DNA of 64,000 nucleotides, taken from the NCBI GenBank assembly GCA_933228675.1, contig OW121744.1, positions 57,493,775 to 57,557,774 of the forward strand, in the 5' to 3' direction. Below are positions 1 to 64,000 of the stretch, in pieces. Made by a program: the position numbers and the translations under genes. Within the stretch, counting starts at the first letter, position 1; every line of letters starts with the position of its first letter. The stretch comes from Stomorhina lunata. Its lineage: Eukaryota; Arthropoda; Insecta; Diptera; Rhiniidae. A model generated the notes under the pieces. It did not search any database. It was not told the DNA's origin and worked only from the letters and a program-made list of their open reading frames with translations.

Positions 1-275
1 AGCAGTCGGAGGGTCTGGGTTCGAGCCCCCATGGGATCATAAAAAAATTTTGTATTTCGTTTAAAAATATATGTTTTTAATAAAACAACAACAAAAAAGT
101 TGTTGCTTTCAAATTGCTTACCCAAGTCATTACTTTTCTGCAATTGGTAAGTACTTGCCTCCAATGACATCCCCATGTTAATGTAATGACTTAAACAGCG
201 AATGAGTAAGTAGTTCGTGTTCAATAGTTTAACTGTTTAACTCATTATTTGGTAATGAAAAGTTTTACTGGGCCC
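1..275 (+). mobile_element. tRNA-derived SINE, copy cut by the window edge
   Basis: The left edge starts inside a tRNA-like head, with an intact B box (GGTTCGAGCC, near 20-30). It continues into a body that is nearly identical to the complete copy at 1283-1590, including the shared stretches CCCAAGTCATTACTTTTCTG and GAATGAGTAAGTAGTTCG. The A box lies off the window. The end, near 255-290, forms a small hairpin (AAAGTTTTACTGGGCCCAGCAAAACTTT region), so the exact 3' border is unclear. Confidence 0.7.
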
Positions 276-584
276 AGCAAAACTTTAGTAATGGCAAGTA
301 CTCTGATAACTGGTTACCTTGTAATGACTACAACATACCCTCCGAATAAATAATAAGTTATTACAGAAGTACTTATTTATAATAAAGATGGTAATTTAAA
401 CTGAATGTCCGCGGTTCAAATCCCACCAAGGGCAACAATTTTTTTTTAGTTTTTTTTATTAAAATAGTCTTTTTAAATGATTTTTGAACTTTAAGAACTT
501 AAATATTACCTTCTGTAAAAAAAAATTGGAAAACTAACTCACGTAATGAAAAAATACCATCATGAGTTAATGTTATGTAGGGGA
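276..584. other. unassigned AT-rich spacer with a stray B box
   Basis: No gene is seen. Near 409-422 there is a B-box match (GGTTCAAATCC) followed by an acceptor-like CACCAAGGGCAAC. It could be the 3' half of another tRNA-like SINE head, but no A box is found upstream, so it is not called as an element. Confidence 0.4.
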
Positions 585-668
585 TGTTAGATACCAAACA
601 CGATTCTAATTGGTCTAAACTTGGTAAGCCCAACTTATCTGGGTAATCCTTCATCTCAACTGTTGACA
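585..668 (-). repeat. short dispersed repeat, about 90 bp
   Basis: The reverse complement of this segment recurs at 45732-45785 and 46848-46945. Shared pieces include ACAGTTGAGATGAAGGATAA and GTCTGGGCTTA followed by AAGTT. All three copies lie next to RTE-like or 1.6-kb-family fragments. Its class is unknown. Confidence 0.6.
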
Positions 669-694
669 CAGACCTCCTCGTGGTATCACCAAGG

Positions 695-1034
695 GAGCTA
701 GTTTAACACCCATTAATATAGTGAGCTAATATGTACCGAGAGTTGTTCCATAAGATCGATAAAAATGGGTTAGGATTACGGGCTAGTAACCCTCTTTTGA
801 AAAAAAAAAATGCTATGAAGAGGATAAAATTAGAATTAGAATGTCCCACCACCTAATGTTAGAGGAGGATGTCCGAAACTTCGATAGAAAGACCAAGTAG
901 AGGAACATTTTTCAAAGCTTGGCCTATAAAATTGGAGAATATTCGCACAAGATCGAAATCCATGGAATTCTAAAATATACTCGGACTTTGACCTTAACAG
1001 GTTGTAACTATAGGCCATTTAAGTAAGTAAGAGT
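695..1034 (+). mobile_element. 3' end of RTE-like non-LTR retrotransposon (family A)
   Basis: This piece aligns by eye with 9489-9710 and 59600-59716. All carry the blocks CGCACAAGATCGAAA..., GGAATTCTAAAATAT and CTTAACAGGTTGTAA.TATAGGCC, and all end in a short AAGT-repeat tail. A tandem microsatellite tail instead of poly(A) is typical of RTE-type elements. Only the 3' untranslated end is present; no coding capacity remains. Confidence 0.65.
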
Positions 1035-1282
1035 CAATCTTATGTAAAAACTTATACAAAAAAGAAGATTTAAATTGTTTAAGTTTTAAAATAATTGAAA
1101 AAAAAAACTTCTTTATTGTTTATTAAATGCATTAAACATTTACAAAAAATCGTATAAAAATATTTTTCCAAAAATTACAACAAAGCAAAAAAAAGCAGGG
1201 AAAAAACAAAGTTATAGTCACATGATTTTGCATCTAAAAATAAAAATTGTTTATATTAATTATAAACTGCTAAGTTTTCAAC

Positions 1283-1590
1283 ATATGAAGTAGCTCAGCG
1301 GAAGAGTCTGCCTAGCAGTCGGAGGGTCTGGGTTCGAGCCCCCATGGGGTCATAAAAAAAATTGTATTTCGTTTCAAAATATATTTTTTTAAATACAACA
1401 ACAAAATAGTTTTTGTTGTTGTTTTCCAATTGTTTACCCAAGTCATTACTTTTCTGCAATTGGTAAGTACTTGCTTCCAATGACATCCCCATGTAAATGT
1501 AATGGCTTAAACAGTGAATGAGTAAGTAGTTCGTGTTCAATAGTTTAGCTGATTAACTCATTATTTGGTAATGAAAAGTTTTGCTGGGTA
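1283..1590 (+). mobile_element. complete tRNA-derived SINE
   Basis: The head holds a perfect A box (TAGCTCAGCGG, 1291-1301) and a B box (GGTTCGAGCC, 1331-1340) at pol III promoter spacing. The anticodon-loop region reads CCTAGCA and resembles tRNA-Ala(AGC), which is an inference. The body matches the copy at 1-275 to about 1590. It runs into a copy of the 1.6-kb repeat family on its 3' side. Confidence 0.75.
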
Positions 1591-1594
1591 CAGA

Positions 1595-2345
1595 ATGTAC
1601 CTCAAAATTGTTTTGATTGTAGATATAAAAAGCTGATGTTATATATATAAGAACTATAGCCAAATGTTGACCAACGAAACAGTCAATGGTGTTCTTTATC
1701 ATGAAATAATAACCAGTTTTATCTTGCCTATAATTGAAGAAATGAATGTGGAGGGCATGTGGCTTCAACAAGACGGCGCTACATGTCATACAGCCAGAGA
1801 AACAATTCAATTGCTACATCAGTTATTTAAAAATTGCGTTCTAATTAGGACACCCTTTATGAGAGTATTGTTAAGGAGGACCCAAGCTTTCTAGATTTTG
1901 GATTAATGGTAACTCTCTGTTTACACAGGTTCAAAGTAGACCACCTCAGTAGTAAAAAACTATCATTTATTGGCATTTAAGTGTATTTTAGGTGGAATTT
2001 AGGCCGTTTCTGTAAAAGTTTTGTATTGGAGTTAAATGAGAACCGATATCTGTAATACCATATTTTTCATAGCTATTGTAATTTGTCATTTATTAGCAAA
2101 TAAGCAATTAGCCTAGACGAGGGTATACGGGAGATATGGTCAAATGTGAACCGAAAAAGAAGAATATTTTTGTCGAGTTACAGTGATCTAGCTCCTTTCG
2201 TGCTTTCAACAGACAAACAGACGGGCATCGCTCAACCGTCATAGAATTTCATAAGGATTCAGAACATATATTCCTTTTGGTTTTTGAGCCAATATTAAGG
2301 AAATTACAATGGAATAACATTCTTTTTGATGGTGGGTATAATACA
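1595..2345 (+). repeat. internally deleted copy of the 1.6-kb dispersed family
   Basis: The segment 1610-1665 matches 4602-4660, and 1960-2345 matches 5250-5745. Shared motifs are TTTGATTGTAGATATAAAAA, ATTTATTAGCAAATAAGC, CATAAGGATTCAGAA and the terminal ATGGTGGGTATA. The middle is missing and is partly occupied by a mariner relic (1668-1850). Confidence 0.7.
1668..1850 (+). pseudogene. mariner transposase fragment
   Basis: About 60 codons in one frame read NETVNGVLYHEIITSF, then MNVEGMWLQQDGATCHTA and RETIQLL. This corresponds to the region around the second catalytic Asp (QQDGATCHTA) of mariner transposases and aligns with residues 220-266 of the intact mariner at 16816-17901. No inverted repeats remain. 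It is a 5'- and 3'-truncated relic inside a dispersed repeat. Confidence 0.8.
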
Positions 2346-2768
2346 TATAGATAAACTTTCAAAAATACTGTAAAGTGGCTTATAATTTTCCAATGTTTCT
2401 CGCCTATAAATGAGAATTTGAATGAATTCTGTAATCCTATGTCCTGCTTAATATATTCATATTCGTACAAACTGTCATCACACATTTGTCACACTTTATA
2501 TCCTCGAATGCAATTAGAAAGCAATTTATTTTTCAATTGACTTTTTCTACAGACAAATAAATATGAAAGAAAGTAACAACCGTTAGCCACACACATAACA
2601 TATACGTGTATTGTAGTGTCAGGATTCCTTTCGGAAAACGAATATAAAGAATTCTATTTTAATGCACTTACATATACATATGTATGAGAAGATATTAAAG
2701 ATTTTCCGAAGGCAGATTAAAAAGTTGTTTTGAAATTAACTTTTGATTCGAGCTGCAAAATATCTAGC
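2346..2768. other. unassigned AT-rich spacer
   Basis: Nothing recognisable. There is no open frame of note and no tRNA-like structure. Confidence 0.5.
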
Positions 2769-2771
2769 TTA

Positions 2772-3944
2772 TGCTAGAAACACAATCACGGCTACAGACT
2801 ACTGGCTACAACCTGTCAAAATTAGGTTGCACGCATTCAAATGAGAATACATTTTTTAGCGTCGGCACAGCTACACGACTACCGACCACCGTTGTAGCTG
2901 TAGCCAAGATTAAACTTTCTATTTAGTGCATTTGAGTTGACAGATTTAGTGCTGTCAATACCATAGAATATCGAAATATATGAGCGACTTAAACCACGTA
3001 ATTTTATTTCCAACAATTATGAAGGAAATTTAAATAAACAATTAATATACTTATCAAATATTTATATATATAATGTATATAATAATATCTGATAAAAATA
3101 TGATATAAAAACTTATATTTATATAACTCTACCTCAATAAAAGTACATTTTTAAGAAGTTTATTTTTAAACTGTCATAACTCACACGCTTCATGTGCTAG
3201 ACCTACGTAGTTTTGGTTATATAAAAGCCCAGTATGTCCTGTATAAAAAAGCATACTTTTAAGATATACGTATTTTTATTAAAAAATGTCGGTTGTAAAA
3301 ATAAGTTTTTAGGATATGGGCTCCTAATCCGTTATAAATCGGAAGAAAATATCATTTAAAAGTATTTTTAGCAGCATTTGTTTGATACCAAAAAAGTTAA
3401 TATCGGATTTAAGTTTCTAAAGTTACGCCATATAATTCTTAAAATTTAAAAAGCTCATAACTCTCAAACTATAAGTGATTCCACTAAAATCTTTCTTTTA
3501 GAATTTTTTTTTATATATATATGAAAACCGTTGATATCGGAGGTTGATTACAAAATAGGATTTATGTAATTTCTGTCAAAATATAAATCGTTATTTTGTC
3601 CATCTTATAAATGCGATATTGGCATCACTCATAAGCTGCTGTTTATATTGTAGACATTTTGATTTTTTTTTTTTTTGATTTTTCTATCTGTTGGCTTTTG
3701 TTTTATTTGGTAAGTTTATTATAACTTAGTCTTTATTTATTATTAATAATAGTTCTTAATATATTTCAGGTATTGGTATGGACTTGAATGAAATGATAAT
3801 AGAGGAAGTGGTTCAAACGTCAAAAGTCTATATCTGCTGCTTTCAATGCAGCTGCCGAGTAGCTGACTACAAGGCGACTTTTACAGCCAACGACTTTTGT
3901 AGTCGGTGTTCGTGTAGCCTGCTGTCGTGATTGTGTTCATAGCA
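2772..3944. mobile_element. TTA-flanked terminal-inverted-repeat element, copy 1
   Basis: The element is flanked by direct TTA repeats (2769-2771 and 3945-3947). It starts TGCTAGAAACACAATCACG and ends with the near-complement CGTGATTGTGTTCATAGCA. Further inward the arms share GGCTAC and AGTCG-type blocks. It has no transposase frame. A related copy with the same TTA duplication lies at 11318-12386. A 3-bp TWA target is characteristic of PIF/Harbinger elements; assignment to that group is inference. Confidence 0.7.
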
Positions 3945-4159
3945 TTAGTCCTCAAAGTATCTTTATTCTCTACAAAATTAAATTTATTCAAGAAATCTTT
4001 GACCGATTTAAGGTTAATCTCTTATTTAAATTAATTCATTCGCAGAAACTTAAATGCGTTTTTCAAGTTTAGGAGTTTTCTCTTTATTTAGTTCAAATTT
4101 TCTACTAAATAGTTTAATAATAGCCACTGCAATATTCCTTGAAATTCGAACAAATAATA

Positions 4160-5745
4160 AACAAGTAAGAGTGTTATATTCGGCTGTGCCGAATCTTATA
4201 TACCCACCATCAAGTTGTATTAAATTTAGAAACATATCTCATATATCTACGAGGGTGCAGCAAATTCAAAACGTGGACCAAATTGGAAAAAAGTTGTTAC
4301 GCTAGTTGGTATTGTTGGTAAAATATTTGGAATAACTTCGGTTGCAGTAGCTTTATAGTTCAACATTCAAAAGTGTGTAAGTGGTTTCCCTAGTATTTAT
4401 TTACTTTGAAACAAATTCGTTATCGTAACCGGGTATGGCTCAACATTAATAACTTGATAAATACTTTCCGTTTATCTTAATATTTAGTTAGGATAAAGAA
4501 GTTGATAGTAATACGACAGGTCCATATATTTTGTTAGGAGTTCCCAATGCATCTACCATATATGTACACAATCTTAATATACTGCTTGTACCTCCGAATC
4601 TTTTTGATTGTAGATATAAAAAGGGGATGTAATATATATAAGAATTATAGCCAAATGTTGACCGATTGTAACAAAATTTCACACACTGGCTGGTAATTAT
4701 ATAAAGCTTATTTTTGCAAAATTTTGTTTCAATAGCTGTCACAGTATCTAATTTAATAGCTTTTAACTGGTCCTTGCTAAATATTTTTTGGTTTTCGGGA
4801 GTGTTTTTATATAAAAGCTATAGTCAAATATAGACCGATTCCTATAAAATTTGATATACTGACCAATAGTTGCATAAAACTTCTCTATTCTAAATTTAGT
4901 CGTCATAGCTATTACAATTGTACTCAATTTATCAGCATTCATGTGTTTCCCGGGGCGGGGTTATATGGGAGCTCTAACTAAATGTATACCGATTTCGCCC
5001 ATTTTCAGTACACGAATTTTATAACTTTTCAAAATTACTTTTGTCTCTCTAGCTCTTGTAGTTAAGGAGCTATCGCACTTTTATCTGACGGACAGACGGA
5101 AATAAATCTCCTTTTCTTTTTGTATTTTTGTGTTTCTGTAAGTTTTTTATATGGGAACTATGGACCGATTGTAACAAAATTTTGCACACTGGCTGGCAAT
5201 CACATAAGACTTCCTTGTGCTAAATTTAGTGCCCAAAGCTATTGCAGTTTATCATTTATTGGCATTTAGTGAATTTAAGGTGAAATTTAGGCTGTTTTCG
5301 TAAGTTTTTTATATGGGAGCTATGGTTAAATTTGAACCGATTTCGATATATGCTGGCTATTGCTTATGTAAAACTTCTAGATATCAAATTTTGTTATCAT
5401 AGCTGTTATAATTTGTCATTTATTAGCAAATAAGCGATTATCCTAGACGAGGTTATACGAGAGCTATGGTCAAATGTTAACCGATTTTGCCCAATTTCAA
5501 TACCAAAGTTTTCTCATAGATGAAGAACGTTTTTACTAAGTTTCAGAGAGCTAGCTCCTTTCATTTAGGCTTTATTGTGATGTCAACAGACGGACAGACG
5601 GACGGACATCGCTCAATCGTCTTAGAATTTCATAAGGATTCAGAATATATATCGTTTTTGATTTTTGAGCCAATATTAAGGAAATTACAAACGGAATGAC
5701 AATCTCAATACACCCCCCCATTGTTTTTTATGGTGGGTATAAAAA
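4160..5745 (+). repeat. full-length 1.6-kb dispersed repeat with terminal hairpins
   Basis: The repeat starts ACAAGTAAGAGTG, followed by a hairpin (TTCGGCTGTGCCGAA, 4179-4193) and then TATACCCACCATC. It ends with ATGGTGGGTATA, the complement of that last block. The interior is a loose repeat of ATATGGGAGCTATGGTC, AAATGT.GACCGATT and TTTAGTG units, with GACGGACAGACGGACGG near 5590. There is no conserved long frame. Related pieces occur at 1595, 6480, 22316, 31960/34071, 45553, 48120, 49075, 60225 and 62080. Its class is unknown; it resembles noncoding repeats common in fly genomes. Confidence 0.65.
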
Positions 5746-6479
5746 CTAGCAAATGCAAAAAAGCTTTCAATTTTACCCTCGTACATCCTCCAATGCATAT
5801 TTCACACATTTACAAAATTCATAGAAGAAGGAATACATATGAACATACATATATTGAGACAAATTTAAAGTGCATGATTGATAAAAATAAAATTCATCTC
5901 ATGAGATGTACAACAAGGATGAAATACTTAAACACTTAAATGTACAAAATGTACTCGTATCTGTGTGTAAAAAAGTAATTGTATTTAGAAAAACCTGTAC
6001 TCGTACTTCAGATTTATTGTAATACATGTGTTTTAGTAAGAATTTAGATGGGAACAAATTTCCAGAGAATATTATAAAATGTTTTTGATGACATTAAGCA
6101 GTGGAAAGGGTAAGAAATTTAGAATTGCAAAAGATTGAAGTGGTGGAATTTAACACTTGAAATGAGAACTTAAACGGATGTTAATACCTACATTAGGGTG
6201 ACAGCCAATTTTTTTTTAAAGATTGCCGACCGGAAGAAAAAAATGTATTTATTGTCTTCTTGCTTTATCAAGTGTTGGATAGATTTAGTAAAAAATGTTA
6301 AGCATTAATGCATTTTAATGCATATTCCAATTGTGTATAACTAGTTATAGCAAATGAAATTCTTGACCTTGACTGCACTAGTTCTAAAATTTCGTTCTTA
6401 AAATCTAAACCACATCAGACAACGTTTTCTGGACGCGAATCTTGACCAATTTCCATATACAAATCTAAAAAAATGAATT
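5746..6479. other. unassigned AT-rich spacer
   Basis: No gene or repeat was recognised in this stretch. Confidence 0.5.
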
Positions 6480-6962
6480 GATAACAAATTTATATGGGCA
6501 GGCAGGCGTCCAGGCGGACGGACATTGTTAATAGACACAGGAAATGACTCTGTGTTGATTTGTATACTCAAAGTGGGGGTAAAAAAGGGTGAAAATAGTT
6601 TTTTTTGGCACCTTTTTAACCCACTCTTATATTTTAAACTAAAGAATATAGAAAGAAACTTGGTACTGCAATCAATAGATGTAAAAAACATGAAACACGT
6701 ATTTGGTACTTTTTTGATTTTGGAGCCAAAATGGGTAAAAAAGGGATAAAATTATAACTTAACATCTCCAAAGTAATATGAATAGGAACATTATACATTA
6801 TGTTAAATGCGTTTTAAAAAAATGTACCGAATTCAATTGGCACCAAAAAAGTACCAAATATACATATGGAACTTTTAGAAATTAGGGAATAAAAAGGGGG
6901 AAAAATTAGTATTATTTTAAACAAATGAATGTTTGTCTGTATGTATGTTCTTTATAGAATAG
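6480..6962 (+). repeat. fragment of the dispersed repeat family plus a GGTAAAAAAGGG-rich stretch
   Basis: At 6500-6530 the GGCAGGCAGGCG / GGCGGACGGACATTG block typical of the 1.6-kb family is visible. It is followed by three related segments, each carrying a GGGTAAAAAAGGG-like motif (near 6575, 6730 and 6890). No protein evidence. It leads directly into the 132-bp array. Confidence 0.5.
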
Positions 6963-7620
6963 TAAACTGTGAATTTGATTGTGTTATGCTCTTTAGCGAA
7001 GATGTTGCGGATAAGCCGGCGAAGGTTTTAAAGTTGATAAGACTAATCTCCGACAGATGGCGCCACTGAAAATTACAAAAAATTAATTAAATCGTAAACT
7101 GTACATTTGATCATGCTATGATCTTTAGCAAAGTTGTAGCGCATGAGCCGACGAAGGCTTTTTAGTTGGTATGAATAATTTCCGACAGGTGGCGCTACAG
7201 AAACTTACTCAAAGTCAATTTAATCGTAATCTGTACATTTAATCATGCTACAATCTTTAGCAAAGTTGTTGCACATGAGCTGACGAAGGTTTCTTAGTTG
7301 GTATGAAGAAATTTCGACAGGTGGCGCTACTGAAATTTACTCAAAGTCAATTTAATCGTATGCTGTACATTTAATCATGCTATAATCTTCAGCAAAGTTG
7401 TTACGGATAAGCCGAAGAAGGTTTATGAATTGGAATAAGCAAAGTTCGACAGGTGGCGCCACAGAAAACTACTCAAAATGGATTAAGTCGTAAACTGTGC
7501 ATTTGATCAGACTATAATCTTTAGCAAAGTTGTTGCGCATGAGTCGACAGAGGTTTCTGTTGATATGAATAATTTCCAAAATTATTCAAAATGAGTTAAA
7601 CTGTAAACTATGCAAACTAT
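6963..7620 (+). repeat. tandem array of 132-bp units (five copies plus a partial)
   Basis: The anchor TAAACTG/TAATCTG recurs at 6963, 7095, 7227, 7359 and 7491, exactly 132 bp apart, with a shortened sixth unit near 7596. Each unit holds CATTTGATCATGCTA, CTTTAGCAAAGTTGTTGC, a GAGCCGACGAAGG-like block and CGACAGGTGGCGC. An inverted three-unit array of the same monomer lies at 18556-18900. It is followed 150 bp later by a Helitron-like 3' hairpin, so it may be the central tandem array of a Helitron-type element. Confidence 0.8.
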
Positions 7621-7764
7621 GTGTTGGTCGGACAAAATAAATCAAATAATTCAAAATTAACTGAATATTTCTACAATGTCTTTCCTCTAAATTTATTTTA
7701 GCACTTTATAATATAAAATATATAAAAACTTTAAAATTTTCCTCAAAATGCTTATCATAAAACT

Positions 7765-7793
7765 CCGAGCAAGGCTCGGTCTACCAGGTACTA
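7765..7793 (+). mobile_element. Helitron-like 3' terminus
   Basis: A perfect 6-bp hairpin (CCGAGC AAG GCTCGG, 7765-7779) is followed 12 bases later by CTA in TCTACCAGGTACTA. Helitrons end in a short GC-rich hairpin about 10-12 bases before a CTRR end, and here the last base would be T rather than R. No 5' TC end or Rep/helicase frame was found, so the element would be nonautonomous. Confidence 0.5.
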
Positions 7794-7939
7794 TTTTCTT
7801 CTTTGTGGTGTATGTAGGCTTGCCAGGTCTGATTTATGAAAAAGCTTGATATTGAGAAAAAATCTTGATTTAGAAAAAAATCTTAAGACAATTAGAAATA
7901 AAAACCTATTAATAATATTTTATTTTTTCCAACAATAAA

Positions 7940-8420
7940 AGTTATTTTTAATTTATTTTTTCGATAAAAAAACGGTTATTTTTGACTTTTATTTTTTCAG
8001 GCAAAAAAAAAATATTTTTTGACTTTTATTTTTTTGAGTAGAAATAAAAGTTATTTTTTGACTTTTTTTCGAGCAGAAATAAAAGTTGTTTTTGTTTAAA
8101 TTCATGTAAATTCATTATATTTATTAAACAATTTTTTCAAATAAAAATTAATGGAGTTAAATTTTGCAATCATAATTGGGGTTGAAAACACAAGAATAAC
8201 TTTTATTTCTGCTCGAAAATTAAAGTCAAAAAATAACTTTTATTCACGCTCGAAATAATAAAAATCAAAAATAACTGTTATTTTTACTCGAAAAAATAAA
8301 ATTTTTAACTTTTATTTTTTCTAGCAAAAATAACAGTTATTTTTGACTTTTATTATTTCGAGCGTGTTATTTTTGCTAAAAAAAAATATAAAAATCCAAA
8401 ATAACTGTATGTTTTTTTTT
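7940..8420. repeat. clustered inverted repeats (AT-rich foldback)
   Basis: The motif AATAAAAGTTATTTTTGAC and its complement recur many times on both strands. CGAGCAGAAATAAAAGTT near 8070-8090 is mirrored by AACTTTTATTTCTGCTCG near 8198-8215, and CTCGAAATAATAAAAATC at 8250-8268 by GACTTTTATTATTTCGAG at 8345-8362. A transcript could fold into several long hairpins. Confidence 0.75.
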
Positions 8421-8559
8421 CTAAAAAATAAAAATCAGATTTTTAAAAAGCATCGCATTTTATGAAAATTTTGCCCAAGACTATCAAAATGGTTTACTTG
8501 GTTTTATTCTCCGACATTTCCTTGAGGTTGTTTTTTTTAATAAAAAATTTGAAAGTAAC

Positions 8560-8720
8560 AGTTATTTTCGGTCCCTGCGTTTTTGTTATCTCTTCGAAAA
8601 CTCAAAAATTCTCATAAAATTTTGACAAATTTCCGTCAATATTGTACTGACTTAAAATTTGGACTAAAATCATCCCAGAACTCCATTATCTACGAATTTG
8701 CAAAAATATTTGATTTTGGA
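8560..8720 (+). repeat. dispersed segment shared with 44040-44210
   Basis: The two places share TCTTCGAAAA.., ATTTTGACAAATTT, GACTTAAAATTTGG and AAAATCATCCCAGAACTCCA-type blocks over about 150 bp. The segment is noncoding and its class is unknown. Confidence 0.6.
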
Positions 8721-9191
8721 AATTTCTCGATACAAAACAGTTGAAAATATTTATACATAGTTTTATTTTTGCTTTTGGCTATATATCAGTATATTTTACC
8801 ATAACTATATATTTTATTGGTTAAATATCGAATGCACAATCAGCCAAAAACTAATTTGTCTATTTTATCAGCTGGTAATTGTTTTAATTTGATTTTATAT
8901 CAGTGTTGCCACTTTAGGTGTAATTACACATATCATGTGTAATTTTTATTTTCATGTGTAGACGATGTGTAACTGGCTGCATGTGTAACTCATGTGTAAT
9001 TTAAATTTTTGTCGTTTTTGAGTGCCAGCTATCGTAATATTTTTTAACAATTTTCAACACATGCATTTTAAAAAGTAAATATTTGTACGTCCCTTTCGAA
9101 ATCGAAATAATAAATAATAAAATAATAATGCAGACTTTTTAATGTTACTACATTCATAAAAATAAATGTCTTAAAATCCCAATACTTATTG

Positions 9192-9490
9192 GAAAAAAAT
9201 ATGCTTCAAGATAGCCGAGAGTTTTATATCGAGGCAATTCTTCAAATTAAAAAAATATTTAATTTTAGTGACGATATTTATACAATTGTGGATATTGTGA
9301 CCCCAAAATAGCAACTGTACTCTTAGATTTTGAAATTTTGGGCTTCACAGCAATTTGGAGCCACAAGATTATTGGATAAAGGTTTCTGATTTAAAGAATA
9401 CCTTGGAAGACAGATTGTTTCCTAATTTGCAAAAAGTTATTAACTATATTTTTATTTCGCAGAATTTGAACGCTGCTGCCAGGGAACTAC
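9192..9490 (+). pseudogene. hAT transposase C-terminal relic
   Basis: The frame starting near 9192 reads ICFKIAESFISRQF and then DIVTPKIATV. After a frameshift near 9380 another frame reads DLKNTLEDRLFPNLQ, then INYIFISQ and LNAAAREL. The last block corresponds to the SNAAAER-type motif of the hAT C-terminal dimerisation domain. The frame has stops and shifts and is cut by the RTE tail at about 9489. It supports the hAT call for the element at 8901-11082. Confidence 0.65.
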
Positions 9491-9710
9491 TTTAACACTC
9501 GTTAATGTAATGAGCTATCATGTGCCGCGAGTTCTTCCATATGTTAGAAGGGGTCATCCGAAACATTGATGAAAAGACCATGTAGAGGAAAGTCTTTCAA
9601 AACTTGGCCTACGAAGTTTGAGAATATGCGCACAAGATCGAAACGCATAGAATTCTAAAATTTGCTTGGCCTTTGACCTTAACAGGTTGCAAATATAGGC
9701 CAAGTAAGTA
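9489..9710 (+). mobile_element. RTE-like family A 3' end, interrupting the hAT relic
   Basis: This is the same 3' sequence as at 695-1034 (shared TTTAACAC, CCGCGAGTTCTTCCAT, GCGCACAAGATCGAAA, CTTAACAGGTTGCAAATATA) and it ends in AAGTAAGTA. The mariner at 9711 sits exactly in that tail, using its TA as target. Confidence 0.7.
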
Positions 9711-10981
9711 ATGGGTGTTTTTTTTAGAGGTATAGAACTTCGAATTGAAATAAAACACAAGAAAATCGTTTTAATGTCCATCAGTTTGCCTTTATTGGAA
9801 GGATAATTTTATGCCATTAATGTTTAAATATGATTTCGGGCATGTGGCCGCCGCGGCTGGCTCGAATAAAGCCAATTCTACAGGTCCAATTTTCAACTAC
9901 TTTTTCGAGCATATGGGGCCGTATATTGGCAATAACGCCACGAATGTTGGCTTCCAAGTCCCCTAACGTTTCTGGTTTGTTGGCGTAGACGAGCGACTTC
10001 ACATATCCTCAAAGAAAATAATCCAGTGGTGTCAAATCGCACGATCTTGGTGGCCAATCGAATGTTTCCTTCAATAAATCAATTGTGACGTGCGCTGTGT
10101 GGCATGTAGCGCCGTCTTGTTGGAACCACAACTCATCCACATTCATGCCATCCAATTGGGGAACAAAATAGTCGGTTATCATGGCTATATACCGGTCTCC
10201 ATTTATGGTAACTGACTCTTCAGCATTATTTCGGAAGAAGTATGGCCCAATGACTCCACCAGCCCATAGAGCACACCAAACAGTCAGTTTTTGTGGATGT
10301 AATGGCGTCTCAAGGGTCTCATGTGGATTCTCTTCACTCCAAATGCGGCAATTTTGCTTGTTGACGTAGCCATTCGATCAAAAATAAGCCTCATCACTGA
10401 ACAAAATTTTGCGATGAAAATCAGCATCGAGATCAATCTCATTTTCGGCCCATACACCAAAATCACGACGCATTGCATGGTCTCGCGGCTTTAATTCTTG
10501 CACAAGCTGGATCTTGTAAGGTCGCAAGCCAAGATCTTTGCGCAAAATCTTCCATAAAGTTGATGGACAAAGCTCCAATTGCTGTGCACGGTGGCGAATC
10601 GATTCATTCGGGTCCTCTTCAACACTTTGCTCTACAGCGGCAATTGTTTCTTCGGTGCGCACTGTTCGACGTCGCTGCGGATGCGTATTATCACATAGAG
10701 TAATCGTAGTGCGAAAACGATCCATGGTTAACCGAATTAATTGCTCTGATGGACGATTATGTCGACCATAAAATGGACGGAGCTTGCGGTAAACTTCGCG
10801 AACTGAACCATTATTTTCGAAATAAATTTGCACGATTTGCAAGCGTTGTTCTTTTGTCAACCTATTCATGATGAAATGGCAAACCAAACTAAATATTAAT
10901 CACTTGACAGCTGACAAAATGGCCGCCAGTTAAAAAAGTGATGCCAACTTAAAGTTCTATACCTCAATAAAAAACACCCGA
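9711..10981 (-). mobile_element. mariner element, copy 1
   Basis: The terminal inverted repeats are about 27 bp (GGGTGTTTTTTTTAGAGGTA at 9713; complement ending CAATAAAAAACACCC at the right). TA is duplicated at 9709-9710 and 10982-10983. It is nearly identical to copy 2 at 16704-18006 in reverse orientation, so both are probably recent insertions. Confidence 0.9.
9817..10869 (-). pseudogene. mariner transposase, two nonsense mutations
   Basis: This is a homolog of the intact transposase at 16816-17901, starting at the same ATG (MNRLTKEQ, 10869-10867). The N-terminal part reads open to FSDEAYF, then the Trp codon of that motif is TGA (near 10378-10380). A second Trp, in the DYFLWGY motif, is also TGA (near 10009-10013). 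Both are TGG to TGA changes. No frameshift was noticed. It keeps QQDG at the second catalytic Asp, whereas copy 2 has QQDD. It cannot give full-length protein without readthrough. Confidence 0.85.
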
Positions 10982-11317
10982 TATGTTACTTTGCCAAAAA
11001 AAAAGCATGTGCAATTCTTAATTTCATGTGAAATTTTGGTATGATACATGTGTAATTTAACATTTAGTTGGTGGCAACACTGGTTTTTATTAAAACATTG
11101 AGAAAAATTTTGATTTTTTTTTTGTCTGCAATATTATCTTGAGTCTTGAGAAACCTTAAAAAATCTTGAGAATCAAGCTAAGTCAAGTTCATTTGGCAAG
11201 CGTAGGTGTAGGGTATAAAAATAAATTATTGTAGGTATATTTCATTTAGGTCCAAAAATAAGCTTTCAATTTTTACCAAAAAATCTAATGTTTTTCTTGA
11301 TCACTATTGTTTTCTTA

Positions 11318-12386
11318 TGCATTAAACACATAGACAACAGCAGGCTACGGGCTACAACCTGTCAAAATTAGAATACATGCATTCAAATAAAAATAAATTT
11401 TTTGGAGTCGACACAGCTACACGACTACCGACCACAGTTGTAGCTGTAGCCAAAATTAAACTATTTTCTATTTTTGTTGGCGACAATAATAAATGTAGTG
11501 CTGTCAACACCATATAATATTGAAATAAATGAGCGATTTAAGCCACTTGACCTTATTTACCATAAATACAATGGGGAGAATTTATGTAAACAATTTGCAT
11601 ACTTATCAAATATTTATATATTTAATGTATATAATAATATCTAATAAAATATTATGTAAAAATTTATATTTATATATCTCCAACTCAATATAAGTAAAAT
11701 TTTAAAAAGTTATTTTTCAAACTGTCTAACTCACGCGCTACGTGTGCTAGAGTTACGTAGTTCATGTTATATAAAAGCCCAGTACGTCCTTTATAAAATT
11801 CATTATATAAAAGAGCATACTTATATCTATATTGTTTAAAGATATGGGAATTTTTATAAAAAAAGTCGGTTGCAGAAATAAGTTTATAGTATATTATAGC
11901 TCTTAATCCATTATAAAGAATATTATATAAAATATATAAGAATATAAAAGATATTTTCAGTAGCTTTTGTTTGATACAAAAAAAGTTAATACCGGATATA
12001 AACTTCTAAAATTATACCGTATTATACTTGAAATTTAAAAAGCGTATAACTCTTAAACTATAAGAGATCACAACAAAATCTTTCTATATATTTTTTTTTT
12101 TTTGATGTAGACATACTATCAGGTACAGGAAAACAGTTGATTTCGGAGATTAATAAATAAAATGAATTTTTGTCGTTTTTATCAAAATTGAAATTGTTAT
12201 TTTGTTCATCTTATAAACGCGATATTGGCACCACTCATAAACAGGTGTTTCGCAATGTAGCTGCCGTCTTAAATTTAGCTGCCGTCCCCAAAATAATTAA
12301 GTAGCTGACTACGAGGCGACGATTGCAGCCAACGACTTTTGTAGTTGGTGTTCGTGTAGCCTGCTGTTGTCTATGTGTTTAATGCA
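11318..12386. mobile_element. TTA-flanked terminal-inverted-repeat element, copy 2
   Basis: The inverted repeats of about 31 bp are perfect. The left one starts TGCATTAAACACATAGACAA and continues into CAGCAGGCTAC; the right one is its exact complement. TTA is duplicated at 11315-11317 and 12387-12389. The body shares many blocks with copy 1 (CGACTACCGACCAC, GTTGTAGCTGTAGCC, ATATAAAAGCCCAGTA, TATAAACGCGATATTGGCA). No protein frame. The ends are better conserved than in copy 1. Confidence 0.8.
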
Positions 12387-12389
12387 TTA

Positions 12390-13139
12390 TGATTAGTTCT
12401 AGATACAAATTTCTTTCCTTTTTATATTTTAAAAAATTCTATCCTTATACTTCATACATATATTGTATGAGTACATAATAAATAGGTACTAGTGTTTTGG
12501 AAAAAACAAAGACAAAGTTTCCTTCGTACCTTTTGGTTCGTCTTAATGTGAATTTTACAACACACAATTTTCCAACATTCGTTCATACAAAGTTGCCTTT
12601 ACTTACAGGAATGAAAAATTGCTCATTCGGGAATTTGATTTTAACATGATAAGAAATCAGCCTGGCTCTAAGGCTCATCGTATCGTATGTTATGTAAGGG
12701 ATGCACGAGTTTTCGATAAAAGAAAACTTGGATGGAAACTAAGCATACACATATAACACTACGAATTGTGACATTTAAAGGAATGAAATCTTTGGGTGTA
12801 TAATTATGTACTTAATATAAACAAACTTTAAAATAGAAACAAAAAGTTTTGGTACAGAAAGTTGTGAGTACAAATCGATATTTTAAAGCTTAATTTAGAA
12901 AATTTGGCAACCCATTTATTTTGAACAAAAGCAGCTTATTATATTGAATACCCCTTCCTCCTTAAATGGATATTTTGTCACCTATATTCGCAAACATAAT
13001 GATACTTGATCAAGTTCAATTATTTCTTTTTATTTTGTTTAGGACCAGTACTCAGGGGATGACCCCTACTTATACAATGCATTTTGTTAGAACTAGGAAA
13101 ATAGGTCCTATATTGCAAAAAAATTAGAAAACTTATGGC
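12390..13139. other. unassigned AT-rich spacer
   Basis: No gene, repeat or RNA was recognised. Confidence 0.5.
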
Positions 13140-13975
13140 AGCAAATTTCAAATACGAACTGTACGACTGAAGAACGAATTTTCCCTGTAGTGTGTTGTTC
13201 TGCCTACTGGCCAATCGACGATGAAGGAATGAGCTCTCACAAATAGACGTGTATTGCGTAAGAAAGTTCGAATATCGGCACCGAGTTCCCTGATTTCGTT
13301 AGAGCACATTCCAACGTAGTAACGATAGAACAGTGTAACACACCACATTGGATCAATTGTCACCGATGAGTACTTTCTACTGTCACCGATAATTACTTTC
13401 GGTCTCTCCTGCACTCGGTTGAGTAGCTCCAAAATAGACTTTGAAGCATATGAGAGTAGGTGGTGTAAATAGTACTTAGATCAGATGAAGTATCTCTTGC
13501 ACCATTTTAAACCCGAGGCACTTGAATGCTTCTGTCGACACTTGAAAAATTTAATTTGTCCAAAGGGCATCACATTGAATTCTTATGCCCAGAACATCAA
13601 AAGCATCTAATTCCTCAATATTTACATCGCTCATTAATACAGATGAAGTAACATGATTTGCCGCTTTCCGCATATTAAAATCAACTCTGTTCGTACGACC
13701 CCAATATGAAACTTTTTCCAAATCGCTGTATAATGATTCATTCATGATTATAAAAGGCTTGGTCTATGAGTGGATAAATATGAATTGCAAATTTTACTAT
13801 CATCTGTAAAGAAGTAGATAGGATGGAAAGTTTGACGTAGAAGGTCATTTATAAAGATAAGAAATAGAGTAGAAGAAAGAACAAAGCCTTATTCATTAAT
13901 CTTGAACTCGTTTGATGTGACCCCATCTATAACGAATTGTATAGTGCGATCCCTGAGAAAGCTCGATCGACACTA
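13140..13975 (-). pseudogene. non-LTR retrotransposon reverse transcriptase, C-terminal part
   Basis: Read on the minus strand from 13975, the frames give SSFLRDRTIQFVIDG, then SSTLFLIFINDLLRQT, then FFTDDSKICNS. These are the RT palm motifs, with the usual Y/F-A-D-D box changed to FTDDS. From 13745 the frame reads MNESLYSDLEKVSYWGR, and from 13432 it reads LLNRVQERPKVIIGD, VTLFYRYYVGMCSNEI, NTRLFVRAHSF and ENSFFSRTVRI. This order matches jockey/CR1-type insect elements. Several frameshifts and stops separate the blocks. The N-terminal endonuclease and early RT domains are absent. Confidence 0.75.
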
Positions 13976-13984
13976 AAAACTATT

Positions 13985-14220
13985 ATAATCTCTAATTTAT
14001 TAATTTCGGGGTTTCTTAATATTCTTTGGGTATTATAGCGGTAACGCTTGGATTTAGCGATACTAATCGGAGATTTCGGGGTTTCTTAATATATTTCGGA
14101 TATTATTATAATCCTTAATTTATTAATTTTGGGGTTTCTTAATATACAACGGGTATTATTATTATTATAGCAGTAACGCTTGGATTAAGCGATATTAATC
14201 AAGGATAATTCTCGGATTTC
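13985..14220 (+). repeat. short tandem repeat, about three units
   Basis: The block TAATTTATTAATTTCGGGGT plus TTCTTAATAT recurs three times (near 13993, 14077 and 14120, the middle one partial). A GGTAACGCTTGGATT block and GCGATA.TAATC follow the first and third copies. Noncoding; period about 90-130 bp and irregular. Confidence 0.6.
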
Positions 14221-14344
14221 CAACTACCAATCAGATATAGATGAAGTCGGGTTATTTCATAATCAAAATACTTAAATATACGTCTACAATATTACTTAAA
14301 GAAATAATAATATTCTAATATTAAAGTTCTGACTTAAGCTAAAC

Positions 14345-14470
14345 TATCAAAGCCGTTGTACGAACAGCCGTTGTGCCAAAACAGTCAACCGAAGAAGCTG
14401 TGCCAAAACAGCCAGCCAAAGCCGCTGTACCAAAACTGTCAGCCGAAGCCGCAGTGTCAAGACAGATTGT
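14345..14470 (+). repeat. 27-bp tandem repeat, block 1, readable as a 9-residue protein repeat
   Basis: Units of 27 bp encode VVPKQSTEE, AVPKQPAKA, AVPKLSAEA and AVSRQ in one continuous frame. The third-position differences between units leave the peptide pattern intact. The same 9-residue unit returns at 14915-15040. GC content is far above that of the surroundings. Confidence 0.65.
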
Positions 14471-14914
14471 ACTTCAGATTGACGTGGGTACCTGATATCT
14501 GAGCTTTACCCCACGGTGATCTAAGCATCGGGTGAATATTTTAAGTGTTTACCAACATCCCCTTACTACGAAAAATTGTCATGCATGGTAAATGTATGAC
14601 ACTTTGATGCATGACACTTTGACATTTCAGAGTACCAATTTGAAATCATGCGAAGTCATTGGACAAGATTTCCCCCTTGGTTAGGAGCGGAGACCATGTA
14701 AACTCCTGCCAGTCTATGGGTAAGGTACCCGGCTGCAATGCAACTCCACATTCGAATGAACGACACAGGCAATGTATCGCACATTCTTCCCGCTTTGGGT
14801 ATTAAACCACAGCCCCCGCGAAGCTCCACAAAGGGGCCAACACCAACAGTCAGGCTGGAGATAGTATCTAGGGGCTTCCTGACACCCGCGGTACCAGGCA
14901 ATCTCCGGTGGGAT
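14471..14914 (+). other. GC-rich, possibly coding remnant between the 27-bp blocks
   Basis: From 14738 the plus strand stays open for 110 codons into the second repeat block: MQLHIRMNDTGNVSH, then LPALGIKPQPPRSS and RGFLTPAVPGNLRW. I do not recognise a family. Flanked by two blocks of the same repeat, it could be part of a retroelement polyprotein or a host exon fragment. The opposite strand is also open, which lowers confidence. Confidence 0.35.
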
Positions 14915-15040
14915 GCTGTACCAAGACAGTCAGCCGAAGCCACTGTGCCAAGACAGTCAGCCAGAGCCGCTGTGCCAAAACAGTTAGTCAAAGCCGCTGT
15001 GCCAAAATATTCAGCCGAAGCCACTATGCCAAAACACCCC
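14915..15040 (+). repeat. 27-bp tandem repeat, block 2
   Basis: Four units read AVPRQSAEA, TVPRQSARA, AVPKQLVKA and AVPKYSAEA in frame with the open segment before them, then TMPKHP. The frame stops near 15070. It is related to block 1 at 14345. Confidence 0.7.
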
Positions 15041-15070
15041 TTATTCGCCCCTTATTCATGCAAAACTTGA

Positions 15071-16703
15071 ACACTTATATATATTTATGCATAAACTGAT
15101 TACGAATTATATTTGTGTATCTGATACATAAAATAAACACGAATATATGTATTTGTAATAAATAATGTTACTGCATGTAGGGGCCATTCACTCGGGACTG
15201 CAAAACATTTTTAAGGTGAATATGGGAAGATAACTAAATATACGATACCATATAAATATGTAGTATTATTAAACTTGGTCACAAGTGTTCCGCACTCCAC
15301 ACTCTATTTAGGCCGTTATCTTGCGTGAATACGTCATTTTGTCCCGTTTTCAAAAATATAACATTTTTTTGTAGGTGGGAGTCTTTAGGCCTTCACAACA
15401 TTCAAACGACAGACACTTAACAGACACAGTCGGTAAGAAAAGTACTATTTTATTCAAAAATTATTTCCAAATGTTTAAATTTGCTATATCAAGGGTAATT
15501 CTTTCCCCATTTTGACAAGGAGTATATTATAACATACATATACCAGATAAGGATGAGTCGCAATGTGAACTCCTGATGAAAAAAGTTATATTGACTTATA
15601 AACTGAGGGCTCTAGACTTAATAATCAGGTGGTCCTGGTCTACTCTAAAGACCTGCAGCCAAATATCGCAGGAAGGCTTTGGAGACTTAGGTAATAGGCC
15701 TAGCGTAGATATTGGCCAACTAAAAAGCTTTTTAAAGCAAAGTGAATTGTTAAATGGGGAAAGCTAAAGATAAGCTTTTTGCTCAATGGACTTTTTAGTA
15801 TGCGTTAGCCTGATTTGGCTGCCGCATTAACCTAGCGTTTATTTAGTTTAAAATATATTTTTTCATATTTTATTTGATGAATAAATATATTCAAAGAACT
15901 GATCACATGCTTTTCACTACTATACAACAGAGTATCTACTCGAACAATGGCTGCTTTTTACAAAGCAAACGAACTGCTGGGATGGCAAAGAATATTGCAG
16001 ATGGAATACGGTTCCAGAGAAACACATTTACTTCACTCGTTCAGGCACACAAACTCACACACACACACACACTATCCTTACCAGCGGGGGAATAATGAGA
16101 AGCAAAAAAAATGAAAATAATGAAAAAATAGTAACGAAAAATAAACAAAAAATTAAGAAAACTTCGTAAGCACAATTATTTTTTTTTTCTTCTTTTCATT
16201 ACCAACTTTAAGGGGAGGAATGAATGGTCATAGAGCCAAGGGACATTTAAATTTTATACGTGAAAAAGGACAAAATTTAAAAATTATCATTTCTAGAGTT
16301 AAGCAAACAGGTTGAAATATACTCGTATGTATGTGCAACATACGATAGGCATTAAAAAATGTCCTGGACCTAAAAGCGTATCTTTGTTGCAGGCTCATGT
16401 AAAATATGAAATTTAATCACTAATGGTGTAATAAATAAAAAAACTGCTGCGAAAGTTTGAATACCCTCTTGTTGCATTTAATTTTTGTATCCTTGCAATG
16501 ATATACGAGGACTTTTTTTCTTTGTTTACAACGCAAACAACCCCGCAATTGAAATGTAGTGCATACCTAAAAACACATTCTTTAAGAAAAAGTGTTTGAT
16601 ATTGAGAATTTCTTTGTAATTTTTAATGTCTTCAAAATGGTTGTTCTGGACCCTAATTAGCGTTTATTTGGAGTGAATATTGAAGGAGTTTCTATGCTAA
16701 GTA
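15071..16703. other. spacer with a CA microsatellite
   Basis: No gene was recognised. An uninterrupted CA run lies at about 16055-16070. A 63-codon frame near 15576 (EGFGDLGNRPSVDIGQLKS) has no recognised relatives beyond a weak likeness to DNA at 47990-48070. Confidence 0.5.
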
Positions 16704-18006
16704 TCGGGTGTTTTTTATTGAGGTATAGAACTTTAAGTTGGCATCACTTTTTTAACTGGCGGCCATTTTGTCAGCTGTCAAGTGATTAATATTTTGGTTG
16801 GTTTGCCATTTCATCATGAACAGGTTGACAAAAGAACAACGCTTGCAAATCGTGCAAATTTATTTCGAAAATAATGGTTCAGTTCGCGAAGTTTACCGCA
16901 AGCTCCGTCCATTTTATGGTCGACATAATCGTCCATCAGAGCAATTAATTCGGTTAACCATGGATCGTTTTCGCACTACGTTTACTCTATGTGATAATAC
17001 GCATCCGCAGCGACGTCGAACAGTGCGCACCGAAGAAACAATTGCCGCTGTAGAGCAAAGTGTTGAAGAGGACCCGAATGAATCGATTCGCCACCGTGCA
17101 CAGCAATTGGAGCTTTGTCCATCAACTTTATGGAAGATTTTGCGCAAAGATCTTGGCTTGCGACCTTACAAGATCCAGCTTGTGCAAGAATTAAAGCCGC
17201 GAGACCATGCAATGCGTCGTGATTTTGGTGTATGGGTCGAAAATGAGATTGATCTCGATGCTGATTTTCATCGCAAAATTTTGTTCAGTGATGAGGCTCA
17301 TTTTTGGTTGAATGGCTACGTCAACAAGCAAAATTGCCGCATTTGGAGTGAAGAGAATCCACATGAGACCCTTGAGACGCCATTACATCCACAAAAACTG
17401 ACTGTTTGGTGTGCTCTATGGGCTGGTGGAGTCATTGGGCCATACTTCTTCCGAAATAATGCTGGAGAGTCAGTTACCATAAATGGAGACCGGTATAGAG
17501 CCATGATAACCGACTATTTTGTTCCCCAATTGGATGGCATGAATGTGGATGAGTTGTGGTTCCAACAAGACGACGCTACATGCCACACAGCGCACGTCAC
17601 AATTGGTTTATTGAAGGAAACATTCGATGAGCGCATAATTTCGCGGAATGGACCTGTCAATTGGCCACCAAGATCGTGCGATTTGACACCACTGGATTAT
17701 TTTCTTTGGGGATATGTGAAGTCGCTCGTCTACGCCAACAAACCAGAAACGTTATGGGACTTGCAAGCCAACATTCGTGGCGTTATTGCCAACATACAGC
17801 CCCATATGCTCGAAAAAGTAGTTGAAAATTGGACCTGTAGAATTGGCTTTATTCGAGTCAGCCGCGGCGGCCACATGCCCGAAATCAGATTTAAACATTA
17901 ATGGCATAAAATATCCTTCCAATAAAGCCAAATTGATGGACATTAAAACGATTTTCTTGTGTTTTATTTCAATTCGAAGTTCTATACCTCTAAAAAAAAC
18001 ACCCTT
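16704..18006 (+). mobile_element. mariner element, copy 2, apparently full length
   Basis: The terminal inverted repeats are GGGTGTTTTTTATTGAGGTA at the left, with the matching complement ending TACCTCTAAAAAAAACACCC at the right. TA flanks lie at 16702-16703 and 18007-18008. The element carries an uninterrupted transposase frame (16816-17901). Copy 1 at 9711-10981 is close to identical and inverted, with 5.7 kb between them. Confidence 0.92.
16816..17901 (+). CDS. mariner-family transposase, uninterrupted 361 residues
   Basis: This cut-and-paste transposase would bind the element's inverted repeats and catalyse excision and TA-targeted insertion in the nucleus. I start at ATG 16816 (MNRLTKEQ); the frame is open 18 bases further upstream but without an ATG. 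Residues about 4-50 and 88-115 look like the two helix-turn-helix parts of the paired-like DNA-binding domain. YKIQLVQELKP (118-128) stands where mariners have the WVPHEL-type linker. The catalytic acids are D159 (FSDEAHF), D252 (QQD) and D289 (SCDLTPLDYF), with 36 residues between the second and third. D253 replaces the Gly found in copy 1 and in the relic at 1668, which may impair catalysis. Its own promoter would lie in the 5' repeat region. Confidence 0.92.
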   Translation: MNRLTKEQRLQIVQIYFENNGSVREVYRKLRPFYGRHNRPSEQLIRLTMDRFRTTFTLCDNTHPQRRRTVRTEETIAAVEQSVEEDPNESIRHRAQQLELCPSTLWKILRKDLGLRPYKIQLVQELKPRDHAMRRDFGVWVENEIDLDADFHRKILFSDEAHFWLNGYVNKQNCRIWSEENPHETLETPLHPQKLTVWCALWAGGVIGPYFFRNNAGESVTINGDRYRAMITDYFVPQLDGMNVDELWFQQDDATCHTAHVTIGLLKETFDERIISRNGPVNWPPRSCDLTPLDYFLWGYVKSLVYANKPETLWDLQANIRGVIANIQPHMLEKVVENWTCRIGFIRVSRGGHMPEIRFKH

Positions 18007-18008
18007 TA

Positions 18009-18555
18009 CAAATAGTCGAGTTGTAGCGATTTTGTAAATAAAATACCGGATATATAAACAAATACTCTGAAAAAAATACATACATATGTATATACAAAAA
18101 TGTCCCAAAAACTTGATAATCATTTTACAGAAAGTCAGAGGGTACGACCCTTATAATCCAAATACAAATTTCATTCAGATTAAATATCGACTTGACGCCA
18201 ATGTTCTTCTTCAAATGTTTAAAAAAATTCCACTTAGAATACATATTCAAAAAGTGTTTAACAGCATGATTCTGAGAACTAAATGGGCTTTCCAACGAGA
18301 TATATTATCTTAAATAAGGTGGAAAACTTTCCTGATTATTAAGGGGTTTCCGATATATTCTACATCCTTATAGACTCCACTGAGTATATGCAATAAAATA
18401 ATTTTTTATTTTTACAAATTTGAACAGGTTTGACTTTTTACTTTTTCGAGGCCTCAAGATATCGAGCCCTTAGATATGATTGATCGTAAAAGACAAATAC
18501 CTTACTTTACAGGAGAATGTTTGTGCATAATGTACGTTTCAATACAATTTGAATC
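18009..18555. other. unassigned spacer
   Basis: No gene or repeat was recognised. Confidence 0.5.
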
Positions 18556-18900
18556 ATTTTTAGTGGCGCCATCTATCGGAACTTAATCTTACAAACATAG
18601 AAACCTCCGTCGACTTATGCGCAATAATTTTTCCAAAAATCATAGCGTGATCAAATGCACAATTTACGATATAATTAATTTTAAGCAATTTTCAGTGGCG
18701 CCACTTGTCGCAAATTGGTCGCTTCAACTTAGAAACGTTCTTCGGGTCATGCGCTACAATTTTGCTAAAGGTCATAGCATGATCGAATGCACAGTTTACG
18801 ATTTCATTAATTTTGAGTATTTTTTAGAGGCGCCACCTGTCGGAATTTGGTCATACGAACTTAGCAATGTTCGTCGACTCATGCGCAACAACTATAGGTG
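18556..18900 (-). repeat. 132-bp tandem array, inverted copy
   Basis: The anchor GTGGCGCC/GAGGCGCC occurs at 18563, 18695 and 18827, again exactly 132 bp apart. The units are the reverse complement of those at 6963-7620 (GTCGACTCATGCGCAACAA, CATAGCATGATCGAATGCAC, CAGTTTACGAT). Three units are seen. Confidence 0.8.
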
Positions 18901-19430
18901 TGCAAGTATTTATTTAAATTGGTTTACATGTTTGACAATTAAAAAACTATAACGATTTCAATAAATATTGTCGCTTACGATACAAATCATTTTCTAAAAA
19001 AACATAGACATTAATTTACGATAAAATCTTAAAAGCTGTATCTGTGAAAGTATTTGCAATATATTTTTTTGAAATTTTCAAATTTTCGGTCATGTCATAG
19101 CACTTAAAAATCTCTAACGGCTTAGCCATAAATACGACAAAGGATTTCAACAAAATCCCAATTTCTCACCAAAGTTATAAAAAAGCACGTGAATTGTATT
19201 ATATTAGCAGTTGTTTAAGAAATTATTATTGCCTCAAGGGGTACAAATATATATTAGAAATTTGGCTGAAATCGGATGTCGTTAAAACTTTTATCACCAA
19301 GGTCAAAATTAAATTTTTTAAATTTGAAATTTTTTCAAAAATACTCGAAATTACATGTTTTTATTGTTATATTTCAATGAAAATTCAAAGAATCGTTCAA
19401 AGGCGCCTTTAAATACATTTTTATACAAAT
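18901..19430. other. unassigned AT-rich spacer
   Basis: A plus-strand frame of about 72 codons near 19194 is low-complexity and not recognised. Nothing else is seen. Confidence 0.5.
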
Positions 19431-19433
19431 TAA

Positions 19434-19492
19434 CCCTTACGTACCCACGGACACTAAATAGTTTCTATGCCTAGCCAATGGGTACGTAAGGG
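19434..19492. mobile_element. 59-bp piggyBac-type mini-element
   Basis: TTAA (19430-19433) and TTAA (19493-19496) flank perfect 14-bp inverted ends, CCCTTACGTACCCA at the left and TGGGTACGTAAGGG at the right. A TTAA target together with CCC ends is the piggyBac signature. It is too short to encode anything and is a miniature derivative. Confidence 0.75.
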
Positions 19493-19496
19493 TTAA

Positions 19497-19989
19497 TTCA
19501 GAAATATATTTTTTTTGGAAATTTCAATGAACATTTTTATATAAAGAAAAGTACACTTTTTGCAATAAATTTATGTAATTTATTAAGATTACTTTGTAAT
19601 TCTTTTTTCACAAAAATCTTTAAAACTGAACAAGGTTTATGGCCACTTTTGGACACAGTTAGACAAATATCTAGGAAATTCGGAAATTTTAATTAAAACT
19701 TTTGAATACAGAAGAGTATGTTTTTCGACAACTTGAGTTTTTTTTTAGAAAACTGGGAAAAATTGCCCGGCCCTATAAGATTTGTACCCAGAGCTTACGA
19801 ACATTACACCTAATATAATTTAATTAATAAATATTTTGAAATACATAATGAAATTTTTTTAACAGAAACAAAAAACGTCCAAAAACCACCACTGGTTGTA
19901 GGTTACGTGTCCAAAATTGTTCGAAATATATTTTGCACGCAGCCTTATCCTTTAGAAATTTAAAAAAATAAATCTTAAAAAGATTTATC
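19497..19989. other. unassigned AT-rich spacer
   Basis: No gene is seen. The last part (19860-19989) may already belong to the Penelope-like fragment that follows. Confidence 0.5.
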
Positions 19990-20095
19990 AAAAACATTGG
20001 GATATTAAACATTAAATCAAAATGTTTTACTGTAGTGTATTGTACTAAGAACCCAATTTATTACAATTATTTATTATTGTAGTAAATACTTTTTT
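19990..20095 (-). mobile_element. Penelope-like element fragment without its ribozyme
   Basis: TTTTACTGTAGTGTATTG, ACTAAGAACCCAATTTATTA and TTTTTTGATAAAACCAAA match the repeat at 48341-48425. The match stops just where the hammerhead begins in that copy and is replaced by the 30-bp array. The array could have started at this junction. Confidence 0.65.
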
Positions 20096-22242
20096 GATAA
20101 AACCAAATTTTTTTAAAGAATTTTTTTTATCAAAAATGTTTCTAAAGAAAATTTTTTTATCAAAAATGTTTCTAAAGAAAGTTTTTTTATCAAAAATTTT
20201 TGTAAAAAAATTTTTTTTTTAATTTTAGAAAATTTTTTGATAAAAAATTTTCTATAGAAAATTTTTATTGCCTCAAAAATTTTTCAATAGAAATTTTTTT
20301 ATCAAAAATAGAAATTTTTTTTTTTATCAAAAATAGAAATTTTTTTATCAAAAATATAAATTTTTTTATCAAAAATAGAAATTTTTTTACCAAAAATATA
20401 AATTTTTTTTATCAAAAATAGAAATTTTTTTTTATCAAAAATTTTTCTATAGATAATTTCTTTATCAAAAATTTTTTTATAGAAAATTTTCTAAATTAAA
20501 ATTTTTCTATAGAAAATTCTTTTTTTATCAACAATTTTTCTATAGAGAATTTTTTTATCAAAAATTTTTCTATAGAAAATTTTTTTGACAAGAATTTTTC
20601 TATAGAAAATTTTTTTATCAGAAATTTTTCTACAGAAAATTTTTTTTATCAAAAATACAAAATTTTTCTACACAAAATTTTTTTATCAAAAATTTTTCTA
20701 TAGAAAATTTCTTTATCAAAAATTTGTTTATAGAAAATTGTTTTAATTAAAATTTTTCTATAGAAAATTCTTTTTTTATCAACAATTTTTCTATAGAAAA
20801 TTTTTTATCAAAAATTTTTCTACAGAAAATTTTTTTATCAAAAATAGAAAATTTTTTTTTATCAAAAATTTTTCTATAGAAAATTGCTTATCAAAAATTT
20901 TTTTATCAAAAATTTTTCTATAGAAAATTTTTTTAACAAAAATTTTTTTATAGAAAATTGTTTTATCAAAAATTTTTCTATAGAAAATTTTTTTATCAAA
21001 AATTCTTCTACAGAAAATTTTTTTATTAAAAATTTTTCTATAGAATATTTTTGTATCAAAAATTTTTCTATAGAAAATTTTTTTTTATCAAAAATGTTTC
21101 TATAGAAAATATTTTTATCAAAAATTCAGAAATTTTTTTTGTCAAAAATTTTTCTATAGAAAATTTTTTTATCAAAAATTTTTCTATAGATAATTTCTTT
21201 ATCAAAAATTTTTTTATAGAATATTTTCTAAATTAAAATTTTTCTATAGAAAATTCTTTTTTTATCAACAATTTTTCTATGGAAAAATTTTATCAAAAAT
21301 TTATCTACAGAAAATTTTTTTTTATCAAAAATAAAAAAATTTTTTTATCAAAAATTTTTCTATAGAAAATTGCTTTATCAAAAATTTTTTTATCAAAAAT
21401 TTTTCTACAGAAAATTTTTTTAACAAAAATTTTTTTTTAGAAAATTGTTTTATCAAAAATTTTTCTATAGAAAATTTTTTTATCAAAAATTCTTCTACAG
21501 AACATTTTTTTATAAAAAATTTTTCTATATAATATTTTTGTATCAAAAATTTTTCTATAGAAAATTTTTTTATCAAAAATGTTTCTATAGAAAATATTTT
21601 TATCAAAAATTCAGAAAATCTTTTTTGTCAAAAATTTTTCTATAGAAAATTTTTTTAACAAAGATTTTTCTATAGAAAATTTTTTTTATCAAAAATAGAA
21701 AATTTTTCTACAGAAAATTTTTTTATCAAAAATAGAAAATTTTATTTTCAAAAATTTTTCTATAGAAAATTTCTTTATCAAAAATTTGTTTATAAAAAAT
21801 TTTTTTAATTAAAATTTTTCTATAGAAAATTCTTTTTTTATCAACAATTTTTCTATAGAAAATTTTTTATCAAAAATTTATCTACAGAAAATTTTTTTAT
21901 CAAAATCAGAAAATTTTTGTTATCAAAAATTTTTCTATAGAAAATTGCTTTATCAAAAATTTTTTTATCAAAAATTTTTCTATAAAAAATTTTTTTAACA
22001 AAAATTTTTTTATAGAAAATTGTTTTATCAAAAATTTTTGTATAGAAAATTTTTTTATCAAAAATTCTTCTACAGAAAATTTTTTTATTAAAAATTTTTC
22101 TATAGAATATTTTTGTTTCAAAAATTTTTCTATAGAAAATTTTTTTATCAAAAATGTTTCTATAGAAAATATTTTTATCAAAAATTTTTCTATAGAAAAT
22201 TTTTTTATCAAAAATTTTTCTATAGAAAATTTTTTTCAAAAA
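20096..22242. repeat. satellite array 1, 30-bp period, with higher-order repeats
   Basis: The basic unit is TTTTTCTATAGAAAA joined to TTTTTTTATCAAAAA, 30 bp between successive CTATAG cores in the regular parts (for example 22101 and 22131). Variant units (TATCAACAATTTTTC, GAAAATTGCTTTATC, CAAAAATTCAGAAA) recur as blocks. The GAAAATTGC marker is at about 20879, 21365 and 21940, spacings of 486 and 575 bp, showing higher-order duplication. The regular frames (FLIKKFSIEK-type reading) are by-products of a period divisible by three and not genes. Confidence 0.9.
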
Positions 22243-23562
22243 GTATGACTATTCGCATTTGATCCCAAATCTGTTACATTTATTTATTAATGTAACAGAC
22301 CAATTTATTGATAAAAACAAGTAAGAATGCGCTATAGTCGGTCAAGCCGACCATACGATACCCTTTACCACTAAGGTCAATGGTGTTATTTTTCCTGTGT
22401 AAAGACAAATATTTGCTAAATTTTGCCATCATACAAACATTTTCTCAAAACTAATATATTCAACCTGTTTCCGTCATTTGGACTTATATGAGAGCTAGGG
22501 TCAAATGTGGACCGATTATCTCGAAATTTGGCAGATTGATTACAGTTGTTACAAAAATTATGTATGCAAAAAATAGACTCAAAATTTCCATTATCTTTAG
22601 ATTTACGAGCGTTTTAGTGATTTTTTGTCTCATTTAGTGCGTTTTTAAAGAAGAATTTGTATGGAAGCTATGGTCAAATGTGGACCGATTTGGTACAGTG
22701 ATTTTAGCTGACATAAGCAGTATTTGTTTTAAATTTCATGAAAAAATATTGATATTTGTGGCCAATATAGCAATTCCGGGAAGTGGGACCTATGGGAGGT
22801 ACCATAAATAATGGACCGATTTTGACCAATTTCAATAGCCATGGTTCCATTATCAAAAAATGATCTGTGCCAAATTTCATCAAATTATCTATAGAATTGC
22901 GACCTGTAGTTTGATTACAAGGTTTATATGGGGGTCCAGCCAGCCAGCCAGCCAGACGGACGGACGGACATAGCTAAATCGACTCAGAAAGTGATACCTA
23001 TTGGTATACTAAAAGGTGGGTCTAAGACAATTATTTCTATGCGTTACAAACATCAGCACAAACTTATAATACCCTTTCCACCTATGGTGGTGAAGGGTAT
23101 AATAATATTTACATCCCGACAATTTTGTTATTTTTTGAAAATTTGTTTTATCAATTTTTTTATAGGAAATTTTTTATCAAAAATTTTTCTATAGAAATTT
23201 TTTTTTATCAAAAATTTTTTTTATATAAAATTATTTTATCAAAAATTTTTCAATAGAAAATTTTTTTATCAAAAATTTTTCAATAGAAAATTTTTTTATC
23301 AAAAATTTTTCAATAGAAAATTTTTTTATCAAAATTTTTCTATAGACAATTTTTTTATTAAAAATTTTTCTATAGAATTTTTGTTTTTTAAACTTGTCTA
23401 TACAAATTTTTTTTATTAAAAATTTTTCTATAGAAAATTTTTTTATCAAAAAAATTTATATAAAAAACTTTTTCAACAAAAATTTTTTTATAGAAAATTA
23501 AAAAAAAAATAAAGAAATGTAACATATTTGGGATCTAATGCGAATACTCCTTCTTTTTGAAT
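22243..23562. mobile_element. segment bounded by inverted ATTCGCATT.GATCCCAAAT.TGTTACATTT blocks
   Basis: The left border reads ATTCGCATTTGATCCCAAAT then TGTTACATTT (22252-22283). The right border (about 23513-23550) is its complement with few changes. The pair encloses a dispersed repeat (22316-23104) and more array units. A similar block near 24371-24395 (GTAACTGATTATGATCAAG) may be another copy of the end. It could be an inverted-repeat element that landed in the array, or an inverted duplication of array flank; I cannot decide. Confidence 0.45.
22316..23104 (+). repeat. dispersed repeat with terminal hairpins (short relative of the 1.6-kb family)
   Basis: It starts AACAAGTAAGAATGCGCTAT, followed by the hairpin GTCGGTCAAGCCGAC (22337-22351) and ATACCCTTTACCAC. 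It ends in a second hairpin, ATACCCTTTCCACC with its complement GGTGGTGAAGGGTAT. The interior has GTCAAATGTGGACCGATT twice, CCAGCCAGCCAGCCAGACGG and ATAGCTAAATCGACTCAGAA. No coding capacity. It interrupts satellite array 1. Confidence 0.75.
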
Positions 23563-23700
23563 AATATTTACATCATGAAAATTTTGTTATTTTAAATTTT
23601 TTTTTTATCAAAAATTTTCCTGTAGAAAATCTTTTTATCAAAAATTTTTCTATAAAAATTATTTTCATCGAAAATTTTTACAGAAAAATATTTTTATCTA
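23140..23700. repeat. satellite array 1, right part
   Basis: The same TTTTTCTATAGAAAATTT / TTTATCAAAAA units as in 20096-22242 continue, more degenerate, on both sides of the border block at 23513-23562. They fade out by about 23700. Confidence 0.8.
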
Positions 23701-23899
23701 ACCAACTCTGTTTACATCCAAATTCCAACTGAATGATTTTAATACTCATTTAGACGAGTTTTATTAATGATCGTGGAAGCTACGAAAATTACATGAAACT
23801 CATCGGCTTCCAGTGGGCGAAGGGCACTATTTCGTGTTTTCTCTCACCTGTGGTAGGAGTTATTATTGTCAGATATTTAATTTGTTATTGAGCTGCCCA

Positions 23900-23952
23900 T
23901 TCTTCTTCGTCTTCTGTTATCCTTGACTCCCAGTGGAGCATAGCTGCCCATT
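23900..23952 (-). mobile_element. 3' tip of RTE-like family B
   Basis: CTTCTGTTATCCTTGACTCC followed by CAGTGGAGCATA matches the 3' tip of the copy at 47158-47820. On the coding strand this is the last codons (CSTVSQ-type ending), the GGATAACAG motif and a GAA-rich tail. Confidence 0.6.
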
Positions 23953-24179
23953 ACTAATTTATAACTCTAAAGTTTCGTCTATCTGGAAAAGGAACCTCAA
24001 TTTGGCCCTTTGTAGGCTAATCAGTTTGATCAGTTTGGATAGTTTTTGATAAAAATAATAATTGCAAATAAAACTTAAAATTATTTTAAGGTTTATCTTG
24101 AAAAAAAAAAGCTTTAAACATGCGATGAAAAAAGCAGTTTCAGATTAGAAAATATAACCTGAAACTTAGAAGAATTAAA

Positions 24180-24362
24180 ATGCGAGAAGCATCCCTACTT
24201 TTAAACAGATCGAAAACCTCGCATTATTACCTATTTTACAAACACAATCATTACGAATTATGTTCGTAAACCAAAGGCAAAAGCGCAGATTATCGACGGA
24301 ACAAAAGTAAACACAAACATTTTTCATATTCATCTTCCTTCACTTCCCACATTAATTTTAAA
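24180..24362 (-). mobile_element. diverged Penelope-like element fragment
   Basis: It shares AAGCGCAGATTATC, GAAAACCTC.CATTA and ACAAACATTTTTCA-type blocks, in order, with 48495-48665. The hammerhead region is not present. Confidence 0.55.
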
Positions 24363-25520
24363 AATAAATGTAACTGATTATGATCAAGTGCGAACAATTT
24401 TTTTTTTTTTTTTGAAAAATTGTTTATATTGGCAAAAATGAAACAGTTTTAATTCCTTAAAAACCGACCTCCAACTCGAATAATTTTTGTACTCTTAAGA
24501 GTTTGAAAAATCTAATTACAGATTTGAACTTCCAAGTCTTCAGGTATTTATATCGAAAACTAAATCTAAGTAGCCAAAATTTTGCGTAATTTTCACGCAA
24601 ATTAAAAAAAAAAAACATTAAAATATAGATTCAAGCATTCACGCTTGTTTTCATATTTTGTCTCCTTCTGCATTCGTTTAAACATTTGGACCCAAGTCGT
24701 TTTTCTATGAAATATTTTTTAAAAAAGAAGCAAAGGCTATAATTTTAAAGATTCTTTCATTATAATTGTCATAATATAATATATATATTTTGCTAGAATT
24801 GTCTTTAAAATTTTAGAGGAATGTTATAGCTGTCATGATCATAAAATTGCAATACCTCATTACGAATGACTACTTAAACATAAATATGGATTAAACTTAT
24901 CTAAAAGCTTTGTATATAATTAGGATTTGTACTTATTGAAATGGCCTCAAAATATCTTCCAAGAAAAAACATTAATGTATTTCCAACCATACCTTCTAAA
25001 TAGAAAAGTTATAATTATCTTTTTCTATTTTAAAGTTTTCGTTAAAGCAAATAAGTCTCTCATTAAATTGTTTCAAAATTTTTCTATGGAAAGGGTTAAA
25101 AAATGTGTATGTATTTTAAAATAGATATTTTATATTTGGCATTCGGAATATTTGTATTTATTCCGACATCATTCTACATACTATAAGAACAATTTCGTAT
25201 CGAGACTTTCAACCACCCATTTCCATTTTTCATGCAAGTCACAGTTGCTTTCGATTAAAAGAAAAATACTTTAAAGGGTTATAAAATTTAAAGTTTTCTT
25301 TTTCGTTCGTTTGTTCATTTTCAAAATGTGGGTGTTAGTTAACAGCAGCTTTTCTCTATAGATAAGCAGGAATTGTACGAATTTTCATGGCAGTTTCTAA
25401 AAAGAAAATGTAAATTCTATATTAATATTTATGTAGTGTATGTGTGTTGCAGATATTTTTAAAAGAGATGTTCAAAACTATAGAATACGAATATGGATTT
25501 CTACTGTTTGCACGTTGAGA
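24363..25520. other. unassigned AT-rich spacer between arrays
   Basis: No gene was recognised; several homopolymer A and T runs. Confidence 0.5.
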
Positions 25521-25524
25521 GAAA

Positions 25525-28410
25525 TTTTTAATTAAAATTTTTCTATCAAAAAAATATATTGAAAATGTTTCTATAGAAAAAATTTTATAATGAAAATTTT
25601 TCTATACAAAAAAATTTTATAATGAAAATTTTTCTATAGAAAAAATTTTATAATGAAAATTGTTCTATAGAAAAAATTTTATAATGAAAATTTTTTATAA
25701 AAAAAAAATTTATAATGAAAAGTTTTCTATAGAACAAAATTTATAATAAAAATTTTTCTATAGAAAAAATTTTAAAATGAAAGTTTTTCTATAAACAAAA
25801 ATTTTATAATAAAAATTTTTCTATAGAAAAATTTATAATTTCTCCATAGAAATATTATAATGAAAATTTTTCTATAGAAAAATTTTTATAATGAAAATTT
25901 TTCTATAGAAAAATTTTTATAATGAAAATTTTTCTATTGAAAAATTTTTATAATGAAAATTTTTCTATAGAAAAATTTTTATAATGAAAATTTTTCTATA
26001 AAAAAATTTTCATTATAAAAATTTTTCAATAGAAAAATTTTTATAATGAAAATTTTTCTATAGAAAAATTTTTATAATGAAAATTTTTCTATAGAAAAAT
26101 GTTTATAATGAAAATTTTTCTATAGAAAAATTTTTATAATGAAAATTTTTCTATAGAAAAAATTTTATAATGAAAATTTTTTATAAAAAAAATTTATAAT
26201 CAAAAATTTTCTATAGAACAAAATTTATAATAAAAATTTTTCTATAGAAAAAATTTTAAAATAAAAGTTTTTCTATAAACAAAAATTTTATAATGAAAAT
26301 TTTTCTATAGAAAAATTTATAATTTCTCCATAGAAATATTATAATGAAAATTTTTCTATAGAAAAATTTTTATAATGAAAATTTTTCTATAGAAAAATTT
26401 TTATAATGAAAATTTTTCTATAGAAAAATTTTTATAATGAAAATTTTTCTATAGAAAAATTTTTATAATGAAAATTTTTCTATAGAAAAATTTTTATAAT
26501 GAAAATTTTTCTATAGAAAAATTTTTATAAAGAAAATTTTTCTATAGAAAAATTTTTATAATGAAAATTTTTCTATAGAAAAATTTTTATAATGAAAATT
26601 TTTCTATAGAAAAATTTTTATAATGAAAATTTTTCTATAGAAAAATTTTTATAATGAAAATTTTTCTATAGAAAAATTTTTATAAAGAAAATTTTTCTAT
26701 AGAAAAATTTTTATAATGAAAATTTTTCTATAGAAAAATTTTTATAATGAAAATTTTTCTATAGAAAAATTTTTATAATGAAAATTTTTCTATAGAAAAA
26801 TTTTTATAATGAAAATTTTTCTATAGAAAAATTTTTATAATGAAAATTTTTCTATAGAAAAATTTTTATAATGAAAATTTTTCTATAGAAAAATTTTTAT
26901 AATGAAAATTTTTCTATAGAAAAATTTTTATAATGAAAATTTTTCTATAGAAAAATTTTTATAATGAAAATTTTTCTATAGAAAAATTTTTATAATGAAA
27001 ATTTTTCTATAGAAAAATTTTTATAATGAAAATTTTTCTATAGAAAAATTTTTATAATGAAAATTTTTCTATAGAAAAATTTTTATAATGAAAATTTTTC
27101 TATAGAAAAATTTTTATAATGAAAATTTTTCTATAGAAAAATTTTTATAATGAAAATTTTTCTATAGAAAAATTTTTATAATGAAAATTTTTCTATAGAA
27201 AAATTTTTATAATGAAAATTTTTCTATAGAAAAATTTTTATAATGAAAATTTTTCTATAGAAAAATTTTTATAATGAAAATTTTTCTATAGAAAAATTTT
27301 TATAATGAAAATTTTTCTATAGAAAAATTTTTATAATGAAAATTTTTCTATCGAAAAATTTTTATAATGAAAATTTTTCTATAGAAAAATTTTTATAATG
27401 AAAATTTTTCTATCGAAAAATTTTTATAATGAAAATTTTTCTATAGAAAAATTTTTATAATGAAAATTTTTCTATCGAAAAATTTTTATAATGAAAATTT
27501 TTCTATAGAAAAATTTTTATAATGAAAATTTTTCTATCGAAAAATTTTTATAATGAAAATTTTTCTATAGAAAAATTTTTATAATGAAAATTTTTCTATA
27601 GAAAAATTTTTATAATGAAAATTTTTCTATAGAAAAATTTTTATAATGAAAATTTTTCTATAGAAAAATTTTTATAATGAAAATTTTTCTATAGAAAAAT
27701 TTTTATAATGAAAATTTTTCTATAGAAAAATTTTTATAATGAAAATTTTTCTATAGAAAAATTTTTATAATGAAAATTTTTCTATAGAAAAATTTTTATA
27801 ATGAAAATTTTTCTATAGAAAAATTTTTATAATGAAAATTTTTCTATAGAAAAATTTTTATAATGAAAATTTTTCTATAGAAAAATTTTTATAATGAAAA
27901 TTTTTCTATAGAAAAATTTTTATAATGAAAATTTTTCTATAGAAAAATTTTTATAATGAAAATTTTTCTATAGAAAAATTTTTATAATGAAAATTTTTCT
28001 ATAGAAAAATTTTTATAATGAAAATTTTTCTATAGAAAAATTTTTATAATGAAAATTTTTCTATAGAAAAATTTTTATAATGAAAATTTTTCTATAGAAA
28101 AATTTTTATAATGAAAATTTTTCTATAGAAAAATTTTTATAATGAAAATTTTTCTATAGAAAAATTTTTATAATGAAAATTTTTCTATTGAAAAATTTTT
28201 ATAATGAAAATTTTTCTATAGAAAAATTTTTATAATGAAAATTTTTCTATAGAAAAATTTTTATAATGAAAATTTTTCTATAGAAAAATTTTTATAATGA
28301 AAATTTTTCTATAGAAAAATTTTTATAATGAAAATTTTTCTATAGAAAAATTTTTATAATGAAAATTTTTCTATAGAAAAATTTGTATAATGAAAATTTT
28401 TCTATAGAAA
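25525..28410. repeat. satellite array 2, 31-bp period, about 90 units
   Basis: The unit is ATTTTTCTATAGAAAAA joined to TTTTTATAATGAAA, 31 bp. Units from about 26340 to 28400 are almost identical; the left edge (25525-26340) is diverged and contains a duplicated block 486 bp apart (TGAAAATTTTTTATAAAAAA at 25685 and 26171). Between about 27349 and 27540 a CTATCG variant occurs every second unit (62-bp spacing, four times), a clear dimeric higher-order repeat. One unit near 25998-26025 is locally inverted. Confidence 0.95.
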
Positions 28411-29245
28411 AGAAAAGGGGTTTTTGGATTGAAAACGCATATGAAAGGTAATGTTGCAACTATAATTATAACCACCACTGTAATATATACACATTATGAA
28501 TAAAACATTGTATGTGCGCTTATCAGTTCTCTGTCGTTTGAATCCTCTACAGACACATGAAGTCAATTGCGATTTTAAGGTGTTTGTTCAATACTCTCTA
28601 CAACGAAATGCCCCCCATTCCATGTCGACGAATACCATCTTCTGTCAGTCGTCAGCGTGCCAGCCTAAAGTCTAAACGAAAAAACAACAATCCAAAAAAC
28701 TAAGCAACCACCCAAACTCCTATTATCTTCTTCCTCTATATAAATACAAGTAAATGTGCCTAACACCAATAATCAACTTTTTGCATTAAAAGCTTAAAAA
28801 ATTTAAACTTTAATATGAAAGTGGATTTTTGGAAAGGACACCAAACAGCATCAACCAGCCAAGCAACAACGTTTGTGTTGATGATGACGATGATGGTGAT
28901 GATTCTGCTAAAAACAATAAGCGATTTTTTAGGGTTCTTTTGATGAGCACAGCATTTTAAGTCTAATGACAATAGATGGATGAATGGATGGCTACAACGT
29001 TCAACTAAAGAATGGGTGAAATTATTTGATAAAATGTGTATAAGAATCTGTAAAATGAGAAAAGTGATATCGGTATATTGAAGTTTAATTTGTATGCATT
29101 TGTTTTAATGTTGATTTTAATTTACAAAACTTAAAAATATTTTAACAATTAAAAAAAGAAAAAACTTTGTTAAACGCTTCCTATAATCAAGTCAAATCAT
29201 TCTAGTTACATTCTACTTAATGGCTACTGCATCACCTAATTACAT
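28411..29245. other. spacer between arrays 2 and 3
   Basis: The base composition is more mixed than in the neighbours. A TATA-like CTCTATATAAATAC lies at 28733-28746 and a GATGATGACGATGATGGTGA run near 28878. I see no convincing exon. It may be a short stretch of unique DNA. Confidence 0.45.
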
Positions 29246-29253
29246 ATATAGAT

Positions 29254-29566
29254 TAGGGTGGGTCGTTTCTATTAATTTGTTTTCTGGTCGACTTAGACTT
29301 GTAATATCTTTGTTAAAAGCTTACAAACATAACTAACTACATCAAAACTTTGCCTTTAAGAGTAAATTACGGTTGTTCGTTTTCACTTTTATCTGTGATA
29401 ACTTCTTCTATTGAAATACTGTTGAAAATATATATCTCAAGATTGTCGGCCGGTGTAACGTACGTCTCAGGTACGTCGAAACTGTTTACAAACTATGGGG
29501 AAATTAAGCGTACAAGAAACATACTTTAAGGAGTTGATAGAGAAAAGTTAAAAACAAACCACCCTA
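29254..29566. mobile_element. 313-bp hAT-type miniature element
   Basis: The inverted ends are TAGGGTGGGTCGTTT (29254) and AAACAAACCACCCTA (ending 29566). They are flanked by an 8-bp duplication with one mismatch (ATATAGAT 29246-29253, ATATAGAC 29567-29574). The 8-bp target and TAGGG end fit hAT. No coding frame. Confidence 0.7.
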
Positions 29567-29699
29567 ATATAGACTTTATTAATTTTCATTCACACTTTAA
29601 TGGAGAGATTTGCTTAATATTTGTAAACTTTTAACAAAAGTATCAATATTCAAGTCATCCAATTCAAACCGACCAATAATGCAAGCCGACCCAAAAATT

Positions 29700-31937
29700 G
29701 GAAAAGTTGACGTTAGGAAGACATTTCTACAAAAAAGTTGACGATAGGATAACATTTCTATAGAAAAGTTGCGAAAGTATAACATTTCTATAGAAAAATT
29801 GCGAAAGTATAACATTTCTATAGAAAAGTTGCGAAAGTATAACATTTCTATAGAAAAGTTGACGATAACATTTCTAAAGAAAAAATGACGATAGAATAAC
29901 ATTTCTATAGAAAAAATGACGATAGGAAGACATTTCTATAGAAAAGTCGACGATAGGAAGACATTTCTATAGAAAAGTTGACGATAGGAAGACATTTCTA
30001 TAGAAAAGTTGACGATATGAATACATTTTATAGAAAAGTTGACGATAGGAAGACATTTCTATAGAAAAGTTGACGATAGGAAGACATTTCTATAGAAAAG
30101 TTGGCGATAGGAAGACATTTCAATAGAAAAGTTGACGATAGGAAGACATTTCTATAGAAAAGTTGATGATAGGAAGACATTTCTATAGAAAAGTTGACGT
30201 TTAGAAGACATTTCTATAGAAAAGTTGACTTAAGGAAGACATTTCTATAGAAAAGTTGACTTTAGGAAGACTTTTCTATAGAAAAGTTGAAGTTAGGAAG
30301 ACATTTCTATAGAAAAGTTGACGTAAGGAAGACATTTCTATAGAAAAGTTGACGTTAGGAAGACATTTCAATAGAAAAGTTGACGTTAGGAAGACATTTC
30401 TATAGAAAAGTTGACGTTAGGAAGACATTTCTATAGAAAAGTTGACGTAAGGAAGACATTTCTATAGAAAAGTTGACGTTAGGAAGATATTTCTATAGAA
30501 AAGTTGACGTTAGGAAGACATTTCTATAGAAAAGTTGACGTTAGGAAGACTTTTCTATAGAAAAGTTGACATTAGGAAGACATTTCTATAAAAAAGTTGA
30601 CGTTAGGAAGACATTTCTATAGAAAAGTTGACGTTAGGAAGACTTTTCTATAGAAAAGTTGACGTTAGGAAGACTTTTCTATAGAAAAGTTGACGTTAGG
30701 AAGACTTTTCTATAGAAAAGTTGACGTTAGGAAGACTTTTCTATAGAAAAGTTGACGTTAGGAAGACTTTTCTATAGAAAAGTTGACGTTAGGAAGACTT
30801 TTCTATAGAAAAGTTGACGTTAGGAAGACTTTTCTATAGAAAAGTTGACGTTAGGAAGACTTTTCTATAGAAAAGTTGATGTTAGGAAGACTTTTCTATA
30901 GAAAAGTTGATGTTAGGAAGACTTTTATATAGAAAAGTTGACGTTAGGAAGACTTTTCTATAGAAAAGTTGACGTTAGGAAGACTTTTCTATAGAAAAGT
31001 TGACGTTAGGAAGACTTTTCTATAGAAAAGTTGACGTTAGGAAGACTTTTCTATAGAAAAGTTGACGTTAGGAAGACTTTTCTATAGAAAAGTTGACGTT
31101 AGGAAGACTTTTCTATAGAAAAGTTGACGTTAGGAAGACTTTTCTATAGAAAAGTTGACGTTAGGAAGACTTTTCTATAGAAAAGTTGACGTTAGGAAGA
31201 CTTTTCTATAGAAAAGTTGACGTTAGGAAGACTTTTCTATAGAAAAGTTGACGTTAGGAAGACTTTTCTATAGAAAAGTTGACGTTAGGAAGACTTTTCT
31301 ATAGAAAAGTTGACGTTAGGAAGACTTTTCTATAGAAAAGTTGACGTTAGGAAGACTTTTCTATAGAAAAGTTGACGTTAGGAAGACTTTTCTATAGAAA
31401 AGTTGACGTTAGGAAGACTTTTCTATAGAAAAGTTGACGTTAGGAAGACTTTTCTATAGAAAAGTTGACGTTAGGAAGACTTTTCTATAGAAAAGTTGAC
31501 GTTAGGAAGACTTTTCTATAGAAAAGTTGACGTTAGGAAGACTTTTCTATAGAAAAGTTGACGTTAGGAAGACTTTTCTATAGAAAAGTTGACGTTAGGA
31601 AGACTTTTCTATAGAAAAGTTGACGTTAGGAAGACTTTTCTATAGAAAAGTTGACGTTAGGAAGACTTTTCTATAGAAAAGTTGACGTTAGGAAGACTTT
31701 TCTATAGAAAAGTTGACGTTAGGAAGACTTTTCTATAGAAAAGTTGACGTTAGGAAGACTTTTCTATAGAAAAGTTGACGTTAGGAAGACTTTTCTATAG
31801 AAAAGTTGACGTTAGGAAGACTTTTCTATAGAAAAGTTGACGTTAGGAAGACTTTTCTATAGAAAAGTTGACGTTAGGAAGACTTTTCTATAGAAAAGTT
31901 GACGTTAGGAAGACTTTTCTATAGAAAAGTTGACGTT
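29700..31937. repeat. satellite array 3, 31-bp period, about 72 units
   Basis: The unit is GACGTTAGGAAGACTTTTC joined to TATAGAAAAGTT, 31 bp. The left third is diverged (GACGATAGGAAGACATTTC and GCGAAAGTATAACATTTC variants). From about 30900 to 31937 the units appear identical. The change from ACATTTC to ACTTTTC units goes left to right, and the right edge is abrupt. It shares the TTTCTATAGAAAA core and the 31-bp length with array 2. Confidence 0.95.
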
Positions 31938-32170
31938 ACGAACTGGTTGTATTTATTTTAAGATTTTCGTGACTTTTGATGTAGATCTTATATGAGAGCT
32001 TTTGTCAAATATGGATCAATTCTAACGAAATTTAACGTTAGAAATAAAGTACATAAAAGCAATATTTCATAAAAATCTACATTACGGAAAGTCAATTCTA
32101 TGGGCTTTACCCGGGATAATGAACCAATTTCGTAAAGTTTCAATAGCCAATAGCCATTCATTACACTCAG

Positions 32171-32600
32171 GGAAAAAACTTGCTGATAATAAGATTTTCT
32201 GCTTGAAATCGAAACTTTTTCTGCTTGAAAGTAGAGTAAATACGAAAAATCTTATTTTGAGAATAAAATCTTAATTTTTTAAGATTCTTTGTAAGATCGC
32301 AATCTTAAAAAAAATCTAAGCACAGGATCGATAACTAAGAATGTGTTCTTATTAATTAAGATTAAATTCTTAATTTTTAAGAATGCACTCTTAATTAATA
32401 AGAACATAATCTTAACTAATAAGAACGCATTCTTAATTATCGATCTTGTTCTTAGAACTTTTTCAAGATTGCGATCTTACAAACAATCTTGAAAAATAAG
32501 ATTTTATTCTTAAAATAAGATTTTTCGCATTTACTCTACTTTCAAGCAGAAAAAGTTTCGATTTCAAGCAGAAAATCTTATTATCAGTACGTTTTTTCTT
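32171..32600. repeat. large palindrome, arms about 200 bp
   Basis: The left arm starts GGAAAAAACTTGCTGATAAT; the right arm ends ATTATCAGTACGTTTTTTC. Blocks such as AAGTAGAGTAAATACGAAAA, GTAAGATCGCAATCTT and GATCGATAACTAAGAA have their complements in mirrored order around about 32385. It would form a long cruciform or double-stranded hairpin RNA. Confidence 0.85.
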
Positions 32601-32738
32601 ATTATAATATTCGTATTTGGTGATAAAATAAAACACATTTTTTATTATTTTTTTCCGCTTTCGCGGAATGTAATAGTATTCCTATATTTTAAAATTTTGA
32701 TTTATTTATTTTAGATTAAAGGTAGTTAGTAAAAAATT

Positions 32739-33618
32739 TTATCCTAAAAATACCTTGACTTCATCTTCCGTTGGAAAAAGTGTGCATATTTCTGTCAATA
32801 TATCTTGGAAATCGTGAGAATGAAGTGCGAGATCCTTTTTTAGAATTTGATGTACTATAATCTGGATCAGCTCATCAAGATAGTTATTGTTTAAACCTTT
32901 ATGTGAAGCATAAAATTCTAGGATGTTTTTGCCACTTACTGATTCATTCAATAAAGAAGCTAAATCCTATATAAATAAACGAAAATATTTTATGTTTTGT
33001 ACATATTTTAATGTATTAAGTAATTATCTAATACTTTTACCTTGTCAAACACTTTTTAGTTAACTTCCACATTTACAGAAGACGATGGAGTGGAAGTTAC
33101 ATCCGGACATTTTTGTAGCCACTGACCTACCTTCGACGGCATCGAAAGTATATCTTCATCAATTCCAAACTAAAGGATAAAACTATTAGTGGTTTAATTT
33201 ACTTTTTAAATTAAATAATAAAACCTGTTTCTTTTTCCAGACAAATAATTTTTCACGAAACTCCATTCGAAGTCCTAAGAGTGGAATCGCTTCCTTTACA
33301 TCTTCTGCTTTCATATACTGCAGACTTCTAAAAGTTACATTTGAGCCTGAAACAAATTAAATCAATATAATTTTTTATAAAGAAATTTACTTATGTATTT
33401 ATAAATATGATGAAAAACTTACGCTGCAGGTACGAAAAAACGCATTCCAGATCGAATTATTTCAAAAGATTTTTCAGCAACGCGTCATCGTCCGAGAAAT
33501 CTGATGAAATTTCTTGTTAAGGGCAGTTCAATTCATACTCCCCATCACATACCGGAACTAAATTGCCTTATATTGGAATATTTAAAAGGATCACTTCATC
33601 CGGATTAAAGTTTTCCAT
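32739..33618 (-). pseudogene. four-exon SAM-like gene with in-frame TAA codons
   Basis: Exons inferred from splice sites: 33423-33618 (ATG at 33618), 33225-33346, 33041-33169 and 32739-32966 (TAA end). Donors are GTAAGT, GTTTTA and GTAAAA; acceptors are TTTCAG, CTTTAG and TATATAG; phases agree throughout. The product would be about 224 codons: MENFNPDEVI..., a SAM-like segment (LECVFSYLQ across the first junction, then FRSLQYMKAEDVKEAIP and LLGLRMEFREKL), a Ser/Thr-rich linker, and a C-terminal helical block (LLNESVSGKNILEFYAS, IQIIVHQILKK, ICTLFPTEDEVKVF). The last block resembles a domain of uncharacterised arthropod proteins that often follow SAM domains. Four in-frame TAA codons (three in exon 1, one in exon 3) break it, yet no frameshift is needed. 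Function is unknown. Confidence 0.65.
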
Positions 33619-33739
33619 TTATATTTCTTATTAAATTTATATTTTTTCTCAAAAAATTAGTTTTTCACTTTTTCGCAACTACTTTGGTCGGCGGATTACA
33701 ATTTATGACAAAATACTGAAATATTTCCCTTAAACAAGC

Positions 33740-34063
33740 ACACAAATCTAGAAAATCAAGAATACGATCTTAAGATTAGAACTTACAATCTTCAAAATAA
33801 GAATAAAATCTTGAAATCAAGATCACAATCTTAAAATAAAGAATACGATCTAAAATTAAGATTTAAAATCTTATAATAAGATTAAAATCTTAAAAGCAAA
33901 CAAATTACATGTTTATTTTTAGATTGTATTCTCATAACTAAGAATTTATTCTTAAATTTAAGAATATAAATCTTACTGGCTATATTTTCAAGATTGAAAA
34001 TTCAAGATTTCGCAATCTTATATTGTAGATTTTTTTTTCTTAAAATCAGATCGTCATTTTTCT
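33740..34063. repeat. right subterminal AAGATT/AATCTT motif cluster
   Basis: AAGATT, AATCTT and TTAAGAAT recur densely on both strands (for example ACAATCTTAAAATAAAGAAT and AAAATCTTATAATAAGATT). They mirror the motif content of the left palindrome without being a clean arm. They could be transposase-binding subterminal repeats. Confidence 0.65.
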
Positions 34064-34290
34064 CTTAGTGTAGCCATTTGGTTTGCACAAGCTTTGCATA
34101 AGGGTCTAGGCAGCCAGTCGTTCAGGCGGACGCTCGATTTGGCATCATAAAATCGACTGAGGATGTTATTCTAAGTCTTAGTATACTTAATGGTGGGTCT
34201 AAAAGTAATATTTCTTTTCGTTATATAAATACATCAGTGCAAACATCTCCACCATAGGAGAAAAAGAAAGAAAAAGACATTCTACGTGAA

Positions 34291-35221
34291 GTATCTAATA
34301 TAATATTTCTTTGGTTTTTATCGTTTTATTATCCATTTTATTAAAAAGTATTTAAAGTTCAAATCTATTCATATTTAGGTATGTAAGTATCTTTAAAACA
34401 AAGTTTAGAATTAATGGAAGTCACACTATTCCAACCATCTGCCCTTTATCAAACGAAATCAATAAGTTTCTTGCAATATATCTTTAAGCAACTGATAGAT
34501 AAATAGATAAAAAAAAGTATAAGAATAACAAAAAATATGTAATGAATTTTTTCCCGCTAATGAATGTTTGCTTTAAGAGCGCCAACAACGATCGTTCAAC
34601 AGCGTATTGGGGCATGACGGAAGAAGGGCACGTGTCTGTTGGAATGTCAGTAGGGGTGTTTAAAAAGACGTACAATACAGTAAAGTAAATGCAAAAACAC
34701 CACATGAAAGCTACAACTTGGGTGGCAGGAACATCACAACATCTGAATGACTACAACCGTTGACTACAGACAGCTACGAGAACTAAACATAGCACAACGG
34801 CAGCAACTGGCTTAAGTTACACTACAACTTACTTCGATGTATAGTATACTTTGTACATAAATATTCATATATACAGACAGAGGGACGGACGGACAGACTA
34901 CATACTTTTTGCTAAAAGTTGAAAGTAAAGCAAGCAGCTCTACGACAACAGCTTCTATTCCTGTTCGTATTCGTCCAAAGTATCTAGTGGATGTTGTACG
35001 AATAAGTAAAATATTTCAGTAACTCACAGCAGGCAGCTTGTTCATTGCATACAGCAAACTCAGCATGAGCCTTCAACGTCCCCAAAGTAAGGTGAATGAG
35101 TATTGTTTTTTCGCTTTTTGTATTCATTTTAGCTATTTTTATATACACCATCAAAAAGTATGGGAGGTATATTAAAATTGTCAATCCTTTTGTAACTCAC
35201 AAAATAATGGCTTAAGATCCC
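34291..35221. other. unassigned spacer
   Basis: No gene was recognised. A GACAGAGGGACGGACGGACAG block near 34875 is probably a scrap of the dispersed repeat family. Confidence 0.45.
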
Positions 35222-37495
35222 GTAAAGTAGTAGTAGTAGTAATAATTCTTTATTTCTGTTTCTTTTTTCTTAAAAATAACAAACAATCAGTAAGAATATA
35301 CGGCCTTAGTCGTGGGCCGGAAAAAAAGAGTTTTACTCGATATAATACAACAATATTTTATATTTTTTAATTATAATTGTATTCAGATATTAAAATTTTT
35401 CTATAAGTCAAAGCATTGATAATATATTGTAATAGACTATTCCAAAAGTTAACGCCGTTTAACAGGGAAATTATCTCTTCTTCTGAAAATGTGAGTTTGT
35501 TAAAATAACGTTGTCTGTAAATATTTAAAGTTGGACATTTTCCGATAAAATGTTGCAAATTTTCGATTTCTTTCCTGTTACATAGGGAACAATATTTGTA
35601 GTTTTTTCTTGAGTGACGTGATCCATTTAGTTCTATCAAATCACAACGGGCTTTAAATATCCACATTATATCTGTTTGCCTGTGATTTTGAAAATAGTGC
35701 CGACCCATAAGAGGGTCTAGGTTTTTATAAAAAGACTCAGATTGTTGCATTTTATGAATTGTATTTCTATGGTATTCGGCTTTTAGGCAGTGGTTAATCA
35801 TAAACTGTTGGTCGTTCCACTGGTTCAGCGACATATTTTGTAACCATTGTATGTTATATTGAAGGCCTATAGAATTTAAGTGTTTTGCCCAGTATATATT
35901 TTTTTCTAAGATTAAAATGCTTAGTTGATGCGGCAATCGCGACTGAGAAAATTCAAAAATTGTTCGTTTAATATACTTCAAATGTAGTACTAGCGTAAAC
36001 AGGTGATTATCTTCCATTCCTGACTCTAGCAGAATAGTATAATTTGGGGTGAATTTTGGTAATTTTAATATTCGTTTGATAAAAAATCTTTGTAAGCTAT
36101 CCACTTGATCGAAATGTGAATGTCCCCATACCTGTGCTCCGTAAGATTGTATCGAGCGACATACGGCATTAAAAAGTTGTATTTTCGACTCAAAACATAT
36201 ATCATTTTTACCCAAAAAATTACTCCAGATCATGTTTATACAATTCTTTGCAGCTTGTGTCTTTATTTTCACATATTTTGTAAACACACATTTTGGTGTG
36301 AGTGTCATACCAAGGTAGCAGTATTCGTTCACCTTTTCAATATCATTACCACCATATTTCCACTTTTCATTTGTCGCATCTCTTCCACCATTTTTAAAAA
36401 CCATAATTTTTGATTTTGATAGATTCACCTGCAGATTCCAGTATCTGCAATACTTTTCTAAGTTATTGATCATCCTTTGTAGTACGCTTACATCATCAGC
36501 CAATAACACAATATCATCGGCGTATAACAGTAGTCTAATATTGAGACTCCCTATATGTAAGCCGCATCCAAGTTCCTCATGCAGATCGTTTATATACAGT
36601 GAAAAGAGCAGAGGGGACAGTGTGCAACCTTGTTTTACACCTGACATGGTTTCAAACTTTTCGGATAATTCTATTCCGTTCCAAACTGTGCAATATGTGT
36701 TTTTATAAACATTTTCTATACAATTAGTCATTTTAGTGGACAATCCCATTGCGTGTAATTTAAAAATTAGTGATTTTCTTGCAACCGTGTCGAATGCGGC
36801 TTTGAAGTCCACAAAAAATGCATAAACTTTTTTCTTTTCGTTAAATTTAAGATGCACAATTGATGTTAAATTATATATGTTATCGATTGTGGAATAATTT
36901 TTCCTAAAACCAGCTTGGTATTCGGAGAGCACGTTGTTTCTGTGCACCCACTTATATATGCCAATTAATACTTTGGCAGCTACGTTCATGAGGGATATGC
37001 CTCTATAATTACCTGGTTCATTTATGTTGCCTTTTTTAAATATTGGGAATATAACACCGGTAGAAAATGATTTATCACCTTGTATCTTGTTACTGTTGTT
37101 AAACAAGGTATTATATGCGTTCTTCAGTTCCTGTATTAAATCATTTGGTGCATTTTTTAGGAATTCATAAGGAATTCTGTCTTCTCCGGGAGCTTTATCT
37201 AGTTTCGAATTTTCAAGAACCGAATAAATTTCTAAAGATCTAATGTCTGCATCCAGTAACTCATCTGTGTGAAAAATGGTGCATATTGTATATCCTGAGC
37301 GGTTTGCATTGGATTTAACAGTTGCATAAAATATAATTTAAAAGTTGATGAAGAAATATTTGTAGGCTCTTGAGAATTCTTGTTTCTTATTTCGTTTGCT
37401 ATCTTCCACCATGACTTGCTGTCCGTTACCTTATTTATTTTGAGGTCTAGCTCTTTATAGTAAAGTAATTTTGTAAAGTATATTTTGGTACCTTA
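35222..37495 (-). mobile_element. 5'-truncated non-LTR retrotransposon with a long RT frame
   Basis: The minus-strand element runs from a truncated 5' border near 37495 to a 3' tail of TAC/ACT repeats (35227-35241), preceded by an AATAAAG signal (plus-strand CTTTATT near 35248). It contains the reverse transcriptase frame described separately. No endonuclease domain remains. It is the least decayed retrotransposon in the window. Confidence 0.85.
35367..37490 (-). pseudogene. non-LTR reverse transcriptase, one frameshift, 5'-truncated
   Basis: From 37106 down to 35367 the frame is open for 579 residues, and the homology extends upstream. The same frame continues to about 37260 (LDADIRSLEIYSVL, then KAPGEDRIPYEF). 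After one frameshift near 37260-37265, another frame reads to about 37490 (LKINKVTDSKSWWKIA, EPTNISSSTFKLYF). In the 579-residue part, FVDFKAAFD (98-106), SGVKQGCTLSP (155-165) and LLYADDIVLLADD (193-205) are the RT palm motifs, with the catalytic YADD intact. Near the C terminus CSLC...H....C (CX2CX9HX4C) is a zinc-knuckle-like motif. The enzyme would prime reverse transcription at nicked target DNA. I read it as a CR1/jockey-like lineage; the clade is not certain. Confidence 0.88.
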
Positions 37496-37559
37496 TACAA
37501 TTCTTAGACGATTGAGAGGCGTCCTAACGTCTTTCATTAGCACGACAGCTCTTAAATAA

Positions 37560-37810
37560 AATTAACATATTATGGTTCATTGCTTGGAGTAGTTTTTTAT
37601 TGTATTGGATGCCAAATCAGGATTATACGGTGGATGACTCATTCACCCAACGTTTTAAGTACTCAAAAAGTCCCTTATCTGAGCCGATAAGCGCGAGCTT
37701 GCATCGTCGTAGCAAAGAAGATTCGTCTTCGGCGTTTGGTTTTTCCGTATGGTAAGAATAATATATGACCGACGATTGGAGTCTCAATGTTCTTTGCGCA
37801 GTAAACAAAA
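37560..37810 (-). pseudogene. mariner transposase relic (family with HPPYxPDLA)
   Basis: On the minus strand near 37710-37600, frames read LCYDDASSRLSAQIRDFL, then after a stop SHPPYNPDLA. This is the mariner order: second catalytic Asp, then the (Y)SPDLAP third-Asp motif. Stops and a shift break it. It is a different mariner lineage from the two copies at 9711 and 16704. Confidence 0.6.
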
Positions 37811-37890
37811 AAGGAGATTAAACCGTATGCTACAATAATAGTGTTATAAGCCTCCTTTTTATTGCATATAAGATTCTATTGACTTTACTG

Positions 37891-38454
37891 TAGAGCTGCA
37901 AAACTGTCGATAGTTTCGATAGTTTGAGTAAAAACTATAGATACTATCGGATCTGCTAATTCTGGCAGTAAAATAAGAACTTTAGGGAAATAGATTACAA
38001 AATATTCCGCTCATTGACTTCAATTGTGTAATAACTAGAATTAGATTTGAATTAAATAAAACATTTTGTTGCACTACTTACCTCAAATCGCAGCGTCACT
38101 TGTAAAGAGAACGAAGTCTATTTGGTTAAAGTCGACACTTGGCCGCCGCCGCCGGCTTAATGTGTCAGTATTCTATTTATTTATTTTTACATGAACAAAT
38201 TAATTAAATTACATTAAACAATTGTAATAATAATTTACTTTTACTAAAATACTTTACTTGTCTTGCTGAAATGCAAAATATAATAATTTTAATTTGCAGT
38301 CGGCTAAAAACCTGCGTTAAATTTGTTGAAAATTTGATTTTGGCTACATTTAATCGACTTCGTATATTTGCCGATAGTATCGATAGTGAAAAAAAATTAT
38401 CGATAGTCAGTAAAAAATAAAACTATCGATACTATCGATTGTTTTCCAGCTCTA
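37891..38454. mobile_element. 564-bp hAT-type element with TATCGATA subterminal motifs
   Basis: The ends are TAGAGCTGCAAAACTGTCGA (37891) and the complement of TAGAGCTGGAAAAC (ending 38454). The flanking 8-mers are CTTTACTG (37883-37890) and CTTTACGT (38455-38462). The right end carries TATCGATA at 38378, 38398 and 38424, plus TATCGATT at 38433. The left end has TCGATAGT/TTCGATAG variants. No transposase frame. Confidence 0.72.
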
Positions 38455-38512
38455 CTTTACGTGTGAAAGTCTTAAACTCAAAGTCAACGAAATAATTGGA
38501 ACTAAACAATAG

Positions 38513-38921
38513 ACTTACTTACTTAAATGGCCTATATTTGCAACTTCTTGAGGTCAAAGGCCGAGTTTATTTTAGTATGTCATGCACTTCGATCTTGTGC
38601 GTATATTCTTCAATTTCGTAGTACAAGCTTTGAAAGATTTTCCTCTACCTGGTCCTTCCATCGCAGTTTCTGACGTTCATTGGGATCATTTTCGAACACT
38701 TTTCTTTCTGGAGTATTTGCGGTTTTTAAATCGTTTTACTATGTCGATGTCAGCGTAAAACTTATATAGTTCATTTGGTGTCGATATTAATTGTTGACAC
38801 AAACTGGTCCAACGATTTTTCATAGAATCTTATTCTCAAAAACTCCAAGAATAGCTTTATCTGCCTGTGGAAGTGCCCACAATTCAGCATCATATAATAA
38901 CAAGGGTAGTAAAGGGTTTTT
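38513..38921 (-). pseudogene. RTE-like family A, C-terminal coding part and 3' end
   Basis: On the minus strand: LPLLLYDAELWALPQADKA, ILGVFENKIL, then the NERQKLRWKD-type end, then the shared untranslated block and the ACTT-repeat tail at 38513. It continues on the far side of the mariner at 38922-39711, where the earlier RT part lies (39712-40140). Many stops and shifts. Confidence 0.75.
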
Positions 38922-39711
38922 CAATAAGAGCACTACAAAAGTTATTTAATGAAAACAAAACGGCTTTGGATATTAATGAAATTCTTTATTCCTATAAGAG
39001 CACGTTTGATGCTATTATGCATGGAACTTGATTTCTTTTGCATGGCCACCATGGTCACGCTTGCAGAAGTCCAGACGCTGAACCCAATTTTCGACGGCAT
39101 AAGTTCGCCAATACTGCTGCAATTTCATGTTCCATATTTCTACAAAGTTCATCAATCGTCGGTGGCTTGTTGTCATAGACCATACACTGAGGCGTCCAAT
39201 CGATTGGACAATTTCGTGACCAAAATGTTCTCCAAACTTGATTTTCAATAAATTGATTTTGACATTCGCTGCGTGGGTTGTGGTGCCGTCCTGTTAGAAC
39301 CACATTTCCTCCAAGTCCGTATCATCCAATTGTGCCGGTCTTGATCATCACGGAAGAAGTACGGCCCAAAGACGCCGCCGGCCCATAAGCAGCACCAAAC
39401 CATATTTTTTTCGGGATGCATGGCTCATGGAGTACGTGTGGATTACTGCCTGACCAATAACGCATATTATGTTTATTGACGAAGCCATTCAACTAGAAAT
39501 GAGCCTCATCATAAATTGGACGTAGAGCTCTTAACGTTGGAGCCACTGACTCTGAATTTCGGTAGTAAAATTTCGACTCGTTGTTGGCTTGTATATCTTT
39601 CCATCATGAAATGGGAAACCTTACTAAGGAGAAATGTCAAGAGCATCAAGAAATATGGCGTCATCTGCTGTCCCTGTCGTTGTACTTTTGTAGCGTTCCT
39701 TTTGAAAAACC
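38922..39711 (-). mobile_element. internally deleted mariner inside the RTE-like element
   Basis: The inverted ends are AGGGTTTTTCAATAAGAGC with CACTACAAAAG at the left, matched by CTTTTGTAGCGTTCC then TTTTGAAAAACC at the right. TA flanks lie at 38920-38921 and 39712-39713. The transposase remains are MERYTSQQRVEIL (start at 39604), LNGFVNKHNM, and the C-terminal ENWVQRLDFCKRDHGGHAKE ending near 39015. The middle is missing and the frame is broken. It interrupts the RT gene just after LCERLKP. Confidence 0.8.
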
Positions 39712-40140
39712 TAGGCTTTAGCCTTTCACACAACATGGTCGATATAATTTTATATGCAATTTAAAGGAGGCTTATACCTCTTTAATTGGCACATACAATT
39801 TTATCTCCTTTTTTGTGCACTGGACAAAGAACACTGAGACGTTCTTCTAACCCCGAGGCCTTGAAGCTCTTCTGTCAAACCATCGGCACCCGTAGCTTTG
39901 TTATTTTTCAGTCGAGTTACTGCAATTCTAACTTAATTTTGGTTGGGTGTTGGACATATTACGCTGTCATAATTGATTTGTTCAGGCGTGTCATCTTGAC
40001 TGTGTCATCTTGGTAGAATTTACGCACTTCGTTTTGACTCTTATACATCACGATTTCTCCACTCGTCTCTTCATTTTTTTTTTTGGAATAGGCGTTTCTC
40101 TTCCTCCTTTTCTCTTTTGATATCTTTCTAAAGTTCGACA
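39712..40140 (-). pseudogene. RTE-like family A, N-terminal RT part
   Basis: Minus-strand frames give NEVRKFYQDDTVKMTRLNK, LSVLCPVHKKGDKIV, CANWRGISLPLN and TMLCERLKP. These are RT finger motifs (PVHKKGD, ANYRGISL) of the RTE-like family also seen at 58768. Stops and shifts are present. The central palm (including the catalytic Asp box) is absent from this copy. Confidence 0.7.
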
Positions 40141-40390
40141 ATGAGACTTCACACCAGGTTAATCTACCACTGACCAGATCTTTACACTACTTCAAATCCT
40201 GGAGAGAAACAAAAAGACACATATCATCTCTTCGTTGACTACAAGGCGGCATTTGAATAGGCGTTTCTATTTCCTCCTTTTCTCTAGATATATTTCTAAA
40301 GCTCGACAATGAGACTTCATACCAGGTTAATCTACCACTGAACAGATCTTTACACTACCTCAAATCCTAGAGAGAAACAAAAAGACATGA
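40087..40390 (+). pseudogene. duplicated RT fragment, 170-bp tandem
   Basis: AATAGGCGTTTCT recurs at 40087 and 40257, and each copy ends with ACCAGGTTAATCTACCACTG, the CAGATCTTTACACTAC block, and CTCAAATCCT.GAGAGAAAC. In frame it reads STTDQIFTLLQILER, the RTE-like motif also seen at 58840. After a frameshift the first copy reads toward FVDYKAAFE. It lies in opposite orientation to the fragment just left of it. Confidence 0.65.
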
Positions 40391-40894
40391 GAGATGCTAC
40401 TGGAGTTTGCCGATGACTTTGAATTTTGAGACGCACATTGCTAGAGGTGACGGATGCTTGACCTTTGACATAAACAGGTAGTAAATATGGAATGTAATGA
40501 GATGCAGTCGTTGCCTGGCGTCTCCTGCTATCAGATAAGAACTGTATTCAATTCCTACTCTAACCTCCTCGTGGTACATCCTGGTAACCCGAGCATCCTA
40601 GTTGAAGATACGTTAAACAATCCGTGTGAGACTTTAGGTTTTGGCTAATATGGGAGGAGGTTGTCCTTAAGCCATACGAACATATTTGATCTAAGGGTCT
40701 AATCGTACTTGCTAAAGTGCCAAACTGCTGGCGTCTGTTTATCATGTTAGTTGCGACTGCAAACGGGCTTCTATCTCGGATAGAGCGGTTCGTGGCTTGT
40801 GTCTTTGGACTCATCACCCATCGACTTAGCACTTACGATGTTTTAAGCATGAAATGAAACAACATTAAAGAATACATACTACTCCAAGGGGTAA
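40391..40894. other. unassigned, probably decayed retrotransposon DNA
   Basis: A CATAAACAGGTAGTAAATATG block near 40468 resembles the family A 3' end and CCTCCTCGTGGTA near 40564 resembles DNA at 672-685. A 90-codon minus-strand frame (40560-40832) is not recognised. Confidence 0.4.
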
Positions 40895-41385
40895 TCATAA
40901 CACCAATGTTAAAGCTGTGCTCCTAAATGGCTGTGAGACTAGGAATATCTCGAGCCGAGAGATGAACAGTCTTCAAGCTTTTGTTAATCGGTACTTAAGA
41001 CGTATACTCAAGTCAAAATCTCCAATGAAGACCTATGATTGCGCACCACTAAGGACTCGCTATAAATAAGCATACGCACTAGAAAATATGGCTGGCTAGG
41101 ACACACATTGAGAAAAGCGGCCACTGATATAAATCGTCAAGCTATTGAATATAATCCTCAAGGCTCCAGGAGGTCTGGTAGACCCGCAAACACGTGGAGA
41201 CGCCAAACTGAGAACGAGCTGAGGGAGTTCGGTGTATCATGGAACGAGATGAAAGTGATGACTAGCGATAAACTTACATGGAAAGCATTTGTTGAGGCCC
41301 TATGTTCCACCAGGAATTAAAGGACTAAATATATATATTTTTATGAATGAAACCAGAGGCTGTATGCTGGATAACAGAAGAAGAA
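40895..41385 (+). pseudogene. RTE-like family B, C-terminal coding part and 3' end
   Basis: The frame reads NVKAVLLNGCETRNIS, LQAFVNRYLRRILKS, then from 41108 LRKAATDINRQAIEYNPQG and GRPANTWRRQTENELREFG, ending EALCSTRN (stop at 41320). The order LLYGCET-type, FVNRCLRRI-type, GRPRNTWRR-type and LCS end is that of RTE-like endonuclease-reverse transcriptases. The RT palm is missing and stops interrupt the middle. The element ends in GGATAACAGAAGAAGAA, shared with 47158 and 23900. Confidence 0.8.
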
Positions 41386-42960
41386 ATATAGGACATTTAA
41401 GAAAGTCTACATTTAATGTCAGCTCCTCTTTCGCATAAACATACATTTAATACAAATTTTGTGATGGGTATAACAGATTCGTCGCAGCCGAATACAAATT
41501 TCTTACTTGGTTTATTTATTTTTTTGTTTTTGGCACGACTTTGAAATTTTTTCGTATACTTTTACTTGCTTGGAGTCTGGTGATGTTTTGTTACATGCTA
41601 TCTACATAGAGGTAGGGAAGGAATATTACAACACAGTTACCCAGCAGTTATATATTAAAAAACTTCTTCAAAAGACACAGTTTGAACAAGTTCTTGGTTG
41701 CGAAATGGACAGATGACACAGCAACGCATCCATATGACCGCTAACTGCTATTCCGGAGACTTTCCCGTAAACCTTTATCTAAATTCCTTCGATGTACAAA
41801 TGAAATGCTCTATTATATATACATATATTAAAGCTGGACACCGAGTTAGAATTTTTGCCGAGAAAATTATTACTTGAAAATATACTATGTTGATACGTAA
41901 CTTCACTAGTTTTGCAAGGACTATCATGCATTTGGAACTACCGGGATGCCGCAAAATACGTAAATATATTAATTCAAACATACATACATGTATGTAAGCT
42001 ATTCGTAGATAAGATCCCTTTTAGTTTTTATATATTTTTATAGAAAATATATACAACTTATACATAAAAGTATATTATACATATTTACAGCCGTATTTTT
42101 AATTGTACTTCTTCTATTCTTAAATTTTTCCACATAAAATAAAATAGGATATGTATGTAAGAAGATTTAAAAAAAGTTTTAAAAAATTCCATATCATATA
42201 ATTTTAAATATTTATTACAATTGAAACAAATTTTAGATATGTATGTTAAAATAATCTTTGAAGTTTAGAAAGTTCCTCAAGCGATCCATCCATCCATCTA
42301 GGTTTCAATGGCAGCCAAATGAACAACATTATTTTATAGTTAAAAAAAGATATGTATCAAAAATATTTATCAAACCGGGGAACTGTAAAACAAAAAAGTT
42401 AGCAAGACCTGACTAACTTACAAAATTTAGACTTCAGATTCTCTTGGCAATCCTTTAGGTACTTAAAACCTCCTACTGCGGGAGTGCGTTTGCAATTCAG
42501 CAAATGATAGGTTAACGTGTGTTAAGCTCTCACCGAATATGATTACTAAACGATTTATCCTTACTTAAGTTCCTCACAGGAATAAAAAAAATTTTATTCA
42601 ATCATGTTTTGAAATGATCCGAGTTTGCTATATTTTTGACGGTTCTCGAGTTTAGAAAAAATGTGGCCCGTGCGTTGCTCATCGGTGACAGCCATGGAAG
42701 ATTCGTGTACTACATGAATAAAACGCTCCACAGTGGGATGGTTTCAAAATAGAATGGACATAATTGTGTAACTTCTAAACCATTGGGCGGATTTAAAAAA
42801 ATTTCATTTGGATATAGCAGAAGTGTTGGGGAGCTTACGTTTTTAACCTGGAAAATAATCGGTCCCCAAAATAGGGCACCGCGAACTTATAAATCACTTA
42901 AAACGATATATAATTGACATTTCTCAACCGATTAAAAAAACCATACTATATAACAAATAA
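41386..42960. other. unassigned AT-rich spacer
   Basis: No gene was recognised. The stretch 42590-42950 has the style of a dispersed repeat (CATTGGGCGGATTTAAAAA), but I found no second copy in the window. Confidence 0.45.
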
Positions 42961-43560
42961 AGGGTGTCCCAACTAGAAGGCAATTTTTAAATTTTAAATA
43001 AAACGCAGATATTTAAAAAAAAATCGTGAAACTTTATTATATCGTAAAGTAGACAGAATGAGGTTATGTATGGAACAAGATATCGTGCAGATGGCCGCCG
43101 CGGCTTTGCTGGCACACACGCGATCTTTAAATGAAATTTTCAATGACCTTTTTGCATAAATGCTGCGGTATTTCATTAATGCAGCGTCTAATTTCCTCTT
43201 TAATGGCTTGAGTCGTCGTCGGCTTATTCGCGTAAACCATTCGACTTCAAAAAACCCCAAAGAAAGAAATCTAAAGGTGCTAAATCGCACAATCTAGGTG
43301 GACAATTCTGTTCTCCAAAACGCGAAATAACACGACCGGGAAGTTTTTCTCTAGCTGTATGACATTTACACATTCATTTCTTCAATTAGAGGCAAGAAAA
43401 AACTGGTTATCATTTCACGATACCGAACACCATTGACTGTTTGCGCTTGACCTGCCTCATTTTTATAAAAAAAGGTCCAATAATTCCTCCAGCCCAAAAA
43501 CCACACCACACAGTGACACGTTGAGGATGCATTTGCAAAGTGTCTGTCAGCTGAAATCAG
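42961..43560 (-). pseudogene. mariner transposase relic, third lineage
   Basis: The left end AGGGTGTCCCAACTAGAAGG looks like a mariner inverted repeat. Minus-strand frames give LENRIVHLDCAI, FFGVF, SRMVYANKPTTTQAI, KEEIRRCINEIPQHL and SRGGHLHDILFHT. The C-terminal RGGHL.DI.FHT ending is characteristic of mariners. There are many stops, the N-terminal half is missing and no right inverted repeat was found. Confidence 0.75.
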
Positions 43561-44384
43561 ATTTGTGGAGCTCCTGAAAGGTATACCGATATAAATTTTA
43601 TATTACATTTTAAGATATCGTCCCACCATTAAATTTCATCATCATCGATCAAAACACCTGAAATATCGCTTAAACACTAAATTATATGTACCACAAATTA
43701 CCAAATGTACGTATTTAAGAAATTTTGTTAAATAAGAAAAACCATGCTTTAGGTAATCCTCCCACGAAGAAGGCTATTAAATTTAATTAAAATCGGTTTA
43801 TAAACGTCTGGGATATCGACAAATTAAAATTTCAAAAGTATGATAAATCCGGACGAATCTGAGTCGATCGGTATAATTTTGATGGTATTTACGATCAGAT
43901 TTGTGGAGTTCCTAAAGGGTATATATATCAGATTTTAGGGAATTCTTTGCAATCGGTTCATTAACACCTGGGATATCGTGATTTTTTTTATCCTATTTTC
44001 TGGATTCATTAATATAGTCGCGTTAGTTTGAAAGTAGCGAAACCGGATCGAATTTTTAGTTATGTCTTCGAAAATACAAAAATTTTCTTAAAAATTCGAC
44101 AAATTTTGGTCAATCTCTATATAGAGTGAATGTTGGACTGATTTAAAATTTGGTTTAAAATCATCCTAGAACCCCATTCTCTACGAATATAGAATAAACC
44201 ATTAACTTTTAATAAAAAAATTCTTTATAAAAGTAAAAAATTATTATTATTATTATTTTTTTTTTAATAATTTTTTTCGATATTTGACTTTTAACATTAA
44301 ACGGTTCAAGATATTTAAAAACGGTTTTCACTCTTTCATTTTCTAAACTGTTGGCTATATGTCAGATTTCTGCATGCAGTATTC
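43561..44384. other. spacer with a dispersed segment
   Basis: 44040-44210 is shared with 8560-8720. Two related blocks (CAGATTTGTGGAG.T, near 43557 and 43899, each followed by CCT.AAAGG.TAT) suggest a local duplication of about 340 bp. No gene. Confidence 0.5.
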
Positions 44385-45070
44385 TTCAGGCTGAGATCTC
44401 GGCAATATATAGGGCGAGCAAGTGGCTAATGTCTTGACGCCATCCACTCGTTATCATCGGTCTAAACGACATCCGTTCTTATCCGTGAATGCTGGGCATC
44501 CCTAAATGAGATGGCGAGACATTCTAGCATTGAACTTTTTTGGGTACTCTCCTCGGTCAGGAGAACATTGACCAGTATATAGGTCTGCGTAGACCAACTG
44601 GTCCTTAGAAACGACCTGTTCAGTCTCTAGATTTACATGGTCAACTTACGACAGTAAGCGTTCTGCAATCTTGGTCACCTTTCCGTGCCATAGACTTCGC
44701 ATCCTTATATCAGTACTCACGGGACACTGTTAAATAGGTTTACATGCTAGGAGACCTAATCTTCAAAGCAATGACTAATGCAGAAGTTGACACAATGTTG
44801 AGGAGGAAAAAACTATCACTTATCTCCTCTGTCACTGCCCAGCCCTTGCTGATATTAAGGCTCTTCATCTGGGCTTCCCGTTTCTGCACGATCTATCAGA
44901 AATCCCGAACATCAACATTCGTAAAATGGGCTCCTTTATTGCTGCATCCTTTTGGCTCTAGCTGCGCCTTTTTATATATGGTAGACTAAAAATTTATTTT
45001 TTTTCTTTCTCGCCTTCAGGAAACCCAAAGGGACCACATCCTTGGACCCAAGTGACGCGGACTCTATGGT
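44385..45070 (+). pseudogene. non-LTR retrotransposon 3' coding end (RNase H-bearing type)
   Basis: Frames read FSAEISAIYRASKWLM at the start, then a decayed middle, then ITYLLCHCPALADIKALHL, FPFLHDLSEIPNIN and IRKMGSFIAASFWL. The first resembles the RNase H segment, and the HLLCHCPAL block resembles the C-terminal zinc-binding region, of R1/I/LOA-type elements. It is broken by stops and shifts, and no RT palm is present. Confidence 0.7.
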
Positions 45071-45552
45071 CAGCCTCCTGTCTAACCTAATGTACATCCG
45101 TATGTATTATTATTGTTTGAGAGCTCTCATATATACACTGACATTTTCGATACTTGTATCTTTAATAATATACCATCTTTAAATATTTGTCATTGTCCAT
45201 TCTTATGATACACTTGCAGCATTTCTTTAACATTTCCTAGTGTTGCATGGCCAATAAAGATTTATTTTTTCAATATTTTATGTACACAGATACATGACAA
45301 TTCATATTTATGTATGTATGTATGTGGGTAAACATATCAATGTATGATATTATGTGCAAACAATACAATTTTACATTAAGGAAGTACAAATTGCTTTGCA
45401 GAATTATGTTATCCACAACATGAGTGACGAATTTAAACATCCAGTTAATAAATTCCATAATTTTGATTTCGAATACAATCCACATTTTTCGATTGCAATT
45501 AATTTCTAAATCCGTTTGGAATTGATGAAAGTTGTGGTAAAAACTTATTAAA
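45071..45552. other. unassigned AT-rich spacer
   Basis: No gene was recognised. ATGTATGTATGTATGTG near 45312 is a short simple repeat. Confidence 0.5.
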
Positions 45553-45732
45553 AACAAGTAAGCAAGTGCTATACTCGATCAAGACCTTCACCACTAAGGT
45601 CAAAAATGATCTTTTTCCTGTATAGAGACAAATATTTGCTAAATTTTGCCTTAATACATGCATTTTCTCAAAACTTATATATTTAAGATTTTTCCGTCGT
45701 TTGGACTCTAGGGTCAAATGTGGTCCACGGTC
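45553..45732 (+). repeat. 5' fragment of the dispersed hairpin-ended repeat
   Basis: It starts AAACAAGTAAGCAAGTGCTA and carries AGACAAATATTTGCTAAATT and GTCAAATGTGG, the same order as 22316-22512. It ends abruptly at the short repeat also found at 585 and 46848. Confidence 0.75.
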
Positions 45733-45782
45733 CACAGTTGAGTTGAAGTATAACCAAGATTAGTCTGGGCTTACCAAGTTAA

Positions 45783-45978
45783 CACGGCATTTACACATGC
45801 AAGTGCAAGTGAAAAAAGCTCAATACATTTATATTTTTTTTTACTAACACAATCACACTTCTGCAAGTTGTAGGCTCACTTGCAAGCGATTTTAATTGCC
45901 AGTGATTTTTTTACTTGCATGTCAGAAGAATACGTATACACAACTTGTAACAAGTCACCTACGTGTGTAAACGGACTG
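45783..45978. mobile_element. 196-bp miniature inverted-repeat element
   Basis: The inverted ends CACGGCATTTACACATG (45783) and the complement of CAGTCCGTTTACACACG (ending 45978) share the TTTACACA core. The interior repeats CAAGTG/CACTTG. The target duplication is not convincing. It would be hAT-like if real. Confidence 0.5.
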
Positions 45979-46458
45979 TAAGACCAAGCAGAACCGTTGC
46001 GTTTATGAACTACTCTAATGTTTATACATACGTATGTATGTACTCATATTCATTGCATTTTCCTGAGCATATCCTTTACGATATGTACTTGTATGTATAT
46101 ACTACTTATATACTATTACACACATACTAGTACGGTATACATTAGACATAAGATTGTAATTAAAAATTCTATAAAAACAAAAAAAATCGCACAAAAAAAT
46201 AAGCTAACAAAAGAAAATAAAACTTTTTTGTTGATAAAACTCTTCTTTTTATCTATTTCTTTCTTTTGTTAAAAAAATTTAACACAATTTTGAACAGTCT
46301 ATTTTTATGAGTAAAGTTTCTTTAACTATTTATACGAGTTGATATTAATGTGTGTCTGTCTGTAAGATAGGATGCTGAAAAAAGTGATGCCAGACAAATT
46401 AGAAAAGAGTTTTCAATATTATGTTTCTCGGGGAAAACTCTTCGATTAAAACGAATAC
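45979..46458. other. unassigned AT-rich spacer
   Basis: No gene was recognised. Confidence 0.5.
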
Positions 46459-46841
46459 CTACTTACTTAAATGGTCTAAAGTTAAAACCTGTTTAGGTCA
46501 AAAGTAGAGCATATTTTAGAATTCCATGCGCCTTAGTCTTTCCATCGAAGTTTTGGACGTCCTCTTCTACGAGTTCCCTCAGGATCATTATTGAACACTT
46601 TTCTTGCCGGAGTATTTTTATCTATTCGCACAACATGTCCTAGCCAATGCAGCCGCTTAATGCGTTTCGCTATGTATATGTCAGCGTACAACTTTTGCAG
46701 CTCATGGTTCATTCGATGTCGATACTAATTGTTGAAGCAGACTGGTCCAAAGATGTTTAGTATAATTTTCCTATCGAACAATCCAAGGATAGCTTCATCT
46801 GCCTGTGCAAAGTGCCTACGATTCAGCCACGAGAAGGGCAG
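46459..46841 (-). pseudogene. RTE-like family A, C-terminal coding part and 3' end
   Basis: Minus-strand reading gives HFAQADEAILGLFDRKI, LNIFGPVCFNN, MNHELQKLYADIYIAKRI, KRLHWLGHVVRIDKN, ARKVFNNDPEGTRRRGRP and KLRWKD. The 3' untranslated block and an ACTT-type tail follow at 46459. It is the best preserved C terminus of family A here. Stops interrupt it, and upstream RT is absent. Confidence 0.8.
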
Positions 46842-46847
46842 TATCCA

Positions 46848-46945
46848 CAGTTGAGATGAAGGATAACCGAGTTAAGTCTGGGCTTATCAAGTTAAGACTA
46901 ATCAGAACACTTGCTTGGTATCGAAAATCCCCTACATCAACAATA
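46848..46945 (+). repeat. short dispersed repeat
   Basis: It contains CACAGTTGAGATGAAGGATA, AGTCTGGGCTTATCAAGTTA and CGAAAATCCCCTACATCAAC. It is the complement of 585-668 and overlaps in content with 45732-45785. Confidence 0.6.
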
Positions 46946-47157
46946 TAGGAATATTAAATTCTTTTTTTTTGAGCTGGTTCTTTTGAATGCATTCAAGAAA
47001 TAAGAAAATATTTTTCGTAAAGAATTTGTATTGATATGTAACTTATTTGAGAATCTTTTGTGTAAATACAATGCAATTAAATTGATATATCGCTGTCAAA
47101 TTTTAGAATATGGACTAAGTGTCCTCGCATATTAAGCAATATATTAGATTTTGAATT

Positions 47158-47820
47158 TCTTCTTCTGTTATCCTTGACTCACAGTGGAGCATAGGGCCTC
47201 AACCATCCTTTTATAATGGACTCTATTGTGAGATGTTAGGTATACGTCATTCCAAGAACAGCTTGCATCTCCGCATCAATTGACCTTCTCCACGTTCTAA
47301 CAAAAGATGTCCTCTTCCTTATGGATTCCAACTAAGCGCTTGTCAAGTTGTGTTGGTATTTGGCCTTCGAAGTATGTGGCCTTTCCACCACCATTTCCGT
47401 TGACAAACTTCTAAAGAAGCAGGGATTTGATTTGTCACGTTAAGTAGATTTTCATTTCTTATGCGGTTCGGCCACCATATATTAAGGATTTGCCGTAAGC
47501 ATTTGTTTACAAAGGTTTGCAGGCGCTTATCGATAGTATTTGTGCGTTCCCAAGTTTCGTAGCCGTAATACAGGATGGGCTTGAAATTGGAGTTGTATAT
47601 TCGTAACTTATGTAGTTGTTGTTGATATTTGCCGAGATTTCCAAATAGCTCGGAGAATGTCGAATGCAGATTTTACTTGTTAATACGCGATTCAATTACC
47701 TCGTAGACGCCAACTTTTGTAGATACCAAACTTCCAAGGTAATTAAAGGATGTGTGTTGTTTTTTGAATTTGCCTCCTTTGAATTGGGAAATTCAAATTG
47801 CTCCTGTCAACATGCAACAG
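47158..47820 (-). pseudogene. RTE-like family B, C-terminal coding part and 3' end
   Basis: Minus-strand reading gives FNYLGSLVSTKVGVYEVI, ESRINK, LHSTFSELF, YNSNFKPILYYGYETWER, LQTFVNKCLRQILNIWWP, NRIRNENLLNVT and CQRKWWWKGHILRRP. The last codons and the GGATAACAGAAGAAGA tail end at 47158. It matches the copy at 40895-41385 where they overlap and extends further N-terminally. Stops are present. Confidence 0.8.
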
Positions 47821-48334
47821 TTAGTTGACTAATGTTATTTTCAAAACGCGATGTAGTCTGATATCAAATGCTGCCAACAATGCCTGATTGAAAGACAAGC
47901 GGTTAGGCTGAAGGTTGCGATGAATGACTTATCCAAAAGCTGCGGTGACGAGCCTTGTCATTTAGAAGAAGACTTACTATGGGTCCTTGTTTCTTGGTCG
48001 ATCTGGCTGACGTAGATATTGGCTAAAGCAAAAGGTTTTTTTATCGATTCAGGTGGATCAACGGGGAAAGCTTCCCTTGCAAGCTAACTTAAATTATCAT
48101 AAAATTTTAATGCTTTTGTCAAATTTATGTGGAATTTAAGTGACTTTTGTAGGTTCGTCTTGTCAAGTATTGACCGTTTTTAGCTAAATTTGGTACACTT
48201 TCAGCTGCTATTAGGAATATATCTGGTGAACTTCACTTAAAGAAAAAAAGATTTAGGCAGTAAAAGGTCAAAATCCTAATTCCGGGAAAACAGTCCCCAA
48301 CCGAAATAATGAAATGAGAAAACTAATGTGATTT
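47821..48334. repeat. spacer with a dispersed-repeat fragment (48120-48300)
   Basis: 48120-48240 has TTTATGTGGAATTTAAGTGA, GTCAAGTATTGACCG and AAATTTGGTACACTTTCAGC, in the style of the 1.6-kb family. The part before it is unassigned. Confidence 0.45.
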
Positions 48335-48447
48335 TTAAAAAGTTTTACTGTAGTCTATTGCACTAAGAATCCCAATTTATTACAATTATTTATTATTGTA
48401 ATAAATAGTTTTTTGATAAAACCAAAAAATGTTGGTGGGGAAACCTT

Positions 48448-48493
48448 TCATCGACGCGTTTCGATGGTTGGTTAGACCATCTCATCAGGAGGA
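48448..48493 (-). ncRNA. hammerhead ribozyme, copy 1 (one stem I mismatch)
   Basis: Minus strand: TCCTC (stem I), CTGATGA, stem II GATGGT/ACCATC with loop CTAACCA, GAAA, short stem III ACGCGT, then the GTC cleavage site and stem I partner GATGA. The core is complete. One stem I pair is C with U. The one- to two-pair stem III (GAAACGCGTC) is the form known from Penelope-like elements. Confidence 0.85.
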
Positions 48494-48935
48494 TTATCCC
48501 TAATTCTAGACAGAGCGAAAACCTCACATTATGTATAATTTGAGGGACTGAATAAATACGAATTATTATTATTGTGTCCAACAAATATCAACATAAAGCG
48601 CAGATTATCATCCGAACAGAAACACACAAACATTTTTCAGTTTTATCATTTCTTTATTTCCCACACTTTTGTTGTTGCTTTGTTGGCGACTAAGACAAAA
48701 GTGCTATAAAGGGGGTTCAAAGAAAGATTTAAATAAACAAAAGTTTATTTTAAAGCTTGGCACATGTGCAGCCGTATATTTATTAAAAAGGTTTATCAAA
48801 ATTTGGGACATCAAACATTTAATTAAAAAGTTTTACTGTAGTGTATTGCACTAAGAATCCCAATTTATTACAATTATTTATTATTGTAATAAAAAGTTTT
48901 TTGATAAAACCAAAAAATGTTGGTGGGGAAACCTT

Positions 48936-48981
48936 TCCTCGACGCGTTTCGATGGTTGGTTAGACCATCTCATCAGGAGGA
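48936..48981 (-). ncRNA. hammerhead ribozyme, copy 2 (all stems paired)
   Basis: Same architecture as copy 1, but the stem I partner is GAGGA, which pairs fully with TCCTC. Conserved core: CTGATGA, GAAA and GTC. It would cut after GTC at 48941 (minus strand). The cut sites of the two copies are 488 nt apart. Confidence 0.88.
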
Positions 48982-49030
48982 TTATCCTTAATTCTAGACA
49001 GAGCGAAAACCTCACATTATGTATAATTTG

Positions 49031-49998
49031 TTCTTAAAATTTTACATTAATCAACAGCTTACATGGACTTACAGCCAGTCGAACAGACAATATTAAATGG
49101 ACTCAGAAAAATTGATTCTGAATAAGAAGGTAAACTTTGTATATATCAGACTGGTATTTCCACCTATGGATGTGGATTCAATATGAATGTAAACAGAGTG
49201 TAAAAAAAATAATAATATTCCTCTAATGTCGAACTTGAGACCCTTTGCTACTTATAGAAACAAAAAAAATTGTTATATACTTAATGCCGAACTTATGTAT
49301 AATAAGATTCATTGTCATCTGGCATCCACGTAATACTATATTAAACATTTTTTGTTAGGGCAACTTGTAATATTCCCTGCATTTTGGACTTTTTTCTAAT
49401 AAAGAAAATCTTTCATAAAATCAAAAAAAGATGAACAGAGTTTCAAAGCCAAAAGCAGAAATACAATGTTAACAACATTTGCTTGAACATGGTCTAAAAA
49501 AAGACAAACAAAAATATAAAATTTTGCTAGGAATCTAGTCGATGGATGGACGGACAAATGCACGATAACTATGTCTCGCTTAAAACTACAAATAAAATCA
49601 GAGGGAGCCAAAAGGAATATTCATTAAATACTAAGCGATGATGGGCGTATAGATGTTTTTCGAAGTTACTTTAGTCGTTTTATGCTAAGAATGTGGATGA
49701 TGTTGGTAGTAAAAATTTAAACTGTATCTTGGAATCTATGAATGTTTGTATATATGTCTTGTGTGTGTATCGTTATAAGATACATTTTATAGTAATGTTT
49801 ATTTTATACGCTGGGAATAACTAAAATGTAGATGAGAAATGTGTAACATATCTAGAAAAAGTAAAATTTTCCTTACAAAACGACTAGGATTAAAGATAAT
49901 GTAAAAACAATTATATTTTGGCCATGCCTACAACTACGACAATTTAAGTATTCACTATGACGTCATCCTTAGTCCGATCATAACACTTTGTATATAGG
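49031..49998. other. spacer with a dispersed-repeat scrap
   Basis: 49075-49170 has CAGCCAGTCGAACAGAC, AAATGGACTCAGAAAAATTG and TTTCCACCTATGGATG, the 3' part of the family at 22316. The rest is unassigned. Confidence 0.5.
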
Positions 49999-50095
49999 TC
50001 CACTTCTAGTCATAACTTTTTAAAACTCTATTCGTACCCGATTCGAATAGGGTGGCTACGAATCGAGTTTTAAAAAGTTATGACTAGAAATAGAC
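49999..50095. repeat. 97-bp near-perfect palindrome
   Basis: CTAGTCATAACTTTTTAAAA then CTC (50006-50028) is mirrored by GAGTTTTAAAAAGTTATGAC (50065-50084) and TAG. The arms continue outward to GTC.ACTTCTAG / CTAGAAATAGAC and inward to ATTCGTA / TACGAAT. Arms are about 38 bp with few mismatches and a 20-bp loop. It may be a solo foldback element or a transcribed hairpin. Confidence 0.75.
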
Positions 50096-50600
50096 GTAGT
50101 AGTAAACAACTGTCAAAAAGAGAAATGTAGGCCAATCGGCTTAGAATCACTTTCCTAGTCGTATTTGCGACGGCTCTCGATAGCTGGTCAGCTGATTGGC
50201 TTGGTGTCCAGGTAGCAACTTTAAAAATATTTTAATAAAAATTGACATAGCCATTTTCTTTGATGCAAAGATGATTTTGGACAAAATCGGTTTATTATTT
50301 CGTAAACCTCTGATAGGACTACCTTCTCTGAATATAAATTTTATCTTTTTACAGATACAAATTTATCTGTATTTAAAAGAAATGAATCAAATGTTGTTGT
50401 TATCGGCCCATATTTCACCATATCTCCGATAATCGATCTACTTTTGGCCCTGCCTCCATATTAGACCTCCATATTTCCATGTGTCCATATTTAACCTAAT
50501 GGTTAAGGGAAACATATATTCGAGCTTAATTGACTGCAACATTTTCTTACTTTCAAAAAATTTTCCTCAAGGCAATATATCGGGAGCCTATATTGAATAC
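50096..50600. other. unassigned spacer
   Basis: A 78-codon frame at 50196-50432 is not recognised and is probably chance. Confidence 0.45.
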
Positions 50601-50602
50601 CA

Positions 50603-50700
50603 TGAACCGCGGTGGTATAACAGGTTAGTCATCCACCTAGCATAACAGAGGTTCCAAGTTCGATCCCCGGCAAGAACCACTTGAAAAAAATAAATTAAAA
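50603..50700 (+). mobile_element. tRNA-like SINE head or tRNA pseudogene
   Basis: The A box TGGTATAACAG (50613-50623) and B box GTTCGATCCC (50658-50667) are at tRNA spacing, with CCTAGCATA in the anticodon position and an A-rich tail (50683-50707). Not a functional tRNA: the D arm and acceptor pairing are poor. It differs from the SINE at 1283. Confidence 0.6.
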
Positions 50701-51771
50701 AAAAAAACGGTTCACCTCATAACTTAGTTAGCCACTGTTTATTGAGTATTAGGCTATGTAAAACTTCTCTAACTAATGCGAAGCCGGAATTAAAGCGTAG
50801 GTCCTTATCAAAGAGTCTAAAAATAAAATCGGATGCAGCTCATTGTCTGATAGAAGTACCACTTGTTCCAATTGGAATGTTGTCCTGGAAATTATTATTA
50901 TATATTCAATACCGACTATAAACCAAATAGAATATTTTTCAAGACTGTTTAATATCCGTTACTATCGTCTATTTAACTTACTTCGTTACTATCATTGGGT
51001 GTAATTCACCCTTTTATATGCCTGAGTTTTTTGACTGTCAAATTCAAATATACAGATAATGTAATTTTTTAAATAATGATCACTAAGATTCCGAACAAAT
51101 TTGGTTTTATTTATACGTATATCTATTATTTGATTTCAAATTATATATGATTTATTTATTATTTCCGTGAAAAAAAGAAATGCGATTTTTTTTTTATGTA
51201 TTATGTAAAACTAGTGATAATTAAGACAATTTTTAAGCCAATCCTCAACGAGTAACTGATTTGGAAAGCTGAAAAGTTGTAAAAAAAATTAAAAAAAATT
51301 TAAACAGAGTAAAATTTTGCGGAAAAATTGAGCTAAAAACCAAGAAAATTCCGGCTGGTCGATTTCGGTCCATTGAACATATCATGATTTTCGTAATTTG
51401 CTTCCAATTCTAAGTTTATGGATTGATAGAAATTAGTACATAGTAGGTGGCTGCGATTTTTCCAAATAAAAATTTGTTTTTTTATCCTTTTTAAATATTA
51501 CCACATATCTGACAACGACTCTGTTAAAGTCTTTTGACTGGTTGAGAATTGTTTTCCGGATCATTCTGGTTTTCAGTCACATTCAGCAAGGAATATAATA
51601 TTACCTGAGGCCAGCGATAACCATTTCTTGCTACGTTATACATATATAGAATCTAACTGGTCATTGGTATCGATTCCTCCTTTGGTTTTATTATAAAACC
51701 CAATTATTTCTGGTAAACACTTTGGAGAATCTAGCAGCTTACCATCTCTATGTATGGTAGAGAAGAACAGA
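50701..51771. other. unassigned AT-rich spacer
   Basis: No gene was recognised. Confidence 0.5.
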
Positions 51772-53890
51772 ATAAAATTTTTCAAAAATTTCTTATTTTT
51801 ATAGGAAATTTTTCAAAAATTTCTTATTTTTATAGGAAATTTTTCAAAAATTTCTTATTTTTATAGGAAATTTTTCAAAAATTTCTTATTTTTATAGGAA
51901 ATTTTTCAAAAATTCCTTATTTTTATAGGAAATTTTTCAAAAACTTCTTATTTTTATAGGAAATTTTTCAAAAATTTCTTATTTTTATAGGAAATTTTTT
52001 AAAAATTTCTTATTTTTATAGGAAATTTTTCAAAAATTTCTTATTTTTATAGGAAATTTTTCAAAAATTTCTTATTTTTATAGAAAATTTTTCAAAAATT
52101 TCTTATTTTTATAGGAAATTTTTCAAAAATTTCTTATTTTTATAGGAAATTTTTCAAAAATTTCTTATTTTTATAGGAAATTTTTAAAAATTTCTTATTT
52201 TTATAGGAAATTTTTCAAAAATTTCTTATTTTTATAGGAAATTTTTCAAAAATTTCTTATTTTTATAGGAAATTTTTCAAAAATTTCTTATTTTTATAGG
52301 AAATTTTTCAAAAATTTCTTATTTTTATAGGAAATTTTTCAAAAATTTCTTATTTTTATAGGAAATTTTTCAAAAATTTCTTATTTTTATAGGAAATTTT
52401 TCAAAAATTTCTTATTTTTATAGGAAATTTTTCAAAAATTTCTTATTTTTATAGGAAATTTTTCAAAAATTTCTTATTTTTATAGGAAATTTTTCAAAAA
52501 TTTCTTATTTTTATAGGAAATTTTTTCAAAAATTTCTTATTTTTATAGGAAATTTTTCAAAAATTTCTTATTTTTACAGGAAATTTTTCAAAAATTTCTT
52601 ATTTTTATAGGAAATTTTTCAAAAATTTGTTATTTTTATAGGAAATTTTTCAAAAATTTATTTTTATAGGAAATTTGTCAAAAATTTCTTATTTTTATAG
52701 GAAATTTTTCAAAAATTTCTTATTTTTATAGGAAATTTTTCAAAAATTTCTTATTTTTATAGGAAATTTTTCAAAAATTTCTTATTTTTATAGGAAATTT
52801 TTCAAAAATTTCTTATTTTTATAGGAAATTTTTCAAAAATTTCTTGTTTTTATAGGAAATTTTTCAAAAATTTCTTATTTTTATAGGAAATTTTTCAAAA
52901 ATTTCTTATTTTTATAGGAAATTTTTCAAAAATTTCTTATTTTTATAGGAAATTTTTCAAAAATTTCTTATTTTTATAGGAAATTTTTCAAAAATTTCTT
53001 ATTTTTATAGGAAATTTTTCAAAAATTTCTTATTTTTATAGGAAATTTTTCAAAAATTTCTTATTTTTATAGGAAATTTTTCAAAAATTTCTTATTTTTA
53101 TAGGAAATTTTTCAAAAATTTCTTATTTTTATAGGAAATTTTTCAAAAATTTCTTATTTTTATAGGAAATTTTTCAAAAATTTCTTATTTTTATAGGAAA
53201 TTTTTCAAAAATTTCTTATTTTTATAGGAAATTTTTCAAAAATTTCTTATTTTTATAGGAAATTTTTCAAAAATGTCTTATTTTTATAGGAAATTTTTCA
53301 AAAATGTCTTATTTTTATAGGAAATTTTTCAAAAATTTCTTATTTTTATAGGAAATTTTTCAAAAATTTCTTATTTTTATAGGAAATTTTTCAAAAATTT
53401 CTTATTTTTATAGAAACATTTTTTATTTTTATAGAAAAATTTCTTATTTTCATAGGAAAATTTTCCAAAGCTTCTTATTTTTATAGGAAATTTTTAAAAA
53501 AATTTTTTATTTTTATAGGAAACTTTTCAAAAATTTCTTATTTTTATATGAAATTTTTCATTTTTTCTAAAATTTCTTTTTTTTATAGAAAATTTCCAAA
53601 ATTTCTAATTTATATAGGAAATTTATTATTTTTATCGAAAATTTTTCAAAACTTTCTTATTTTTATAGGAATTTTTCAAAAAAAAATATTTTTATAGGAA
53701 ATTTTCAAAAATTTCTTATTTCTATAAAAAAATTGTAAAAATTTTCATATTTCTACAGGAAATTTTTCAAAATTTTTTTATTTTTATAGGAAATTTTTCC
53801 AAAATTTCTTATTTTTATAGGAAATTTTTCAAAAATTTCTTATTTTTATAGGAAATTTTTCAAAATTTTTTTATTTTTTTAGGAAATTTA
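51772..53890. repeat. satellite array 4, 31-bp period, about 68 units
   Basis: The unit is TTTTTATAGGAAATTTTTC joined to AAAAATTTCTTA, 31 bp. The left two-thirds is almost uniform. From about 53400 the units decay (deletions, ATTTTTTTAT and TTTCTAATTTATATAGG variants). There is no sequence identity with array 3 beyond the ATAG-GAAA-type core, yet the period is the same. Confidence 0.95.
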
Positions 53891-56800
53891 AAAAAAAAAA
53901 AAATTTATTTTGATACTAATGTAAAACATTTCACAAAAGTTGTATTTGATTTTCCCAAAAATAAAAAATAATATTTTCGAACAGGTTAAATCCCTTACAG
54001 TTAAAATCCCTCGTATTTAAAAATAAAAATACAGTTGTTTTTAATATGAATATTTTAAATATTATTTTTATTGGTTTTTATTTAGGCGGTGATATTAACT
54101 TGTTTAATTTTTCTTGTTGTTAGTGGTTTTTAAACTCGTATTACAATAATTTAATTTATTTCTTTGAAGATTTATAGTTTTTAATTTTATTATTTTATTC
54201 AATATTTATATAAAATTTAATTTTCTTTTTGTCAAACATTATGAAAAGGAACAAAACTTTTAATGGTATTTTATGTAAAGTGAAATATGTTTTATACATA
54301 TTTTTCGAATGATTCTGATTACTGGAATAAAAATAATTTTAATATTCATACAAAGGAGGAAGTTTAGATGTAAAAATATATTTTGATTGTTTAATAAACC
54401 AATATACATACATATTATGTATTATGTAAAATATAAAAATGTTATATTTATAATAAAAACAAATTTTAAATAATTTAAAATATACAAAAACAAATTTTGA
54501 AAATTATTTTAATTTTAAGATTCGATATGGAAATAATTTGTTAGTCTTAACTTTTTAAATAGTTTTAAGTAAAGCAAAATATTTTAGAGTACTTCCATTT
54601 TTACTAAAGATATTTTTTCTTCTATTTTTACAAAATAACTATAATAAAAAATTATATTAAATTCTAACTGTAAGTTAGATTTCTGGTAAATATGGTGATT
54701 TTTTGATTCGTTGTTTTGTGTGATTTCAACTTCATACATTCTTGTTGACAATAGTTTTTAAACAAAGCTTAGCACTAATTTTAACATATCAAAATAAAGC
54801 TAAATTTTTGTTACAAAAAAACATTCGGCAATAAGTAGTTAAAAAAAAGTAGATTAATATTTTTATAATAGGTAAATGATCGAATATATTACTAAAAACT
54901 TAAAATTAAACAAATTACGGAAATATATATAATTAATTTTGGATTATTAATCATAATACTTTTTGTGACGAAAGAAATTTTTAGCTACTTGCATTTTTAA
55001 ACTTATCATCAATTTATCATGGTAAGAGTTCATTTCATTGTTTTCCCTTAAGTTTAGCGTAACTTGATTTCTTACACGGAATTTTCTGCAAATCGCAAAT
55101 AAAAATGTTTCAATTCTTTATCTTTTTTCAATTATAAATTTTAATTCAATTACAAAATATAAAACCTTAAAAAAGTTGTTATTGAGGCTGCTATTTTTTA
55201 GTTGTTAATGATTTTGCATATAATCAGTCTTTTTTATAATTTTTTTGTTTAAATAAAATCGTTTGCTTTTTTCTTTCATATAAGGGATATCAATCAATTA
55301 TTGCTTCCTAAAGGAGACGATAAAGACAAGACAATAAAATTAAAGTTTCTTCAACAATTTTTGATTAGTATTTTAGTTATTTAGTATGTCGATACTCATC
55401 GCTAAAAGCATTCATTAGTTTCCAAGTGTTATAACTCATTTTAATGTATTATAAAGCATAATAATTTAGATTTTATTAAAGCCTTTATAACGCATTTAAT
55501 TATGCCATTATAATGTGATAATTATTTATCACATATAAAACAATTATAAAATGCATCAACGTATGTAGAAAAAATATGGACTAACAAATTCTAGTAATAA
55601 AACCTTTGGTTTCAGAAACATATTGATCTTGATCTCGTGTCAGATAATCTAAGGGGTAGTACTATTAAATTTTCTGGTACTTTGTTTTGATTTTTTTTAT
55701 ATTTTAAATGATGGTTAAAAATTAGTCCATATTCTAATCTACCTACTATTATATTGTTATAAGGTTTTGTAAAAAGTGATCCATTGTCTTCCTAATATAT
55801 AATATTAGTACTCTGGCTTAGTTTTTGTTTCATTGATTTACAACCAGTGCACAGTAGGAAATTACGGCCAAAACCCCCAAAGTTGTTCTTAATTTGATTT
55901 AATAAATTATAATGTCAGATTAGAGCTGACACTTCAAAACATGTAATCCCAAAGTTTTACCACACTGCATTGTCTACTAAGGCTGTAATAATTCCTCAAA
56001 GTTTGAATATTTATTTATATGTTCTTAATATTTGACTTATTTTGGGTCATTCTAATTTAAATTGAATACAAAATAAATGGATTTCTTTTTACTACACCTA
56101 AAATAAACACTTGATTAAAATTTATTTTAACACTTATAGGAAGATTATTGTGTGAATATGTATACATAATACAATTATTACACAAACTAATGCGAATTTA
56201 TCTATTAAACTCTTGAATTTGTTGAAATTTATAATTTTATCAATAATTTTTATAATAGCAAATGTCTTTAAGATCTCCTTACTCTCATTGATTTTATAAA
56301 ATTATGTTAAAGATCTTTTATTACTTTCATTGATCTTATAAAATTATGTTAAAAAAAAAATAATAAATTATTTTAATGTTTGACACTTTTGAAAAAAAAG
56401 TAATAATAAATTATTATAAAATTTTATTCTAAATTACTATTTACAACAATATAAAAATGTACAGTATACGAAAATGTTTTAGAAAATTATAATTATAATG
56501 AAATGAAATTAAAATAAAGTTTTTCTTTATTAATTTCACTTTTACTTTTTACATAAAATTTCAATTATTATGTTTTTTAAAATTTGTTTCAATATTTTTT
56601 ATATTATGTAATTTTTACAGCTTTAATTTTAAAAATTTGAAAATGTACACAACTTTATTTAAGTTTAACAGCAAATAGCGTATTTACATTTTTATTGTAT
56701 TTTATGGCCTAACGTGGTCTTTAAAGGACAGAAATAAATCCTAAGATACACCTTTAATATTTTTTCAAAATTCATCAGGAAACAAAGTTTTATAAAATCG

Positions 56801-57718
56801 CAAAAAAATCTTTTTTAAGGTTAAAACTTTTTTTTCTTTGCTTTAATGTGTTTTTAAACATTATTATTTGTATTTATACTATTTTGAAACATGGGTATAA
56901 TGCTTGTTATTGACAGAAGATAGGCCTTCTTATAAAGGTACATCGAGGAATGGATGTCCCTAAAATATATATATATTTTTTTCAATAAATTGTAAAATTG
57001 GATTAAGTTTGGTTTTATCAAAAAAAAAAACTATTTATTACAATAATAAATTATTGTAATAAATTGGGATCTTAGTGCAATACACTACAGTAAAACTTTT
57101 TAATTAAATATTTTATGTCCCATAAATTTTGAAAAACCAATTTTAAAAAATTTTTCCTGAACAATTTAACTTGGCGTTAAAAATTTATATGTTTTATTGT
57201 TGTTTTTCTATTAGGGAAATAGGAATAAATTTTATCTGTTAGAGAATTTTAACGAATCTTTACTATTGCTGTTAAACCAATATAAAAATATAACTTTGTG
57301 CTAAATAAAATATATTTATATACTCAGAAAATAATTGAAGTTATATACTTAATACTCTTAAAAATCTATGATAAACTTGCCTAAATTAAAATTATTGTAA
57401 TACATAATTATAATAATAATAATAAAATATAAACTATTTATTAACATTTTGCTTAGCCAGTTTTTTTTGTTTCTCTGTTCTTACCTTTGAATCCCTTAAA
57501 ATTGTTATAATAATAATAATTATGAAGCATGATGTGGTTGATGATAGAATCGGCATAAACGAAATAGAGGATACATCTTTCAATTTGTTGTTTAGTCCTT
57601 TTTAAGTTTTTTATTGGAATTTGGGTGTTGTGTGGGAAGTATTTATGTGTGTGTGGGTATTTCCTATATAATATTTTGCTGCACTATTTTTTTTTATATT
57701 GAATTGCATTAAAATTAT
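53891..57718. other. AT-rich 3' flank of RYBP, likely including its 3' UTR
   Basis: No open frame of note. The minus-strand RYBP transcript must end somewhere here; many AATAAA-type signals (TTTATT on the plus strand) make the poly(A) site impossible to choose by eye. A Penelope-like fragment lies at 57005-57125. Confidence 0.5.
57005..57125 (+). mobile_element. Penelope-like element fragment, inverted
   Basis: It is the complement of the 48780-48910 block: AATAAATTATTGTAATAAAT, TTAGTGCAATACACTACAGT and AAAACTTTTTAATTAAA. Like the copy at 19990 it ends at GGTTTTATCAAAA, before the ribozyme. Confidence 0.7.
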
Positions 57719-60700
57719 TTAACTTCGAGAATCATTACTCTCACTAAAACTTTGCTCGCTAGATTCTCGTCTACTACCCACTGGTTTTGGCTTGTATTCC
57801 GTAATGAATACAGTCACGGAATTGACAGTGACTTCTCTTGTTTGGGCCGTTGAACGATCAACATTTTTTAAGCGGGCTGGATATTTTTTATGCTTATGTT
57901 TATCGTGGCCGGAGCTACTGTGGCGCGAGCCGGATGCGGATTTATTGCCGTTTGGCATGGCTCCTGATGCACCGGGTAATGTGGCAGCTTGTTGGGCGAC
58001 GAGGGCAGAATTAAGGCGTGGTTTACGTGTGGAAGTACCTTCAAATGAAATTTTTTGTTTGAAATTAATATTTTTATGTAAAAATTTAAATAAAAATTCA
58101 TCATATTCAAAAAATTGAAAAAAATTTGAAATTAGGAAAGGTTTGAACGAAATATAAATTTTGAATTTGAGTTTTAAATCAGACTGTGCTAAATGCATAC
58201 AGATGCTGATCTGAAGAAAATTTAGAATAAACTAAATTTAGTGTGAATGTATTGTGTGTTTAAAAAAAATGCTTTAAAGTAAAAAAGCTTAAATATTTTT
58301 GTTAGATTATAAGGAAATAAATTTCCAAAACTTTTTTATCATTGAAGAACTTTTAAATAAAAGTAAGTAATTGTGAAAAATGGATGTAAAATTAAGTATT
58401 AAAAAAAGGTCAAAAACTCCAAAAAATAACAAAAAAAATCTTTTTTTGTAAACCTATAGATAAGCATTATAAAAATGTCTAACTTAAAATTCTCATCTCA
58501 CAATTTTGCAATTTAAATCAATATGTTTTTTTCTGGGAATCTGTTAAGATATAGGCCACGGTTCTTGTAAATGTAACACTCTGGTTTGTTCTATTGTTTT
58601 GAAAAAATGTGGACGAAGTATTCCAGTTTAGGTTATTACAAATTTCATTTCGAATTGCTTTTATTATTGAATATCCTTTTTTAAAAGTACTCCCGATTGT
58701 ACCTCTATTAAATAATTTCATTATGTCATACACTAGAAATTAAATAAATGATGCATATAAGATCCTATACTGTGTAAAAGGGTAAAGCCCAAAGTTACCG
58801 AAATAGTTGGGTCCTACCAATGTGGCTTTAGACCTAGTAAATCTACAATTGTCATGATTTTTACACTACGTCAAATCCTGGAGAAATACAAATATCACTT
58901 CGTTCACTACAAGCCTGCTTTTGACAGCCCGATACGAACGAAGTTGTTTAAAGCAATGTCTGAGTTCGGAATTCATTATCATTATCTTCATAGAATGATG
59001 TTATGCAGGATGACATTAACTAATCCAACCTCATCAATTAAAAAAGGTAAGAGCATATTTATGTCCTTTATAACTAAACGGGGATTCAGGCAAGGAGTTT
59101 ATCATGCTATCTCTTTAATATTGTGTTAGAGAAAATCTTGCGAGATGCTGCAATTAACACAACTGGAACATTTTTCAACAGAAAACACATGCTACTTGCG
59201 TTTGCGAAGACATTGATATCCTGGGGTGCACACAGCGCGAGGCGACTGTAGTCTTTTTAAGTATTGATAAGGATCCAAAGAAAATGGGTCTAGTTGTCAA
59301 CGAATTAAAAATAAAAATGATGGTTTCTACAAGCAGACATTACACAAGAATTGAACCATATGTGATCGTTGAGAACTATAGATTCAAAGTTGTAAAATAA
59401 TTATATTACGTAGAATTAGACTTGTCAACCGATGCTTTTGGCCTAAGCAGGCAACTAACAAATAAAGCTTTCTCTGTAAGAACTAAAATTACGCGCTAAA
59501 AACGGTTATACTACCCGTTTTATTATATGGTGCTGAATCATGGGTGCTTGCACAGGCAGATGATGTTGTTCTTGGAGTTTTTGAAAGGAAGATTCTACGA
59601 AAAATCTTTAAAATTCGACAACATGCGCACAAAATCGAAGCGCACGGAATTCTAAAATATGCTCGGCCTTTAACCTTAACAGGTTGTAAATATAGGCCAA
59701 TCAAGTAAGTAAGTACATATGTAAATAGGTTGTAAACCCAAATTCATGGAACTATAAAGCGAAAAGTGTGTGTTTTTTAGGCCCTTAAAAAACTTTCAAT
59801 ATACATTACGCGAAAATACAAATTTAAGAACATTTGCTAAGTAAAATATGTCACAAAAACAAGGGCATATGGATTTAAAAAAATTTAATAAATTAATTAA
59901 CACAACATATTTACAAAAATTATAAAATGAAATTTCTTATTATTCATTTTATACAATTTTTTGATTGGCCAGAAAGACATCAACAGACCAAAATATTTCG
60001 TCCTCCAAGTTTAAACGTGCCTTGGTATTTAGAGGGTTAAATAAATATAAATTAATCAGAACTTTTGAGATAGAACAAATAGCTATCAGAGTGTTGTGGT
60101 CCAGTTGATGAGACCATTGGCAAATTCAATTTTTAATATGAACTTTACTAAGAATTTTATTTGTTTATTTTTCTTATGTTTTTGCAAATTTAGGTTGTTA
60201 TTAAATAAAATGGGTTATAATCCAAATGTGTTTGCCACAAAAACTAAAAGGGATGTATGTTCTGAATCCTGAAATTCTAAGAAGATTGAGAGATGTTCGT
60301 CTGCCTGTCTGTCTGTTGAAAGCACGATATGTCCCAAACGAAAGGAGCTGGGTCACTAAAACTTGGCAAAGATATTCTTCATTTCTTAGAGTTTTACCTA
60401 AGTACTAGGAAGCGTATACAATTTTATCGAAATCATCACATACAGCCATAGCTCCCATACAAAACAATTATGGAAGCAGCCCAATTTTCAACTGAAATAC
60501 ATTTAAATGCCAAAAAATGAAAAACTAAAATAGATATGTCCACTAAATTTAGCACAAGGAAGATTTTTGTAACAATTGGTCTCCATTTGACCAAGCTCCA
60601 ATATATATAATGACCACACAAAAAAATGTATACTTTTCTTAAAGATCATTTAATTCTCTTTAGACATACATTAAAAAAGTTACGTATTAAGAAAAGGACA

Positions 60701-63311
60701 TCAAAAAAAAAAAAAAAAACACCACTTTTAATTCGTAGACCACTTTTAATTCGTACAGTCACCTATTTTTATAGTTAGAATTGTGTTGTTGTTGTTGTAA
60801 CTGCGATATTATTGTTAATATCACAGAAGTGGCAGTCCTTGGTCGAAATCCTGAGATTTCCGAGTCGTTCCGGTACGAAGAACCGACTGCCGTGGGAACG
60901 TAGAATTGTGTTACGCCACCTTTGCTTTTAAAAACGGTCTCGATCAGCTTTGGTAAGGTCCTCGTGTTCATTGCGAAGTTTTCTTTTGTGTTCATTGCGA
61001 AGTTTTCTTTTCATAATATCCCACAAATTTTCTATCGGAATAAGGTCTGGACTAGAAGATGACCAATCTATGACCTCGATTCTATTTTCTTCAAGACACT
61101 TTTTCGTTTTTATTTGCAGAATGATAATTTCGATACCGATGGTATCAGATTTTCCTCTAGAGTTTTTGTATATTTGCATTCACGATTCCAAATATGAAAT
61201 GGAGATGACCGACACCTTTTGAGGACAGACCCCATACCCTAACGCTATCTGGAATCTTGACTACGCTTTAAGCAGCCTTTGCTGTATGTGCTTTTACGTA
61301 TTAGCCTTTTTCTTGAATCGCCAAAACATACATCAAACTTGGTTTCGTCGCTAAAGATAATGCTGTCCCATTGCCGTTATATACAAGAGCGTCTCTCTTT
61401 AGGCCATATTAGGCGTTTTTCATTTGATGCGCGATAAGCAATGACATTTTCTTGGTCTAACAAAATTATATAAACTATCAAGTAATAACTGGTGTACGAA
61501 TTAATAGTAGTTAGGGCTCGTACATATATAAATAGCACTATCTCCAAATAAAGAAAAAAATGTTTTTATATTAAAAAACATTTCACCCTTCGTATTTTGT
61601 GCTTAACCACTATTTCATATCACGGCTTCTCGTCTGCGACTTATACTTTCGACGATTTTTTGCATTTTGCTTCCTGTGCTGCCGACCACAGAATGTCCAT
61701 GTTTTTATAATTTTGCGTTTTCAAACTTGACTTCCTTCCAAAAATTCTCTATTGGATTTCAGTCGGGGCACTGGGCTGGCCAATCCAAAACGTCTATCTT
61801 TTCTGCTTTCTGGTATGGGATGCATTTTCTTGCCCTGGCTTAAGGCTATCACTTAACACTACAGGTAAAATATTTCAAAATCACAAAAAACAAAATTTCA
61901 ATATAAAAATATTTTTTCTCTTATTTGGAAATTGTGCTTTTTATGTGTCCAAATCACTTCAGTGGTGTTTTTACTTTTGTATGAATAAATTTAAATTTAA
62001 GTTTATATCAATGTTAAAAATGTCTAATAAACCTTAAGAAAAAAACCAAAAATTTGTATTTTTTAATAATTTCCCCTATAGTTACAGAAGAAAGAACTCT
62101 TGGTGATGATATCTTGGGTATGATATGTCCATAGCTGTATTTATGTGTATGAAAAGTTTATGCCGAATTCTTTTCCGGAAGTGCAATTCTATGGGAGTAG
62201 TAAATGATATAAGAAGTATACAGCTCTTCCTTAAAATGGCTGTGCCAAATTTCAGCTCAAAAAGTGACTCTTTAAGTTAACACAAACATGGGAGTAAAAC
62301 TTCTATTTCCATGCGTTACAAACATATGCACAAAACCAATTTAACCATTCTACCTGTGGTGGTAAAGGATAAAACTAGCTTCCTATAGAAGTAGCTTTCT
62401 AAATTGTATTCGATTAAATATAATTATGATGAATTATAATGTTTCAAGTCACTGGGAATCATTAGTATTAAAAAATCGGAATGGAGAACAAAACAGATGT
62501 TTTTTAAACACGATTCGCTTTTGCAAAAGTACATGTGTTATAAATATCATATATGAACATATTACAAAACTCAAACTATCTATGCACTTTTTTAATTCAT
62601 AAAAATGTCCTTAGAAAACTACTAAAAAATTGTACTATTCAAGGTCATTTCGTTTTATTTCCCTTTAGACAACCTTCGGAAGACGGCCGGCTTTAAATAG
62701 AACAAGATTTTCTGTATACGTACAAATAAACAACATAGAAATATGCACAATATTTATCAGGAATTTTTATGTCATCCGCAGATGGTAAAAACTTATATAG
62801 AATATACCTACATACACCCTAATTAAAACTATTAAATGGAATTAAATTAAAGAATCATTTAACAATAAATTATCCATTTGGCAGATGATTTTAGTTGTTT
62901 GAAAATTATGCATTTCTCCACTTTCTTTTCCCCCTAGACTTTATTTTGATACTACAATAACAAATACATATAGATTGACCTGTTTCGTAGATTAAAAACA
63001 AATAGTAAAAGTGGGGAAGAAAGGGAGATGGAAAAACCGCACACACATTGTTTTTTTTAATTTTAATTCTTACCACCCCCAAACGCCGCCTTCTTTATCA
63101 CTTTTGCTACAAAAATTTATAGATTTTCATTATTTATTATTTATACTATTTGTTAAACGATTTTGGGTCACTCACCTTTACGGACGTCGCACATTCGACA
63201 TTTAAATGCCTCGGCCGAGTTCCTGTAAGTGCAGACACTGCAGTCCCAGAAATTTTCTTCAATGACTTTCGATTGTCGCTTTCTTCTCACTGGCGACTTC
63301 TTGTGATCCAT
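57719..63311 (-). CDS. RYBP: RYBP, RING1- and YY1-binding protein, two coding exons
   Basis: A nuclear adaptor of Polycomb repressive complex 1: in animals RYBP binds RING1-type ubiquitin ligases and DNA-binding factors, and its zinc finger binds ubiquitinated histone H2A. Coding exon 1 is 63176-63311 (ATG at 63311, [13 protein letters not shown]), with donor GTGAGT. Exon 2 is 57719-58038, with acceptor TTTGAAG, stop TAA at 57719. The spliced frame gives 151 residues. Residues 22-41 hold the RanBP2/NZF finger (W22, C24, C27, C38, C41; [11 protein letters not shown]). A Ser/Gly/His/Lys-rich linker spans about 68-97. Residues 98-130 ([30 protein letters not shown]) are the conserved RING1-binding region. 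A Ser-rich tail follows. No break or odd residue is seen. The 5.1-kb intron is packed with mobile elements. Identity is inferred from protein motifs and is very likely. Confidence 0.95.
58039..58767. other. RYBP intron, 3' part, no element recognised
   Basis: AT-rich, including the polypyrimidine/acceptor region next to exon 2. A 71-codon minus-strand frame at 58518-58733 ([15 protein letters not shown]) is not recognised. Confidence 0.5.
58768..59716 (+). pseudogene. RTE-like family A retrotransposon, RT remnant, in the RYBP intron
   Basis: Antisense to RYBP. Frames read [63 protein letters not shown]-like pieces and then (from 59500) [30 protein letters not shown]. The RT order is clear, but the catalytic YADD box is lost and stops and shifts are frequent. 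After KILRKIF the coding end is deleted, joining to the shared 3' untranslated block. The tail is AAGTAAGTAAGT at 59703-59714. Confidence 0.82.
59717..60224. other. RYBP intron, unassigned
   Basis: AT-rich, nothing recognised. Confidence 0.5.
60225..60720 (-). repeat. dispersed-repeat fragment in the RYBP intron
   Basis: The left end has a GAATCCTGAAATTCTAAG / TCGTCTGCCTGTCTGTCTG order and GAAAGGAGCT; further right comes CATAGCTCCCATAC and GCCAAAAAATGA. These match the reverse complement of the 1.6-kb family (CATAAGGATTCAGAA, GACGGACAGACGG, ATGGGAGCTATGG). Confidence 0.6.
60745..61503 (-). mobile_element. decayed Tc1-like element in the RYBP intron
   Basis: The possible inverted ends are TTAATTCGTACAG at the left and the complement of TTAATTCGTACAC at the right. 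The minus-strand relic reads [31 protein letters not shown] and [15 protein letters not shown]. The SPDLNPIENLW-type motif with its third catalytic acid is typical of Tc1-like transposases. A 21-bp duplication repeats RKLRNEH. Further upstream, stops abound. A retroposon tail (60780-60908) lies inside its 3' end. Confidence 0.7.
60780..60908 (-). mobile_element. retroposon 3' end with a CAA-repeat tail
   Basis: On the minus strand CGTTCCCACGGCAGTCGG, TACCGGAACGACTCGG and GGACTGCCACTTCTGTGATA lead into ACAACAACAACAACAC (complement at 60783-60799). A GC-rich body with a trinucleotide tail suggests a SINE or non-LTR 3' end. Only one copy is in the window. Confidence 0.45.
61600..61850 (-). pseudogene. 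second Tc1-like transposase relic
   Basis: Minus-strand reading gives [13 protein letters not shown], a stop, then [14 protein letters not shown] and, further on, [32 protein letters not shown] is the Tc1 motif around the third catalytic residue. It comes from a different Tc1 lineage than the element just left of it. Confidence 0.7.
62080..62375 (+). repeat. 3' fragment of the hairpin-ended dispersed repeat
   Basis: ATGGGAGTAGTAAATGATAT, CTATTTCCATGCGTTACAAA, CATATGCACAAAACC, ATTCTACCTGTGGTGG and TAAAGGATAAAA follow the order of 22800-23104. Confidence 0.65.
62376..63175. other. RYBP intron, 5' part
   Basis: AT-rich, with no element recognised. It ends at the exon 1 donor (GTGAGT, minus strand, 63175-63170). 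Confidence 0.5.
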
Positions 63312-64000
63312 AATAGTTTTGTCTTACGTTAAATAAGATCCGGGCGGGCTGTCTGTCCTGTTGGTGTTTCTTACACACTGGCGTCGTCTTTCTTCCTACA
63401 ACAACCGCAGTAGCAGCAGTCCATGAAGACGACGACGTAAAATTCTTTTTTATTGAACAAAATTATTTTTTCTGCTTTTAAGCTTATTAGGGGCCTCGAC
63501 TTTATTATTTGTATTTAGCGTTCTAAACGCGAAAAGTTCTTTACACTGCAGTTAACTATACTTGGAAAATTAATTTAATTGCTTTTATTTGCAGTAAAAA
63601 ATCCATATAAATTTTCACTATATTTTTCTCCTCACAAAAAAAAAGGAAATTTTTCTCAAAGTAACAGTGATGCCAAGTTGTAAATGTATGCTTTGTTGTC
63701 AGTGCTGCAAAGTTAGTAAAGTACAGACCGCTAGCACATTTCAAATTGATTTGAATGAAGCCCTTCAAATTCGTCGGCAATAAAAACATTGCATCAAATC
63801 ATCAAGCGTCTTTGCCAAACTTTCCTTTGCAAAAGTTTTACCAAGTTACTATGTAAACTTTGCAGTGTTGATAAGTGATTTAATTATTGAAGGAATCAGT
63901 TTTATTCATACATTGACAATTAGATGGCGCAATATGAAATTTTATGATTAAAAATTGTTAATTTTACTGATATTGATTAAAAATTATAAAATAAAAAAAT
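63312..64000 (-). promoter_or_regulatory. RYBP 5' leader and upstream DNA
   Basis: Directly upstream of the ATG (63312-63450) the minus strand is of mixed composition, with ACGTCGTCGTCTTCATGG and ACGACGCCAGTGTG blocks, as expected for a 5' UTR. No TATA box or clear initiator could be chosen. Beyond about 63450 the DNA becomes AT-rich again. Confidence 0.4.

Follow-up and report, generated by a model that had tools for sequence, protein, structure and literature searches.

A partial tandem of a short non-coding unit with two minimal type I hammerhead motifs in a fly genome, a candidate retrozyme-like retroelement copy

Background

Minimal tandem hammerhead ribozymes that possibly cut as dimers have been described for Penelope-like elements (PMC7761336); minimal versions also appear in PMC6155905, and the pseudo-LTRs and tandem arrangement of these elements are set out in PMC11167929. 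According to the latter, the hammerhead of a Penelope-like element from Anolis failed to cleave unless protein was added, and mutating it left insertion in vitro unaffected; both results tell against a simple cleavage story. Animal retrozymes, as portrayed in PMC7229834, are short non-coding tandem units with RNAs of 170–400 nt and with insects among the hosts named. Most canonical invertebrate retrozymes are described with a stable helix III, and amphibian motifs as being without a clear one (PMC7761336). Reverse transcription of an RNA circle has been proposed to give cDNA longer than one unit (PMC7761336, section 9). Fly hammerheads have already been published as type III motifs in the genomes of Musca, Rhagoletis, and Hermetia (PMC7936874), and repeats of Aedes aegypti carry a palindromic stem III for which a dimer was proposed (PMC3088659).

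Here, we analyzed a 64-kb stretch of fly DNA (the window), in which a sequence-only reading had noticed two hammerhead ribozymes in tandem and had interpreted them as a retrozyme-like, Penelope-derived unit. The locus may be best read as a copy of a non-coding retroelement of the retrozyme kind with Penelope-type minimal type I hammerheads, inserted as about 1.43 units from a circular or tandem form, a reading to which we assign a probability of roughly 55%. The locus would then be a new example of an element kind already known from many animals.

Results

Two minimal type I hammerhead motifs

A pattern scan of the window found two hammerhead motifs with an identical 36-nt core, both on the minus strand (Table 1). 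In each of them, CTGATGA, which we take to be the hammerhead core consensus, is followed by stem II (6 bp, GATGGT with ACCATC, 7-nt loop), GAAA, and stem III, with cleavage predicted after the next C. Stem III has 2 bp (A-T and C-G) within ACGCGT and two bases closing it; this hexamer is its own reverse complement, so that it can pair over 6 bp between two molecules but over 2 bp, around a 2-nt loop, within a single one. Stem I is a perfect 5-bp helix in copy A (TCCTC with GAGGA) and contains one mismatch, at 48450, in copy B (TCCTC with GATGA). The type I architecture (core CUGAUGA, stem II, GAAA, a stem III closing at UH, stem I open) is present in full in A and with the stem I mismatch in B. 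Counting five stem I positions per side, the copies jointly span 48448–48981, and 488 nt separate their two sites of predicted cleavage. The sequence-only reading had given this same span and spacing, a complete core with 6-bp stem II and minimal stem III in both minus-strand copies, and a perfect stem I in its second copy (copy A here, at the higher coordinates). All of this was reproduced by the descriptor scan, the cleavage-site and stem I coordinates, and the five of five pairs in A, and we regard A and B as confirmed minimal type I hammerhead motifs.

Table 1 Features of the hammerhead locus and its relatives in the window
Feature	Position	Strand	Remarks
Hammerhead copy A	48936..48981 (core 48941-48976)	-	Outer limits with five stem I positions per side; cleavage predicted 3' of 48941
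Hammerhead copy B	48448..48493 (core 48453-48488)	-	Outer limits with five stem I positions per side; cleavage predicted 3' of 48453
Upstream direct repeat	48823..49030	-	208 nt; hammerhead A plus 92 nt from the start of the MITE-like insert
Downstream direct repeat	48335..48542	-	208 nt; differs at 4 positions from the upstream copy; ends within the MITE-like insert
Interior between the repeats	48543..48822	-	280 nt; starts with the remainder of the insert; long open frames absent
RNA between the two predicted cleavage sites	48453..48940	-	488 nt; 351 nt without the insert
MITE-like insert	48778..48914	-	137 bp; imperfect terminal inverted repeats GGTTTTATCAAAA / TTTTGATAAACC; ends approximate
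Second copy of the MITE-like insert at the locus	48335-48426	-	Truncated, in the downstream repeat
Independent MITE-like copy	57008..57151	+	89% identity
Independent MITE-like copy	19975..20107	-	90% identity over 132 of 137 nt
Partial MITE-like copy	22262-22320		First 58 nt, 80% identity
Diverged relative of the unit	24191..24351	-	70% identity to 48665-48496; E 2.6e-15 in the window

Chance expectation and covariance scores

The core pattern occurs twice in the window, against a mean of 0.02 in 100 shuffles, none of which reached two matches. A more stringent descriptor, requiring the core, at least 4 bp in stem II, and at least 2 bp in both stem III and stem I, found A and B in the window and nothing else. 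Applied to both strands of 60 Mb of sequence simulated from the dinucleotide composition of the window, it gave 21 matches, i.e., 0.022 per 64 kb, and just two matches (0.002 per 64 kb) had 4 bp or more in stem I. Since B is a duplicate of A, the two count as one independent event. A chance origin of the hammerhead pair is very unlikely.

In the Rfam covariance search proposed in the sequence-only reading, here run on the window, no family reached its gathering score anywhere. At a permissive setting (E up to 10), copy A gave a sub-threshold match to Hammerhead_1 (22.0 bits, E 0.026, gathering score 34). Copy B matched Hammerhead_3 at noise level under the same setting (15.6 bits, E 7.1, gathering score 48.5). 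Copy A had the best E-value among the eight permissive Rfam matches in a 1.6-kb stretch, one of which scored more bits (23.7) but had an E-value of 1.1. Low scores are presumably to be expected for variants with a minimal stem III. A scan of the window for other hammerhead relics (at most one core mismatch, five of six stem I positions paired) listed A alone, B dropping out by its stem I.

A short repeated unit with a MITE-like insert

The hammerheads lie in direct repeats of 208 nt that are 98% identical and spaced by 488 nt, so that the locus is laid out as 208 + 280 + 208 nt, a partial tandem of 1.43 units. The unit has a GC content of 31%, and no stop-to-stop frame above 85 aa overlaps it. 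Near-identical repeats and the lack of a reverse transcriptase frame between the copies were both part of the sequence-only reading and stand. Its description of the 488-nt unit was incomplete, though, as it missed a separate MITE-like insert that accounts for 137 of the 488 nt and leaves 351 nt.

This insert begins 26 nt after cleavage site A, and its terminal inverted repeats pair in the predicted fold. The two independent copies elsewhere in the window share its start base, end within 5 nt of each other, and have non-matching flanks. A MITE-like transposon, separate from the unit, that landed near the cleavage site would leave this pattern; no target duplication flanking it was recognized by eye. 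The insert is complete in the upstream repeat (with A) and cut short at 48335 in the downstream repeat (with B). Its presence in both repeats implies that the insertion preceded the duplication, and it is thereby a natural tag that orders the events, with the insert first and the multi-unit copy second. As a side observation, the MITE-like copies at 19975–20107 and 22262–22320 flank a 2.1-kb minisatellite (20105–22236). Its units include stretches of the type TTTTTATCAAAAA, which come close to the MITE-like terminal repeat; the minisatellite may have grown out of a MITE-like element.

The unit is strongly self-paired in predicted folds, both as a circle (z −5.8; 0 of 100 shuffles as low) and as a linear RNA (z −7.6; 60 shuffles). 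Strong pairing was also predicted for the MITE-like insert alone (z −4.6), the unit without the insert (−3.6), and the opposite strand (−4.2). Five of 30 random 488-nt stretches (15 shuffles each), all five overlapping tandem arrays, scored below −7.6, and another of the 30, at z −4.8, overlaps the unit itself. Because controls and random stretches are strongly paired as well, the self-pairing of the unit is weak evidence.

Junctions of the partial tandem

Both internal junctions look native. On the side where repeat passes into interior, the insert runs unbroken across 48823, as it does in the copies at 19975–20107 and 57008–57151. On the side where interior passes into repeat, the diverged relative at 24191–24351 covers 123 nt of interior and 47 nt of repeat in the same order as the unit, at 70% identity. 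The argument on this second side leans on that one diverged relative, in which similarity ends just before the hammerhead and the hammerhead is missing; beyond the homology its sequence is a different one and includes an inverted repeat, AGTTTCAG...CTGAAACT. With native-looking internal junctions, the outer ends would be the new junctions, which fits the insertion of a longer-than-unit copy and not a simple local tandem duplication. In keeping with the predictions of retrozyme models, the locus looks like 1.43 copies of a unit that was circular or arranged in tandem. A target-site duplication for the whole element was not found, the length of the best shared 6-mer being matched in 340 of 500 shuffles.

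Condition and predicted folding of the two ribozymes

The four differences among the 208 repeat positions are spread over both copies. A carries the derived state at 48988 (by one relative) and 48894 (by two relatives), and B at 48355 (by two relatives), so each copy has aged independently. At 48450, for which there is no outgroup, the pairing of stem I suggests that B has the derived state. The base in B breaks a stem I pair and sets CATCGA facing TCGATG, which creates a competing hairpin. With 16–60 nt of flank, this misfolded hairpin was predicted at 0.78–1.00 per pair, and stem II of B at no more than 0.11. In the same short contexts, stem II of A reached predicted probabilities of 0.59–0.96 and its stem I just 0.05–0.35. 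Neither motif was predicted to dominate in the full 696-nt stretch, where stem I and stem II stood at 0.06–0.07 and 0.16–0.17 in A and at 0.00 and 0.35–0.37 in B, with the misfold of B at 0.19–0.21.

We also modeled dimers in which each cleavage site is built from both copies, so that the site of A has a perfect stem I and that of B keeps its mismatch. The designed A.A dimer reached −32.3 kcal/mol, compared with −11.9 for a single A with stems I and II only; the single copy has a more stable alternative fold (−16.1). All designed dimers were less stable than the unconstrained cofold (A.A −32.3 vs −38.0, A.B −25.7 vs −39.7, B.B −19.1 vs −39.9). From these models, cleavage at A is plausible and copy B is probably impaired as a ribozyme. 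The sequence-only reading had further held that a transcript through both copies would be cut into a 488-nt RNA; the stem I mismatch and competing hairpin of B make such a release from this locus doubtful, and the locus probably no longer releases this RNA.

Discussion

Alternative explanations

Minimal hammerheads within direct repeats are present here as in the pseudo-LTRs of Penelope-like elements, to which they have been mapped (PMC7761336), and the repeats are candidate pseudo-LTRs. They could accordingly be the ends of a full-length Penelope-like element that lost its coding region by internal deletion, with 280 nt left. Such elements are described as sitting in tandem or partial tandem (PMC11167929), and since the match of the diverged relative stops at 48665, the stretch 48666–48777 could hide the deletion point. 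Against such a deletion, 123 nt of interior abut the repeat in this relative, all frames overlapping the unit are 85 aa or shorter, and the size of 351 nt fits a retrozyme unit without any deletion. Moreover, no Penelope coding domain was recognized in the 13 frames scanned (9 of 57 within 44–51.8 kb and 4 of 14 large frames); three weak Pfam matches among the nine nearby frames (E 0.03–0.06) were all below cut-off and taken as noise. We take the deletion seriously and consider it unlikely. The Penelope derivation in the sequence-only reading is thus matched by minimal hammerheads in direct repeats and not by any coding domain in these 13 frames, and Penelope ancestry of the unit is unproven.

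Unequal exchange or slippage could instead have duplicated part of a single-copy hammerhead relic in the DNA itself, and the adjacent repeats in the same orientation, their 4 differences in 208 nt, and the richness of the window in tandem arrays would agree with this. Such a local event, however, predicts a new internal junction and native outer ends, the reverse of what the junctions appear to be, and is improbable. That the hammerhead match itself arose by chance in AT-rich DNA and was duplicated later might be argued from Rfam scores below gathering. The expectation of 0.002 per 64 kb once stem I has 4 bp or more and the minimal palindromic stem III, a described type, both speak against this; a chance match was rejected on the simulated-sequence rate, and we give this origin hardly any credence.

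Comparison with known elements

Like the hammerheads of Penelope-like elements (including those of Lunse 2017, as cited in PMC7761336, PMC11167929, and PMC7936874), the motifs are of type I with almost no helix III and occur twice, in the same orientation, within terminal-type repeats, and cleavage as a dimer is discussed for the Penelope-like ones. Unlike in these elements, no reverse transcriptase or GIY-YIG frame was recognized between or beside the repeats among the frames scanned. With animal non-LTR retrozymes as described in PMC7229834, the locus appears to share a non-coding, low-GC, tandem unit with one hammerhead and the insertion of more than one unit, and the 351 nt without the insert fall within 170–400 nt. 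It differs in that the 488 nt with the insert exceed 400, in comprising only 1.43 units, and in that its RNA circle is a predicted one; moreover, its helix III is minimal (2 bp and a 2-nt loop), unlike that of most invertebrate retrozymes. Membership is complete in neither group. The Aedes aegypti hammerheads are, by their description in PMC3088659, also dipteran, located in interspersed repeats, and endowed with a palindromic stem III/loop III that would pair fully in a dimer, but over 10 bp and not 6 bp as here. The type III hammerheads of plant LTR retrozymes differ from the type I motifs at this locus, where a 4-bp target duplication, a feature of those plant elements, would not stand out. 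Relatives of the unit with a hammerhead numbered zero in the rest of the window and zero in collections of viral and of genome contigs, neither of which is a fly collection and from which records near the window's genome were possibly omitted.

Proposed origin and significance

For the preferred reading, of a retrozyme-kind copy inserted from a circular or tandem form, we start from the motifs, the repeats, the native-looking internal junctions, the shared insert, and the mismatch of copy B as they appear in the DNA, and infer RNA cleavage, circle formation, and reverse transcription by a Penelope-like enzyme. The unit would have existed as a circle or tandem array. Its ribozymes would process, or would once have processed, tandem transcripts to RNAs of unit length, most probably acting as a dimer via the 6-bp palindromic stem III. 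A host ligase would close the RNA circle, and a Penelope-like enzyme would reverse transcribe it. An RNA (or cDNA) exceeding the unit length would then have been copied and inserted as about 1.43 units with both ends truncated. The retrozyme-like character claimed in the sequence-only reading holds up as far as the short non-coding unit, the partial tandem, and the signs of a circular or tandem form are concerned, and not for release of the 488-nt RNA at the locus; given the decay of copy B, production from the locus itself has probably ceased.

More tentatively, and with rather less than even odds in our estimation, a circular-RNA retroelement of flies could have acquired the MITE beside its ribozyme without losing its mobility, and the resulting larger circle of 488 nt could then have been copied through more than one turn before insertion at this site. 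In this case an invertebrate retrozyme would depend on a palindromic stem III that forms as a dimer, and the MITE would have travelled inside the RNA circle. A working fly retrozyme family would offer an insect system in which to test ribozyme-made RNA circles as retrotransposition intermediates and whether Penelope-like enzymes move RNA circles.

Surroundings in the window

Long arrays of ~31-bp units with 90–96% matches (25522–28411, 29701–31942, and 51775–53889) fill several kb. A transposase-like frame occurs in two copies, at 16786–17898 (+) and 10009–10899 (−); one is open over 371 aa and matches the Pfam helix-turn-helix domain DUF4817, and the other is split into two frames. A 656-aa open frame at 35370–37337 (−), 11 kb from the unit, contains an RVT_1 domain (E 2.7e-38) and is in our judgement LINE-like by its motifs. 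An exon-like RYBP/YAF2 frame at 57722–58231 (−) matches YAF2_RYBP (PF17219) and by its protein matches points to a fly, probably a calyptrate, as the source of the window; among the 120 of 246 matches listed for it, the best is from Cochliomyia hominivorax (100% identity over 62% of the query), followed by Stomoxys calcitrans (97% over 64%).
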